A DNA stretch of 46,041 nt, from NCBI GenBank assembly GCA_030611385.1, contig JAUWPV010000013.1:1-46041 (forward strand). Direction: 5' to 3'. A program made the position numbers and the translations under genes. The notes below the pieces were generated by a model, which saw only the letters and a list, made by a program, of their open reading frames with translations, did not search any database and was not told where the DNA came from. This document shows positions 1 through 46,041 of the stretch, in pieces; position 1 is the first letter of the stretch, and each line of letters opens with the position of its first letter. The DNA is from Bacillota bacterium (GTDB lineage: Bacteria; Bacillota; Dethiobacteria; DTU022).

Positions 1-1149
1 GGCAATAATCTCGTCGGACCGGCATCCTTTCTTGATTATTTCTGAAACTTTCTTCAGCAGATCATCACCAGCTAGATGTCCAAATGAATCGTTGATCAGC
101 TTTAACCCATTCACGTCACCCATAGCTACAGTTATCGGCAAGTTTCTGTCCACATCCAGCCTCTTTAATTCCTCTTCGAAAAATCTTCGGTTGTATAGTC
201 CGGTCAGGTGGTCGTGATAGCTTAAGTGAAGCAACTTTTGTTCCGCTTCCTCGCGTTCAGTTATATCGATACCAATGGCATAATAGTAAATTGGCTGGCC
301 TTGTAGGTCAAAGAAAGCCCGTTCTCTCCATTCCTGCCACCTGGTTTCTCCATTATTTATTATTTCATCTATATATTGGTTTGAAGGATACCGGGGAGTC
401 AGTGTCGTATATTGTTTCTTTGCTTTTGCTCTTGCTTCTTCTGGCAGGAAATCTAAATATTTTCGGCCAATAAGTTTTTCCGATGGCATCTGGAAGAATT
501 CGCAGTAGCCTTTGTTTACATACTTAAGAGTACTGTCAGGAATAAACTCGCAGATCGATACCGGTAAATCATCAAGCAACGAACGATATTTATCCTTGGC
601 TTCGCGCAGGGCTATTTCACTCGTTTTTCTTAATTCATTCTCTTTTTTTAAGGTCTCATAAAGACTCTCCAGTTGTTTATTCGTTTCCAACAGGTCTCGG
701 GTTTTTTGGTTAACCATAGTTTGAAGCCTTGCTTTTTCATCGCGTTTTTGAACGTTTGAAGCTTTGATTTTTAGCATTGCCCGAATCTGAGCAAATAGTT
801 CGATTTCATCAATCGGTTTGGCTAAAAAAGCTTCAGCGCCACACTCAAGAGCAAGGATCCGGTTTTCCTTATCGTCCTTAACTGCAGTGATAAAAACCAC
901 AGGCACATCCTTCAACACAGAATCAGCTTTCATACACTTGCACGATTCAAATCCATCCATTCCCGTCATTACAATATCCAGCAGGATGACATCCGGCTCT
1001 CTTTTACAGGCCAACGCAAAACCTACCTGGCCGCTAAGCGCTGTTAACACTTCAGCTTCAGGAAAAGCCCCTTTCAAAAGCGCCTTTATGCTGATCAGAT
1101 TATCAGGGGAGTCATCTATCGCTAAAAATATGTTTCTTCTATTTTCCAT
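1..1149 (-). CDS. Response regulator with PAS and GGDEF domains, C-terminus cut by the window edge
   Basis: The reading frame is open from the ATG at 1149 to base 1 (383 residues visible). Residues about 5-125 are a receiver domain with the acidic pair in AIDDSPDN, phospho-acceptor D58 in ILLDIVMTGMDG and conserved lysine in FLAKPID. A coiled linker (about 130-180) leads to a PAS domain (about 185-295, starting YRSLLDDLPVSICEF), then the start of a GGDEF domain (HDHLTGLYNRRFF, followed by GDVNGLKLINDSFGH). The GGDEF signature itself lies beyond the window, so active diguanylate cyclase is inferred, not seen. The start overlaps the last 11 bases of the upstream hybrid kinase gene, so the two are probably translationally coupled. 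Its receiver domain resembles the kinase's second receiver (DDSPDNLISIKALL against EDNPDNMISVKAML), suggesting duplication. It is probably the phosphorelay output of that kinase. Confidence 0.9.
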   Translation of the reverse strand, partial: MENRRNIFLAIDDSPDNLISIKALLKGAFPEAEVLTALSGQVGFALACKREPDVILLDIVMTGMDGFESCKCMKADSVLKDVPVVFITAVKDDKENRILALECGAEAFLAKPIDEIELFAQIRAMLKIKASNVQKRDEKARLQTMVNQKTRDLLETNKQLESLYETLKKENELRKTSEIALREAKDKYRSLLDDLPVSICEFIPDSTLKYVNKGYCEFFQMPSEKLIGRKYLDFLPEEARAKAKKQYTTLTPRYPSNQYIDEIINNGETRWQEWRERAFFDLQGQPIYYYAIGIDITEREEAEQKLLHLSYHDHLTGLYNRRFFEEELKRLDVDRNLPITVAMGDVNGLKLINDSFGHLAGDDLLKKVSEIIKKGCRSDEIIA

Positions 1150-4099
1150 AGAGCACCTCGTCAATCACCTTGAAAAGTTGCTTTTCGGTAATGGGTTTGG
1201 GAATAAAAGCATCAAATCCATGGGCTAGAACTTTTTCACGGTCTTCCGGCATGGCATAGGCTGTCAGTGCAATAATCGGAATATGCTGCAATGCCAGAGA
1301 ATTCCTTATAGTTTCGAAAGCCTCTATTCCATCCATTTCGGGCAGGTCTAGATCCATGAGAATCAAATGGGGCATATTCTGTTTAGCCATTTCCACTGCT
1401 TCCCGGCCATCTGCTGCCTCGATGATGTCGTAACGCCCGACCAACATCGCTTTGACGCTTATCATATTATCCGGATTGTCCTCTACAGCCAGTACCAGCG
1501 GTTTTCCCTTGATGATCTGTTTCTCTCTTCCGGGTCTTTCATCGCTGACTTGGTTGGGAAACAGCATAGCGGCGACTGCTTTTTGGAGTGCCAAACGGTT
1601 AATATCGCCTTTTTGGATAAGCTGATGGATATTGTTTTGTTTTAAGAGCTTATATTCTTCTTTTGTAATATGCTTGGCTGTCAATATAAGCACCGGCACA
1701 TGAGCTGTCCGTTCCACTTCATGCAGGGTTTTGAGTACTTCAAAGCCATCGATGCCTGGCATCATCAGATCGAGGATTATAGCCTCGGGCATGATTTGTT
1801 CGATAATTCCTAACGCTTCGGCACCGTCCCTGGCCACTATTACCCGATGTCCGCTTTCTTCCATCAAATCTTTTATTTGCACAACTGCCGGTTCGCTGTC
1901 TTCTACCAGCAAAATAGTCTTTTGGGATGAAGGAGAAGTTGGTTTAACACTTGTTTGATCAGGGGAATATTGTGGTTCTGTAATTATCTCTGCCGTTGAT
2001 CCTACTTCCGCGGTTCTGTATTCATCAGAATATTGCATGGGCAGGCTGATTGTAAATTCTGATCCCTCGTCAAGATTACTGATGGCATTAATTGATCCGC
2101 TAAGCAGCTTTGCGTATTTATTTGCGATGGCCAAACCCAGGCCGGTGCCGCCAAATCTTCGGGATGTGCTACTGTCAGCCTGCCTGAACTCATCAAAAAT
2201 ATGCAGCTGATGTTCTTCGGCAATGCCAATACCGGTATCGACCACCTTGATTTCAATGTGATCATCTCTTTGCCGGGCAGTAATTTTCACCGCATTGCCA
2301 ATTATATTCTGCAAAATATGGTGGCATTTGTCTAGATCGCTTTCAATGAAGAAATCCATATCTTTTCCCTCATGGATGGTTTCAATATTTTTCTGGTCAG
2401 CCAGCGGCTGGATCATGGATACAATATCAGCTATCAAACTGTTAATATTAAACCTTGTAATCTCAATATCCACCCGTCCGGCTTCAAGGCGGGAGATATC
2501 CAATATATCGTTAATCAGGTTAAGAAGATTTTTTCCGCTGCGCTCGATGATCTCCAGATAGCCGAGTTCCTCTTCAGGAATCCGTTCGGCAAGACGGCGA
2601 TTAAGAACCCCAGATAGAGCGATTACGGAATTAAGCGGCGTGTGAAGCTCATGGCTCATATTCGATAAAAAGCTGTTCTTAAGCCGGTTGGCTTCACCCA
2701 ATTGCTTCTTCTGCATTTCCAGCTCACTGTTAAAGTAGGTCAATTCGGCATTTTGGGCGGCCAGTTCAGTGTGCTGCGCTTCCAATTCCCGGTTTTTTTC
2801 TTCCATTTCTTCATTCAAGTTGCTTATTATGCGGTAAGTCAGAACCCCGTCAATACGGGCGCTCATAGTGTTTAGAATGTCATCGATCAGCTCCAGGGCC
2901 TGACCGGAGAAATTGGTGATGGTTGCCAGAGAAATAACGGCTATTATTTGCTCATGAGCAAGGATCGGAACGGTTATGATTTCCCGCGGAATAAAACTAC
3001 CGCTTGTTGTGGAGAAAACAAAGCGCGTATTTTCAGGAATATCAGCAATATACTGCCGTTTTCGTGATGTAATAGCAAGGCCAAACTCTCCTTCCGGTCT
3101 GCTGGCATTAAAGGACTGTCTTCTATTGTCATCCATGCCTATAGATTCGAAATGTTCAAAGGTTTTTTTGTCTTCGCTCAACAGATAGACCGCCGCCACC
3201 TGCGCATTGGTTTGGGCTGCAAGTTCATTGAGCGTAGACCTGAAGAAAGTTTTGGCATCGCCCTCAGACAGCATCACCCCGGCCAGGCGTGCGCTCTTTT
3301 CATTTAAACTCATATTCATCTGAATAGTTTGCAGCATGCTGTTGAATGAAGAGGATAATACGCCATACTCATTACCATGCTTAATGGAACTCCGGTCGGT
3401 CAGATCGCCCTTTTGAACGCTCAGGGCAACCCGGTTCAATTCATCCAGCGGATTCTTGATGTTTTTATAAATGAAATTGGATAGGATGTATGCAAAGATT
3501 ATCACACCAACCAGCAATATTAGCAGAAACCTGTTTGACCAGTCATTCAACTCAGCGGAATCAGAATATAAGGTGTCCGCTTTGTTCTCGGCAAATTCGC
3601 CGATATATTTAATGCTTTCAAGGAACAGTTCTTTATAGAGATCTACCGTTCCCTCAGAATACAACATATTCACTGCTTCCCCTGCTTCTCCGGAAAGTGC
3701 AAGTACAATGTGCTCTTCAATGGCTGTTTTCCAAAGGATATAAGCTTGGTAGGTTTTGTCCACATCTTCCTGAGAACCCATATAGCGATCCCGTAAAATA
3801 GTAAACTGCAATTCCATATTGGTTTTAGATAATTCCATTAATTGTATGTCTGCTAACCTTTCTTGTTCACTCCTAACTATTATCAAATCCCTCATATACA
3901 GGCCCATATTCAGGGTTTCTATATTAATGTTCTCGAGGGCTCTGCGGACTTGCAGCGGGTGATTGTACATGATTTCTGTTTGCTCGTGGAGTTGATCTGT
4001 TTGCATGAAAGTAACCACTCCCAGCAAAATAAATAAAAGCAAAAAAACTGCATAGCCAAACCTGAGCTGTTTTCCGATTCCAGGTGTTTTTATATTCAT
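1139..4099 (-). CDS. Membrane-bound hybrid sensor histidine kinase (HAMP-GAF-HisKA-HATPase-REC-REC)
   Basis: This 986-residue sensor kinase has a membrane helix at about 14-32, an external helical domain to about 188 resembling four-helix-bundle sensors, and a second helix at about 190-210. HAMP (about 210-262) and GAF (about 275-420) domains, then a coiled coil (425-470), lead to the kinase core. The phospho-accepting His is H483 in NMSHELHTPLN. The ATP-binding domain has a divergent N box (IIGNAVKIT), DTGIGI, and GGTGLGLAIANKYA. Two receiver domains follow, with phospho-acceptors D777 (ILDLMMPGIDG) and D916 (LMDLDLPEMDG). The ATG at 4099 is preceded by AAGGAGGAG. It lies downstream of the cheR-like gene and overlaps the next regulator by 11 bases. 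The stimulus is unknown. The GAF domain might bind a cytosolic ligand. Confidence 0.95.
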   Translation of the reverse strand: MNIKTPGIGKQLRFGYAVFLLLFILLGVVTFMQTDQLHEQTEIMYNHPLQVRRALENINIETLNMGLYMRDLIIVRSEQERLADIQLMELSKTNMELQFTILRDRYMGSQEDVDKTYQAYILWKTAIEEHIVLALSGEAGEAVNMLYSEGTVDLYKELFLESIKYIGEFAENKADTLYSDSAELNDWSNRFLLILLVGVIIFAYILSNFIYKNIKNPLDELNRVALSVQKGDLTDRSSIKHGNEYGVLSSSFNSMLQTIQMNMSLNEKSARLAGVMLSEGDAKTFFRSTLNELAAQTNAQVAAVYLLSEDKKTFEHFESIGMDDNRRQSFNASRPEGEFGLAITSRKRQYIADIPENTRFVFSTTSGSFIPREIITVPILAHEQIIAVISLATITNFSGQALELIDDILNTMSARIDGVLTYRIISNLNEEMEEKNRELEAQHTELAAQNAELTYFNSELEMQKKQLGEANRLKNSFLSNMSHELHTPLNSVIALSGVLNRRLAERIPEEELGYLEIIERSGKNLLNLINDILDISRLEAGRVDIEITRFNINSLIADIVSMIQPLADQKNIETIHEGKDMDFFIESDLDKCHHILQNIIGNAVKITARQRDDHIEIKVVDTGIGIAEEHQLHIFDEFRQADSSTSRRFGGTGLGLAIANKYAKLLSGSINAISNLDEGSEFTISLPMQYSDEYRTAEVGSTAEIITEPQYSPDQTSVKPTSPSSQKTILLVEDSEPAVVQIKDLMEESGHRVIVARDGAEALGIIEQIMPEAIILDLMMPGIDGFEVLKTLHEVERTAHVPVLILTAKHITKEEYKLLKQNNIHQLIQKGDINRLALQKAVAAMLFPNQVSDERPGREKQIIKGKPLVLAVEDNPDNMISVKAMLVGRYDIIEAADGREAVEMAKQNMPHLILMDLDLPEMDGIEAFETIRNSLALQHIPIIALTAYAMPEDREKVLAHGFDAFIPKPITEKQLFKVIDEVLYGK

Positions 4100-4180
4100 T
4101 GCTTACTCCTCCTTGAGCTGCAGAAACGAAACTTTACTTTCGAAGGATCAGTGCTTCATTTCCATTTGATCTGTTCCTGA

Positions 4181-5056
4181 TCAGATCTTTTCAAAAATGG
4201 AGATCGGTATAGCTATATTTTTGAGTTTTAATTCTTTCGCTATATATGCTCTTTCAGCTTCATCGGTGACCAGGTATCCCCCGGGTAGTATGGTTTTCAG
4301 TAATTTATTGACGATAAACTGCTGCAATTCAGTTTTGTAGTAAAGCAATAGGTTGCAGCACATTACAATATCAAAGCCTCCATAGATGCTTTCCGGAGGA
4401 TTAAAAGTAGACTTGTCCAGAATATTGTAGGTCAAAAAACTGATATTTTTTCTTAAACATGGAACAATCGTATAGGTTTTGTCCCGTTTGGTAAAATATT
4501 TGTCAAGATAAAACATCTTCACATTTTGAACCGCATCCTGGTTGTATACACCCGCCTGTCCTATGGCGATTGCCTCTCGCGAAATATCGGTGGCAAAAAT
4601 TCGAAAACGAATTTCTTCCCTGTTTGCTTCAGCCAGTTCAGAAAGAAGCATCGCTATCGAATAGGGCTCTTGTCCATGCGAACACCCTGCAGACCAGATC
4701 CTGATCTCGTGTCCTGACTGTTTTCGGTTTATTATGCCAGGAAACACTGCCTGTTCCAGTAGGGTAAAGGCAAGTTGGTCCCTGAAAAATTGGCTATACT
4801 GGATGTTTAAAGACCTGTAAAAGTCCTCTGCTTCTTTGCTGTTTGTTTCCAATATGCGACAGTATTCTGCAGCATTTTCAGCGCCGGCTGTCATCTTTCT
4901 TTTTTCCAGTGTCTTGAGCAGAAAGTCTTGGTCGTATATATCAATATTTTTGCCGTACCGCTGTTTCATTACCAGCATAATCTTATCCAGTTCTTTATCC
5001 ATACGACCCCCGGTTAAGCTGCTTCTGAGCATTTCAGTAAATTCTGTTTTTACCAT
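4181..5056 (-). CDS. CheR-type S-adenosylmethionine-dependent protein methyltransferase
   Basis: The 291-residue protein has a CheR layout: a helical N-terminal domain (about 20-90), then a Rossmann methyltransferase domain with the SAM-binding motif IWSAGCSHGQEPYSIAM and an acidic residue at the end of strand 2 (FRIFATDIS). A later motif, FDIVMCCNLLLYY, replaces the usual CRNVLIYF. CheR enzymes methylate glutamates on chemoreceptors, but no receptor, CheA, CheB or CheW gene is visible, so the substrate may instead be the adjacent sensor kinase or a distant receptor. The ATG at 5056 has AAAGGG 10-12 bases upstream. An internal ATG at 5002 (MDKELDK) is a possible alternative. It is the first gene of the minus-strand signalling operon and has a good promoter at 5093-5121. 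The methyltransferase fold is clear; a role in chemotaxis is inference. Confidence 0.88.
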   Translation of the reverse strand: MVKTEFTEMLRSSLTGGRMDKELDKIMLVMKQRYGKNIDIYDQDFLLKTLEKRKMTAGAENAAEYCRILETNSKEAEDFYRSLNIQYSQFFRDQLAFTLLEQAVFPGIINRKQSGHEIRIWSAGCSHGQEPYSIAMLLSELAEANREEIRFRIFATDISREAIAIGQAGVYNQDAVQNVKMFYLDKYFTKRDKTYTIVPCLRKNISFLTYNILDKSTFNPPESIYGGFDIVMCCNLLLYYKTELQQFIVNKLLKTILPGGYLVTDEAERAYIAKELKLKNIAIPISIFEKI

Positions 5057-5092
5057 ATACTGCGCCCTTTAAAGATATCTGATACTTCCCAA

Positions 5093-5121
5093 ATTATAGC
5101 AGACTATTGTGATTATATCAA
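5093..5121 (-). promoter_or_regulatory. Sigma-A-type promoter of the cheR-kinase-regulator operon
   Basis: On the minus strand, TTGATA (5121-5116) and TATAAT (5098-5093) are separated by 17 bases, close to the vegetative consensus. The -10 box ends about 37 bases before the ATG of the methyltransferase gene. Confidence 0.75.
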
Positions 5122-5291
5122 ATGTGTGTTGTAAAATATGATAATAATATTAAAATATGTATTGATTATCCATCTGCAAACGGTAAAAAGAATGGATGAA
5201 TTTCAGTCAGCAAAAACAGCGGAACGAAGAATCAAAGGAAGTTGTCAGTCGCCTGGAAGATAAAGGGCGACTTCACGTTGCCTGACTTTGA

Positions 5292-5320
5292 TTGACAAAG
5301 CTTTTTGCACATGTTAAAAT
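5292..5320 (+). promoter_or_regulatory. Vegetative promoter of the rplU operon
   Basis: TTGACA (5292-5297), a 17-base spacer and TAAAAT (5315-5320) match the sigma-A consensus. Transcription would start near 5327, leaving an untranslated leader of nearly 90 bases before rplU. The rest of the gap upstream (5122-5291) is AT-rich and holds only a weak hairpin, with AGTCGCC at 5247-5253 against GGCGACT at 5266-5272. Confidence 0.85.
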
Positions 5321-5329
5321 CTGCAATAG

Positions 5330-5412
5330 ATTTATAACCGCACGAAGACGGTCTTTAAAGCCCCGCAAAGATTTGGGCTGCCTGCTTCGGCGAGTCCTTA
5401 CGGGGGGTTTGT
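5330..5412 (+). promoter_or_regulatory. Probable L21 ribosomal-protein leader (autoregulatory 5' UTR)
   Basis: The leader can form two mutually exclusive helices. Locally, AGCCC (5359-5363) pairs with GGGCT (5375-5379). Alternatively CCCCG (5361-5365) pairs with CGGGG (5401-5405), which would bury the G-run (5402-5407) that serves as ribosome binding site seven bases before the rplU ATG. A small hairpin, ACCG (5337-5340) with CGGT (5349-5352), lies upstream. An L21 leader RNA is known in Firmicutes at this position. Assignment here rests on position and pairing, not on a covariance search. Confidence 0.55.
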
Positions 5413-5414
5413 TT

Positions 5415-5726
5415 ATGTACGCAATCATTGAGACAGGCGGTAAGCAGTACCGCGTAGAAGAAGGCAAAGTAATCCGCGTGGAAAAGCTGCCGGTGGAAAA
5501 AGGCGAGACTGTCAGCTTTGACCGGGTTTTGTTGCTGAATAAAGGTGAAGAGATCAAAGTGGGAAAGCCATTCCTGGAAAACTGCCAGGTTGAGGGCAAG
5601 GTTGTCAGCGTTGGCCGGGATAAGAAAATTATTGTCTTCAAATACAAGGCGAAGAAAAATTATAAACGCAAGCAGGGCCACCGGCAGCCTTATAGCGATG
5701 TGCTTATTAGCAAGATCAATGTTTAA
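5415..5726 (+). CDS. rplU: 50S ribosomal protein L21
   Basis: The 103-residue protein begins [17 protein letters not shown], the classic L21 N-terminus, and ends in the basic rRNA-binding tail ([16 protein letters not shown]). L21 binds 23S rRNA in the large subunit. The frame extends further upstream, but the family length and the G-rich ribosome binding site at 5402-5407 place the start at 5415. It is the first gene of the rplU-rpmA-obg cluster. The usual gene between rplU and rpmA in many Firmicutes, encoding the cysteine protease Prp, is absent: only 49 bases separate the two. Confidence 0.97.
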
Positions 5727-5775
5727 TCATTTAAAATTATTAATAAGATTACGGCATGAAAGAGAGGTGTTATAA

Positions 5776-6048
5776 GTGGCTCATAAAAAAGGAGTCGGTA
5801 GTTCACGCAACGGTCGCGACAGCAAGGCTAAAATGCTTGGTGTCAAACGTTACGGCGGACAGCTGGTTAAAGCAGGTAGCATTCTAGTCCGGCAAAGGGG
5901 TTCCCGTTTTCATCCGGGACTTAATGTCGGGAAAGGACGCGATGATACCCTGTTTGCCATGGCTGAAGGTAGGGTAGTTTTTGAATATAATAATCGTGCC
6001 AAAAAACAGGTTAGTGTATATCCGGAAGAGAGCGCGGCAGTTAACTAG
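5776..6048 (+). CDS. rpmA: 50S ribosomal protein L27
   Basis: The 90-residue protein starts [15 protein letters not shown] after a GTG codon, with GAGAGG about ten bases upstream. The flexible N-terminus of L27 reaches the peptidyl-transferase centre. In many Firmicutes, L27 carries an extra N-terminal peptide that the protease Prp must remove. This copy lacks it, agreeing with the missing prp gene. The body matches L27 throughout ([23 protein letters not shown] is the conserved core region, residues about 35-57). The 74 bases before obg contain a short GC hairpin near 6060-6076, too weak to call a terminator. Confidence 0.97.
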
Positions 6049-6122
6049 CCGAAGATGGACCGGGTTAATCCCGGGGCTTTGTTTCTATCCCAGAAAGCAG
6101 TGCTGCAGGTGATCCCAGGTTA

Positions 6123-7403
6123 ATGTTTGTAGACGAGTTGGAGTTATCGGTATGCGGAGGCCGTGGCGGTAATGGTGTAGTATCTTTCCGCCGGGAAAAG
6201 TATGTTGCAAAAGGGGGCCCCGATGGTGGGGATGGTGGCAACGGGGGCGGTGTGTACCTGTGGGCTGATCCATCTAAACATAGCTTCCTCGACCTGCGCT
6301 ATAAGCGTCTGTTCAAGGCAGCCAACGGGGAAAACGGTCGCAGTAAGAACCAGCATGGAGCCAGGAGCGCAGATCTGATTATTCCCGTTCCCCTGGGTAC
6401 CATTGTCCGCGATAACGAGCAAAAAGTTTTGGCCGATCTTACTTTCCCTGGTCAGAAAACGCTGGTAGCTGGAGGCGGCAGGGGCGGAAAAGGTAATGCC
6501 CGCTTTGCCAGTTCCCGAAGGCGAGTACCCCGTCTGGCCGAAAGAGGCTTGCCGGGTGTGGAAAGAGCAATATTTCTTGAACTCAAACTGATGGCTCAGG
6601 TGGGGCTGGTCGGTTTTCCCAATGCCGGAAAATCTACTCTCTTGGGGAGAATTTCTGAGGCAAAACCGAAAACAGCCGCTTATCCATTTACTACCCTCAC
6701 TCCCAACTTAGGTGTGGTCAAAGTTGGCGATGAGGGCAGTTTTATTGTAGCCGATCTACCGGGTCTGATCGAAGGATCCCACCAGGGTGCCGGGTTAGGG
6801 CACCGTTTTCTGCGTCACGTGGAAAGAAACCTGCTGTTGCTCTTTCTGATTGATCTTTCAACTAATGCTCATCCCGAACCGGCGGTAGCGTACGGCTTGT
6901 TAAAGAAGGAACTTGAAATATTCAGTTCTCGATTGGTTGACTACCCACGTGTGGTGGTCGGCAATAAGCTTGACCTGGGCGATACGGAAGAGCGCCTTGA
7001 AGCTCTGCAAAATAGTATTAAAGAGACCGATGGTGTAGAGATTCCTGTTTTCGGTATTTCCGCAGCAACCGGCCAGGGGATTGCTGAACTGATCCGTTAT
7101 TTATTGATCAGGGTCAATAAACTTAACGAAGGAAAAAGCCCGGTCGATGCGGAAGAGATAATCAGACCGTTAGCAATTGATCTAACTCCGCTGAAAATCG
7201 AAAAATCCGGTGATCTATTCGTTATCAGTGGCGCCGCTATCGAAAGAATGGCCGCTAAAACCGATTTCGACAATGAAGAAGGTTTGCTCCGCTTTCAGAA
7301 ATATTGCCGCCGCAGCGGTTTAGATAAAGAACTGAGCAAAATGGGCATAAAAGAAGGCGATACGGTGCAGATTGGCAAGGAAGAACTTATCTATTACGAA
7401 TAA
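6123..7403 (+). CDS. obg: GTPase Obg/CgtA, ribosome assembly and stress GTPase
   Basis: The 426-residue protein has the three Obg domains. The glycine-rich Obg fold (about 1-158) opens with CGGRGGNGVVSFRREK. The GTPase domain (about 159-325) has the P-loop GFPNAGKSTLL, the G2 region TTLTPNLGVV, the G3 motif DLPGLIEGS and the NKLD motif. The C-terminal OCT domain (about 340-426) is also present. Obg binds the 50S subunit late in assembly and links growth to guanine nucleotide levels. The order rplU-rpmA-obg-nadD-yqeK-rsfS is widely conserved in Firmicutes. AGG lies close before the ATG, a short spacing, with AGGTGAT further upstream. Confidence 0.97.
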   Translation: MFVDELELSVCGGRGGNGVVSFRREKYVAKGGPDGGDGGNGGGVYLWADPSKHSFLDLRYKRLFKAANGENGRSKNQHGARSADLIIPVPLGTIVRDNEQKVLADLTFPGQKTLVAGGGRGGKGNARFASSRRRVPRLAERGLPGVERAIFLELKLMAQVGLVGFPNAGKSTLLGRISEAKPKTAAYPFTTLTPNLGVVKVGDEGSFIVADLPGLIEGSHQGAGLGHRFLRHVERNLLLLFLIDLSTNAHPEPAVAYGLLKKELEIFSSRLVDYPRVVVGNKLDLGDTEERLEALQNSIKETDGVEIPVFGISAATGQGIAELIRYLLIRVNKLNEGKSPVDAEEIIRPLAIDLTPLKIEKSGDLFVISGAAIERMAAKTDFDNEEGLLRFQKYCRRSGLDKELSKMGIKEGDTVQIGKEELIYYE

Positions 7404-7424
7404 AGGGAAAAGAGGCTTTTCAAG

Positions 7425-8075
7425 GTGTTGCTTGCAGCGACTAAAAAGAATAAAACCGGAAGCCTGAATATCGGCGTGATGGGCGGAACTTTTGATCCCA
7501 TCCACATGGGGCACTTGGTTACCGCTGAAGAGGCCAGACAGCAGTTTGATCTCGACTACGTGGTTTTTGTCCCGGCCGGTGTACCACCGCATAAAGAGAA
7601 AGAGGCAATTTCACTCCCCGAACACCGTTACCTGATGACTTCCCTTGCAGTTATGTCCAATCCCTCTTTTTTTGTATCCCGTGTCGAGATCGATCAAGAA
7701 GCCCCCACTTACACCATCGATACAGTCAGGCATTTTTCCTGTGGCAAAGAACCGCAGCCGGAAGTCTTTTTCATCACCGGCGCAGACGCCATATTGGAAA
7801 TATTTACGTGGAAAGATTACGAAGAATTACTGCGGCTCTGTACTTTTATTGCCGTTTCCAGGCCGGGCTATTCTCTGGATCATTTTCATGAGACCATGGA
7901 GCGGACCTGTCCTGAGATGAGACATAATGTGCATCTCTTGGAAATTCCTGCCCTGGCGGTATCTTCGACTTTTATCCGTGAAAGAGTGACCTTAAGCAAA
8001 ACGATTAAGTATCTGACCCCGGAGCCTGTTGAACAATACATCAAAAAACATGAGTTGTACCTGACCGACAGGTGA
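7425..8075 (+). CDS. nadD: Nicotinate-nucleotide adenylyltransferase
   Basis: This 216-residue enzyme of NAD synthesis adenylates nicotinate mononucleotide. The nucleotidyltransferase signature GGTFDPIHMGH lies at about residues 20-30 and the second ATP-binding motif near the C-terminus (VSSTFIRERV). The GTG at 7425 is the likely start, though the neighbouring TTG at 7428 is possible. The first 14 residues extend beyond the usual NadD start. It follows obg by 21 bases in the conserved cluster. In most relatives nadD is followed directly by yqeK. Here an RRM gene intervenes. Confidence 0.95.
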   Translation: MLLAATKKNKTGSLNIGVMGGTFDPIHMGHLVTAEEARQQFDLDYVVFVPAGVPPHKEKEAISLPEHRYLMTSLAVMSNPSFFVSRVEIDQEAPTYTIDTVRHFSCGKEPQPEVFFITGADAILEIFTWKDYEELLRLCTFIAVSRPGYSLDHFHETMERTCPEMRHNVHLLEIPALAVSSTFIRERVTLSKTIKYLTPEPVEQYIKKHELYLTDR

Positions 8076-8079
8076 AAAA

Positions 8080-8111
8080 CAGGTTTTATTAACCTGGAAA
8101 TAGGTTATAAT
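8080..8111 (+). promoter_or_regulatory. Inverted repeat and -10 box upstream of the RRM gene
   Basis: A perfect 6-base inverted repeat, CAGGTT (8080-8085) and AACCTG (8091-8096) with a 5-base loop, is followed ten bases later by a consensus TATAAT (8106-8111). No good -35 box is present at the right distance, so this may be an activator-dependent promoter or a simple hairpin after nadD. Confidence 0.4.
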
Positions 8112-8133
8112 ATACTCGGAGGTGTACGATTAA

Positions 8134-8385
8134 ATGGCAAAAACTTTGTATGTGGGGAACATTCCCTGGAGCACCAAGGAAAGCGATCTCGAACAGTTCT
8201 TTACGCTATATGGTGAAGTGTTTGAGTGCCGCATTATTACCGAGAGAGCCACCGGACGTTCCCGCGGTTACGGTTTTGTTGAAGTGAACGATGATGATAT
8301 GGATGAAATTATGGAGAAAACGAACGGTGCAGAGATGGAAGGACGTAAACTGGTAGTTAATGAAGCAAAGCCACGTGAACAGTAG
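8134..8385 (+). CDS. Small single-RRM RNA-binding protein
   Basis: The 83-residue protein is a single RNA recognition motif. RNP2 is LYVGNI (residues 5-10) and RNP1 is RGYGFVEV (about 45-52), with the aromatic residues that stack on RNA in place. Such stand-alone RRM proteins are common in cyanobacteria and scattered in other bacteria, where they are proposed to bind mRNA, often under cold or stress. Its targets here are unknown. The ATG at 8134 has CGGAGG 10-15 bases upstream, and the gene may have its own promoter (TATAAT at 8106-8111). It interrupts the usual nadD-yqeK adjacency, which suggests a later insertion. Confidence 0.93.
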   Translation: MAKTLYVGNIPWSTKESDLEQFFTLYGEVFECRIITERATGRSRGYGFVEVNDDDMDEIMEKTNGAEMEGRKLVVNEAKPREQ

Positions 8386-8472
8386 ATTTGCATTATTATT
8401 CTTTAATTCTCATTGAAAGAAGATGAAGTGGTTTATAAATTGAGCATTAATTGAATAAGCCGGGATGATTCC

Positions 8473-9054
8473 ATGAAACCTGATCAGTGTCGAAGATTAA
8501 TGAAAGACATGCTGGGTGATCAATTATATCGGCATTCCCTGGGGGCAGCTGACGCAGCGGTATCTTTAGCCAAGTGTTACGGTGCCGATACCCAGAAAGC
8601 TTACCTGGCCGGTTTGATCCACGACTATGGTAAGCGCTACTCTAAAAAAGAACTGCTCCGCAAGGCGCAGCTTATGGGGTTGCCATTAGACCGGATCACC
8701 AGGCAGGAAAAGCGGTTGCTGCATGCCCCGGTGGGGGCAGCATTAATAAGGACAGAACTGAATATTTGCGATCCGGAAATCAGCCGGGCTATTGCTTACC
8801 ATACCACTGGGCGAAGTGAAATGACCTTGTTTGAAAAAGTGATTTACCTGGCTGATTATATCGAGGAAGGCCGGGAATTCGCAGGGATTGAAAGAATCAG
8901 GGAAATAGCCTATATAAGCATTGACAGGGCACTTCTATCCGCAGTGAACCAGGCGATAAGATCAGTGTTGGTCAAAGGGGCAATGCTTCATCCGCGATCA
9001 GTTGCTTTTCGCAACAGTCTGTTGACAGGAATCACCAGTGAAGATCATTTATAG
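8473..9054 (+). CDS. yqeK: HD-domain hydrolase YqeK, probable diadenosine tetraphosphatase
   Basis: The 193-residue protein is an HD-superfamily phosphohydrolase of the YqeK family. Metal-binding residues are visible in RHSLGAADAA (H20), GLIHDYGKRY (the HD pair), LLHAPVGA and YHTTG, with a final Asp in LADYIEEGREF. The YqeK family hydrolyses diadenosine tetraphosphate symmetrically to two ADP. It sits between nadD and rsfS as in other Firmicutes, apart from the RRM gene. A TTGAAA/TATAAA pair near 8413-8439, with a short spacer, could be a weak promoter. No strong ribosome binding site precedes the ATG. Confidence 0.93.
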   Translation: MKPDQCRRLMKDMLGDQLYRHSLGAADAAVSLAKCYGADTQKAYLAGLIHDYGKRYSKKELLRKAQLMGLPLDRITRQEKRLLHAPVGAALIRTELNICDPEISRAIAYHTTGRSEMTLFEKVIYLADYIEEGREFAGIERIREIAYISIDRALLSAVNQAIRSVLVKGAMLHPRSVAFRNSLLTGITSEDHL

Positions 9055-9074
9055 ATCAATGGAGGTGATGTTAT

Positions 9075-9461
9075 TTGGTACAGAAACTGGCCAATGTCTA
9101 CCGGGAATTGGCCTTATTTGCCGCTCAGCTGGCGCTGGAGAAAAAGGGGCATGATCTGCATCTGTTGGAAGTCGGCCAGGTATCTATAATTGCCGACTAT
9201 TTTTTACTGGTTACCGGTAATACTGCAGTTCAGGTTCATACACTATCTGATCACCTAGTTGAAAGTCTGAAGAAAGCAGGCCATTATGCTTTACGGGTTG
9301 AGGGTTACCGGGAAGGGTGGTGGGTTGTTTTAGATTATGGGGGGTTGGTTGTCCATATTTTTCAGCCGGACGCGAGAACCTTTTACGATCTGGAAAGACT
9401 CTGGTCCGGAGCCCCACTGATTAACCTGGAAGAGTATGAAAAAAATTTCTCACTGACTTAA
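9075..9461 (+). CDS. rsfS: Ribosome silencing factor RsfS
   Basis: The 128-residue protein has the RsfS/DUF143 core, including ADYFLLVTGNTAVQV, EGYREGWWVVLDYGGLVV and the C-terminal FYDLERLW. RsfS binds ribosomal protein L14 on the free 50S subunit and blocks subunit joining when nutrients are scarce. The TTG start at 9075 has GGAGGTGAT upstream. It follows yqeK by 20 bases in the conserved cluster. Confidence 0.95.
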   Translation: MVQKLANVYRELALFAAQLALEKKGHDLHLLEVGQVSIIADYFLLVTGNTAVQVHTLSDHLVESLKKAGHYALRVEGYREGWWVVLDYGGLVVHIFQPDARTFYDLERLWSGAPLINLEEYEKNFSLT

Positions 9462-9499
9462 TATCAACCGGTTTCAATTTCGATCAGGAGGATATTTTG

Positions 9500-10369
9500 A
9501 TGGGCAATAGAGCATTACAACAGGCAGTTGTCGATGCCGCCGCAGAAGGGAAGAATCCTGCCGGCGAAAATTACCGCTTTTTGTCGCTTGGCGCGACCAA
9601 AAAACTCGCCCGGGATCATCATATATCCGGTCGCCTCATTGAGCTGACGGCTCTGGAGGCGGATATCATTCCCGAACGGTACCAGCGCAATATTGGGACG
9701 ATCGGGCTGAAAGGCCAGATCCGGCTATTGCAGGCAACGGTAGGTGTACTCGGGGCTGGCGGTCTGGGCGGTTTTGCCATGGAGCTTTTAGCCCGGATGG
9801 GTGTTGGCAGGTTGATTATCGTCGATGATGACACTTTTTCCGATAGCAACCTGAACCGGCAGCTTCTGGCTACCGAAAAGAATTTAATGGAACCGAAAGC
9901 AGAAACAGCGGCGAAGCGAATTGCCGATGTTAACGGGTCGGTGGAAGTGAAAGATTTTAACTGCCGCGCTGAAATAGCGACCCTGGCCGAAATAATTGCC
10001 GACTGTGATCTTGTTCTCGACTGTCTTGACAACCTGCCCTCACGATTTGACCTGGAAAAGGTCTGCCGGAAGCTCGGCATAATTATGGTTCACGGCGCTA
10101 TTGCCGGTTTTCTTGGACAGCTGGCCGTGATCAGGCCGGACCGCCCGCTTCTTTCATCGATATACGGAACAACGGGAGATCGCTGTGTTGAGAAGGGTGT
10201 AGAAGTGCAGCTTGGTAATCCGGCGACTACTCCGGCCATGCTGGCCGCATGGCAAGTCAGTGAAGCCGTGAAAATTCTGGCTGGTCTGGATGGTGTTCTC
10301 TCCCCGGACAGACTCTTGATTATTGATATGCAGGCTGGAGAATCATATCAGGTCGAGCTTGCAGGCTAA
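9500..10369 (+). CDS. ThiF/MoeB/HesA-family E1-like adenylyltransferase
   Basis: The 289-residue protein has a short N-terminal helical region (about 1-70) and a ThiF-type Rossmann domain. The ATP-binding loop is GVLGAGGLGGFAMELLARMG, then DDDTFSDSNLNRQLL supplies the conserved Asp and Arg, and DCLDNLPSRFDL the second Asp. Such enzymes adenylate the C-terminus of a ubiquitin-like sulfur carrier such as ThiS or MoaD, or modify small molecules. The paired CXXC zinc ligands of MoeB and classical ThiF are absent, and no carrier, JAMM protease or sulfurtransferase gene lies nearby. The ATG at 9500, with AGGAGG at 9486-9491, is preferred to the TTG three bases upstream. The true substrate cannot be told from this window. 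Confidence 0.85.
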   Translation: MGNRALQQAVVDAAAEGKNPAGENYRFLSLGATKKLARDHHISGRLIELTALEADIIPERYQRNIGTIGLKGQIRLLQATVGVLGAGGLGGFAMELLARMGVGRLIIVDDDTFSDSNLNRQLLATEKNLMEPKAETAAKRIADVNGSVEVKDFNCRAEIATLAEIIADCDLVLDCLDNLPSRFDLEKVCRKLGIIMVHGAIAGFLGQLAVIRPDRPLLSSIYGTTGDRCVEKGVEVQLGNPATTPAMLAAWQVSEAVKILAGLDGVLSPDRLLIIDMQAGESYQVELAG

Positions 10370-10387
10370 AAATGTTCCCTGGTGCTA

Positions 10388-10416
10388 TTGACAAGGGTTA
10401 GAGCCGTGCATATAAT
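10388..10416 (+). promoter_or_regulatory. Consensus promoter for the T-box/tRNA-Ala/leuS transcript
   Basis: TTGACA (10388-10393) and TATAAT (10411-10416) are perfect consensus boxes with a 17-base spacer. Transcription would begin near 10423, upstream of the whole T-box leader and about 190 bases before the embedded tRNA gene. Confidence 0.92.
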
Positions 10417-10611
10417 GTTAGTTGCACTTGAGGTCGCCATATCCAGTTTGATGAAGGGAAGCAGTAGACAGGTATGCTTTCTCAGAGAGCCGGCGGCTGG
10501 TGAAAACCGGTAGGCAGAACTGTTGAACTCATCCTGGAGAAGCGGCGGTGAAGATAGTCAAGCCGCTGTCGTATCGCCGGCGTTAACGGCAGAAAGCGGG
10601 TTGCAAATCGG

Positions 10612-10686
10612 GGGGCTGTGGCGCAGTGGGAGCGCGCTTCCTTGGCATGGAAGAGGTCGCGGGTTCGACTCCCGCCAGCTCCACCA
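10612..10686 (+). tRNA. tRNA-Ala (anticodon GGC) inside the leuS T-box leader
   Basis: A full cloverleaf folds without mismatches. The acceptor stem pairs 10612-10618 with 10676-10682 and includes the G3-U70 wobble that identifies tRNA-Ala. The D stem is GCGC (10621-10624) with GCGC (10632-10635). The anticodon stem is CTTCC/GGAAG with loop 10642-10648 and anticodon GGC at 10644-10646. The T stem is GCGGG/CCCGC with loop TTCGACT. The discriminator is A10683 and CCA is encoded (10684-10686). It reads alanine GCC/GCU codons. It has no separate promoter or terminator that I can see, so it is probably co-transcribed with the leuS leader and cut out. Confidence 0.96.
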
Positions 10687-10720
10687 ATTGTTTAACTAAT
10701 AAGGGTGGTACCGCGGATAC

Positions 10721-10753
10721 AAATCCGTCCCTTGACTGGGCGGATTTTTTATT
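10721..10753 (+). terminator. Intrinsic terminator of the leuS T-box
   Basis: AAATCCG (10721-10727) pairs with CGGATTT (10741-10747). With one bulged T, CCC (10729-10731) pairs with GGG (10738-10740). A T-run follows. It overlaps the antiterminator 3' strand, as T-box regulation requires, and also lies just downstream of the embedded tRNA. Confidence 0.88.
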
Positions 10754-10774
10754 TGAGATGGAGGGATAAAACTC

Positions 10775-13252
10775 TTGACAAACTATAACCCTGCTCAGAT
10801 CGAGGAACGTTGGCAGAAACTGTGGGAAGAAGAAGACTTTTACCGGTCGGAAATAGATGAATCAAAGACCAAATACTATGTTTTGGAGATGTTCCCCTAC
10901 CCTTCAGGTAAACTACATATGGGTCACATGCGTGTCTATTCAATCGGCGATGTTCTGGCCCGCTTTTTAAGAATGCTCGGTTATAACGTCATTCACCCCA
11001 TGGGTTGGGATGCTTTCGGTTTGCCCGCCGAAAATGCCGCGATAGAGCACCGGATTAACCCTGCTCAGTGGACCGTCCAGAATATCGAGCATATGAAACA
11101 ACAGCAGAACAGGCTTGGACTCAGCTACGACTGGCGCCGGGAAGTCAATACTGCGGCACCGGATTACTACCGCTGGTCGCAGTGGCTGTTTTTACTGCTA
11201 TATAAACGGGGCTTGGCCTACAAGAAGAAGGCCAGCGTTAATTGGTGCATTGACTGTGAAACTGTTTTGGCCAACGAACAGGTCGAAAAAGGGCTCTGCT
11301 GGCGCTGTTCTTCGGTAGTCGAAACCAGGGAACTGGAACAGTGGTTTTTGAGAATTACCGACTATGCCGAAAGACTCTTATATGATCTTGATAAGCTTGA
11401 CGATTGGCCAGAGCGTGTCAAGGTGATGCAACAGAACTGGATCGGCCGCAGCGAAGGGGCGGAAATCATTTTTAAGATTAAGGAATTTCCCGGTGAAGAG
11501 GTCCGCACCTTTACCACCCGTCCTGATACTCTTTTTGGAGTTACCTACATGGTTTTAGCTCCGGAACACCCCCTGGTTAAGAGATTGATTGCCGGAACAG
11601 ATTGCGAGGAAGCGATTCTCGATTTTGTGTTACAGATCAGGCAGGAAAGCGAAATTGAGCGCACTGCCGAAGAGGCCCCCAAGATCGGTCTTTTTACCGG
11701 CAGGCATGTCATAAATCCGATCAACGGCGAAGAGGTGCCCATCCTGGTGGGCAACTATGTATTAATGGCTTACGGCACAGGCGCAGTAATGGGTGTGCCC
11801 GCCCATGACCAGAGGGACTTTCTCTTTGCGAAAAAACATAACCTTGCGATCCGGGTTGTCATCCAGCCGGAGGGTGAGGTGCTTTTCGATCAGACTATAC
11901 CGGAAGCCTATACCGGCGAAGGCATCATGGTTAATTCCGGATCTTTTGATGGCCTGAACAATATCGAGGGGATCAAAAAGGTAACTGCACATCTGCAAGA
12001 ACAGGGTTTGGGCTGTTTTCGGATCACCTACCGCCTGCGTGACTGGCTGATCTCCCGCCAACGTTACTGGGGAGCGCCCATCCCAATTATTTACTGTGAA
12101 AAATGCGGTGCCATACCCGTGCCTGAGTCGGAACTACCGGTTGAACTGCCCCGGGAAGTTGAACTTTCCGGTAACCGTGTACCCAGCCTGGCTCATTATC
12201 AAGATTTTGTTCAGGTTAACTGCCCGGTCTGCGGTGGACCGGCCCGCCGGGAAACCGATACGATGGATACTTTTATCTGTTCTTCCTGGTATTTTTTACG
12301 TTATACCAGCGCCCAAAGCGCCGACGTGCCCTTTGAGTCGGAAGCAGTTGATTACTGGATGCCGGTTGATCAATATATCGGTGGTATTGAACATGCTGTC
12401 CTGCACTTGCTTTATGCCCGCTTTTTCACCAAGGTCCTTTTCGACGCCGGCCTGGTTAAAACTGAAGAACCTTTCAGCCGTTTGTTGGCCCAGGGGATGG
12501 TCTACAAGGATGGGGCAAAGATGTCAAAATCGAAAGGAAACGTGGTTACTCCTGATGAAATTGTCGAGAAGTACGGCGCCGATACCGGCCGCCTCTTTAT
12601 ACTTTTTGCTTCGCCCCCGGAAAAGGATCTAGACTGGAGCGACCAGGGAGTCGAAGGTTGCCACCGTTTCCTGCGCCGGATCTGGCGCCTGGCTGAAGAA
12701 TGCCGGGAACAGTTTTCTACTCAAGGTGGCACAGTTGAGAGTGGTGGAAAAGAGATTGGTCTTCAGCGCAGCGTCCATGCCGCGATCCGGAAAGTAACCT
12801 GCGACATTCAGGAGCGCTTTAACTTTAACACGGCGATCAGCGCGATTATGGAGCTGGTTAATGCCATTTATGCGTACCGGCAGTCGGCGAAGATTACTGA
12901 TCAAAATCATATCGTTCTGCGGGATGCCCTGGATAAGACAATCCTACTGCTGGCTCCTTTTGCGCCGCATTTGGCTGAGGAAACATGGCAAATGCTTGGG
13001 CATTCGGAAAGTGTGCACCGTCAAGATTGGCCGCAGTATGATCCGGAGAAGCTATTGGTTAAAGAAATTGAAGTGGTGATCCAAATTAACGGCAAGGTGC
13101 GCGGACGGATTACTGTAGCGGCTGGTTGCCCACAGGATGAACTGATTGAAGCAGCCCGCGGCAATGAACACATTGTAGAATTGCTGGCTGGCCGGGAAGT
13201 ATTAAAAGTAGTAGCCGTCCCCGGCCGCCTGGTTAATATAGTGGTCCGCTGA
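10775..13252 (+). CDS. leuS: Leucyl-tRNA synthetase
   Basis: The 825-residue class I synthetase attaches leucine to tRNA-Leu. It has the HIGH-type motif KLHMGHMRVYS (about residue 48), a zinc-type cysteine cluster (CIDCETVLANEQV followed by CWRC), an editing domain (about 220-420, with TTRPDTLFGVTYMVLAPEHP and GTGAVMGVPAHDQRD), the KMSKS loop in DGAKMSKSKGN and an anticodon-binding C-terminus. The TTG start at 10775 has GGAGGG ten bases upstream. Expression is governed by the T-box at 10423-10753, so leucine starvation should raise it. Confidence 0.98.
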   Translation: MTNYNPAQIEERWQKLWEEEDFYRSEIDESKTKYYVLEMFPYPSGKLHMGHMRVYSIGDVLARFLRMLGYNVIHPMGWDAFGLPAENAAIEHRINPAQWTVQNIEHMKQQQNRLGLSYDWRREVNTAAPDYYRWSQWLFLLLYKRGLAYKKKASVNWCIDCETVLANEQVEKGLCWRCSSVVETRELEQWFLRITDYAERLLYDLDKLDDWPERVKVMQQNWIGRSEGAEIIFKIKEFPGEEVRTFTTRPDTLFGVTYMVLAPEHPLVKRLIAGTDCEEAILDFVLQIRQESEIERTAEEAPKIGLFTGRHVINPINGEEVPILVGNYVLMAYGTGAVMGVPAHDQRDFLFAKKHNLAIRVVIQPEGEVLFDQTIPEAYTGEGIMVNSGSFDGLNNIEGIKKVTAHLQEQGLGCFRITYRLRDWLISRQRYWGAPIPIIYCEKCGAIPVPESELPVELPREVELSGNRVPSLAHYQDFVQVNCPVCGGPARRETDTMDTFICSSWYFLRYTSAQSADVPFESEAVDYWMPVDQYIGGIEHAVLHLLYARFFTKVLFDAGLVKTEEPFSRLLAQGMVYKDGAKMSKSKGNVVTPDEIVEKYGADTGRLFILFASPPEKDLDWSDQGVEGCHRFLRRIWRLAEECREQFSTQGGTVESGGKEIGLQRSVHAAIRKVTCDIQERFNFNTAISAIMELVNAIYAYRQSAKITDQNHIVLRDALDKTILLLAPFAPHLAEETWQMLGHSESVHRQDWPQYDPEKLLVKEIEVVIQINGKVRGRITVAAGCPQDELIEAARGNEHIVELLAGREVLKVVAVPGRLVNIVVR

Positions 13253-13313
13253 CGGGAACCCCTTACAGTTGATAGATTGATCAATTATTGCCTGCAACCA
13301 AAGGCCGTTTTTC

Positions 13314-13342
13314 TTGACAGGTTTACATTCAGGTTGTATAAT
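13314..13342 (+). promoter_or_regulatory. Consensus promoter of the asp23 gene
   Basis: TTGACA (13314-13319), a 17-base spacer and TATAAT (13337-13342) are perfect consensus. The start site would be near 13349, giving a leader of about 130 bases. I see no clear riboswitch in it. Confidence 0.9.
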
Positions 13343-13480
13343 ATTTGTAAGCAATTCGGACAACTTGCTGTTATCTCCCAATGCTGTAATTTCATATTGC
13401 CGATTCATTCCAAGGTCGTAAATATAGCAAGTCAGCCGGTATTTCTCCGGTTTGGATCATCTGCTAAAGGAGGAAAAAGG

Positions 13481-13924
13481 ATGAGTGAAGAAAAAAAGGT
13501 AAATAAAATTGAACCCGTGAAAGCCGTTTTAAAACCGGATCCATCAAAAAAAGAAGGCGACACTATTCGAATTTCTTCTGAAGTAATTGCTGTAATTGCC
13601 GGTATCATTTCCAGTGATATACCCGGTATTGCCGGCATGAGCGGTGGTGTCGTCGGCGGAATTGCCGAAAAGCTTGGTCGTCGTGACCTGGCCAAAGGAA
13701 TCAAGGTCCGTCTGAACGAAGATAAGGTAACTATTGATCTGAATGTAATTGCTGAATACGGCACTTCGATTGTTGAATCCACCGAAAAACTGAAAAAAGA
13801 AGTTAGGACTAATGTCGAGAAAACAACCGGTCTAAAAGTAGAAGCGATAAATATCAACGTCCTTGGTATCGAACTTCAAAAAGAGGATGGGGAAGAAGAT
13901 CCAACAAACAAAAAAGAAGAATAG
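13481..13924 (+). CDS. Asp23/Gls24-family envelope stress protein
   Basis: The 147-residue protein belongs to the Asp23 (DUF322) family. After a charged N-terminus, the core runs from about residue 28 (ISSEVIAVIAGIISSDIPGI) through a glycine-rich segment (GMSGGVVGGIAEKLG) to a strand-helix region (KVTIDLNVIAEYGTSIVE). The family includes the staphylococcal alkaline shock protein, which sits at the membrane and tracks cell-envelope stress, and YloU/YqhY-like proteins linked to lipid metabolism. The frame continues upstream, but AGGAGG at 13468-13473 sets the ATG at 13481. It is flanked by its own promoter and a strong terminator, so it is a single-gene unit. Confidence 0.92.
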   Translation: MSEEKKVNKIEPVKAVLKPDPSKKEGDTIRISSEVIAVIAGIISSDIPGIAGMSGGVVGGIAEKLGRRDLAKGIKVRLNEDKVTIDLNVIAEYGTSIVESTEKLKKEVRTNVEKTTGLKVEAININVLGIELQKEDGEEDPTNKKEE

Positions 13925-13955
13925 GCCTATACTTGTCTTCGCAAAATGATTTGTA

Positions 13956-13996
13956 AATAACCCGGTGTTCAATAGATGAGCCCCGGGTTATTTTTT
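13956..13996 (+). terminator. Intrinsic terminator after asp23
   Basis: A perfect 10-base stem, AATAACCCGG (13956-13965) with CCGGGTTATT (13983-13992), is followed by four more Ts. The 17-base loop is long, but the stem and U-tract make termination likely. Confidence 0.88.
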
Positions 13997-14097
13997 CGAA
14001 AAGCAGGAGTAAGCTTTATTAAGGAGAATCAATTGACGATTTAACAACATTAATGAATTGGCAGTTCATTTGAACCAGAAATTAAAGGTGTGATCAG

Positions 14098-14673
14098 GTG
14101 GATGGTAAGGTTAGTATAAGAGAAAAAGTAGTTCTCGGGTTTCTTGTGCTACTGTTGGTTACCGGCGGAATATGGCGTTCGGGCCTGTTGGCATCAGCGG
14201 AACCGGAAGTAATCCAGAGCGGTTTTATTGAACAAAAGGCGCCTGAAGAAAGCGAACCTGAGTTAATCACAGTCCACCTGGTTGGAGCGGTAAATAATCC
14301 TGGAATATACCAGCTGCCGGTCGGTTCGCGGGTTTACGAGCTGCTGGATATTTGCGGTGGTTGTAATGAAGAGGCAGATCAGGAAGCATTGAACCTGGCC
14401 CGCCCCCTGTTTGATGGTGAACAGATCTATATTCAAAAGATTGGTGAGACGCCGGAATTTTCATCAGGCTCCAGCCCGGCAAAGATTAATATTAACCAGG
14501 CTTCAGCCTTAGAACTGACAGCCCTGCCCGGTATCGGTGACGTGCGTGCCGGTCAGATTGTCGCTCATCGCGATAAAAACGGTTTGTTCAAAGATATCCG
14601 GGAGATCATGGATGTCAGCGGCATCGGCGATAAGACTTTTGAAAACATTGCGGAATTAATTACTATATATTGA
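14098..14673 (+). CDS. comEA: ComEA-like competence DNA receptor
   Basis: The 191-residue protein has one membrane helix (about 11-30), an SLBB domain (about 58-115, with HLVGAVNNPGIYQLPVGSRV) and a C-terminal double helix-hairpin-helix DNA-binding domain (about 125-191, ININQASALELTALPGIG and ISGIGDKTFENI-like motifs). ComEA binds double-stranded DNA outside the membrane and passes it to the ComEC channel. The GTG at 14098 directly follows ATCAG, and the ribosome binding site is weak (AAAGGTGTGAT). In many Firmicutes comEC follows directly. Here comEC is 21 kb downstream at 35448, though on the same strand. Confidence 0.93.
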   Translation: MDGKVSIREKVVLGFLVLLLVTGGIWRSGLLASAEPEVIQSGFIEQKAPEESEPELITVHLVGAVNNPGIYQLPVGSRVYELLDICGGCNEEADQEALNLARPLFDGEQIYIQKIGETPEFSSGSSPAKININQASALELTALPGIGDVRAGQIVAHRDKNGLFKDIREIMDVSGIGDKTFENIAELITIY

Positions 14674-14946
14674 CAAGTTTTTATTGCATGCCATTGTTCA
14701 TGATCGCTCTTTTTGGCATTACTGCGGTTCAGTTCAATTTAAAATATCGCTCACCTGCATACCACCGTTCGCTGAATTTGCAACAAGAATTGTAGCGGTG
14801 CTCGCGGTTTCAGGCTGCGCCAACAGCTGATGTAAGGCTGTTACTACAAGACGAAAGCGAACATAAAGCGAGTGCTTTAGAATTGCCGGTGAGTCTGGGG
14901 ATGGAACAGGACCCGGCTCTCAAAACAATAAATTACATTACACTAC
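14674..14946 (+). other. Intergenic region between convergent comEA and ahcY
   Basis: This 273-base gap contains no gene I recognise. A 35-codon frame from the ATG at 14688 has no ribosome binding site. Near the ahcY end there is an imperfect GC hairpin (about 14892-14926), which may help end transcription from either side. There is no clear U-tract. Confidence 0.5.
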
Positions 14947-16200
14947 TTACTCCCCCTGCCACGATTTCATATATTCTGCCTGACTGTCGGTCAGGGTGTC
15001 GATGCTGATGCCCATTGCTTCAAGTTTAAGCGCCGCAGTCTGTTGATCCAATTCATGCGGCAGTTTAATTACCGCTTTAGGCAGCCCATTCCCTTTTTTC
15101 ATCAGGTAAAGCATAGCCCCAAACTGTATAGCAAAGGAAAGATCCATTATCTCTGCCGGGTGGCCATCTCCGGCCGCCAGGTTTACCAGTCGCCCTTCAC
15201 CTAAAAGATAGATCCGCCGGCCGTCTTTTAACCGGTATTCGTCGATATTCTGACGTGGTTGGCCGATATATTCACCCAGGTTGTTTAAAGCATGTTTGTC
15301 GATCTCCACATCGAAGTGGCCGGCATTGCTTAAAATGGCGCCGTTTTTAAGCAGAGGGATATGGTCGGTTGAAATAATATGGCGACATCCGGTGGTCGTG
15401 ACAAAGATATCGCCCAGTTGAGCTGCTTCTTTCATCGGCATAACCCGGTATCCTTCCACAGCGGCCTCAAGGGCATGCACCGGTTCAACTTCGGTAATAA
15501 TTACATTGGCTCCGAGCCCGGCAGCGCGCATGGCCACGCCGCTTCCGCACCAACCAAACCCTGATACAACAACGGTTTTTCCTGATATGAGCAAATTGGT
15601 TGTGCGCATAATCCCATCCCAGACTGACTGTCCCGTTCCATAGCGGTTGTCAAAGAGATACTTGCACATAGCGTCATTAACAGCCATGACCGGAAAGGTA
15701 AGTTTCCCTTCTTCAGCCATCGCCCGCAGGCGGGTCAGGCCGGTGGTCGTCTCCTCGGCTCCGCCGATAACCGCTGGCAGAAGATCAGGACGATCCCGAT
15801 GCAGTATGGTAATCAGGTCTCCCCCGTCATCGATAATCAGCTGAGGGCCGGTATCGATTGTGCTGCGAATATGAGCGTTATACTCATCGGCGGTGGCGCC
15901 GTGCCAGGCGAAAACCCCGATACCGTCCTCAACCAGGGCGGCAGCGATAGCATCCTGGGTTGAAAGCGGATTGCTGCCGGTGATTACGACCTCCGCTCCG
16001 CATTCCCGGAAGGCTTTTGCCATGTAAGCCGATTTAGCCTCCAGGTGGATACAGATAGCCATTTTAATTCCTTTAAACGGTTTATCACCGCGGTACTGAT
16101 CGATCAGTCTGTTTAAAACAGGCATATGCCGGCTAACCCAGTCAATTCGCCTGTGCCCCTCTGGAGCTTTGTCCGGATTGTGTATTGTACTCATTTTCAT
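14947..16200 (-). CDS. ahcY: Adenosylhomocysteinase-family enzyme, archaeal-type short form
   Basis: The 417-residue NAD-dependent hydrolase would split S-adenosylhomocysteine, the product of SAM-dependent methylation, into adenosine and homocysteine. Visible signatures include CIHLEAKSAYMAKAFRECGA, NDAMCKYLFDNRYGTGQSVWDG and the NAD-binding loop VVVSGFGWCGSGVAMRAAGLG. The protein ends after EYMKSWQGE and lacks the C-terminal KPDHYRY tail of the classical bacterial/eukaryotic enzyme. This matches the archaeal/thermophile branch, in which the Methanocaldococcus member acts on S-inosylhomocysteine. Substrate is therefore uncertain. ATG at 16200 is preferred, six bases after AAGGAG. TTG at 16203 and ATG at 16194 are alternatives. 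No SAM or SAH riboswitch is visible upstream. Confidence 0.92.
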   Translation of the reverse strand: MKMSTIHNPDKAPEGHRRIDWVSRHMPVLNRLIDQYRGDKPFKGIKMAICIHLEAKSAYMAKAFRECGAEVVITGSNPLSTQDAIAAALVEDGIGVFAWHGATADEYNAHIRSTIDTGPQLIIDDGGDLITILHRDRPDLLPAVIGGAEETTTGLTRLRAMAEEGKLTFPVMAVNDAMCKYLFDNRYGTGQSVWDGIMRTTNLLISGKTVVVSGFGWCGSGVAMRAAGLGANVIITEVEPVHALEAAVEGYRVMPMKEAAQLGDIFVTTTGCRHIISTDHIPLLKNGAILSNAGHFDVEIDKHALNNLGEYIGQPRQNIDEYRLKDGRRIYLLGEGRLVNLAAGDGHPAEIMDLSFAIQFGAMLYLMKKGNGLPKAVIKLPHELDQQTAALKLEAMGISIDTLTDSQAEYMKSWQGE

Positions 16201-16364
16201 CAATCTCTCCTTTTAGCTTACTCTGTTACAGATCGGTACTTCGTAATTATCAGAACAAAATCCTGCTCAAAATGATATTGTCAGAGAAGGATTTATTGAT
16301 TATTTGGCGAAAGTAATTAGGGCGGTACTCTTTAATAACCAGGGAGTGGTGCCCTATTTGCTTT

Positions 16365-16398
16365 CATGCTTGACAAGCATGGTTCCTTACCGTAGTGT
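16365..16398 (+). promoter_or_regulatory. Nucleoside-locus promoter with a palindromic operator over the -35 box
   Basis: CATGCTTG (16365-16372), one central A, and CAAGCATG (16374-16381) form a perfect palindrome. The -35 box TTGACA (16370-16375) lies inside it, and a weak -10 (TAGTGT, 16393-16398) follows after 17 bases. The geometry is that of a repressor operator. Upstream, AGGGC (16319-16323) and GCCCT (16351-16355) form another interrupted inverted repeat. The remaining bases between ahcY and this site show no gene. Confidence 0.65.
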
Positions 16399-16440
16399 AC
16401 TTATTGGGTTTGTAGGTATAAAAAAAGAGGAGGTTTTACA

Positions 16441-17538
16441 GTGAGAAAGTGGTTAGCTTTGTTACTGGTGGTCGTTTTTGTTTTTGCTGTGGTCGGTTGT
16501 GCAACCGAAGATGCAGTTGTTGACGAAGGTGAAGATGTTGAAGAAGTTGCTGCATTACGGGTAGGTATGGTTACCGATGCCGGTACCATTGACGACAAAT
16601 CCTTTAACCAGGGCACCTGGGAAGGGGTTTTACTCGCCGGGCAGGACTTTGGACTCGAAACCAGGTACTTAAAGCCGGGTGGAACAACGGAAGCAGATTA
16701 TGTCACTGAAATTGGCAACCTTGTCGATGCTGATTTTAAATTTGTGGTCTGCCCGGGGTTCAAGTTTGAGACTGCTATTTTTGACGTGCAGGACAGATAC
16801 CCGGATGCCAAGTTTGTTTTAATCGACGGCTATCCCCATGCCGGAGACTGGGAGCCTGTAGTTAAAGAAAACGTAGTTTCTATTTTCTTCGCCGAACATG
16901 AGTCCGGCTTCTTGGGTGGTCTGGCAGCAGCCTTGCAACTGCAGGAAGGCGAAGTTGCTTTCATCGGCGGCATGGAAATTCCCGCGGTGCAGAAATTTAA
17001 CTGGGGCTTCCAGCAGGGTGTTCTCTACGCTAATGAGAATTACAGCACCCAGGTAGTTATGAATGCCGACAACTTTATCTATCAAGGCACCTTTGACGAT
17101 GTTGCTGCCGGCCAGGTTTTGGCTGCCGCTATGTTTGATAAGGGTGTTGACGCTATCTTTGCCGCTGCCGGTGGTGTTGGTATTGGCGCGATCAACGAAG
17201 CTAAGGCCCGTGCCGCAACTGGCCAGGCAGTATGGATCGTTGGGGTCGACGTAGACCAGTATGCTGAAGGTATCTACGAAGGCGATAAATCGATTATCCT
17301 TACTTCAGCGATGAAGTATATCGACGTAGCCGCCTATGACATGATTAAAGCCGAGCTGGATGGCACATTTCCCGGTGGAGAAATCCTGATGTTCAATGCT
17401 GCGAATTTCGGTATCGGTATCCCCAAAGAAAACCCGAACCTGGATCCCGAAGTTGAAGCATTAGTAGCTGAGGCTTTTGCCGCATTGCAGGCAGGCACCC
17501 TGGTTGTTTCTGATGTTCAGGGAGACCTGTTCAAGTAG
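16441..17538 (+). CDS. BMP-family nucleoside-binding lipoprotein of an ABC importer
   Basis: The 365-residue protein has a lipoprotein signal peptide ending in the lipobox VVGC (Cys about 20), an acidic linker, and a PnrA/BMP-type periplasmic-binding fold with the family motif DKSFNQGTWEG. BMP proteins such as TmpC/PnrA and the Bacillus NupN bind purine or other nucleosides and feed a sugar-type ABC importer. The GTG start at 16441 follows GAGGAGG. The ATPase, two permeases and two catabolic enzymes follow on the same strand, which supports nucleoside uptake. A strong terminator lies directly after it, so it is probably made in excess of the membrane components. Confidence 0.95.
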   Translation: MRKWLALLLVVVFVFAVVGCATEDAVVDEGEDVEEVAALRVGMVTDAGTIDDKSFNQGTWEGVLLAGQDFGLETRYLKPGGTTEADYVTEIGNLVDADFKFVVCPGFKFETAIFDVQDRYPDAKFVLIDGYPHAGDWEPVVKENVVSIFFAEHESGFLGGLAAALQLQEGEVAFIGGMEIPAVQKFNWGFQQGVLYANENYSTQVVMNADNFIYQGTFDDVAAGQVLAAAMFDKGVDAIFAAAGGVGIGAINEAKARAATGQAVWIVGVDVDQYAEGIYEGDKSIILTSAMKYIDVAAYDMIKAELDGTFPGGEILMFNAANFGIGIPKENPNLDPEVEALVAEAFAALQAGTLVVSDVQGDLFK

Positions 17539-17558
17539 TAATTATGAAGCTTGAAAAG

Positions 17559-17590
17559 AAAAAGGGCGGTTTTAAATCCGCCCTTTTTTC
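17559..17590 (+). terminator. Strong intrinsic terminator after the BMP lipoprotein gene
   Basis: AAAAAGGGCGG (17559-17569) pairs with CCGCCCTTTTT (17578-17588) around an 8-base loop, and the T-run continues. It probably lets only part of the transcription pass to the ABC genes, a common way to overproduce a binding protein. Confidence 0.92.
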
Positions 17591-17734
17591 TAATCTAAGA
17601 GCAGATTTTGGATTGCCTCATAACTATTAATTGATGATCATATACTAGTCTGAATCAAAAATATTTTGTTCCTGCTTTATCTGGTCACCTGGTATTCTGA
17701 TCCCCGACTTCTAAAAACATGGGAGCTGGTGCGT

Positions 17735-19258
17735 TTGGATTATGTGGTTGAAATGCGCAATATCCGTAAAAGTTTTCCCGGTATAATTGCCTGCGATAAT
17801 ATTGATTTTCAGGTAAAAAAAGGTGAAATCCATGCCCTCTTGGGTGAAAACGGGGCGGGGAAATCAACCCTGATGAACATCCTATTCGGCCTCTATCAAC
17901 CCGATGCTGGTTCCATTTACCTGCGCGGCAAAAAAGTAAATATTGTCAATCCCAATGTTGCCAACGAACTCGGTATTGGCATGGTTCACCAACACTTCAA
18001 GCTCGTCCATAATTTTACAGTAACCGAAAATATTATTTTAGGTCTGGAACCGACCAGGGCCTTGATGATCGATACCCGCAGCGCTTCCGCCCAGATCAAA
18101 GAACTTTCACAGAAATACGGTCTCAATGTAGATCCTGATGCAAAAATATCCGATGTATCGGTCGGTATGCAACAGCGTGTGGAAATATTAAAGATGCTTT
18201 ATCGCGATGCGGAAATATTAATTTTTGATGAGCCGACCGCAGTTTTAACTCCTCAGGAAGTACGTGAGCTGATGAAAATCATGCGCAACCTTATTGATGA
18301 AGGGAAAACGATTATCTTAATCACTCATAAGCTGCGCGAGATCATGGCCATTGCTGATCGTAGTACTGTCATTCGCTGGGGCAAAGTAGTCGGTACTGTC
18401 AATGTCGCTGATACAACCGAGGAGAAACTTGCTGAAATGATGGTCGGCCGGAAGGTGCTATTCGAACTAAATAAAAAGGAAGCCCACCCCAAAGAGGAAA
18501 TCCTGCGCATCGAAAAACTTTCGGTGGCCGGAAGCGGCGGCGCCAAAGGCCTGAAAAACTTTTCGCTTGGGGTAAGATGCGGAGAGATTGTCGGTCTTGC
18601 CGGTGTGGACGGTAACGGGCAGGCCGAACTGGTGGGCGCGATAATTGGGCTGCGCAAAATATTATCAGGTAAAATCATTCTACACGACCGTGATGTCAGC
18701 ACCCTCTCCATTCGTGAGCGGATCAGTACCGGTATGGCTCATATCCCCGAAGATCGGCATAAGCATGGCCTGATTCTCGACTACTCAGTCCAGGAAAATT
18801 TGGTCCTCAAAAATTATTATCTGGAGCCGTTTTCCCATAAAGGACTTCTGAACTGGGATTATATTTATGATCATGCTGAACGGGTCATTAAAGATTTTGA
18901 TGTCCGCGCCGGAGAAGGTGCCGAAGCATCAGCCCGGTCTCTTTCGGGAGGCAACCAGCAGAAAGCAATCGTCGGCCGGGAATTTGACGGCAACCCTGAT
19001 CTGCTGATTGCGGTACAGCCAACCCGCGGACTCGATGTCGGGGCTATTGAATATATTCATAAGCGCCTGCTCGAGCAGCGTGACCAGGGCAAAGCGGTCC
19101 TGTTGGTTTCTCTGGAACTCGATGAAATCCTTGATCTCTCCGATCGCATTGCTGTAATCTTTAATGGTGAACTGGTCGGATTAGTCAACGCTGCTGAGAC
19201 TGATGAAAATGAAATTGGTTTAATGATGGCCGGAGGGAAGCGAGGTGCCACTGCTTGA
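17735..19258 (+). CDS. Nucleoside ABC importer ATPase with two nucleotide-binding domains
   Basis: The protein (about 507 residues) fuses two ATPase domains, as in NupO and other sugar/nucleoside importers. Domain 1 has Walker A GENGAGKST, signature SVGMQQRVE, Walker B LIFDEPTAVLTP and switch His in LITHKLREI. Domain 2 has a degenerate Walker A (GVDGNGQAEL, no lysine), canonical signature LSGGNQQK and an altered Walker B (LIAVQPTRGLD). This asymmetry is normal for the family. The frame runs further upstream, but GGGAG at 17721-17725 points to the TTG at 17735, with GTG at 17729 as an alternative. It overlaps the first permease by four bases. Confidence 0.94.
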   Translation: MDYVVEMRNIRKSFPGIIACDNIDFQVKKGEIHALLGENGAGKSTLMNILFGLYQPDAGSIYLRGKKVNIVNPNVANELGIGMVHQHFKLVHNFTVTENIILGLEPTRALMIDTRSASAQIKELSQKYGLNVDPDAKISDVSVGMQQRVEILKMLYRDAEILIFDEPTAVLTPQEVRELMKIMRNLIDEGKTIILITHKLREIMAIADRSTVIRWGKVVGTVNVADTTEEKLAEMMVGRKVLFELNKKEAHPKEEILRIEKLSVAGSGGAKGLKNFSLGVRCGEIVGLAGVDGNGQAELVGAIIGLRKILSGKIILHDRDVSTLSIRERISTGMAHIPEDRHKHGLILDYSVQENLVLKNYYLEPFSHKGLLNWDYIYDHAERVIKDFDVRAGEGAEASARSLSGGNQQKAIVGREFDGNPDLLIAVQPTRGLDVGAIEYIHKRLLEQRDQGKAVLLVSLELDEILDLSDRIAVIFNGELVGLVNAAETDENEIGLMMAGGKRGATA

Positions 19259-20370
19259 AAAAAAAGCTAATAGTAAAAAAGAACTTCCTGATGTCTTTGT
19301 TCGCCGTTATCCTCGGGTTAATCGCCGGGGCGATCTTGATGTTCGTTACAGGCAGTAACCCGATCGAAGGTTTTTACTATCTCTTCCGGGGCGGCTTGAT
19401 GAATATTGAGCGGATTGGCAATTCACTGGCCACCGCAACGCCGTTGATCTTTGCCGGGTTATCGGTGGCTTTTGCTTTTAAAACCGGCTTGTTTAATATT
19501 GGTGGTGCCGGACAGATGCTAATCGGCGGACTTTGCGCGACGGCGGTCGGGCTGACGTTTGACTGGCCGAAACCGATTTTGCTTACAGTAATTATTATTG
19601 CTGCCATGATCGGCGGCGCGCTTTGGGGCGCACTGCCGGGATTACTGAAAGCCCGCTTTAATGTGCATGAAGTGGTTGCGACAATCATGATGAACTGGAT
19701 TGCATACTGGACGGTTTTTTATCTGGTGCCTCTTTACCTTAAAGGTCCTTTTCTCGAGACGGAATCACAGCGCATCCCTATGGCCGCCTCACTGAAGGTG
19801 TCCTGGCTTACTTCGCTTTTCAGCGGATCATATATTAATCTCGGCATTTTTCTGGCAATTATTTTTGTGGCGATAACTGCCTTTATTCTTGAGAGAACAA
19901 CCCTCGGTTATGAATTAAAAGCGGTAGGCTATAACCGTGATGCCGCTGAGGCTGCCGGTATTGGAGTTAACCGTAATATTGTTCTTTCCATGGCTGTTGC
20001 CGGCGCCCTGGCCGGATTGGGCGGCGCTACTTTTTACGTCGGTTTTGCTTCGAACATGCAGATTGGGGTTTTGCCATCCCAGGGTTTTGACGGTATTGCC
20101 GTAGCTTTGCTCGGGGCTAACTCACCATGGGGTGTTTTTGCAGCTGCTCTGTTTTTCGGCCTCCTTCATACCGGGAAAGGTTTTATGAACGCTATGACTG
20201 CCATCCCTCCTGAAATTGCCGATACGATTATTGCCACGATTATCTATTTTGCTGCCACCTCTGTTTTGATCGAAAGAAACTGGGATAAACTGAACAAGTT
20301 CAGGCTCGCTTTACGGTTGCGTAAATCCAAGCAGGAGAGCCTTGAAGACGATTCTGGAGGTGAGCAGTAA
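19255..20370 (+). CDS. Nucleoside ABC importer permease, first subunit
   Basis: The 371-residue polytopic membrane protein matches the BPD_transp_2 permeases of the NupP/YufP type. Family features include the segment FKTGLFNIGGAGQMLIGG and the cytoplasmic EAA-like region GYNRDAAEAAGIGVNRNIV (about residues 222-240) that contacts the ATPase. It has about ten hydrophobic segments. The TTG start overlaps the ATPase stop, and its own stop shares a base with the next start, so the operon is tightly coupled. With the second permease it forms the membrane channel. Confidence 0.94.
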   Translation: MKKKLIVKKNFLMSLFAVILGLIAGAILMFVTGSNPIEGFYYLFRGGLMNIERIGNSLATATPLIFAGLSVAFAFKTGLFNIGGAGQMLIGGLCATAVGLTFDWPKPILLTVIIIAAMIGGALWGALPGLLKARFNVHEVVATIMMNWIAYWTVFYLVPLYLKGPFLETESQRIPMAASLKVSWLTSLFSGSYINLGIFLAIIFVAITAFILERTTLGYELKAVGYNRDAAEAAGIGVNRNIVLSMAVAGALAGLGGATFYVGFASNMQIGVLPSQGFDGIAVALLGANSPWGVFAAALFFGLLHTGKGFMNAMTAIPPEIADTIIATIIYFAATSVLIERNWDKLNKFRLALRLRKSKQESLEDDSGGEQ

Positions 20371-21317
20371 TGGTAGATCTAATTTACCAACTGTTTCCTT
20401 ATGCGATTGCCTTTACCGTCCCACTGTTGATCACCTCCCTGGGAGGGCTTTACAGTGAACGCAGCGGGGTAATCAATATCGGCCTTGAAGGTTTGATGCT
20501 GATGGGTATGTTTGTAGGAGCCTTGATTATATCGAGAACCGAATCGATTTACCCCGGCACGGCGATCTGGATCGGCCTGCTGGCGGCGATGTTGTTTGGC
20601 GCTGTCTTTGCCCTGCTGCACGCTTTTGCGTGCGTTACCCTTAACGCCAACCAGGTGATCAGTGGTATCGCCATCAATATGATTGCCGCTGCCGTAACTG
20701 TTTACCTGGCCCGTTTGATCAGCGGCAGCGGCAATATCCAGATCATCCGGGGTTTAAGCCGACAAACTATCCCCATTCTATCCGATATCCCCATTCTAGG
20801 CCGGCTCTTATTTACCCAAACTTATGCCACGACCTGGTTTGTTCTATTGATCCTGGTGGTTGCGACTTTTCTTCTTTACAAGACCCGCTTCGGTTTACGA
20901 CTGCGCGCCTGTGGTGAACACCCCCATGCTGCCGATTCTGCCGGGGTTAATGTTTACAGGATGCGCTACATGGCAGTGATCATTTCCGGAGCCTGTGCCG
21001 GCCTCGGCGGCGCGACTTTTATCGTTACTATTTCTGGAGAATTTAACGGTACTGCTGCCGGATTGGGTTTCCTGGCTCTGGCTGCTTTAATTTTTGGGCA
21101 GTGGAAACCATGGGGGATTCTCGGGGCTGCCTTTTTCTTCGGTTTTGCCAGTACTGTAGCCAATGTTTCTCAGGTTGTTCCGATGCTGGCCCAGATACCC
21201 GGGATTTATCTGAAGACATTCCCCTATGTGGTTACCCTTGCGGCCCTTGTCCTTTCTTCAAAATATTCACTGGCTCCGAAAGCAATCGGAGAGCCCTATG
21301 ATAAAGGGAAACGCTGA
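20370..21317 (+). CDS. Nucleoside ABC importer permease, second subunit
   Basis: The 315-residue membrane protein is of the NupQ/YufQ type. It opens with a short helix, then the family sequence LITSLGGLYSERSGVINIGL, and carries the ATPase-contact loop RACGEHPHAADSAGVNVYRM (about residues 179-198). The ATG overlaps the preceding stop codon in TAATG. A GAGGTGAG ribosome binding site lies within the end of the first permease gene. A phosphorylase gene follows after 29 bases, which suggests that imported nucleosides are broken down at once. Confidence 0.94.
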   Translation: MVDLIYQLFPYAIAFTVPLLITSLGGLYSERSGVINIGLEGLMLMGMFVGALIISRTESIYPGTAIWIGLLAAMLFGAVFALLHAFACVTLNANQVISGIAINMIAAAVTVYLARLISGSGNIQIIRGLSRQTIPILSDIPILGRLLFTQTYATTWFVLLILVVATFLLYKTRFGLRLRACGEHPHAADSAGVNVYRMRYMAVIISGACAGLGGATFIVTISGEFNGTAAGLGFLALAALIFGQWKPWGILGAAFFFGFASTVANVSQVVPMLAQIPGIYLKTFPYVVTLAALVLSSKYSLAPKAIGEPYDKGKR

Positions 21318-21346
21318 TCAATGCCCGATGACATGGTGGTGATATC

Positions 21347-22672
21347 TTGAGAGTCTACGATTTAATTATGAAAAAACGGAATGGTGCGGTTCTGTCACGG
21401 GCCGAAATTGAATACCTGATTACCGGTTACGTAGACGGCAGTATTCCTGATTACCAGATGTCGGCTCTGGCCATGGCGATCTGTTTTCAGGGGATGAACG
21501 ATGAAGAAACCCTGAACCTGACCATGGCCATGGTCAATTCCGGCGATACTATCTCTTTGCAGGAGATAGCGGGTATCAAGGTTGACAAACACAGCACCGG
21601 TGGAGTAGGAGATACTACTACTTTGGTCCTGATTCCACTGGTAGCCGCTGCCGGAGTCCCGGTAGCGAAACTCTCCGGCCGCGGTCTTGGTCACACCGGC
21701 GGCACTCTTGATAAACTGGAATCTATTCCAGGTTTTCGAACGGAAATGACGGTTGCCGATCTTATTGCCGCTGTCAAAAGTATTGGTGTGGCCGTGGCCG
21801 GTCAAACCGGTAACCTGGTGCCAGCCGATAAAATGCTTTACGCTTTGCGTGATGTAACAGCGACAGTCGATAGCAAGCCGCTGATTGCTGGCAGTATCAT
21901 GAGCAAGAAACTGGCTGCCGGTGCCGACGCTCTTGTTCTTGATGTCAAGGCCGGTGACGGGGCCTTTCTAAAAAGCCGGGAAGAGGCTTTCGACCTGGCT
22001 CAGGCTATGGTTGAAATTGGTAACGGTGCCGGCCGGGAAACTGTAGCGGTCGTCACCAACATGGATCAACCGCTCGGCCGGGCTGTCGGCAACGCGCTTG
22101 AGGTGGAAGAAGCGATCCTTACCCTGCGTGGTGAAGGACCGCCCGATCTGGAAGAGCTCTGCCTGGTTCTGGGCGGTTGGATGCTCTGCCTGGCCGGAAA
22201 AATTCCTGATCCTGAAGAGGGGAAAGCCGTTCTTAAGAAATTGATCGAGAACGGCGCCGCCCTGCGCAAATTTAAAGAGATGATCAAAAACCAATATGGG
22301 GATGATGCTGTCACCGAAAACCTGGCGCTGCTGCCTCATACTACAAACAAGATCAATGTTAAAGCAACCGGAGAAGGCTATATCAGCCGCCTTAGAGCCG
22401 AGGTAATCGGAGTTGCGGCCATGACCCTGGGCGCCGGCCGGGAGAAGAAAGATTCAATAATGGATCCGGCAGTAGGAATAATTCTGGAAAAGAAAGCAGG
22501 TGATCGGATCAGCGCCGGAGAAACAATAGCTGTGGTCCATGCCCGTGAAGAGGCCGGGGCAGACCTGATCGCTTCCGTGGATGAGATGATCCGATCTGCT
22601 TACGAGTTGCATGACAAACCGGTCGATAAGCCAACTCTTGTTTTCGGTAGCGTCGATATGAAAGGAAGGTGA
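21347..22672 (+). CDS. pdp: Pyrimidine-nucleoside (thymidine) phosphorylase
   Basis: The 441-residue enzyme splits uridine, thymidine or deoxyuridine with phosphate to give the base and (deoxy)ribose 1-phosphate. The family signature [20 protein letters not shown] (about 115-134) and the phosphate-binding [10 protein letters not shown] (about 81-90) are intact, and the length fits Pdp/DeoA. Whether it is pyrimidine-broad (Pdp) or thymidine-specific (DeoA) cannot be decided with certainty. The Firmicutes context favours Pdp. The TTG start at 21347 has GGTGGTGAT upstream. It overlaps deoC by four bases. Confidence 0.95.
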
Positions 22673-23325
22673 TCAACATATCTGAAAATATGGCTCAATA
22701 CATCGATCACACCCTGCTCAAGGCGGATGCCACCGGGGCAGAGATCGTTAAACTTTGCCGGGAAGCGCTTGAAAACCGGTTTTATTCTGTCTGTATTAAC
22801 CCTTCTAACGTGAAAACAGCTGTTGATGAGCTGCAGGGTAGCGCAGTAAAGGTTTGCGCAGTAATTGGATTTCCGCTGGGAGCAACCACCACTGCTGTAA
22901 AAACTTACGAAACTGCCGAAGCTGTGGAAAACGGCGCAGCAGAGGTTGATATGGTTATTCATATCGGAGCGCTGAAAGGTGGAGATGTACAATATGTGCT
23001 TAATGATATCTCCGCTGTAGTCCGTGCGGCCAAAGGAAAAACCGTCAAGGTGATTATTGAGACAGGCTTGCTCAACGCTGAAGAAAAAGTGCTTGCCTGC
23101 CGCCTGGCTAAAGAGGCCGGAGCGCGCTTTGTCAAAACTTCAACCGGTTTCGGCCCCGGCGGAGCCACTATAGCCGATGTACAGCTCATGCGTGAAACAG
23201 TCGGTTCTGACCTGGGGGTTAAAGCGTCAGGTGGGGTGCGCACTCCGGAAGCAGTCCGGCAGATGATCGAAGCCGGGGCAACCAGGATTGGCACCAGTTC
23301 CGGTGTGGGCATCGTCAAAGAATAG
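22669..23325 (+). CDS. deoC: Deoxyribose-phosphate aldolase
   Basis: The 218-residue TIM-barrel aldolase splits deoxyribose 5-phosphate to acetaldehyde and glyceraldehyde 3-phosphate. The Schiff-base lysine is K156 in [12 protein letters not shown] and the proton-relay lysine is K185 in [10 protein letters not shown]. The GTG at 22669 overlaps the pdp stop (GTGA), with AAGGAAG immediately before it. The ATG at 22690 would also keep the whole fold but has no ribosome binding site. With pdp it completes deoxynucleoside breakdown. No phosphopentomutase (deoB) is in the window, so that step must be encoded elsewhere. Confidence 0.95.
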
Positions 23326-23337
23326 GTCGGAATATTT

Positions 23338-23367
23338 TTGACAAAGATGACCGCGGTGATCTAAAAT
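23338..23367 (+). promoter_or_regulatory. Promoter of the UPF0182 gene
   Basis: TTGACA (23338-23343) and TAAAAT (23362-23367) are spaced by 18 bases. The gap between deoC and the next gene holds no clear terminator. Confidence 0.75.
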
Positions 23368-23427
23368 AAGGGTATAAATATATTTAACCGGTGCATTCCG
23401 GTATTTGTTTTACTTGGGGGGATAATC

Positions 23428-26172
23428 TTGCGTAAGCGATTTATTCTGATAGTGGTTGCTTTCGTTATTGTAAGTTCAATACTGCTGACCGGAACGAATT
23501 TTTACCTTGACATGCTCTGGTTTAAAGAACTACAGGTCGCCCAGGTTTTTTGGACTCAGTATCTGACCCGCTGGGGGATGCGTCTTGGTGGTTTTCTCTT
23601 TCTTTTCGTCTTTCTTTTTGTGAATCTGATCTTTACCAAACGCTATATCCTTAGCTTTCCCAATTTGGCCTTACGCGAAAGATTGATGGCTACCGGGTTT
23701 ATGAGCCTGTTAACTCCACGTCGGCTGACTATTTACATTTTTGTGGCCTCCGGAATTCTGGCTTATATTTTGTCCGGTTATGCCGGAAACTACTGGATGG
23801 AACTATTGCGTTTCTTAAACCAGGTTCCTTTTAATATCAGTGATCCTGTCTTTGGAACCGATATTGCTTTTTATGTTTTCCGTCTGCCTTTTTATCGCTT
23901 TATTTATGGTTTTTTAATGATGGCCCTGGGAATCACTATAATTATTGTCGGTGCAATTTATTTATTATTAAATCCGCCTACCCAGGGAAAACGGGGCTTG
24001 ATGCTTTCCTCGTCAAGAGGAATCAGTCACCTGGCGGTTCTACTGGCCTTTGCTTTCGGCTTAAAAGCTTGGGATTACCGGCTCAAACAGTTTGAACTGG
24101 TTCTTTCGGAGCGGGGCGTTGTCTTTGGTGCCGGTTATACCGATATCAATGCCAATTACATGGCTTTGACGGTGCTGATGATAGTGGCGGGAATAATTGC
24201 CCTCGTTTTCCTGGCCAATATATTCTTGCGCCGTTCCAATCTCTTTTTGTATGGCTTCCTCGCTTTGATCGGAGTTTCACTGTTGGGAGGATGGGCATAC
24301 CCGGCGGCGATCCAGAGTTTTGTAGTTGAACCCAGCGAGTTCAGTTATGAAAGCGAGTATCTGGCCCACAACATTGAATTCACTCGCAATGCTTATAATA
24401 TTGCTAAGTTTGAATCGCGGAGTTATGATCCCGCCGAACTGCTGACCTGGGATGATTTGCGCGAAAATCCGGGAACGATGAACAATGTGCGCCTTTGGGA
24501 TCATCGTCCTCTTTTAACCACCTTCAATGAACTGCAGGCTATCCGCCTCTACTACCGCTTTAATGATGTCGACATCGATCGTTATAATGTTAATGGAGAA
24601 TATCGCCAGGTAATGCTGGCTGCCCGGGAACTCGATAAAACCCGTCTGGCCGAGCAGGCTCAGACCTGGGTTAACCTTCAACTGCAATGGACTCACGGCT
24701 ACGGCGTCACCATGAGCCCGGTCAACGAGGTTACCCTGGAAGGTTTGCCGCGCTATATATTAGGTGATATACCGCCGGTTGGCGATTTAGAGCTTGACAA
24801 CCCGGCGATCTATTTCGGTGAACTGACCACTGATTACGTGATCATCAATACAGAGACACCGGAATTTCATTATGCCACCGCTGGTGACGAAAATGAATTT
24901 ACCGTCTATGAGGGCAATGCCGGTATTCCACTGCATTCTTTCCTGCGCCGGTTACTGTTAACTTTAAAGTTTGGCGAATACCGCATCCTTATATCTAACG
25001 AATTAAGCAATGACAGCCGTATTCTCTTTGATCGCAATATCCAAAACCGAGTGCAAAAGCTGGCGCCATTTCTACGCTACGATGGAGACCCTTATGTTGT
25101 TGTTGATGACGGACGTTTATTCTGGATCCAGGATGCTTATACCGTTACCAATAGTTACCCATATTCAGCGCCGTATGGAAATATAAATTATATCCGCAAC
25201 TCGGTCAAGGTGGTCATTGACGCTTATCATGGTAGCGTAAATTATTACATTGTCGATCCGGATGATCCGCTGGTTCAGACTTACAGCCGCATCTTCCCGG
25301 AACTTTTCAGCCCACTGGAAGAAATGCCTGAGGGTTTGAAAGCCCACCTGCGCTACCCCGAAGACCTTTTTAACGTTCAAGCGCAGATGCTAACTCTCTA
25401 CCACATTACCGATCCGAATATTTTCTACACCAGAGAAGACTTATGGGCAGTACCGTTTGAGCAGTCTTTCGGCCAGGAGCAGTTGATGCAACCTTACTAC
25501 ACGATCTTACAGCTGCCCGGTTATGTTGAGCCGGAGTATGTTTTGATTCTGCCCTTTACGCCGGATAGTCGTAATAACATGATTGCCTGGATGGTCGCCC
25601 GTTGCGATCAACCCAACTATGGAGATGTAGAGGTCTTTCTTTTCCCCAAGGAAAGGGTCATTCTCGGCCCCAAACAGGTTGAAAACCGAATCGACCAGAG
25701 CACTGAAATATCGGAACAGTTCACCCTGTGGGGTCAGGTTGGTTCAAGGGTTATCCGGGGAAACTTGCTGGTGTTGCCGATCAATAATGCCCTGCTTTAT
25801 GTCGAACCGATTTTCCTGGAAGCTGATCAAGGGGGGCTGCCGGAGTTGGCCCGTGTGATCGTTGTCTTCCGGGAAACAGTAGTGATGGAAGATACACTGG
25901 AAAAGGCTCTGATTCGTATCTTTGGTGAGATCGAAGTCTCACAGCCAGATCCGGATCCTGAGGATCTGCCCGGCGATCTGCCACCGGAAGATTTTGTACC
26001 GACAGATCAACCTGTTGCAGACGATCCCTTCCTGGCTGAGCTTATCCGGAATGCACAGATAGTGTACGAAGAGGCCCTGCAAAGCCAGCAGGAAGGTGAT
26101 TGGACTGGCTATGGCGACAAGATAAATGAACTCGAGCAGATTCTTTCCGAACTGGCTCGCTATGCCAACTGA
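23428..26172 (+). CDS. UPF0182-family large membrane protein of unknown function
   Basis: The 914-residue protein has the UPF0182 (COG1615) plan. About seven membrane helices lie in the first 300 residues, including segments near 5-25, 48-68, 105-125, 160-180, 200-215, 250-268 and 275-295. A long extracellular domain (about 300-820) follows, with the family region YSAPYGNINYIRNSVKVVID. It ends in an acidic proline-rich linker (DPDPEDLPGDLPPEDF) and a short helix. The biochemical role of this family is not established. The TTG start at 23428 follows GGGGGGA. The RNase HI-PFK gene follows after 21 bases and may share its transcript. Confidence 0.93.
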   Translation: MRKRFILIVVAFVIVSSILLTGTNFYLDMLWFKELQVAQVFWTQYLTRWGMRLGGFLFLFVFLFVNLIFTKRYILSFPNLALRERLMATGFMSLLTPRRLTIYIFVASGILAYILSGYAGNYWMELLRFLNQVPFNISDPVFGTDIAFYVFRLPFYRFIYGFLMMALGITIIIVGAIYLLLNPPTQGKRGLMLSSSRGISHLAVLLAFAFGLKAWDYRLKQFELVLSERGVVFGAGYTDINANYMALTVLMIVAGIIALVFLANIFLRRSNLFLYGFLALIGVSLLGGWAYPAAIQSFVVEPSEFSYESEYLAHNIEFTRNAYNIAKFESRSYDPAELLTWDDLRENPGTMNNVRLWDHRPLLTTFNELQAIRLYYRFNDVDIDRYNVNGEYRQVMLAARELDKTRLAEQAQTWVNLQLQWTHGYGVTMSPVNEVTLEGLPRYILGDIPPVGDLELDNPAIYFGELTTDYVIINTETPEFHYATAGDENEFTVYEGNAGIPLHSFLRRLLLTLKFGEYRILISNELSNDSRILFDRNIQNRVQKLAPFLRYDGDPYVVVDDGRLFWIQDAYTVTNSYPYSAPYGNINYIRNSVKVVIDAYHGSVNYYIVDPDDPLVQTYSRIFPELFSPLEEMPEGLKAHLRYPEDLFNVQAQMLTLYHITDPNIFYTREDLWAVPFEQSFGQEQLMQPYYTILQLPGYVEPEYVLILPFTPDSRNNMIAWMVARCDQPNYGDVEVFLFPKERVILGPKQVENRIDQSTEISEQFTLWGQVGSRVIRGNLLVLPINNALLYVEPIFLEADQGGLPELARVIVVFRETVVMEDTLEKALIRIFGEIEVSQPDPDPEDLPGDLPPEDFVPTDQPVADDPFLAELIRNAQIVYEEALQSQQEGDWTGYGDKINELEQILSELARYAN

Positions 26173-26193
26173 TTTCTGATCGGGGGTTTGTAT

Positions 26194-27783
26194 TTGTCAG
26201 CGATGGAATGCGCAATCTATACAGACGGCGCCTGCTCCGGTAATCCCGGGCCGGGAGGCTGGGGAGCGGTGATTATTGCCGGAGAATCAGTTAAGGAAAT
26301 TTCCGGAAGCGAAGAGATCACCACCAACCAACGCATGGAACTGCGGGCGGCAGTGGAAGCTTTGCGCTCAATCCCACCGGACAGTAAGGTTAAACTCCAT
26401 AGTGATAGCGCCTACCTGGTCAACTGTTTCAATCAGGGCTGGATGGAACGCTGGCAGAAAAACGGCTGGTTTAACAGCAAGGGCAACCCGGTCGAGAATC
26501 AGGATCTCTGGAAACAGCTTCTCGAGTTGACCGGCTTGAACAGGGTGGAATGGATAAAAGTTAAGGGACACGGAACTGAGCAGTTCAACCAGCGTTGCGA
26601 TCTGCTGGCCCGCAGCGCTATCGGGGACGGTGGTACCGCTGACTGTAAAAAGAGGCTTAAAGCTGACCTTAACCATAAAACTGTCGGGAAAGGTGATCGA
26701 CAGGTATGCCGGTTAGGAGTGCTGACCGGCGGGGGCGATTGCCCCGGTTTGAACGCTGTAATCAGGGCGGTTGTCAAGGGAGCAAGCTATAACTATGATA
26801 TCGAAGTAGTCGGTTTTAACAACGGCTTTAAGGGACTGGTTGAAAATGACGCTGCCTTGATTGATGATTTTGCCGTTTCTGGTATTCTTAACCGCGGCGG
26901 AACGATCCTGGGCACCTCCAACCGGGATAATCCCTTTGACTACCGGCCCAACAGCTCTGATTACCGGAAAACTGGTGAAGACCGTTCTGCTGATGCCCTT
27001 GAAAGCCTTAATAAGTGGGAGATCGATTGCCTGGTGGTCATCGGCGGTGATGGTAGCCTGTTATTGGCCCACCGTTTCAGTGAACTGGGTGTGCCAATTA
27101 TTGGTATCCCGAAAACAATCGACAATGATCTGCGGGCTACCGACATTACATTCGGTTTTGATTCAGCGGTAACTACCGCCACCGAAGCGATCGATAAGAT
27201 CCATACCACCGCTGAATCGCATCATCGGGTGATGGTGGTCGAGGTAATGGGCCGTCATGCTGGATGGATTGCCTTGCAGGCCGGTATGGCCGGCGGGGGC
27301 GATATCATCCTGATTCCCGAACTTCCTTTTGAATACTCCTGCATTGCTGAAAAAATTGAGGAACGCCGCCGCAGAGGCAAGAAGTTCAGTATCATCGTAG
27401 TTGCTGAAGGAGCTTACCCCGCTGGTGAGGAACCGCTTTACCAGCTCAGGGGTGAGGTTAAAAGGTTGGGTGGAATCGGGCAGCTTATTTCCCGGGAAAT
27501 TGAAAACCTTACCGAAATGGAAAGCAGGGCTACCGTTCTGGGGCACCTGCAGCGCGGCGGCAGCCCCACTTCGTTCGACCGCGTTCTTGCTACCCGCTTT
27601 GGTGTCAAGGCTGTAGAGCTTTTTCAGGCCGGTCGTTTCAATGAAATGGTCTGCCTGAGAGGAAACAAGATTGAATCTGCTCCCCTGAAGGAAGCGGTAG
27701 CGGGTACCAAGCTTGTAGATCCGAACAGTGAACAGGTGCGCACGGCCATGGCGGTTGGTACCTCATTTGGCTGCCATTTATAA
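26194..27783 (+). CDS. Fusion of ribonuclease HI and 6-phosphofructokinase
   Basis: One unbroken frame of about 529 residues encodes two complete enzymes. Residues about 4-145 are RNase HI, which cuts RNA in RNA-DNA hybrids, with catalytic residues D11 (YTDGACSGNPG), E49 (MELRAAVEAL), D71 (HSDSAYL) and D136 (QRCDLLAR), and the KGHGTEQFNQR loop. A charged linker of about 28 residues leads to phosphofructokinase (about 173-529), with LGVLTGGGDCPGLNAVIR, VIGGDGSLLLA, PKTIDNDL and HLQRGGSPTSFDR. The GGDG glycine suggests ATP rather than pyrophosphate as donor, though the lysine in PKTIDND is shared with pyrophosphate enzymes. No in-frame start with a ribosome binding site precedes the PFK part. 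TTG at 26194 follows a G-run. ATG at 26203 is an alternative. Confidence 0.92.
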   Translation: MSAMECAIYTDGACSGNPGPGGWGAVIIAGESVKEISGSEEITTNQRMELRAAVEALRSIPPDSKVKLHSDSAYLVNCFNQGWMERWQKNGWFNSKGNPVENQDLWKQLLELTGLNRVEWIKVKGHGTEQFNQRCDLLARSAIGDGGTADCKKRLKADLNHKTVGKGDRQVCRLGVLTGGGDCPGLNAVIRAVVKGASYNYDIEVVGFNNGFKGLVENDAALIDDFAVSGILNRGGTILGTSNRDNPFDYRPNSSDYRKTGEDRSADALESLNKWEIDCLVVIGGDGSLLLAHRFSELGVPIIGIPKTIDNDLRATDITFGFDSAVTTATEAIDKIHTTAESHHRVMVVEVMGRHAGWIALQAGMAGGGDIILIPELPFEYSCIAEKIEERRRRGKKFSIIVVAEGAYPAGEEPLYQLRGEVKRLGGIGQLISREIENLTEMESRATVLGHLQRGGSPTSFDRVLATRFGVKAVELFQAGRFNEMVCLRGNKIESAPLKEAVAGTKLVDPNSEQVRTAMAVGTSFGCHL

Positions 27784-27822
27784 TTATTATGCTGTCTGTG
27801 TTATTTGGTTTAGGTTTTAGAG

Positions 27823-28650
27823 TTAGATCTGCGGATTTACTGATAGGATAATATAGACTATCAGCCCGGTGAATAGCATAATTACAACCCCGGCTGACCG
27901 GTCGACCCTGCCCATGTGCAGGGTTTTCATTTTTGTTCTCCCTTTACCTCCCGTATAGCTTCTTGCTTCCATAGCCACGATCAGCTCTTCCGCTCTTTTG
28001 AATGCATTGATGAAAAGGGGCAGAAAAACCGGGAATAGATTTCTCGTTTTTTGAATAAAATTGCCCCGGTCAAACGCTACCCCCCGGGCCATCTGGGCTT
28101 TGATAATTTTATCGAGTTCTTCTGCCAGAATCAGAACAAACCGCAGAGCGATAATCATCGTCATAACCAGCTCCTGGGAGGGTATACCGATCATCCGCAG
28201 CGGTTTGAGTAGGCTTTCCAAGCCATCTGTCAGGCTGACGATTGAGGTGGTCAGTGTCAGAATGGTGATGATAGTAAAGAGAAAGAAGACTCTCAGGGTA
28301 ATCAGGTTGCCCATATGCAGGCCGGCATCGGTGGCGCTAAAAATCCACCATGAGACAATAACTTCTGCCTCCGGAGCAGAATAAAGAAAGAGTTGAAAGA
28401 ACCACATCAATACGAGCACCGGCAGCATCGGTTTAAGCCCGCAAAGTGCATAACTGATCGGAATTCCGGATGCAATAATAACCGCAATGGTAAAGAGCAT
28501 AAATAAACCGTAAGGTTGGTAAGATTTTATAAAGAGAAGCAGGGTTATCAGGATAGCAGCCGCGATTATTTTGGTCCTCGGATCAAGGCGGTGAATCGAG
28601 GTTTCGCCGGGCAGGTAAACTCCCAAAGTAATGTTTTTAGTCAGCTCCAT
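27823..28650 (-). CDS. ecfT: ECF transporter transmembrane protein EcfT
   Basis: The 275-residue protein has about five or six membrane helices and the two cytoplasmic coupling helices of EcfT, each carrying the Ala-Arg signature (AQMARGVAF near residue 190, and AMEARSYTGG near 229). EcfT links the substrate-binding S subunit to the two ATPases in vitamin or metal ECF importers. Its ATG at 28650 overlaps the ecfA2 stop. It is the last gene of the minus-strand ECF operon and faces the PFK fusion gene, with 39 bases between them. Confidence 0.94.
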   Translation of the reverse strand: MELTKNITLGVYLPGETSIHRLDPRTKIIAAAILITLLLFIKSYQPYGLFMLFTIAVIIASGIPISYALCGLKPMLPVLVLMWFFQLFLYSAPEAEVIVSWWIFSATDAGLHMGNLITLRVFFLFTIITILTLTTSIVSLTDGLESLLKPLRMIGIPSQELVMTMIIALRFVLILAEELDKIIKAQMARGVAFDRGNFIQKTRNLFPVFLPLFINAFKRAEELIVAMEARSYTGGKGRTKMKTLHMGRVDRSAGVVIMLFTGLIVYIILSVNPQI

Positions 28651-29516
28651 TAATTACCCACCCGCCCTTCCTCTAAAGCTGAACTGATTGCATTTAAAGC
28701 TTCTTCCGGGTCAAGCAGAGCAGAAGGGAGGTGGTAACCGCAAGCCCGCAGCTTGTTCGCGATATTCATTATTTCAGGTAGCTCCAGGCCGATTGTGCGC
28801 AGCTTATCAGATTGCTTGAAAACCTCCCTGGTGCTGCCCACTGCTGAAATGCGCCCTTGGTCGATCAATATGATTCGCTCGGCCAGTACGGCCACCTCAT
28901 CCATGCTGTTGGAGATAAATATAATTGTAATCTTCTCTTCGCGGTGTAGTTTCCGGACAACGCCGAGGATCTCTTCCCGACCCCGCGGGTCAAGGCCGGC
29001 GGTGATGTCGTCTAAAATCAAAATCTGTGGATGGCAGGCTAAAACACCGGCGATGGCTACCCGTCGTTTCTGCCCGCCGCTCAGGGCAAAAATATCACGT
29101 CTGTGAAAGGTATCGTAATCAAGGCCAACCTGTTCCATTGCTGCCCGTACCCTGTTTTCGATCTCTCCGGCGGCCAGTTTCTGGGTTTTTGGGCCGAAAG
29201 ATATGTCTTCGCCCACGGTGGAAGCGAAAAGCTGGTAGTCCGGATTTTGAAAAACGTAACCGACCTGTTGTCTTAAGCTAATCAGATCGGCATTTTTTTC
29301 AGATGTATTGCAGCCGTTAACTACGACAATGCCTTTTTGGGGAATAAAAAGTGCGTTGAAATGCTGAGCCAGGGTAGTTTTACCGGATTGAGTTGGACCG
29401 ATCAGACCGACAAATTCGCCGTCTGCGATGTGCAGGTTAATCTCGTGGAGGACTTTATTCTCAAAGGGGGTGCCTTTCTTATAGCTGTGGCAGAGCCCGG
29501 TTACTTCAATTGGCAT
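28650..29516 (-). CDS. ecfA2: ECF transporter ATPase EcfA2 with degenerate catalytic residues
   Basis: The 288-residue ABC ATPase has an intact Walker A (GPTQSGKTT), Q-loop region (GYVFQNPDYQLFA) and canonical signature LSGGQKRRVAIAG. Two catalytic positions differ from consensus. After Walker B the glutamate is aspartate (LILDDITAGLD), and the switch histidine is replaced by asparagine (FISNSMDEV). Both were checked in the DNA. Its own ATP site is therefore probably slow or inactive. The gene overlaps ecfA1 by 16 bases and ecfT by one. Expected to pair with EcfA1 on the cytoplasmic side of EcfT. Confidence 0.95.
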   Translation of the reverse strand: MPIEVTGLCHSYKKGTPFENKVLHEINLHIADGEFVGLIGPTQSGKTTLAQHFNALFIPQKGIVVVNGCNTSEKNADLISLRQQVGYVFQNPDYQLFASTVGEDISFGPKTQKLAAGEIENRVRAAMEQVGLDYDTFHRRDIFALSGGQKRRVAIAGVLACHPQILILDDITAGLDPRGREEILGVVRKLHREEKITIIFISNSMDEVAVLAERIILIDQGRISAVGSTREVFKQSDKLRTIGLELPEIMNIANKLRACGYHLPSALLDPEEALNAISSALEEGRVGN

Positions 29517-30340
29517 AAGCAGTCAACGAGCTCCTCGGTGTGAATTATATCTTCCGGTATTTTAAAACCTTTCTGGCGCAGGCCCGTCGCCAGCTGTGCG
29601 GCAATTGGAAGATCCAGGCCCAGTTCTAATATTATTTCTTTCTGTCGGAATACTGCATAGGGAGTACCGCGCAGTTTAATCTCGCCCTGTTCCATAACGA
29701 CCATTTGGTCACAGTGAACAACTTCGTTCATAAAATGGGTCAGTAAAATGATCGTTATACCCTCTTCCCGATTCAGACGCATAATGTTTTCAAGCACTTC
29801 ACGTTTGCCTCGAGGGTCGAGATGCGCTGTCGGTTCATCAAGAATAATACACTTTGGTTTCATGGCCAGGACACCGGCAATGGCTACCAGCTGTTTCTGT
29901 CCTTCCGAGAGGCCGCTCGGTGATACCTTGCGCAGATGCTGCAGGTTCAGCGTATCAAGTGCCCAGTCAACACGTTTCCTGATTTCAGCCGGAGGAAGGC
30001 CTAAATTTTCCGGTCCAAAAGCAATATCTTCTTCGACAATGCTGCTGACCAGCTGGTTGTCCGGATTCTGAAAAACCATGCCAACCAGCTTGCGGATGGC
30101 CGCTGTGTTCTTTTTGTCGGCAATCGAAAGTCCCTCGACCAATACACTACCACTCTGGGGTGTCAGTAATCCGTTAAAGTGCCGGGCCAGGGTCGATTTT
30201 CCGGATCCGTTTTGACCGGTGATCGCCAGCATTTCACCCGGCCATACCTGAAGGAAAACCCCTTTCAAAGCTCTAAACTCATCATCGCTGCCGGCCTGGT
30301 AAGAGTAGGTCAGGTCAATTACCTCGATCAACGGATTCAA
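29501..30340 (-). CDS. ecfA1: ECF transporter ATPase EcfA1
   Basis: The 279-residue ABC ATPase has Walker A GQNGSGKST, Q-loop region GMVFQNPDNQLVSS, Walker B with catalytic glutamate (IILDEPTAHLDPRG) and switch histidine (LLTHFMNEV). Its signature is LSEGQKQ, with glutamate replacing the second glycine of LSGGQ. It powers import with EcfA2, EcfT and the S subunit encoded 44 bases upstream. Having its own intact hydrolysis residues but an altered signature complements EcfA2, which has the reverse pattern. Confidence 0.95.
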   Translation of the reverse strand: MNPLIEVIDLTYSYQAGSDDEFRALKGVFLQVWPGEMLAITGQNGSGKSTLARHFNGLLTPQSGSVLVEGLSIADKKNTAAIRKLVGMVFQNPDNQLVSSIVEEDIAFGPENLGLPPAEIRKRVDWALDTLNLQHLRKVSPSGLSEGQKQLVAIAGVLAMKPKCIILDEPTAHLDPRGKREVLENIMRLNREEGITIILLTHFMNEVVHCDQMVVMEQGEIKLRGTPYAVFRQKEIILELGLDLPIAAQLATGLRQKGFKIPEDIIHTEELVDCLCQLK

Positions 30341-30384
30341 ATCAATGCAGCCCCTTAAAATCTGTTTTTCATTATAGAAGCAAC

Positions 30385-30909
30385 CTATGCTTTTGTTGAC
30401 CTGATCCGCTGAATACCTTTGACCAGGATTACTGTTAATACAGCGGCGACTATTAATTCCGGAATTCCATGCAGAAAGCCGATTGAAATTGAAACTTCCG
30501 GCGGCAGGTAGCCTCTCCAGGTAGCCATTCCCAGGACCAAAACGGTATTGGTAATTGAACCGAAGGCTCCGGCGAGAATACAGGCCAGGACATTGTTAAT
30601 TTTTTTGGTGGAAAAATAGACGAGGTAGGAGACGACTCCGATAAAAAGGCGGGGTAATATTGATACAAGCGGGTCTGCAAAAAATGGGGGGACGGGCTGA
30701 TACATACTGAAGAGGCCAAAAATAGCCCCGGTAAACAGGCCCACTACCGGACCCTCCAGGATGCCGCCCAGGATCGCCGGTATATGCATAATTGTGGCAC
30801 TACCCGCCAGTGTGGGCATCGGGATAAACCCTAAACGGGTTACGCCTAATAAAATTGTGATTGCGCCTAAAATACCGGATATAACAATTTTACGGACAGA
30901 TAAGTTCAT
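30385..30909 (-). CDS. ECF transporter S component, substrate unknown
   Basis: The 174-residue membrane protein has about six helices and a glycine- and proline-rich loop pattern (GFIPMPTLAGSATIMHIPAI, then LFTGAIFGLFSMYQP), as in ECF S components of the COG4684-like group. S components give substrate specificity, usually for vitamins, but I cannot assign this one. No riboswitch that would reveal the ligand is recognised. The ATG at 30909 follows AAAGGAGGAG, and the frame extends 13 codons further upstream. It heads the S-A1-A2-T operon, so the transporter is dedicated rather than shared by many S proteins. Confidence 0.88.
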   Translation of the reverse strand: MNLSVRKIVISGILGAITILLGVTRLGFIPMPTLAGSATIMHIPAILGGILEGPVVGLFTGAIFGLFSMYQPVPPFFADPLVSILPRLFIGVVSYLVYFSTKKINNVLACILAGAFGSITNTVLVLGMATWRGYLPPEVSISIGFLHGIPELIVAAVLTVILVKGIQRIRSTKA

Positions 30910-30961
30910 AGCACAAACTCCTCCTTTTGCTGTAATTAACAGGAACATATTCTACACTCGT

Positions 30962-31039
30962 CCATGCTAATCCTTCACGATTGGGGGCGATTTGAATTTT
31001 GCTCAGGTTTTTATTATGTTTACGGAAGGATTAACATGG
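30962..31039. repeat. Long inverted repeat in the divergent promoter region
   Basis: Bases 30962-30976 are complementary to 31025-31039 with one mismatch in 15. The arms contain CCATG, then TAATCCTTC, and are separated by 48 bases. It lies between the minus-strand ECF operon and the plus-strand lipoprotein gene. It may be the closing stem of a leader RNA for either gene or a pair of binding sites. I do not recognise it as a known riboswitch. Confidence 0.7.
30992..31020 (+). promoter_or_regulatory. Possible promoter of the small lipoprotein gene
   Basis: TTGAAT (30992-30997) and TATGTT (31015-31020) have a 17-base spacer and sit in the loop of the inverted repeat. The match is moderate. Confidence 0.4.
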
Positions 31040-31093
31040 CTGATTGCAGAATATGGCTAAAAGTATTTTAACTGAACAAAAGGGGAAAAACAA

Positions 31094-31507
31094 ATGGTCA
31101 GGCGATACATTATCCTATTTGTATTAGTTGTAGTTTTAGTCTTTCTCGGTGTTTCCTGCAGTAGTGAAGATGATTCCCTGGAAAGCAGTTCAGTGAACGG
31201 CGCTATTTTGAAAACCGGTGCTGCTATCAATGAACAAAAGGAAATTATTTATGAGCAGGTAATTTTTAGGGTCAATGAAGATATTTACTTCTACTTTAAC
31301 AATAATCTGCCCTTCGGTTCTGAGCAGGTATTTGTACAGCTGATCGACAGCAGCAATGAGAAGGTGCTTGCCGAGAGCGATTATAATGTTGATCCGGAAT
31401 CAGCTGAAATTACTGATATGATTTATTTCGGCGCTCCCGGAAAGTTTAAAATTGCGGTGATTGTAGATGATCAGGTCAGAGCGACTCAGGAATTACGGAT
31501 TGAGTAA
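31094..31507 (+). CDS. Small lipoprotein of unknown function
   Basis: The 137-residue protein has a basic N-terminus, a hydrophobic signal segment and a lipobox GVSC (Cys about 22), followed by a serine- and acid-rich linker. The rest looks like a single beta-rich domain (IYFYFNNNLPFGSEQVFVQL, ending KIAVIVDDQVRATQELRIE), perhaps of immunoglobulin-like fold. I do not recognise the family. The ATG at 31094 has AAAGGGG 8-14 bases upstream. The exported GLUG-repeat gene follows, so both may act at the cell surface. Confidence 0.82.
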   Translation: MVRRYIILFVLVVVLVFLGVSCSSEDDSLESSSVNGAILKTGAAINEQKEIIYEQVIFRVNEDIYFYFNNNLPFGSEQVFVQLIDSSNEKVLAESDYNVDPESAEITDMIYFGAPGKFKIAVIVDDQVRATQELRIE

Positions 31508-31641
31508 TCTTATGAATAGTGAGCAGAACAATATAAAACGGCTGGCGAAAAGGGGTGATCAAAAGGTAGTTATCGTTTTAAAAAGTGAATAATAGCCCAA
31601 GCTCAGTAAACGATCCAGAATAAACAGCAAAGGACATACTA

Positions 31642-33444
31642 ATGAATATTCGCAACCTGAGGTCTGCAGTTCTATTATCGGCAATTCTTACATTATGCTT
31701 CTTATTATGCTTGGCTTCTGTTTCTTCAGTAGGGCTGACTGCGGCAATTGAACCGGTGGATAATCCCTTCGACCAGGAGGAACCTTCTGCAGCAGAGCAG
31801 CCGCTTGCCCCTCAAGACTTTTCCGATTCAGAAACAACCGTAACTGCTCTGGCAACATCTGATAGTTTAGGGGTGATCACCCCGGCTGAGGTCAATAAAC
31901 ATAGCGAGGCGACTGTTTTTGTCGTGCCTGCCGGTGAAAGCATTGCAGAATTAATTATTGAGATTGATGCAATGCAAACTGGTCTGATCGGGATTGAAGA
32001 AAAAGGCGTAGAACTGATTTTAAGTAGCAGCATCCCGTATACTGCGGATAGTGTTATAGAAATCCGCGAGCTTATTGATTTTATTTCAGTCAGAGACAAC
32101 CTTGGGGGTACCTTCCGACTGGTTTCTGATATTGGAATGGATAGCTCTGTGTCGTGGGCTCCAATTGGAGATGAAGTCGACAAATTTACCGGCACCTTCG
32201 ATGGGCAGGGTTATACAATTAGTGATTTGTTTATCGAGTCAGTGAGTAGCGATCTTGGCTTATTCGGTTACGTCAACGGTGCTACCCTGGAGAATATCAA
32301 ACTCGATAATGTAGATATCAATGGAGGAAGTAATGTTGGCGGTCTGGTCGGTCGAGCTGATAATAGCGAGATCATAAACTGTTCAGTTGAAGGTAATGTA
32401 GATGGAAACGGCATCAACGTCGGTGGCCTTGTTGGTTATGCCTACACAAGCACAATTTCGAACAGTTCAGCAGAAGTTGCCGTACATGGTCAAGACAGTT
32501 CTGTCGGTGGTCTGATCGGGCATGCCCACAAAACACCAATCACAAATTGCTCAGCAACTGGCAGCGTGCAGGGAGAAGTGAGCCGTGTTGGTGGTTTAGC
32601 CGGTTACGCTCAAGAGATTTCAATAACATCTTCATTTGCTGAATGCACTGTAACTGGCAGCGGCATTTTAGGCGGAGTCGGAGGGCTTGTCGGTCTAGTA
32701 TCACCCAATAGTACTATTACTGATTCTTATGCGGCTGGAACAATAAGCGGCAGCACTGATGCCGGAGGTCTTGTTGGTTATGTTTCAAAATATAGTTCAA
32801 TAAATAATTGTTACTCAGCGGCGATAGTTAAAGGTAGTGATGCAAATATCGGAGGTTTAGTCGGCAGTAGTCACTCTCTAGCAACTTGCACAGAAAGCTA
32901 CTGGGATACTCTGGTTAGCGAACAAGTTTCTTCAGCGCTGGGGTCAGGTAAAGAGACTAACCAAATGAAGCAGCAGCTATCTTATAGTGGATGGAATTTT
33001 GAAGATATCTGGTTTATTGAGGAAGGGGTAGCTTACCCGGTATTACAATGGCAGCTGGTTGGTAGCGATCCCGATCCTGATCCACCTATTGATCAGCCCG
33101 ATCCCGAACTACCCGCTGAAAAGCCCGGTTTGCCGGTTATTCCTGCCCAGCATTACCATTTTATTCCTGATCATACACCGCTTGTTTCTTTGAATTTTTC
33201 GGGCAGCCCCTTAACGATTATATACAGGTACCTGGCAGAGGTGGAAATGTTTCTTGCGGCCATGCAGGCCGGCGAGGAGGCCGTTTCTGTCGAGAATCTC
33301 GCCGCGGCCAGGGCAATCTATACCAGGGCGCAGCTGCTTTTTGCCTCAAACCAGGGCCTCTTCAGTGAAACAGAGAGTGCGGTTATCATAGAACGGCTTG
33401 CCGCAATTTTGCAGGCCATTATCTTCCTGGAGCTTAGAATATAA
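31642..33444 (+). CDS. Exported GLUG-repeat surface protein
   Basis: The 600-residue protein has an N-terminal signal peptide (hydrophobic stretch about 8-32) and an acidic, low-complexity region. A beta-solenoid-like repeat domain (about 170-460) starts with FTGTFDGQGYTISDLFIES and holds at least six GLUG-type motifs of the form VGGLVG or AGGLVGY, each followed by a Ser-rich strand. The end of the repeats carries the frequent partner motif KQQLSYSGWNFEDIW. A Pro-Asp linker (DPDPDPPIDQPDPELP) leads to an alpha-helical C-terminal region (about 530-600). GLUG repeats occur in secreted, adhesin-like or protease-associated proteins. No anchor motif such as LPXTG or SLH is seen. The function is unknown. 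An AAAGGA site precedes the ATG. Confidence 0.85.
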   Translation: MNIRNLRSAVLLSAILTLCFLLCLASVSSVGLTAAIEPVDNPFDQEEPSAAEQPLAPQDFSDSETTVTALATSDSLGVITPAEVNKHSEATVFVVPAGESIAELIIEIDAMQTGLIGIEEKGVELILSSSIPYTADSVIEIRELIDFISVRDNLGGTFRLVSDIGMDSSVSWAPIGDEVDKFTGTFDGQGYTISDLFIESVSSDLGLFGYVNGATLENIKLDNVDINGGSNVGGLVGRADNSEIINCSVEGNVDGNGINVGGLVGYAYTSTISNSSAEVAVHGQDSSVGGLIGHAHKTPITNCSATGSVQGEVSRVGGLAGYAQEISITSSFAECTVTGSGILGGVGGLVGLVSPNSTITDSYAAGTISGSTDAGGLVGYVSKYSSINNCYSAAIVKGSDANIGGLVGSSHSLATCTESYWDTLVSEQVSSALGSGKETNQMKQQLSYSGWNFEDIWFIEEGVAYPVLQWQLVGSDPDPDPPIDQPDPELPAEKPGLPVIPAQHYHFIPDHTPLVSLNFSGSPLTIIYRYLAEVEMFLAAMQAGEEAVSVENLAAARAIYTRAQLLFASNQGLFSETESAVIIERLAAILQAIIFLELRI

Positions 33445-33466
33445 GGGCAGCTCTTAATCATGCTAT

Positions 33467-33490
33467 AAGCCGGGTAGTCTCCGGCTTTTT
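33467..33490 (+). terminator. Intrinsic terminator after the GLUG-repeat gene
   Basis: AAGCCGG (33467-33473) pairs with CCGGCTT (33481-33487) around a 7-base loop, followed by more Ts. Confidence 0.85.
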
Positions 33491-33598
33491 ATTTATACTT
33501 TCATAAATTAAGCAGGAATCATGATCAAATCGTCGAATAAGCAGAAAGATGTTGAACCGGTTTCATGACGGTAATTTAATTTGGAGGCGCTGGTTAAA

Positions 33599-33856
33599 AT
33601 GAAGTTCAAGATAAGGCTGGTTTTAGTTGCCCTGATTGTCTTGATCATGTTCTTGCTGCATAACAGTTTTTGGTTATGGGGCCTTGATGATCGGGTGCCC
33701 CTGCTTTTCGGATTCATGCCTTTTGCTTTTTCCTATTATGTTGGTTATGCTATTTTGTCAGTGCTGGTCATCAAGCTGATTATTAAAATTGCCTGGCCTG
33801 ATCCTCCTGCCGATGTGATTGAGTTATTTGTTGATAAGGAGTCGGTGGACAAATGA
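33599..33856 (+). CDS. DUF3311 small membrane protein paired with a symporter
   Basis: The 85-residue protein has two membrane helices (about 5-25 and 40-65). Small DUF3311 proteins are typically encoded directly before sodium:solute symporters and are thought to be accessory subunits. Here the stop overlaps the symporter start in ATGA, which fits that pairing. The ATG at 33599 is 11 bases after GGAGG. A TTG at 33581 lies before that site and is less likely. Confidence 0.82.
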   Translation: MKFKIRLVLVALIVLIMFLLHNSFWLWGLDDRVPLLFGFMPFAFSYYVGYAILSVLVIKLIIKIAWPDPPADVIELFVDKESVDK

Positions 33857-35337
33857 ATACTACTCTTGGTCTGGGAATATTAATCACTTATGTTTGCATA
33901 TTGCTGATAATTGGTGCCTTTGCAGCGAAGGTGACCTTGAAAACGCGTGAGGATTATTTTCTGGCCGGACGCGGCCTTGGCAGCATTGCAGTTTTTATGG
34001 CTCTTTTCGCCACCAATATCACCGCCTTTACTATTATCGGCCAGGCCGGTTTTGCTTACCAGGCCGGTTACGGTGCTTACGGTTACGTGATCGGCTGGAG
34101 TATCTTTATCACACCGTTTACCTACTACCTGGTTGGTTACCGCTCCTGGCTTCTGGGTAAACGCTATGGTTATGCCACCCAGCCCCAGGTTTTCGGCGCT
34201 ATATTCAACAGTCGTCTCGTTAAACTATTATTTCTGATTCTGTTGCTCTATTATACTTTACCTTACCTGGTAGTCAGCATCATCGGCGGCAGCCTCGCTT
34301 TTACCACTATATCCGAAGGGCTTGTGCCCTACTGGCTTTCAGCCGTGCTGATTATCGGCATATCTCTAATCTATACGCTGCCGGCCGGTTTAAGAGGGAC
34401 TGTCTGGACCGACATCTTCCAGGGCACTGTGTTCCTGGTTCTCGCGATCTTCTTATTGTTTGCCGTAGCCCAGGCTCTCGGCGGATTTACGGCAATCACT
34501 GAGCGGATCACCCAGACTAATCCGGCCATGTTGCAGCGAAGCCTCTCGCCGCAGATCGCGCCGATCAACTGGTTCAGTTTTGCTTTTATCAATTCAATTG
34601 CCGTGATCGTATTTCCTCAAATGTATACGCGAATTCTCGCTGCCCGCAGCAGCCGCAATCTAAAGCGGGTTACTCTTTATTATCCGCTGGCTCTGGCGGT
34701 AATTTTTGGAGTTTCAACTTTGCTCGGGGTCTGGGGTTCAGTGGCAGTACCTGGACTGGTCGGTAAAGATTCCGATAACATCGTGCCCCTGTTAATTCAA
34801 AAATTCCTGTCGCCGACCTGGACAGTCCTGGGGTTAGTGGCTATCCTGGCTATAGTCAAATCATCAATTGACTCCCAGCTTCTTTCAGTTGCTCACCTGG
34901 TGACAGACGATCTGCTGCCCCGTTTTAAACGTATCTCATCACAGCAGGCGGTTTTCTGGGGCCGTATAGTGCTGGTTATCTTTGCTGCAGCTGCCTTCTA
35001 TATCGCCCTGGTTCGCCCGGCGGCGATCTTAAGTATTGCCGCTTTCGCTTTCTCCGGATTTGCGGTGATACTTCCGGTTATGATCGCAGGCCTTTACTGG
35101 CCGCGGGCCAATAAGTATGGCGCAATCGCCGCTTTGATAGTGCCAGCCATAATGCTCCACCTGTGGTATTTGGAAATATTACCCAAGTGGACTACCTTTG
35201 GTTTTATGCCTGTTTTTCCGACCTTCGTCCTGGCAATTTTGATCCTGGTGGTAGTTTCTTACCTGACGCCTGCTCCGCCATCCGAGCAGCGGGAGAAAAC
35301 ATTCGGTCTGTTTGATCAGGTTTTTAACGCAAAATAA
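33853..35337 (+). CDS. Sodium:solute symporter (SSS family)
   Basis: The 494-residue protein has about 13 membrane helices. Family features include DYFLAGRGLGSIAVFMALFA near residues 34-53, the unwound first-helix region ATNITAFTIIGQAG, and the central YTLPAGLRGTVWTDIFQGTV. SSS proteins use the sodium gradient to import sugars, proline, pantothenate, carboxylates and similar solutes. The substrate cannot be told from the sequence. It is co-translated with the DUF3311 gene. After it, 35338-35447 holds no feature I recognise. Confidence 0.92.
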   Translation: MNTTLGLGILITYVCILLIIGAFAAKVTLKTREDYFLAGRGLGSIAVFMALFATNITAFTIIGQAGFAYQAGYGAYGYVIGWSIFITPFTYYLVGYRSWLLGKRYGYATQPQVFGAIFNSRLVKLLFLILLLYYTLPYLVVSIIGGSLAFTTISEGLVPYWLSAVLIIGISLIYTLPAGLRGTVWTDIFQGTVFLVLAIFLLFAVAQALGGFTAITERITQTNPAMLQRSLSPQIAPINWFSFAFINSIAVIVFPQMYTRILAARSSRNLKRVTLYYPLALAVIFGVSTLLGVWGSVAVPGLVGKDSDNIVPLLIQKFLSPTWTVLGLVAILAIVKSSIDSQLLSVAHLVTDDLLPRFKRISSQQAVFWGRIVLVIFAAAAFYIALVRPAAILSIAAFAFSGFAVILPVMIAGLYWPRANKYGAIAALIVPAIMLHLWYLEILPKWTTFGFMPVFPTFVLAILILVVVSYLTPAPPSEQREKTFGLFDQVFNAK

Positions 35338-35447
35338 TCCGGCTGACCGATGTTAGCCTGCTGAAGAGCGGTTATGCTTTTGCATTGGCGGCTGTGAGCG
35401 AAGGGTTCAATATTTACATGTGATCGTGCAAGGTTATATTCAAATAG

Positions 35448-37970
35448 ATGATGCAGCCTCTAAATACAATAGACGCAGTAAACAAGCAGCAAAATTCGCT
35501 GATTCACGCATTTTGGGATCGTTTTTTTGTCATCATTGTTCTGGCCTATCTAGCCGGTATTTCAACTGCCCGCCTCTGGATTGGAGGTTCGGCCGGGATT
35601 TACTGGTTGGTCGGTACAGCGCTGTTATTAATAGTTCTGGGCATCTGTTTTAAACTGGTTGATTTCTATAAAGCAGTCCTGATCCTGGTCGTTGCTGTTG
35701 CCGGAGGGGCTGCTTTTTTCTATTCTGTGCAGCAACCTGCCGGTGGACTGATCAATTATGCTGATTATCCCGTATATGTCGAGGGAACAGTGATCGACGA
35801 ACCCCTATTCTATGATGATCACACCGCTTACCGCCTGAAGGTTGAGATGGTGGAAACACGGGAAGGGCGCTTTGTAGTTCCGGGAATACTGCTGGTCAGG
35901 CTTTATGGTTCTGAAGATGAGCACTACTGGTTTGGGGAACGTTTGCGCCTGCGCGGAGTTATTGTTGAAGCCCGCGGGCAGCGTAATCCCGGTGGATTTG
36001 ACTATAACTTTTACCTGCGCAGTCAGGGCATCGACGCATTGATTTATCCCAAACCGGCCCAGGTTAGTTCTTTAGGACCAGGTGAGGTAAACGGTCTGGT
36101 CGCTTCGGCAGTCAAACTGCGCAGCTCTATGGTCGGGGTGATCAGTAAAACTCTGCCTTCCCCTGCGGCCGAACTGCTGACGGCAATTCTATTCGGTCAG
36201 AGAAACAGCCTGCCGGAAGATGTCGAAAACAATTTCCGCCGTGCCGGGGTAGGCCACCTGATGGCCGTGTCTGGCCTTCATGTCGGATTAGTCGCCGCTT
36301 TCATTCTTGGTCTGTGGCGGCGTTTTAAATTACGTGGCCGTTTACCATTAATCCTGGCTATTGCCCTGGTTTTTACTTACGCTTACCTTACCGGGATGCG
36401 TCCCTCTGCCCTGAGAGCGGCTGTCATGGTTTCTACTGCTATGGCGGCCCTTCTGTTTGATCGGGAACCAGATCTGCCCTCAGCAGTTGCGTTTGCCGCT
36501 CTGGTTACCCTTTTCATTAACCCGTTGCTGCTTTTTACCGTGGGTTTTCAACTTTCCTATGCGGCGACACTGGTCTTGATTTATGGTTACCGGCCCCTCG
36601 TGCAGGCGCTCACTTTTTTACGCTGCCCCGGTATTTTGCGTCCTCCCCTGGCGATAACTCTGGCTGCGCAGATCGGCGTACTGCCGCTTTGTATCTATTA
36701 TTTTCATTATATGCCCACCGGGGCACTTCTTTTCAACCTGCTGCTTTTACCACTGATCGGTTTTGTGATCGGCTTGGGGCTAACCGGAGCAGTGGTCAGT
36801 CTGATTTTCCCTCCTCTTGGAGATCTTCTGCTCTGGGCATCCCGCCCGCTGTTGGAAGTAATGCTGGTCATAACCGGCCTGAGCAGCCTGCCCGGGTTCT
36901 ATATTGCCCTCTACCCTCCCGGAATCCCTTTCCTTATTTTATTTTACGGGATGCTTACCGCTGTGCTGGTATTATATTACAGATGGGACGATCAGAACTG
37001 CCATCAGGGGGAAGTTACCCTGTTTCAGCATGCCGCATCATCTCTGCATAAACTGCTGCCGAAAAGACGTTTCCGCCTGCGTGTAACCGCCTGGGCAGTG
37101 CTTATCCTGGCAGTAGTGATTATCTGGTCGGGAATATTGTTTCCTGTGCAGAAGCCGCTCACCGTTACCTTTATTGATGTTGGGCAGGGTGCTGCTGCCT
37201 TAATTGAAGCACCCTGCGGTGCTGTGATTATGGTCGATTCCGGAGGAGAACCGGCTTATTATGGCGAACCGGGAGAGATCGGTGAAAGAGTGCTGCTGCC
37301 TTTTCTAAGGCATCAGGGTATTCGCAAAATTGATCTGGCGGTAATTACCCATCCGCACGATGATCATTTTGGCGGGCTGATCCCCCTGTTGGAGGAAATT
37401 ACTATTAAGGATGTCCTGATTTCACCGGTTCCGGGAGAGTCTGTTTACTATAAGGAATTGATCGACAGGGCGGTAACCTTAGGGGTAACGGTTTGTGAAG
37501 CAAGCCCGGGCCAGATCTGGCAGTGCTGTCCCGACCTGGTGTTAAAGGTGCTTGGCCCTCATGAGCGGTTACTAACGGGAACAAAGAGCGATCTCAATAA
37601 CAATTCGGTTATTTTAATCCTTCAGTACCGGGAAGTCAGGATGCTTTTTTGCGGTGATATTGAGGATGCAGCGGTAAATGATCTGATCAGAAGCCAGGCC
37701 GATCTGGGAGCTGACCTGCTTTTGATACCCCACCACGGCGGCTATATGGCGGCCATGCCGGATTTTCTGGAGGCGGTCAGTCCCTTATTGGCTGTAATTC
37801 AGGTTGGCCAAAACTCTTTTGGTCACCCTGATCCTTTTGTGATCAGTTCCCTGGAAGAAGCTGGAGTAGTCTACTATCGTAACGATCTTCACGGCGCAGT
37901 AATTGTTGAGACCGATGGGGTTGAGTTAAAGGTTTCCACAACTGAACGGCCAGCGCTTTTACGGCAATAA
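35448..37970 (+). CDS. comEC: ComEC/Rec2 competence DNA channel
   Basis: The 840-residue protein has N-terminal helices with a DUF4131 region (about 1-200), a central ten-helix competence domain (about 225-500, with GVGHLMAVSGLHVGLVAAF), and a C-terminal metallo-beta-lactamase-like domain (about 570-840) with FIDVGQGAAALIE and the metal motif THPHDDHFGG. ComEC carries single-stranded DNA across the membrane, and the C-terminal domain is proposed to degrade the other strand. The ribosome binding site before the ATG at 35448 is poor. ComEA, its usual neighbour, is 21 kb upstream. A sigma factor gene follows. Confidence 0.95.
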   Translation: MMQPLNTIDAVNKQQNSLIHAFWDRFFVIIVLAYLAGISTARLWIGGSAGIYWLVGTALLLIVLGICFKLVDFYKAVLILVVAVAGGAAFFYSVQQPAGGLINYADYPVYVEGTVIDEPLFYDDHTAYRLKVEMVETREGRFVVPGILLVRLYGSEDEHYWFGERLRLRGVIVEARGQRNPGGFDYNFYLRSQGIDALIYPKPAQVSSLGPGEVNGLVASAVKLRSSMVGVISKTLPSPAAELLTAILFGQRNSLPEDVENNFRRAGVGHLMAVSGLHVGLVAAFILGLWRRFKLRGRLPLILAIALVFTYAYLTGMRPSALRAAVMVSTAMAALLFDREPDLPSAVAFAALVTLFINPLLLFTVGFQLSYAATLVLIYGYRPLVQALTFLRCPGILRPPLAITLAAQIGVLPLCIYYFHYMPTGALLFNLLLLPLIGFVIGLGLTGAVVSLIFPPLGDLLLWASRPLLEVMLVITGLSSLPGFYIALYPPGIPFLILFYGMLTAVLVLYYRWDDQNCHQGEVTLFQHAASSLHKLLPKRRFRLRVTAWAVLILAVVIIWSGILFPVQKPLTVTFIDVGQGAAALIEAPCGAVIMVDSGGEPAYYGEPGEIGERVLLPFLRHQGIRKIDLAVITHPHDDHFGGLIPLLEEITIKDVLISPVPGESVYYKELIDRAVTLGVTVCEASPGQIWQCCPDLVLKVLGPHERLLTGTKSDLNNNSVILILQYREVRMLFCGDIEDAAVNDLIRSQADLGADLLLIPHHGGYMAAMPDFLEAVSPLLAVIQVGQNSFGHPDPFVISSLEEAGVVYYRNDLHGAVIVETDGVELKVSTTERPALLRQ

Positions 37971-38046
37971 TTACTTCACTTTAAAAAGGAAAAAAGTTCT
38001 ACCTGTCGAAATAATTCACAAAAGGGGAAGCGGAGGGAGGGTTATC

Positions 38047-38643
38047 TTGGAGCCGGAAAAGGTAGCTCAGCTGGTCAAGCAAAATGATAACGATTCCCGG
38101 CAGGCGCTTTTTGAAGCATATTACCGGCGCACTTATGCCGTTGCCTACAATATACTGCGCCGCCGTGAAAACGCGGAAGATATCACCCAGGATGCCTTTA
38201 TCAAAGCTTATCAGAATTTACATCAACTCCAGGATGAGACCAAGTTCGGCGCCTGGCTGGCCGTAATTGCTTCGAATCTGGCCCGTAATTACCTGAAGCG
38301 TGAAAAAAAGATTTATCTGACCGATGATCTGTCGGTAATCGAGGGTGATCGGCCCTCTCAAAATACAGAAGAAACAGTTTTGCGCAGCCTCGAGATAGAG
38401 CGGGTCAGGAAGGCCATTAGAACATTGCCCCCGGAACAGTATCAGGTTGTTATCCTCCAGTACTACCACGATTTAAAAGTTGATGAAATTGCCGCGATAC
38501 TTAAAATAAGGTCCGGAACAGTCAAATCGCGTCTTTTCCGGGCCCGGCAGAAACTGGCTACCGTATTGGAACCTGCCGGGGAAGCAACTTGTCAAGTAAG
38601 TGAAGGAGGTGACCGGGAGAGATGTCCGAAAAACAAGAAATGA
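38047..38643 (+). CDS. ECF-type RNA polymerase sigma factor
   Basis: The 198-residue protein has sigma region 2 (about 20-90, with ENAEDITQDAFIKAYQNL) and region 4 (about 118-170, LPPEQYQVVILQYYHDLKVDEIAAIL then the helix-turn-helix segment GTVKSRLFRARQKL). The regions are joined by an acidic linker and region 3 is absent, as expected for extracytoplasmic-function sigma factors. The TTG start at 38047 is preceded by GGAGGGAGGG. The last 22 bases overlap the next gene, a membrane protein that is probably its regulator. I could not find a clear ECF-type autoregulated promoter. Confidence 0.94.
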   Translation: MEPEKVAQLVKQNDNDSRQALFEAYYRRTYAVAYNILRRRENAEDITQDAFIKAYQNLHQLQDETKFGAWLAVIASNLARNYLKREKKIYLTDDLSVIEGDRPSQNTEETVLRSLEIERVRKAIRTLPPEQYQVVILQYYHDLKVDEIAAILKIRSGTVKSRLFRARQKLATVLEPAGEATCQVSEGGDRERCPKNKK

Positions 38644-39380
38644 AGCTCGTCGATGATCTGATCAGGGAAGCGCTTCATCTGGAATTGGAATGCGTAGAGG
38701 CCCCGCCGTCTGCTAAGGTCTGGCGTCGCATCGAAACAGGGCTTGATCAACCCCGGTCTTCGCTTAAATGGCGTGCCTTCAGCTGGAGCCGTGCGGCAGC
38801 AGTGGCCGCCGCCTGTCTGGTAATTGTTTTAGGTGGTATTAGCGTCCTCCGGAATGCTCAATTTTCCGCACCGGCCTCCGATATGGATTTTGCAGTAGGT
38901 TCTGGTGAAGAAACTGCCTTACTACAAAGTGAAGATGAAAAGGGAGGCCTCTCTGTTTCACAAGAAGCTGATCAACGAGCTGTTCAGAATGGGCAACCGT
39001 TTTTTACTGAGCCTGATCCGAATCCGCCCGACTGGCCCTCCGCTTTACTGGCAGATCATCTATTCGGTGAGGCGCTGCTCCTGATTTCCGGTGGGGAGCC
39101 ACATTATCACGGCGCGCGCTACTTCGGCAGTGATGCTGACCTGCTGTTGGTCGAGTCGGGATTAGATATTGAAACTATCGATAGCTTTATTAATTTGTTG
39201 GGCAGGCATATTGGAGTGGAACTGCAGGTTGTGGATGAGGCAGATGGTTATACTCGCCTGACTGCACCGGAACTTATGGGCTTGGCCTGGCAAAAAGAAG
39301 GCCGTAACCAGGCCCTGTTAGTCGTTTCCGGTTACCTTTCCGTGGAAGAGCTGGAAAAGATAGCTGCCGCTCTCAAATAA
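38622..39380 (+). CDS. Membrane-anchored putative anti-sigma factor
   Basis: The 252-residue protein has a cytoplasmic N-terminus (about 1-55), one membrane helix (about 58-76, RAAAVAAACLVIVLGGISVL) and an external domain with an acidic linker and a C-terminal alpha/beta region ending VVSGYLSVEELEKIAAAL, which resembles DUF4367-like domains. The overlap with the sigma gene supports an anti-sigma role. The N-terminus lacks the HXXXCXXC zinc motif of ZAS anti-sigma factors, so binding would be of another type. AAGGAGGTGA lies before the ATG. Confidence 0.78.
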   Translation: MSEKQEMKLVDDLIREALHLELECVEAPPSAKVWRRIETGLDQPRSSLKWRAFSWSRAAAVAAACLVIVLGGISVLRNAQFSAPASDMDFAVGSGEETALLQSEDEKGGLSVSQEADQRAVQNGQPFFTEPDPNPPDWPSALLADHLFGEALLLISGGEPHYHGARYFGSDADLLLVESGLDIETIDSFINLLGRHIGVELQVVDEADGYTRLTAPELMGLAWQKEGRNQALLVVSGYLSVEELEKIAAALK

Positions 39381-39394
39381 GCCTCTTTAATTTA

Positions 39395-40390
39395 CTAAGA
39401 GGGGTCGATATATTTCATCATTTTACGCAGTTCTTTGCCAACCCCGACAATCTGGTGTTTATCTTCTATTTTTCTAAGGGCTTTGAACATTGGCTGGTTG
39501 GCCTGGTTTTCGGTTACCCATTCGAGGGCGAACTGCCCGGTTTGGATTTCATCCAGTATCTTCTTCATTTCTTCCCTGGTCTGCCCGTTGATAATCCGTG
39601 GCCCCCTGGTCAGGTCACCGTACTCGGCTGTATCGCTGACAGAGTAGCGCATTCTTTCAAGACCGCCTTCATAGATAAGATCGACGATCAACTTCAGCTC
39701 ATGCAGGCATTCAAAGTATGCTACCTGCGGTTGGTAGCCAGCCTCGACCAGGGTATCGAAACTGGCTTTGATCAGGGCTGATACCCCGCCGCAGAGGATA
39801 ACCTGCTCACCGAAGAGATCAGTTTCTGTTTCTTCCTGTAAAGTGGTTTCAATAACACCTGCGCGGGTGCAGCCGATACCTTTGGCGTAAGCCAGAGCCA
39901 GTTCTTTCGCTTTTCCGGTGTGATCCTGGTAAATGGCCAGCAATGCCGGAACCCCGGCCCCCTCTTTATATAGCCTTCTCAGGAGGTGCCCCGGACTTTT
40001 CGGCGCAACCATAAACACGTCGACATTGTCAGGAGGGATCACCTGGTTATAGAGAATATTGAAGCCGTGAGAGACAACCAGAGCCTTACCTTCGGTTAGA
40101 TGAGAAAAGATCGACTCTTTATAAACAGCCGGTTGGACATTGTCACCGATCAGAAGCTGGATCACTTCTGCCGCTTTTGATGCTTCGCTTACTGTTGCTA
40201 CCTCTAAACCGTCTTTTTTGACCTGTTCCCAACTTTTACTTTCCCGGTGCAGCCCGACTATAACGTCGAGACCGCTGTCTTTGAGATTTTGGGCCTGGGA
40301 ATGTCCCTGACTGCCGTAACCAAGTACTGCAATTTTTTTCTTCTTCAAAATGCTTAAGTCAGCATCCTGGTCATAGTACATAACTGCCAT
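39395..40390 (-). CDS. ilvC: Ketol-acid reductoisomerase
   Basis: The 331-residue class I enzyme catalyses the isomerisation and NADPH reduction step of valine, leucine and isoleucine synthesis. The N-terminal Rossmann domain has [13 protein letters not shown]. The cofactor loop HRESKSW with Arg and Ser suits NADPH. The C-terminal knotted domain carries the metal ligands in ETDLFGEQ and the region [17 protein letters not shown]. The ATG at 40390 follows GGGAGG, and the frame runs 18 codons further upstream. It stands alone: no ilvB, ilvN or leu genes are nearby and no T-box is visible in the 210-base gap before it. Confidence 0.96.
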
Positions 40391-40600
40391 CTGAAATCCT
40401 CCCTGTAAATGTGATAACCTTATTAATTGGCTAATTTCAATCAAACTCCTGCCTCACTTTTTAAGTTATTACGCATTTTGTAGAAAGTTGGAAAAAATAA
40501 TAGCAAGATGCAGGTATTATTGCTGGTTAAGTCAAATATGTACTAAGAATAATCATTCAATAAAATCAGCATAAAAATTATTTGAAGGAGAGTGAATGAG

Positions 40601-41173
40601 TTGACTTTGAAAGGAAGTAAAACCGAAAAAAATATTTTAACAGCATTTGCCGGTGAATCGCAGGCCCGAAACCGCTACACCTACTTTGCCAGCCAGGCAA
40701 AAAAAGAAGGATATATACAGGTATCGGCAATATTTGAAGAGACCGCTAACCAGGAAAAAGAACATGCTAAAAGGTTATTCAAACTTCTGGAGGGCGGCGA
40801 AGTTGAAATTCAGGCTGTATTCCCAGCTGGTGTTATCGGCAGCACTGTTGAAAATCTAAGGGACGCCGCCGGCGGTGAAAACCACGAATGGACCGCTATG
40901 TATCCCGGCTTCGCCAAAGTTGCCAGAGAGGAAGGGCTCAAAGAGATTGCCGCAATGTTTGAGTCAATTGCAGAGGCAGAAAAGCAGCATGAAAAGCGCT
41001 ACCTGGGGCTAATGGCTAATATTGAAAAGGGCATAGTTTACAAAAAAGATAAGGCCGTCCGGTGGATCTGCCGCAACTGCGGTTATGTGCACGAGAGTGC
41101 AGCCGCTCCGGAAGTGTGCCCAGCCTGTAACCACCCCCAGGCTTATTTCGAAACAATCTGTGAGAATTGGTAG
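40601..41173 (+). CDS. Rubrerythrin
   Basis: The 190-residue protein has an N-terminal ferritin-like di-iron domain (about 1-145), with ligand glutamates in [22 protein letters not shown] and [13 protein letters not shown], and a C-terminal rubredoxin-like domain with two CXXC pairs (CRNC and CPAC). Rubrerythrins reduce hydrogen peroxide in anaerobes. TTG at 40601 is ten bases after GAAGGAG and gives the usual family start ([11 protein letters not shown]). GTG at 40592 would be too close to that site. The divergent gap to ilvC contains an AT-rich imperfect repeat near 40545-40560 that might be a peroxide-regulator site, but the match is weak. Confidence 0.95.
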
Positions 41174-41251
41174 TATTACTGCGGTTGCCGTGGGTAGTTT
41201 TCGAGCCCTGTTTTTCTAAACAATAAGATTGATCAACATGGAGGATCTATT

Positions 41252-42028
41252 TTGAAACTGGTTCGTTTTCTGAAAGATCAATCGGTATGTTATGGAAAAC
41301 TGGAAAGAGATACGGTTATTGAGTTGGGTGAACCGGGCGCAGATTGGTGCAGCTGGCATTTCACAGAAACCGGCCGGCAGTTTGCATTGAGTGAGATCAG
41401 TCTTTTATCACCCTGCCTGCCGTCGAAAATTATCTGCCTTGGTCTGAATTACCGGTCCCACGCCAAAGAGATGAAGCTGGTTTTACCAAAAAAGCCAATT
41501 ATATTTTTAAAACCTTCAACTACTGTGATCGGGCCGGGCGAAGCAATAATTTATCCTCCTCAGAGCCGGAGAGTCGATTATGAAGCAGAACTGGGGGTGG
41601 TGATTGGTCGGCAGGCATCTAAAGTTAGCAGGGGAAATGCGCTCAGCTATGTTATTGGCTATACCTGTGCCAATGATGTCACTGCCAGAGATAAACAACC
41701 TGCCGCCGGGCAATGGACTTACTCCAAGGGATTCGACACTTTTTGCCCGCTTGGGCCCGTAATTGAGACAGAAATAGAAAACCCTGAAAATTTAATGGTT
41801 CAAGGGTTTTTAAACGATAAACTGGTTCAGGAAGTCTCTACTTCCGATCATTATTTCTCTATAGCGGATATAATTAAATATGTATCGGGATGCATGACTT
41901 TACTGCCAGGCGATCTGATTCTGACAGGCACACCATCCGGGATCGGTCCGCTGCAACCTGGTGACCAATTTACAGTCACAATTGAGGGGATTGGCTCCTT
42001 ACAAAACAGGGTAGTCAGAGCGGAATAG
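41252..42028 (+). CDS. Fumarylacetoacetate hydrolase-family enzyme
   Basis: The 258-residue protein has a short N-terminal domain (about 1-60) and the FAH catalytic domain. Metal-binding acids are visible in DYEAELGVVIG and CANDVTARD, and the family loop GLNYRSHAKEM supplies the catalytic His. The C-terminal LTGTPSGIGPLQPGD is typical. Members cleave or decarboxylate beta-diketo acids (fumarylpyruvate, acylpyruvates, oxaloacetate) or hydrate dienoates. The exact substrate is not decidable. The TTG start at 41252 follows GGAGGAT. It is separate from the trk locus, which has its own promoter. Confidence 0.92.
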   Translation: MKLVRFLKDQSVCYGKLERDTVIELGEPGADWCSWHFTETGRQFALSEISLLSPCLPSKIICLGLNYRSHAKEMKLVLPKKPIIFLKPSTTVIGPGEAIIYPPQSRRVDYEAELGVVIGRQASKVSRGNALSYVIGYTCANDVTARDKQPAAGQWTYSKGFDTFCPLGPVIETEIENPENLMVQGFLNDKLVQEVSTSDHYFSIADIIKYVSGCMTLLPGDLILTGTPSGIGPLQPGDQFTVTIEGIGSLQNRVVRAE

Positions 42029-42077
42029 ATAACTAAATGCTAAAAATAGACTCCTTAAAATTTGCAAAAAAATGATG

Positions 42078-42106
42078 TTGTCAACAAACGTTTTCTAGTA
42101 TATAAT
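42078..42106 (+). promoter_or_regulatory. Promoter of the trkA-trkH leader
   Basis: TTGTCA (42078-42083), a 17-base spacer and TATAAT (42101-42106) predict a start near 42113, just before the riboswitch and 188 bases before trkA. Confidence 0.87.
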
Positions 42107-42121
42107 CAGATCAGTTTACAG

Positions 42122-42205
42122 GACCGTCTAAGGCAAACTCACTGCAAGGTGGGGCCTCAAAATGCCGGCTCCTCTTGATTAAGAGAGCCTGCCAGGTTGT
42201 CGGTC
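42122..42205 (+). promoter_or_regulatory. GEMM-like (cyclic dinucleotide) riboswitch aptamer
   Basis: The RNA folds as a three-way junction. P1 is GACCG (42122-42126) with CGGTC (42201-42205). The second stem has GGCA (42132-42135) with TGCC (42163-42166) and an inner CACT/GGTG hairpin capped by a GCAA tetraloop. The third is GGCT-CTCTT with AAGAG-AGCC (42167-42189). Sequence marks of the c-di-GMP-I (GEMM) class are AAGGCAAAC, a GNRA loop, GGG, CAAA and the 3' CTGCCAGGTTG. Differences are a longer segment after CAAA and T42200 where the ligand-pairing C (C92 of the Vibrio Vc2 RNA) is expected. Rfam-type scoring was not possible here. Confidence 0.68.
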
Positions 42206-42240
42206 AGGAATAGGTTTGCTTTCGACATTTTCTCCCTGAT

Positions 42241-42269
42241 GAGGCAGCGTAGCCGCTGTCTCTTTTTTT
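42241..42269 (+). terminator. Riboswitch-controlled terminator before trkA
   Basis: GAGGCAGCG (42241-42249) pairs with CGCTGTCTC (42254-42262), including one G-U pair, with a TAGC loop and seven Ts. GGCAG (42243-42247) can instead pair with CTGCC (42189-42193) in the aptamer, a plausible antiterminator. That would make ligand binding switch expression off. Confidence 0.9.
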
Positions 42270-42300
42270 ACTTGATTTTTTACCTGAAAGGAAGGGTTTT

Positions 42301-43707
42301 ATGCACATCATTATAGTTGGTGGGGGCGGAGTAGGTTACGAACTTGCCCGCAACCTGTCGGAAAAGAACCAGGACGTTGTTGTCATTGAGCAAAACGAGG
42401 TAAAAGCCAGGCGGTTCAAGGAATCGCTTGATGTTATGGTCATTGAAGATAACGGCGCTAATGCTGCCGTGTTGGAACAGGCAAATATAAAAATAGCTAA
42501 CATGCTGATTGCCGTAACCCAGTCTGATGAGGTAAACATTATTGCCTGCATGCTGGCAAAAAAATACAATGTCCCGATCACGGTCTGCCGTATTCGCAAT
42601 TCCGGTTATGCTGAAGAATCCTCTGTTTTAACCCCAAATCAGCTCGGTATTGATATTGTGATTAACCCGGAACGGGTTGCTGCCATGGAAATATCAAAAA
42701 TGCTTCATTTTCCCGAGGCCAGTGAAGTGGAATACTTCAACCGTGGCAAGGTAATGATGCTGGGAGTCGTGGTCGGACCGGAAGCGGATATAACTGATGT
42801 GCCTTTACATAAACTGCCGCTTAATCCTAATTGTATAATCGTCGGGATCAGTGATTCAGAAGGGAAGTTTATAGTTCCCGGCGGCCATGATGTGATCAGA
42901 CCCGGTAATAAGATCTATCTGCTTGGCGATACCCGCACCCTGAAAGATATCAGCTCACTGTTGCACCATGCGAAAAGGAGAGTGTCCCAGGTAACGATCC
43001 TCGGAGGAGGCATGATTGCTCTATACCTGGCCAAGTTGCTTGAAGAGAGCAAACAGCATTTTTACGTTAAGATTATCGAGAGAAATGAAGAGCGCTGCGA
43101 AAAATTATGCAGGCATTTGGACAAAACCCTGGTTCTGCAGGGCGATACCACCGAGATTGCCATGCTTAAGGAAGAAGATACGGATAAAGCCGATGCTGTA
43201 ATCGCTGCCGCTGGGGATGACCGCAGCAATATTGTTGCTGCTTTGCTGGCACGCCAGTTTGGTGTGAAAAAAATCATCTGTGAGGTTATGAAACCCCAGT
43301 ATGTACCGGTTTATAGTGCCCTCGGTATTGATAGTGTGATTAACCCCCGACTGTTGGCTGCGGCCCAGATTATCCGTTTCACCCGGCGGGAAGAAGTGGT
43401 GGCTCTTTCTATTCTACAGGATGAAAAGGCAGAGGTAATTGAGATAATCCTACCAGAAACGGCCAAAGTCGTTCACAAAAAAATATCCGAAGCAAACCTG
43501 CCGCGTGGTATGCTGATCGGCGCTCTAGTGCGTAAAGGCGAAGTGATCATTCCGAATGGGAATACGGTATTGCTGCCGCTTGATCATTTAATTGTATTTG
43601 CTATACCAAAAGTCAGTGCAAAATTGGATCGCTATTTTGCGCAGGCTGCTGGTAACGGCGACAGAGAAAACCTTCGCAATAAAGTGATCCAGAGCAAAGA
43701 GGTTTAA
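42301..43707 (+). CDS. trkA: Trk potassium uptake regulator TrkA
   Basis: The 468-residue cytoplasmic protein has two tandem RCK units. Each has a nucleotide-binding Rossmann domain (IIIVGGGGVGYELARNL at residue 3, and VTILGGGMIALYLAKLL near 232) and an RCK_C domain. The acidic residues that bind the adenine ribose are in VVIEQNE and IIERNEERCE. TrkA rings gate the TrkH channel in response to NAD(H) or ATP/ADP. Some RCK_C domains also bind c-di-AMP. The ATG at 42301 follows GGAAGGG. It is under the upstream riboswitch and terminator. Confidence 0.96.
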   Translation: MHIIIVGGGGVGYELARNLSEKNQDVVVIEQNEVKARRFKESLDVMVIEDNGANAAVLEQANIKIANMLIAVTQSDEVNIIACMLAKKYNVPITVCRIRNSGYAEESSVLTPNQLGIDIVINPERVAAMEISKMLHFPEASEVEYFNRGKVMMLGVVVGPEADITDVPLHKLPLNPNCIIVGISDSEGKFIVPGGHDVIRPGNKIYLLGDTRTLKDISSLLHHAKRRVSQVTILGGGMIALYLAKLLEESKQHFYVKIIERNEERCEKLCRHLDKTLVLQGDTTEIAMLKEEDTDKADAVIAAAGDDRSNIVAALLARQFGVKKIICEVMKPQYVPVYSALGIDSVINPRLLAAAQIIRFTRREEVVALSILQDEKAEVIEIILPETAKVVHKKISEANLPRGMLIGALVRKGEVIIPNGNTVLLPLDHLIVFAIPKVSAKLDRYFAQAAGNGDRENLRNKVIQSKEV

Positions 43708-43710
43708 TAT

Positions 43711-43732
43711 TCCCGCCGATTGACCGGCGGGA
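43711..43732 (+). other. GC-rich hairpin between trkA and trkH
   Basis: TCCCGCCG (43711-43718) pairs with CGGCGGGA (43725-43732) around a 6-base loop. Only TTTG follows, so it is a weak attenuator or an RNA-stability element rather than a full terminator. Confidence 0.6.
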
Positions 43733-43760
43733 TTTGTTGATGTAGCTGGGAGGTTGGCTG

Positions 43761-45236
43761 GTGCGTCATTTTCGCATGTTTTACCTGATCGGAATCATAC
43801 TTCTTTTTTTAGCAGCGGCCATGTTGCTGGCAGCCCTCTGGTCATTCGCTGAACAGGGTCCGGACCGTCTGGCATTTTCCAAGGCGATTCTTTTAACTGC
43901 CCTGGTTGGTGCTCTTTTTTTCTGGTATTTTTCTCGCTCCCGGGGTCGGGAACTTAGTATAGTTGAAAATTTTACCCTTGTCGCCCTGGCCTGGTTTGTA
44001 ACCGGTATCTTCGGCGCACTTCCTTACCATTTTTACGGGGTTTTTGACGGCAACTACATTAATGCTTTTTTTGAAGCGGTATCCGGCTTTACAACTACCG
44101 GAGCAACGCTGATCGTAGATATCGAAAGTATACCCCGTGGTTTACTGCTCTGGCGTGCATTTACCCAGTGGCTCGGCGGCATGGGCATTATTGTCCTGTT
44201 TCTGGCAATACTACCTCATTTTGGATTTCGTAGTATGACTATGTTTAAGGCAGAATTGCCGGGGCCGGTCGCCGAAAGGGTAGTACCGAGAGTAGTTGAA
44301 ACTGCACGTCGCCTCTGGCTGCTCTATGTCGCTTTAACTGTCGCGCAAGTGATATTACTGCTGGCCTGTGGAATCAGCTTTTTTGATGCTCTGGCTCATG
44401 CTTTTACTACCATGCCCACTGGTGGCTTTTCAACTTACAACGCCAGTATTGCTGCTTTTAACAACCCCATGGCTGAAATCGTAATTATCTTTTTTATGTT
44501 TTTTGCCGGAATTAACTTTGTCCTTTACTATCGCTTGATTCGCCGTGATTTTAAAGTTTTTAAAAACCCCGAACTGCGCTTTTTCTTTTTTGTAATCATT
44601 ACTGCGATTTTGTTTGTTACCTTCAATATTTACAAACAGACAAATAGTGATTTTTTTCTTGCCTTGCGCCAGAGCGCTTTTCAGGTTGTTTCGATTATCA
44701 CCACAACTGGTTATGCTACCACAAATTTTGACGCCTGGCCTAACTTCTCCCGCTTGATACTGCTTCTGCTAATGTTTATTGGCGCCTGTGGCGGATCAAC
44801 AGGAGGGGCAATTAAACAGGTGCGCTTTATGCTGATGATCAAGTATTCTTTCCGCGAGTTATATCGAATAATTCACCCATCGGCGATCTCATCGGTTAAG
44901 TTGGGAGATCAAATTGTAAACGAAGAATTATTGCGGCCGATCATGAGTTTTGGCTTTCTCTACTTTTCCTTGACATGCCTGGCGACACTTGCTCTCACTT
45001 TTATGGGTCTTGACCTGGAAACTTCTTTTTCAGCAGTGGCCGCAACATTTGGCAATGTCGGGCCCGGACTTGCCGCAGTCGGCCCCCAGCATACCTATCA
45101 GATTATCCCCCAAGCCGGTAAAGCGTTGTTGGCGATAATGATGATTGTCGGTCGCCTTGAAATATATACTGTGCTGGTTATTTTCCTACCCGAATCGAGG
45201 CGTATCTGGATGAAGGCCTTAAAGGAGAAAGCCTAA
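43761..45236 (+). CDS. trkH: Trk-type potassium channel subunit TrkH
   Basis: The 491-residue membrane protein has the four pore-loop repeats of the Trk/Ktr superfamily. The selectivity-filter segments are SGFTTTGATLI, MPTGGFSTYNAS, ITTTGYATTNF and FGNVGPGLAAVG. The gating-loop region GACGGSTGGAIKQVRF is also present. It imports potassium with TrkA. The GTG start at 43761 follows GGGAGGTT. It lies 53 bases after trkA, across a GC hairpin, and shares control by the GEMM-like riboswitch. Confidence 0.96.
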   Translation: MRHFRMFYLIGIILLFLAAAMLLAALWSFAEQGPDRLAFSKAILLTALVGALFFWYFSRSRGRELSIVENFTLVALAWFVTGIFGALPYHFYGVFDGNYINAFFEAVSGFTTTGATLIVDIESIPRGLLLWRAFTQWLGGMGIIVLFLAILPHFGFRSMTMFKAELPGPVAERVVPRVVETARRLWLLYVALTVAQVILLLACGISFFDALAHAFTTMPTGGFSTYNASIAAFNNPMAEIVIIFFMFFAGINFVLYYRLIRRDFKVFKNPELRFFFFVIITAILFVTFNIYKQTNSDFFLALRQSAFQVVSIITTTGYATTNFDAWPNFSRLILLLLMFIGACGGSTGGAIKQVRFMLMIKYSFRELYRIIHPSAISSVKLGDQIVNEELLRPIMSFGFLYFSLTCLATLALTFMGLDLETSFSAVAATFGNVGPGLAAVGPQHTYQIIPQAGKALLAIMMIVGRLEIYTVLVIFLPESRRIWMKALKEKA

Positions 45237-45238
45237 AA

Positions 45239-46041
45239 ATGCTGTCATACCAGGCCTTGATCAAACAGCTGGCTGCGGGGAATTTTGCTCCGATCTATCT
45301 TTTTTACGGTGAAGAAAAGTATTTACAGGAAGAGCTGGTTGAGCAGCTGGCCAGTTTATTCCTGGGTTCAGATACTGAATTTGGCAAAGAGAAACTGGAA
45401 GGCACTGCGCTTTCTCTGGAGGAAATTATTGCCAGACTAGGCGAATCCGGGTTATTTTCTAAACGGCGACTCTTGATTGTTGATAGCCCGGCCTACCTGG
45501 GGGCACCGCGCAAGAATGAGGAAAATGATCCGCCGGGTGGTAACGATGTTAAAGATAGCCGCGAAGCAACTTATGCAGATCGGTTAAACAGCTATCTGGA
45601 TCTGCAAACTTCTAAAACACCCGACAGTATTCTTGTTTTCCTGACTCCGCGGGTCGATCGTCGCAAACGTTTATATAAACTTATCGATAAAAAAGGAATC
45701 GTTGTTGAATGCAGCCCCCTAAAAAGCGAAGCCCTGGCGACCTGGATCCAGAATAAAGTTACCCAATTAGGTAAAAAAATCGAGAGTTCAGCACTGGAAA
45801 GACTGCTTCTGGCCGGTGAACAGAACCTGCATTATTTTTCAAGCGAACTGGAGAAATACTCTGCCTACCTGGGGGAGAATGAAAAAATTATTACTGCTCA
45901 GACTGTTGATCAGTTGTTCTCAGGCGATATCCAGGGCGATATTTTCAAGTTAACCGATGCCCTGGCAGAAGGCAACCCGGCCAAAGCGCATGAATTACTG
46001 GAACTTTTACTGAGAAGGCGGGAGAAACCCTTACAGATCTT
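45239..46041 (+). CDS. holA: DNA polymerase III delta subunit, cut by the window edge
   Basis: The visible 267 residues start MLSYQALIKQLAAGNFAPIY and LFYGEEKYLQEELVEQL, the HolA N-terminus, and include DIFKLTDALAEGNPAKAHELL near the end. HolA is the clamp-loader subunit that opens the sliding clamp. The ATG is two bases after the trkH stop, with AAAGGAGAAAG in the end of trkH. A loop at about residues 95-120 is rich in charged residues. In many Firmicutes holA follows comEC. Here 7 kb of other genes separate them. Confidence 0.93.
   Translation, partial: MLSYQALIKQLAAGNFAPIYLFYGEEKYLQEELVEQLASLFLGSDTEFGKEKLEGTALSLEEIIARLGESGLFSKRRLLIVDSPAYLGAPRKNEENDPPGGNDVKDSREATYADRLNSYLDLQTSKTPDSILVFLTPRVDRRKRLYKLIDKKGIVVECSPLKSEALATWIQNKVTQLGKKIESSALERLLLAGEQNLHYFSSELEKYSAYLGENEKIITAQTVDQLFSGDIQGDIFKLTDALAEGNPAKAHELLELLLRRREKPLQI

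Follow-up and report, generated by a model that had tools for sequence, protein, structure and literature searches.

In Escherichia coli, tRNA genes are cotranscribed with mRNA at metY-nusA and thrU-tufB. RNase J/Y cleaves the T-box leaders of Bacillus subtilis thrS and thrZ at an AU-rich position ahead of the leader terminator, which yields a shortened synthetase mRNA (PMC3997798). Within T-box riboswitches, the discriminator of aminoacylation includes the RRRNG-stem III-AA motif (PMC7583486; PMC7778990). A tRNA gene nested in a T-box, of which the first-pass annotation of the present locus knew no described example, was likewise not found in the literature searched; an earlier mention is possible, since a 2008 T-box survey and a 2009 review fell outside the search. 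Here, we describe a leuS leader of a Bacillota bacterium, located in a 46,041-nt stretch of DNA (the window), in which a tRNA-Ala(GGC) gene is enclosed by a leucine T-box.

Anatomy of the leuS leader

The leader lies on the + strand between a ThiF-like ORF and leuS (leucyl-tRNA synthetase, 10775-13252, TTG start), which is 62-79% identical in relatives with a close match. A sigma-70-type promoter, TTGACA-17-TATAAT, occupies 10388-10416 with a 12/12 consensus match. No second promoter-like site was found within 10300-10900, and neither a promoter nor a separate T-box was found between the tRNA end at 10686 and leuS. The T-box model RF00230 matches 10442-10735 over model positions 1-219 with 109.6 bits, the gathering score being 93. 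Based on this alignment, stem I spans 10442-10540, with the specifier codon CTC (CUC; leucine, reading tRNA-Leu GAG) at 10528-10530, and stem II together with the stem IIA/B pseudoknot region spans 10542-10590. The stem III purine motif RRNG (AAGCG), defined in PMC7583486 and recurring across relatives, lies at 10594-10598. The strands of stem III, GGTTG at 10599-10603 and TAACT at 10693-10697, form a weak helix of five pairs, two of which are G-U, as recognized by flank pairing, and the conserved AA follows at 10698-10699, as recognized by flank comparison. The T-box core AAGGGTGGTACCGCG, which forms the antiterminator with its UGGU bulge, occupies 10701-10715. The leader terminator (10721-10753) consists of a hairpin at 10721-10747 and a T run; the hairpin overlaps the 3' side of the antiterminator, so that the two are alternative structures ahead of leuS.

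Between the strands of stem III lies tRNA-Ala(GGC), 10612-10686, on which RF00005 and ARAGORN agree. It has a cloverleaf, the GGC anticodon, G3:U70, A73, and CCA encoded at 10684-10686. The first-pass annotation had proposed a leucine T-box at leuS, an intact tRNA-Ala, one consensus promoter driving both, and a T-box terminator that also ends the tRNA transcript; all of these elements hold at their coordinates. MFE folding of the leader gave z of about -0.7 without recovering the cloverleaf and is uninformative.

The CTC specifier agrees with the amino acid of the regulated gene. The embedded tRNA was considered as the T-box's own ligand and rejected, because its GGC anticodon cannot read CUC; its A73, however, would be compatible with the UGGU bulge. 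The gene for the expected ligand, tRNA-Leu(GAG), is present in the window's genome (G000), where it appears at the ends of two contigs (C33:4-86 and C38:56-138; L152 and L153), probably as one gene assembled twice, or as a repeat. The same genome contains eight other T-box matches, and the seven examined as loci all lack a tRNA. Elsewhere in the window, an 83-aa RRM-type RNA-binding protein is encoded at 8134-8385 between nadD-like and yqeK-like ORFs.

Distribution, placement and integrity of the nested tRNA

A pattern scan of a GTDB-based collection of about 85,000 genomes, in which a T-loop had to be followed by a T-box, gave at least 119 loci. The tRNA-bearing set comprises 113 loci (112 from the scan and the window's own) with an ARAGORN tRNA 0-60 nt before the T-box. 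Chance pattern matches without a tRNA (L012, L015, L026, L070, L078, and L093) and four Armatimonadota matches without a tRNA acceptor were set aside; in L020, which is near the edge of its stretch, the same tRNA end is visible in the sequence. The tRNA is tRNA-Ala(GGC) in 113/113 listed loci, so that the arrangement first noted in the window recurs among its relatives, in at least 113 loci with one and the same tRNA. leuS lies downstream in 109 of them, the remaining four being contig or stretch ends. The strict pattern undercounts the nesting, which also occurs in families with GGTGGTAACGCG, GGTGGAACC, or CGTGGTACC cores. A T-box regular expression was blind to the cores GGTGGAACC, CGTGGTACC, and AGTGGTACC, and embedded cases with these cores were added by eye.

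Among the matches listed, carriers belong to Bacillota, Chloroflexota, Armatimonadota, Coprothermobacterota, Caldisericota, and Actinomycetota. The listed genera include Syntrophomonas, Thermosyntropha, Desulfofundulus, Desulfovirgula, Orenia, Pelotomaculum, Symbiobacterium, and Sphaerobacter, and the listed MAGs are labelled Anaerolineae, Armatimonadota, Coprothermobacterota, Caldisericota, and Actinomycetota. Well above a hundred bacterial species, from several phyla, share the nesting. In the window's class, the pattern is present in 34/98 genomes, every one from the window's own family (34/43), and in its phylum in 82/398 genomes and 53/267 genera. The corresponding counts are 23/301 genomes for Chloroflexota, 2/119 for the phylum of the Actinomycetota-labelled genome, and 16/43 for the Armatimonadota sample, about 12 of the latter with a tRNA acceptor. 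A reversed-pattern control returned 0 matches in the 98-genome class, the 398-genome phylum, and the 301 Chloroflexota, and 1-2 matches in the looser searches of Armatimonadota and the Actinomycetota-labelled phylum. Collectively, these pattern counts indicate that the nesting is common, far beyond chance.

The leucine switch is retained along with the tRNA. The specifier CTC was read automatically in 101/129 embedded leaders and is visible in most of the remaining segments. The cut-off of RF00230 is exceeded across the nested tRNA at loci of Peptococcaceae, Desulfovirgula, Syntrophomonas wolfei, Orenia, Symbiobacterium, and Chloroflexota. An ilvE-like aminotransferase gene lies between the T-box and leuS in some lineages, which fits leucine control. 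The nested leuS T-box thus appears to be a functional leucine switch. In Pelotomaculum/Desulfofundulus-like lineages, the intervening gene resembles an AMP-binding acyl-CoA ligase, as identified by eye. The loci with such a gene between the tRNA-bearing T-box and leuS are L047, L074, and L081, and L017, L034, L079, L089, L111, and L121.

The first-pass annotation placed the tRNA between the codon-reading and antiterminator halves of the leader. The T-box does enclose the tRNA, and comparison across loci refines its position to the tip of stem III. Across the 113 listed loci, the layout is constant: 5'-RRNG, helix strand, tRNA, helix strand, AA-N2-RG, and GGTGGTACCGCG. In a duplex search, the stem III flanks had a mean duplex energy of -11.1 kcal/mol; exchanging partners among loci raised it to -7.5 +/- 0.26 kcal/mol. 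This search chose a wrong register for the window and its close relatives, so that anchored tests were used. With a pairing-blind anchor, in-register pairing was 68%, against 53 +/- 1.5% for swapped and 32-44% for slid partners, and every stem III position showed at least four pair types across loci. The AA after stem III is present in 95/109 listed loci. Because the flanks form a covarying helix together with RRNG and AA, the embedded tRNA is assigned as the apical loop of stem III, a placement that is visible only by cross-genome comparison. Stem III strength and spacing differ widely between loci, and in 28/101 the helix directly adjoins the tRNA with zero unpaired 5' nucleotides. In the window's own family, stem III (10599-10603/10693-10697) is unusually weak relative to other carriers, with about five pairs including wobbles.

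Furthermore, the embedded tRNA is well preserved. The acceptor stem is paired at 7/7 positions in 136/136 embedded copies, G3:U70 and A73 are kept in 134/136, and CCA is encoded in 107/136. U is found at position -1 in 95/136 copies, and a U at this position is favoured by RNase P. The window's genome has 42 tRNA matches, exactly one of which is tRNA-Ala(GGC), the copy in the leuS leader. In 20 other genomes, the tRNA-Ala(GGC) pattern gave one match in 16, none in 3, and three in 1. Use of the embedded tRNA is implied by its being the sole gene with a GGC anticodon found in the genome, and the gene is apparently functional.

Origin and decay of the nested arrangement

To place the nesting in bacterial history, a LeuS tree of 141 rows was built with FastTree, with limited support. 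On this tree, the Bacillota versus Chloroflexota labels need 3 changes and the nested state needs 21. The nested state is found throughout Chloroflexota and, within Bacillota, among deep-branching members such as Symbiobacterium-like and Thermaerobacter-labelled ones. The exact combination of Ala-GGC, stem III tip, CUC, and leuS points to a single origin followed by many losses, and the decay products described below support the same history. Some horizontal transfers of the arrangement are likely, and the nested gene is most likely ancient.

Several states of decay were observed. In L169, L170, L171, L194, and L208, the sensor and T-box are gone, while the promoter, the tRNA, and the old CGTCCCT-type T-box terminator are kept. 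In the Chloroflexota locus L211 (oriented positions about 1290-1400), the T-box is kept and the tRNA-Ala within stem III is a fossil, GGGCCTGTAG...CAGGTCCA, reduced to the acceptor stem; the same genome has an intact tRNA-Ala(GGC) at another place (L249). Both modules are lost in L164 and L172-L176, and the leuS T-boxes of L185, L198, L200, L205, and L206 have short, ordinary stem III hairpins without a tRNA. In the Anaerolineae-like Chloroflexota L234, L236, and L238, tRNA-Ala(CGC) and tRNA-Ala(GGC) stand just upstream of a complete T-box; a tRNA outside the leader of relatives, which the first-pass annotation regarded as contrary to nesting, does occur, but as a minority state. These three loci, as well as L219, L220, and L224, also of Chloroflexota, have a second tRNA-Ala, with anticodon CGC, immediately ahead of the leuS leader.

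The tRNA and T-box modules decay independently. The first-pass annotation had also suggested that the tRNA might be held in place as a structural module; it does cap stem III, but the relics and the T-boxes lacking a tRNA show that each module can do without the other. Since the embedded copy is normally the sole tRNA-Ala(GGC) gene, it would not be lost until a second copy exists. The relic loci offer a natural deletion series.

Decision and processing, and comparison with known systems

We consider it probable that the locus is a functional leucine T-box with a functional tRNA-Ala(GGC) gene as its stem III loop, that is, a nested dual-output unit in which the decision is made before processing. 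The anatomy, specifier, stem III placement and covariation, tRNA intactness, apparent single copy, breadth, and relics are read from sequence. From these we infer the order of decision and processing, the tRNA output in both states, and the fate of the mRNA, as follows. RNA polymerase would initiate at the single strong promoter for both tRNA-Ala and leuS, tRNA-Leu(GAG) would be recruited by stem I and stem II, and tRNA-Ala would fold as the tip of stem III. The choice between antiterminator and terminator would fall within the next ~60 nt of transcription after the tRNA. With charged tRNA-Leu, transcription would stop at the leader terminator and yield pre-tRNA-Ala; with uncharged tRNA-Leu, it would continue into leuS. 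tRNA-Ala would be contained in every initiated transcript, and leuS only in the leucine-starved fraction. RNase P and 3' processing would then excise the tRNA, cutting the sensor from the antiterminator after the decision and leaving a leuS mRNA that has been processed ahead of its coding sequence. The model needs RNase P to act after the decision because earlier cleavage would sever the sensor, and the short distance from the tRNA end to the terminator makes this order likely. One transcript appears to act as both leucine sensor and alanine tRNA source.

Since the cut has to fall exactly between the sensor and the antiterminator, processing might serve as a second control, with RNase P cleavage or folding of tRNA-Ala on the nascent RNA competing with tRNA-Leu sensing and leuS depending on both leucine and processing capacity. 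The conserved U at -1 is in line with this, as is the abutment of stem III on the tRNA in part of the loci, since leader pairing slows RNase P (PMC9433436) and a paired leader could do so here. We nevertheless regard such control as unlikely, because ~60 nt suffices to reach the terminator, so that the decision probably comes first, and because the widely varying strength and spacing of stem III reveal no tuned geometry. Equally doubtful is a two-input riboswitch, conserved since before the Bacillota/Chloroflexota split, in which maturation of the embedded tRNA-Ala (RNase P cleavage or folding) joins the leucine decision and links processing capacity or alanine-tRNA supply to leuS expression.

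A dependence of the riboswitch on the tRNA, either as a stem III scaffold or as a timer giving tRNA-Leu longer to bind before the terminator, would draw on the position of the tRNA at the tip of stem III, which is part of the discriminator (PMC7583486), and on the ~75 nt of extra transcription between sensor and switch. However, many leuS T-boxes lack the tRNA and the L211 T-box persists with only a fossil, which renders the dependence quite improbable. Leucine status could also set tRNA-Ala supply if short terminated precursors matured well and long leuS read-through precursors did not, the 3' trailer of the tRNA being either the T-box terminator or the entire leuS mRNA. This seems very unlikely, as the sequences hold no evidence of coupling and some lineages keep tRNA and terminator without the sensor. 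Finally, an assembly error or an inert insertion of a dead tRNA copy is hardly credible: nothing was found in its favour, single-contig genomes (G131, G137, G164, and G185) carry the nesting, and the tRNA retains all its identity elements and is intact, apparently single-copy, and present in several phyla.

The preferred reading, a nested unit that decides before it is processed, has several consequences. The regulatory RNA would contain a site that RNase P has to cut, allowing a direct test of whether the T-box decision precedes tRNA processing. Stem III is shown to tolerate a folded 75-nt domain. Moreover, annotation pipelines are predicted to list tRNA and T-box separately, or to miss the T-box, at nested loci.

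Compared with the thrS and thrZ leaders of B. subtilis, the outcome would be similar, in that sensor and switch are separated, but here the cuts would be those of tRNA maturation. Like E. coli metY-nusA and thrU-tufB, the locus has a protein gene whose 5' leader carries a tRNA under the same promoter; there, the tRNA stands beside a structured regulatory element, whereas here it lies inside one. We would class the nesting as a variant of the T-box riboswitch, of which it is a member by every testable criterion, with the addition of an apparently functional tRNA gene unreported in known members. With the transcriptional leuS type of RF00230, it shares stem I, specifier, stem II, IIA/B, RRNG...AA stem III, antiterminator, terminator, and leuS; it differs in that the stem III loop is an apparently functional, non-cognate tRNA gene, so that the maturation of one product would cut the regulator.
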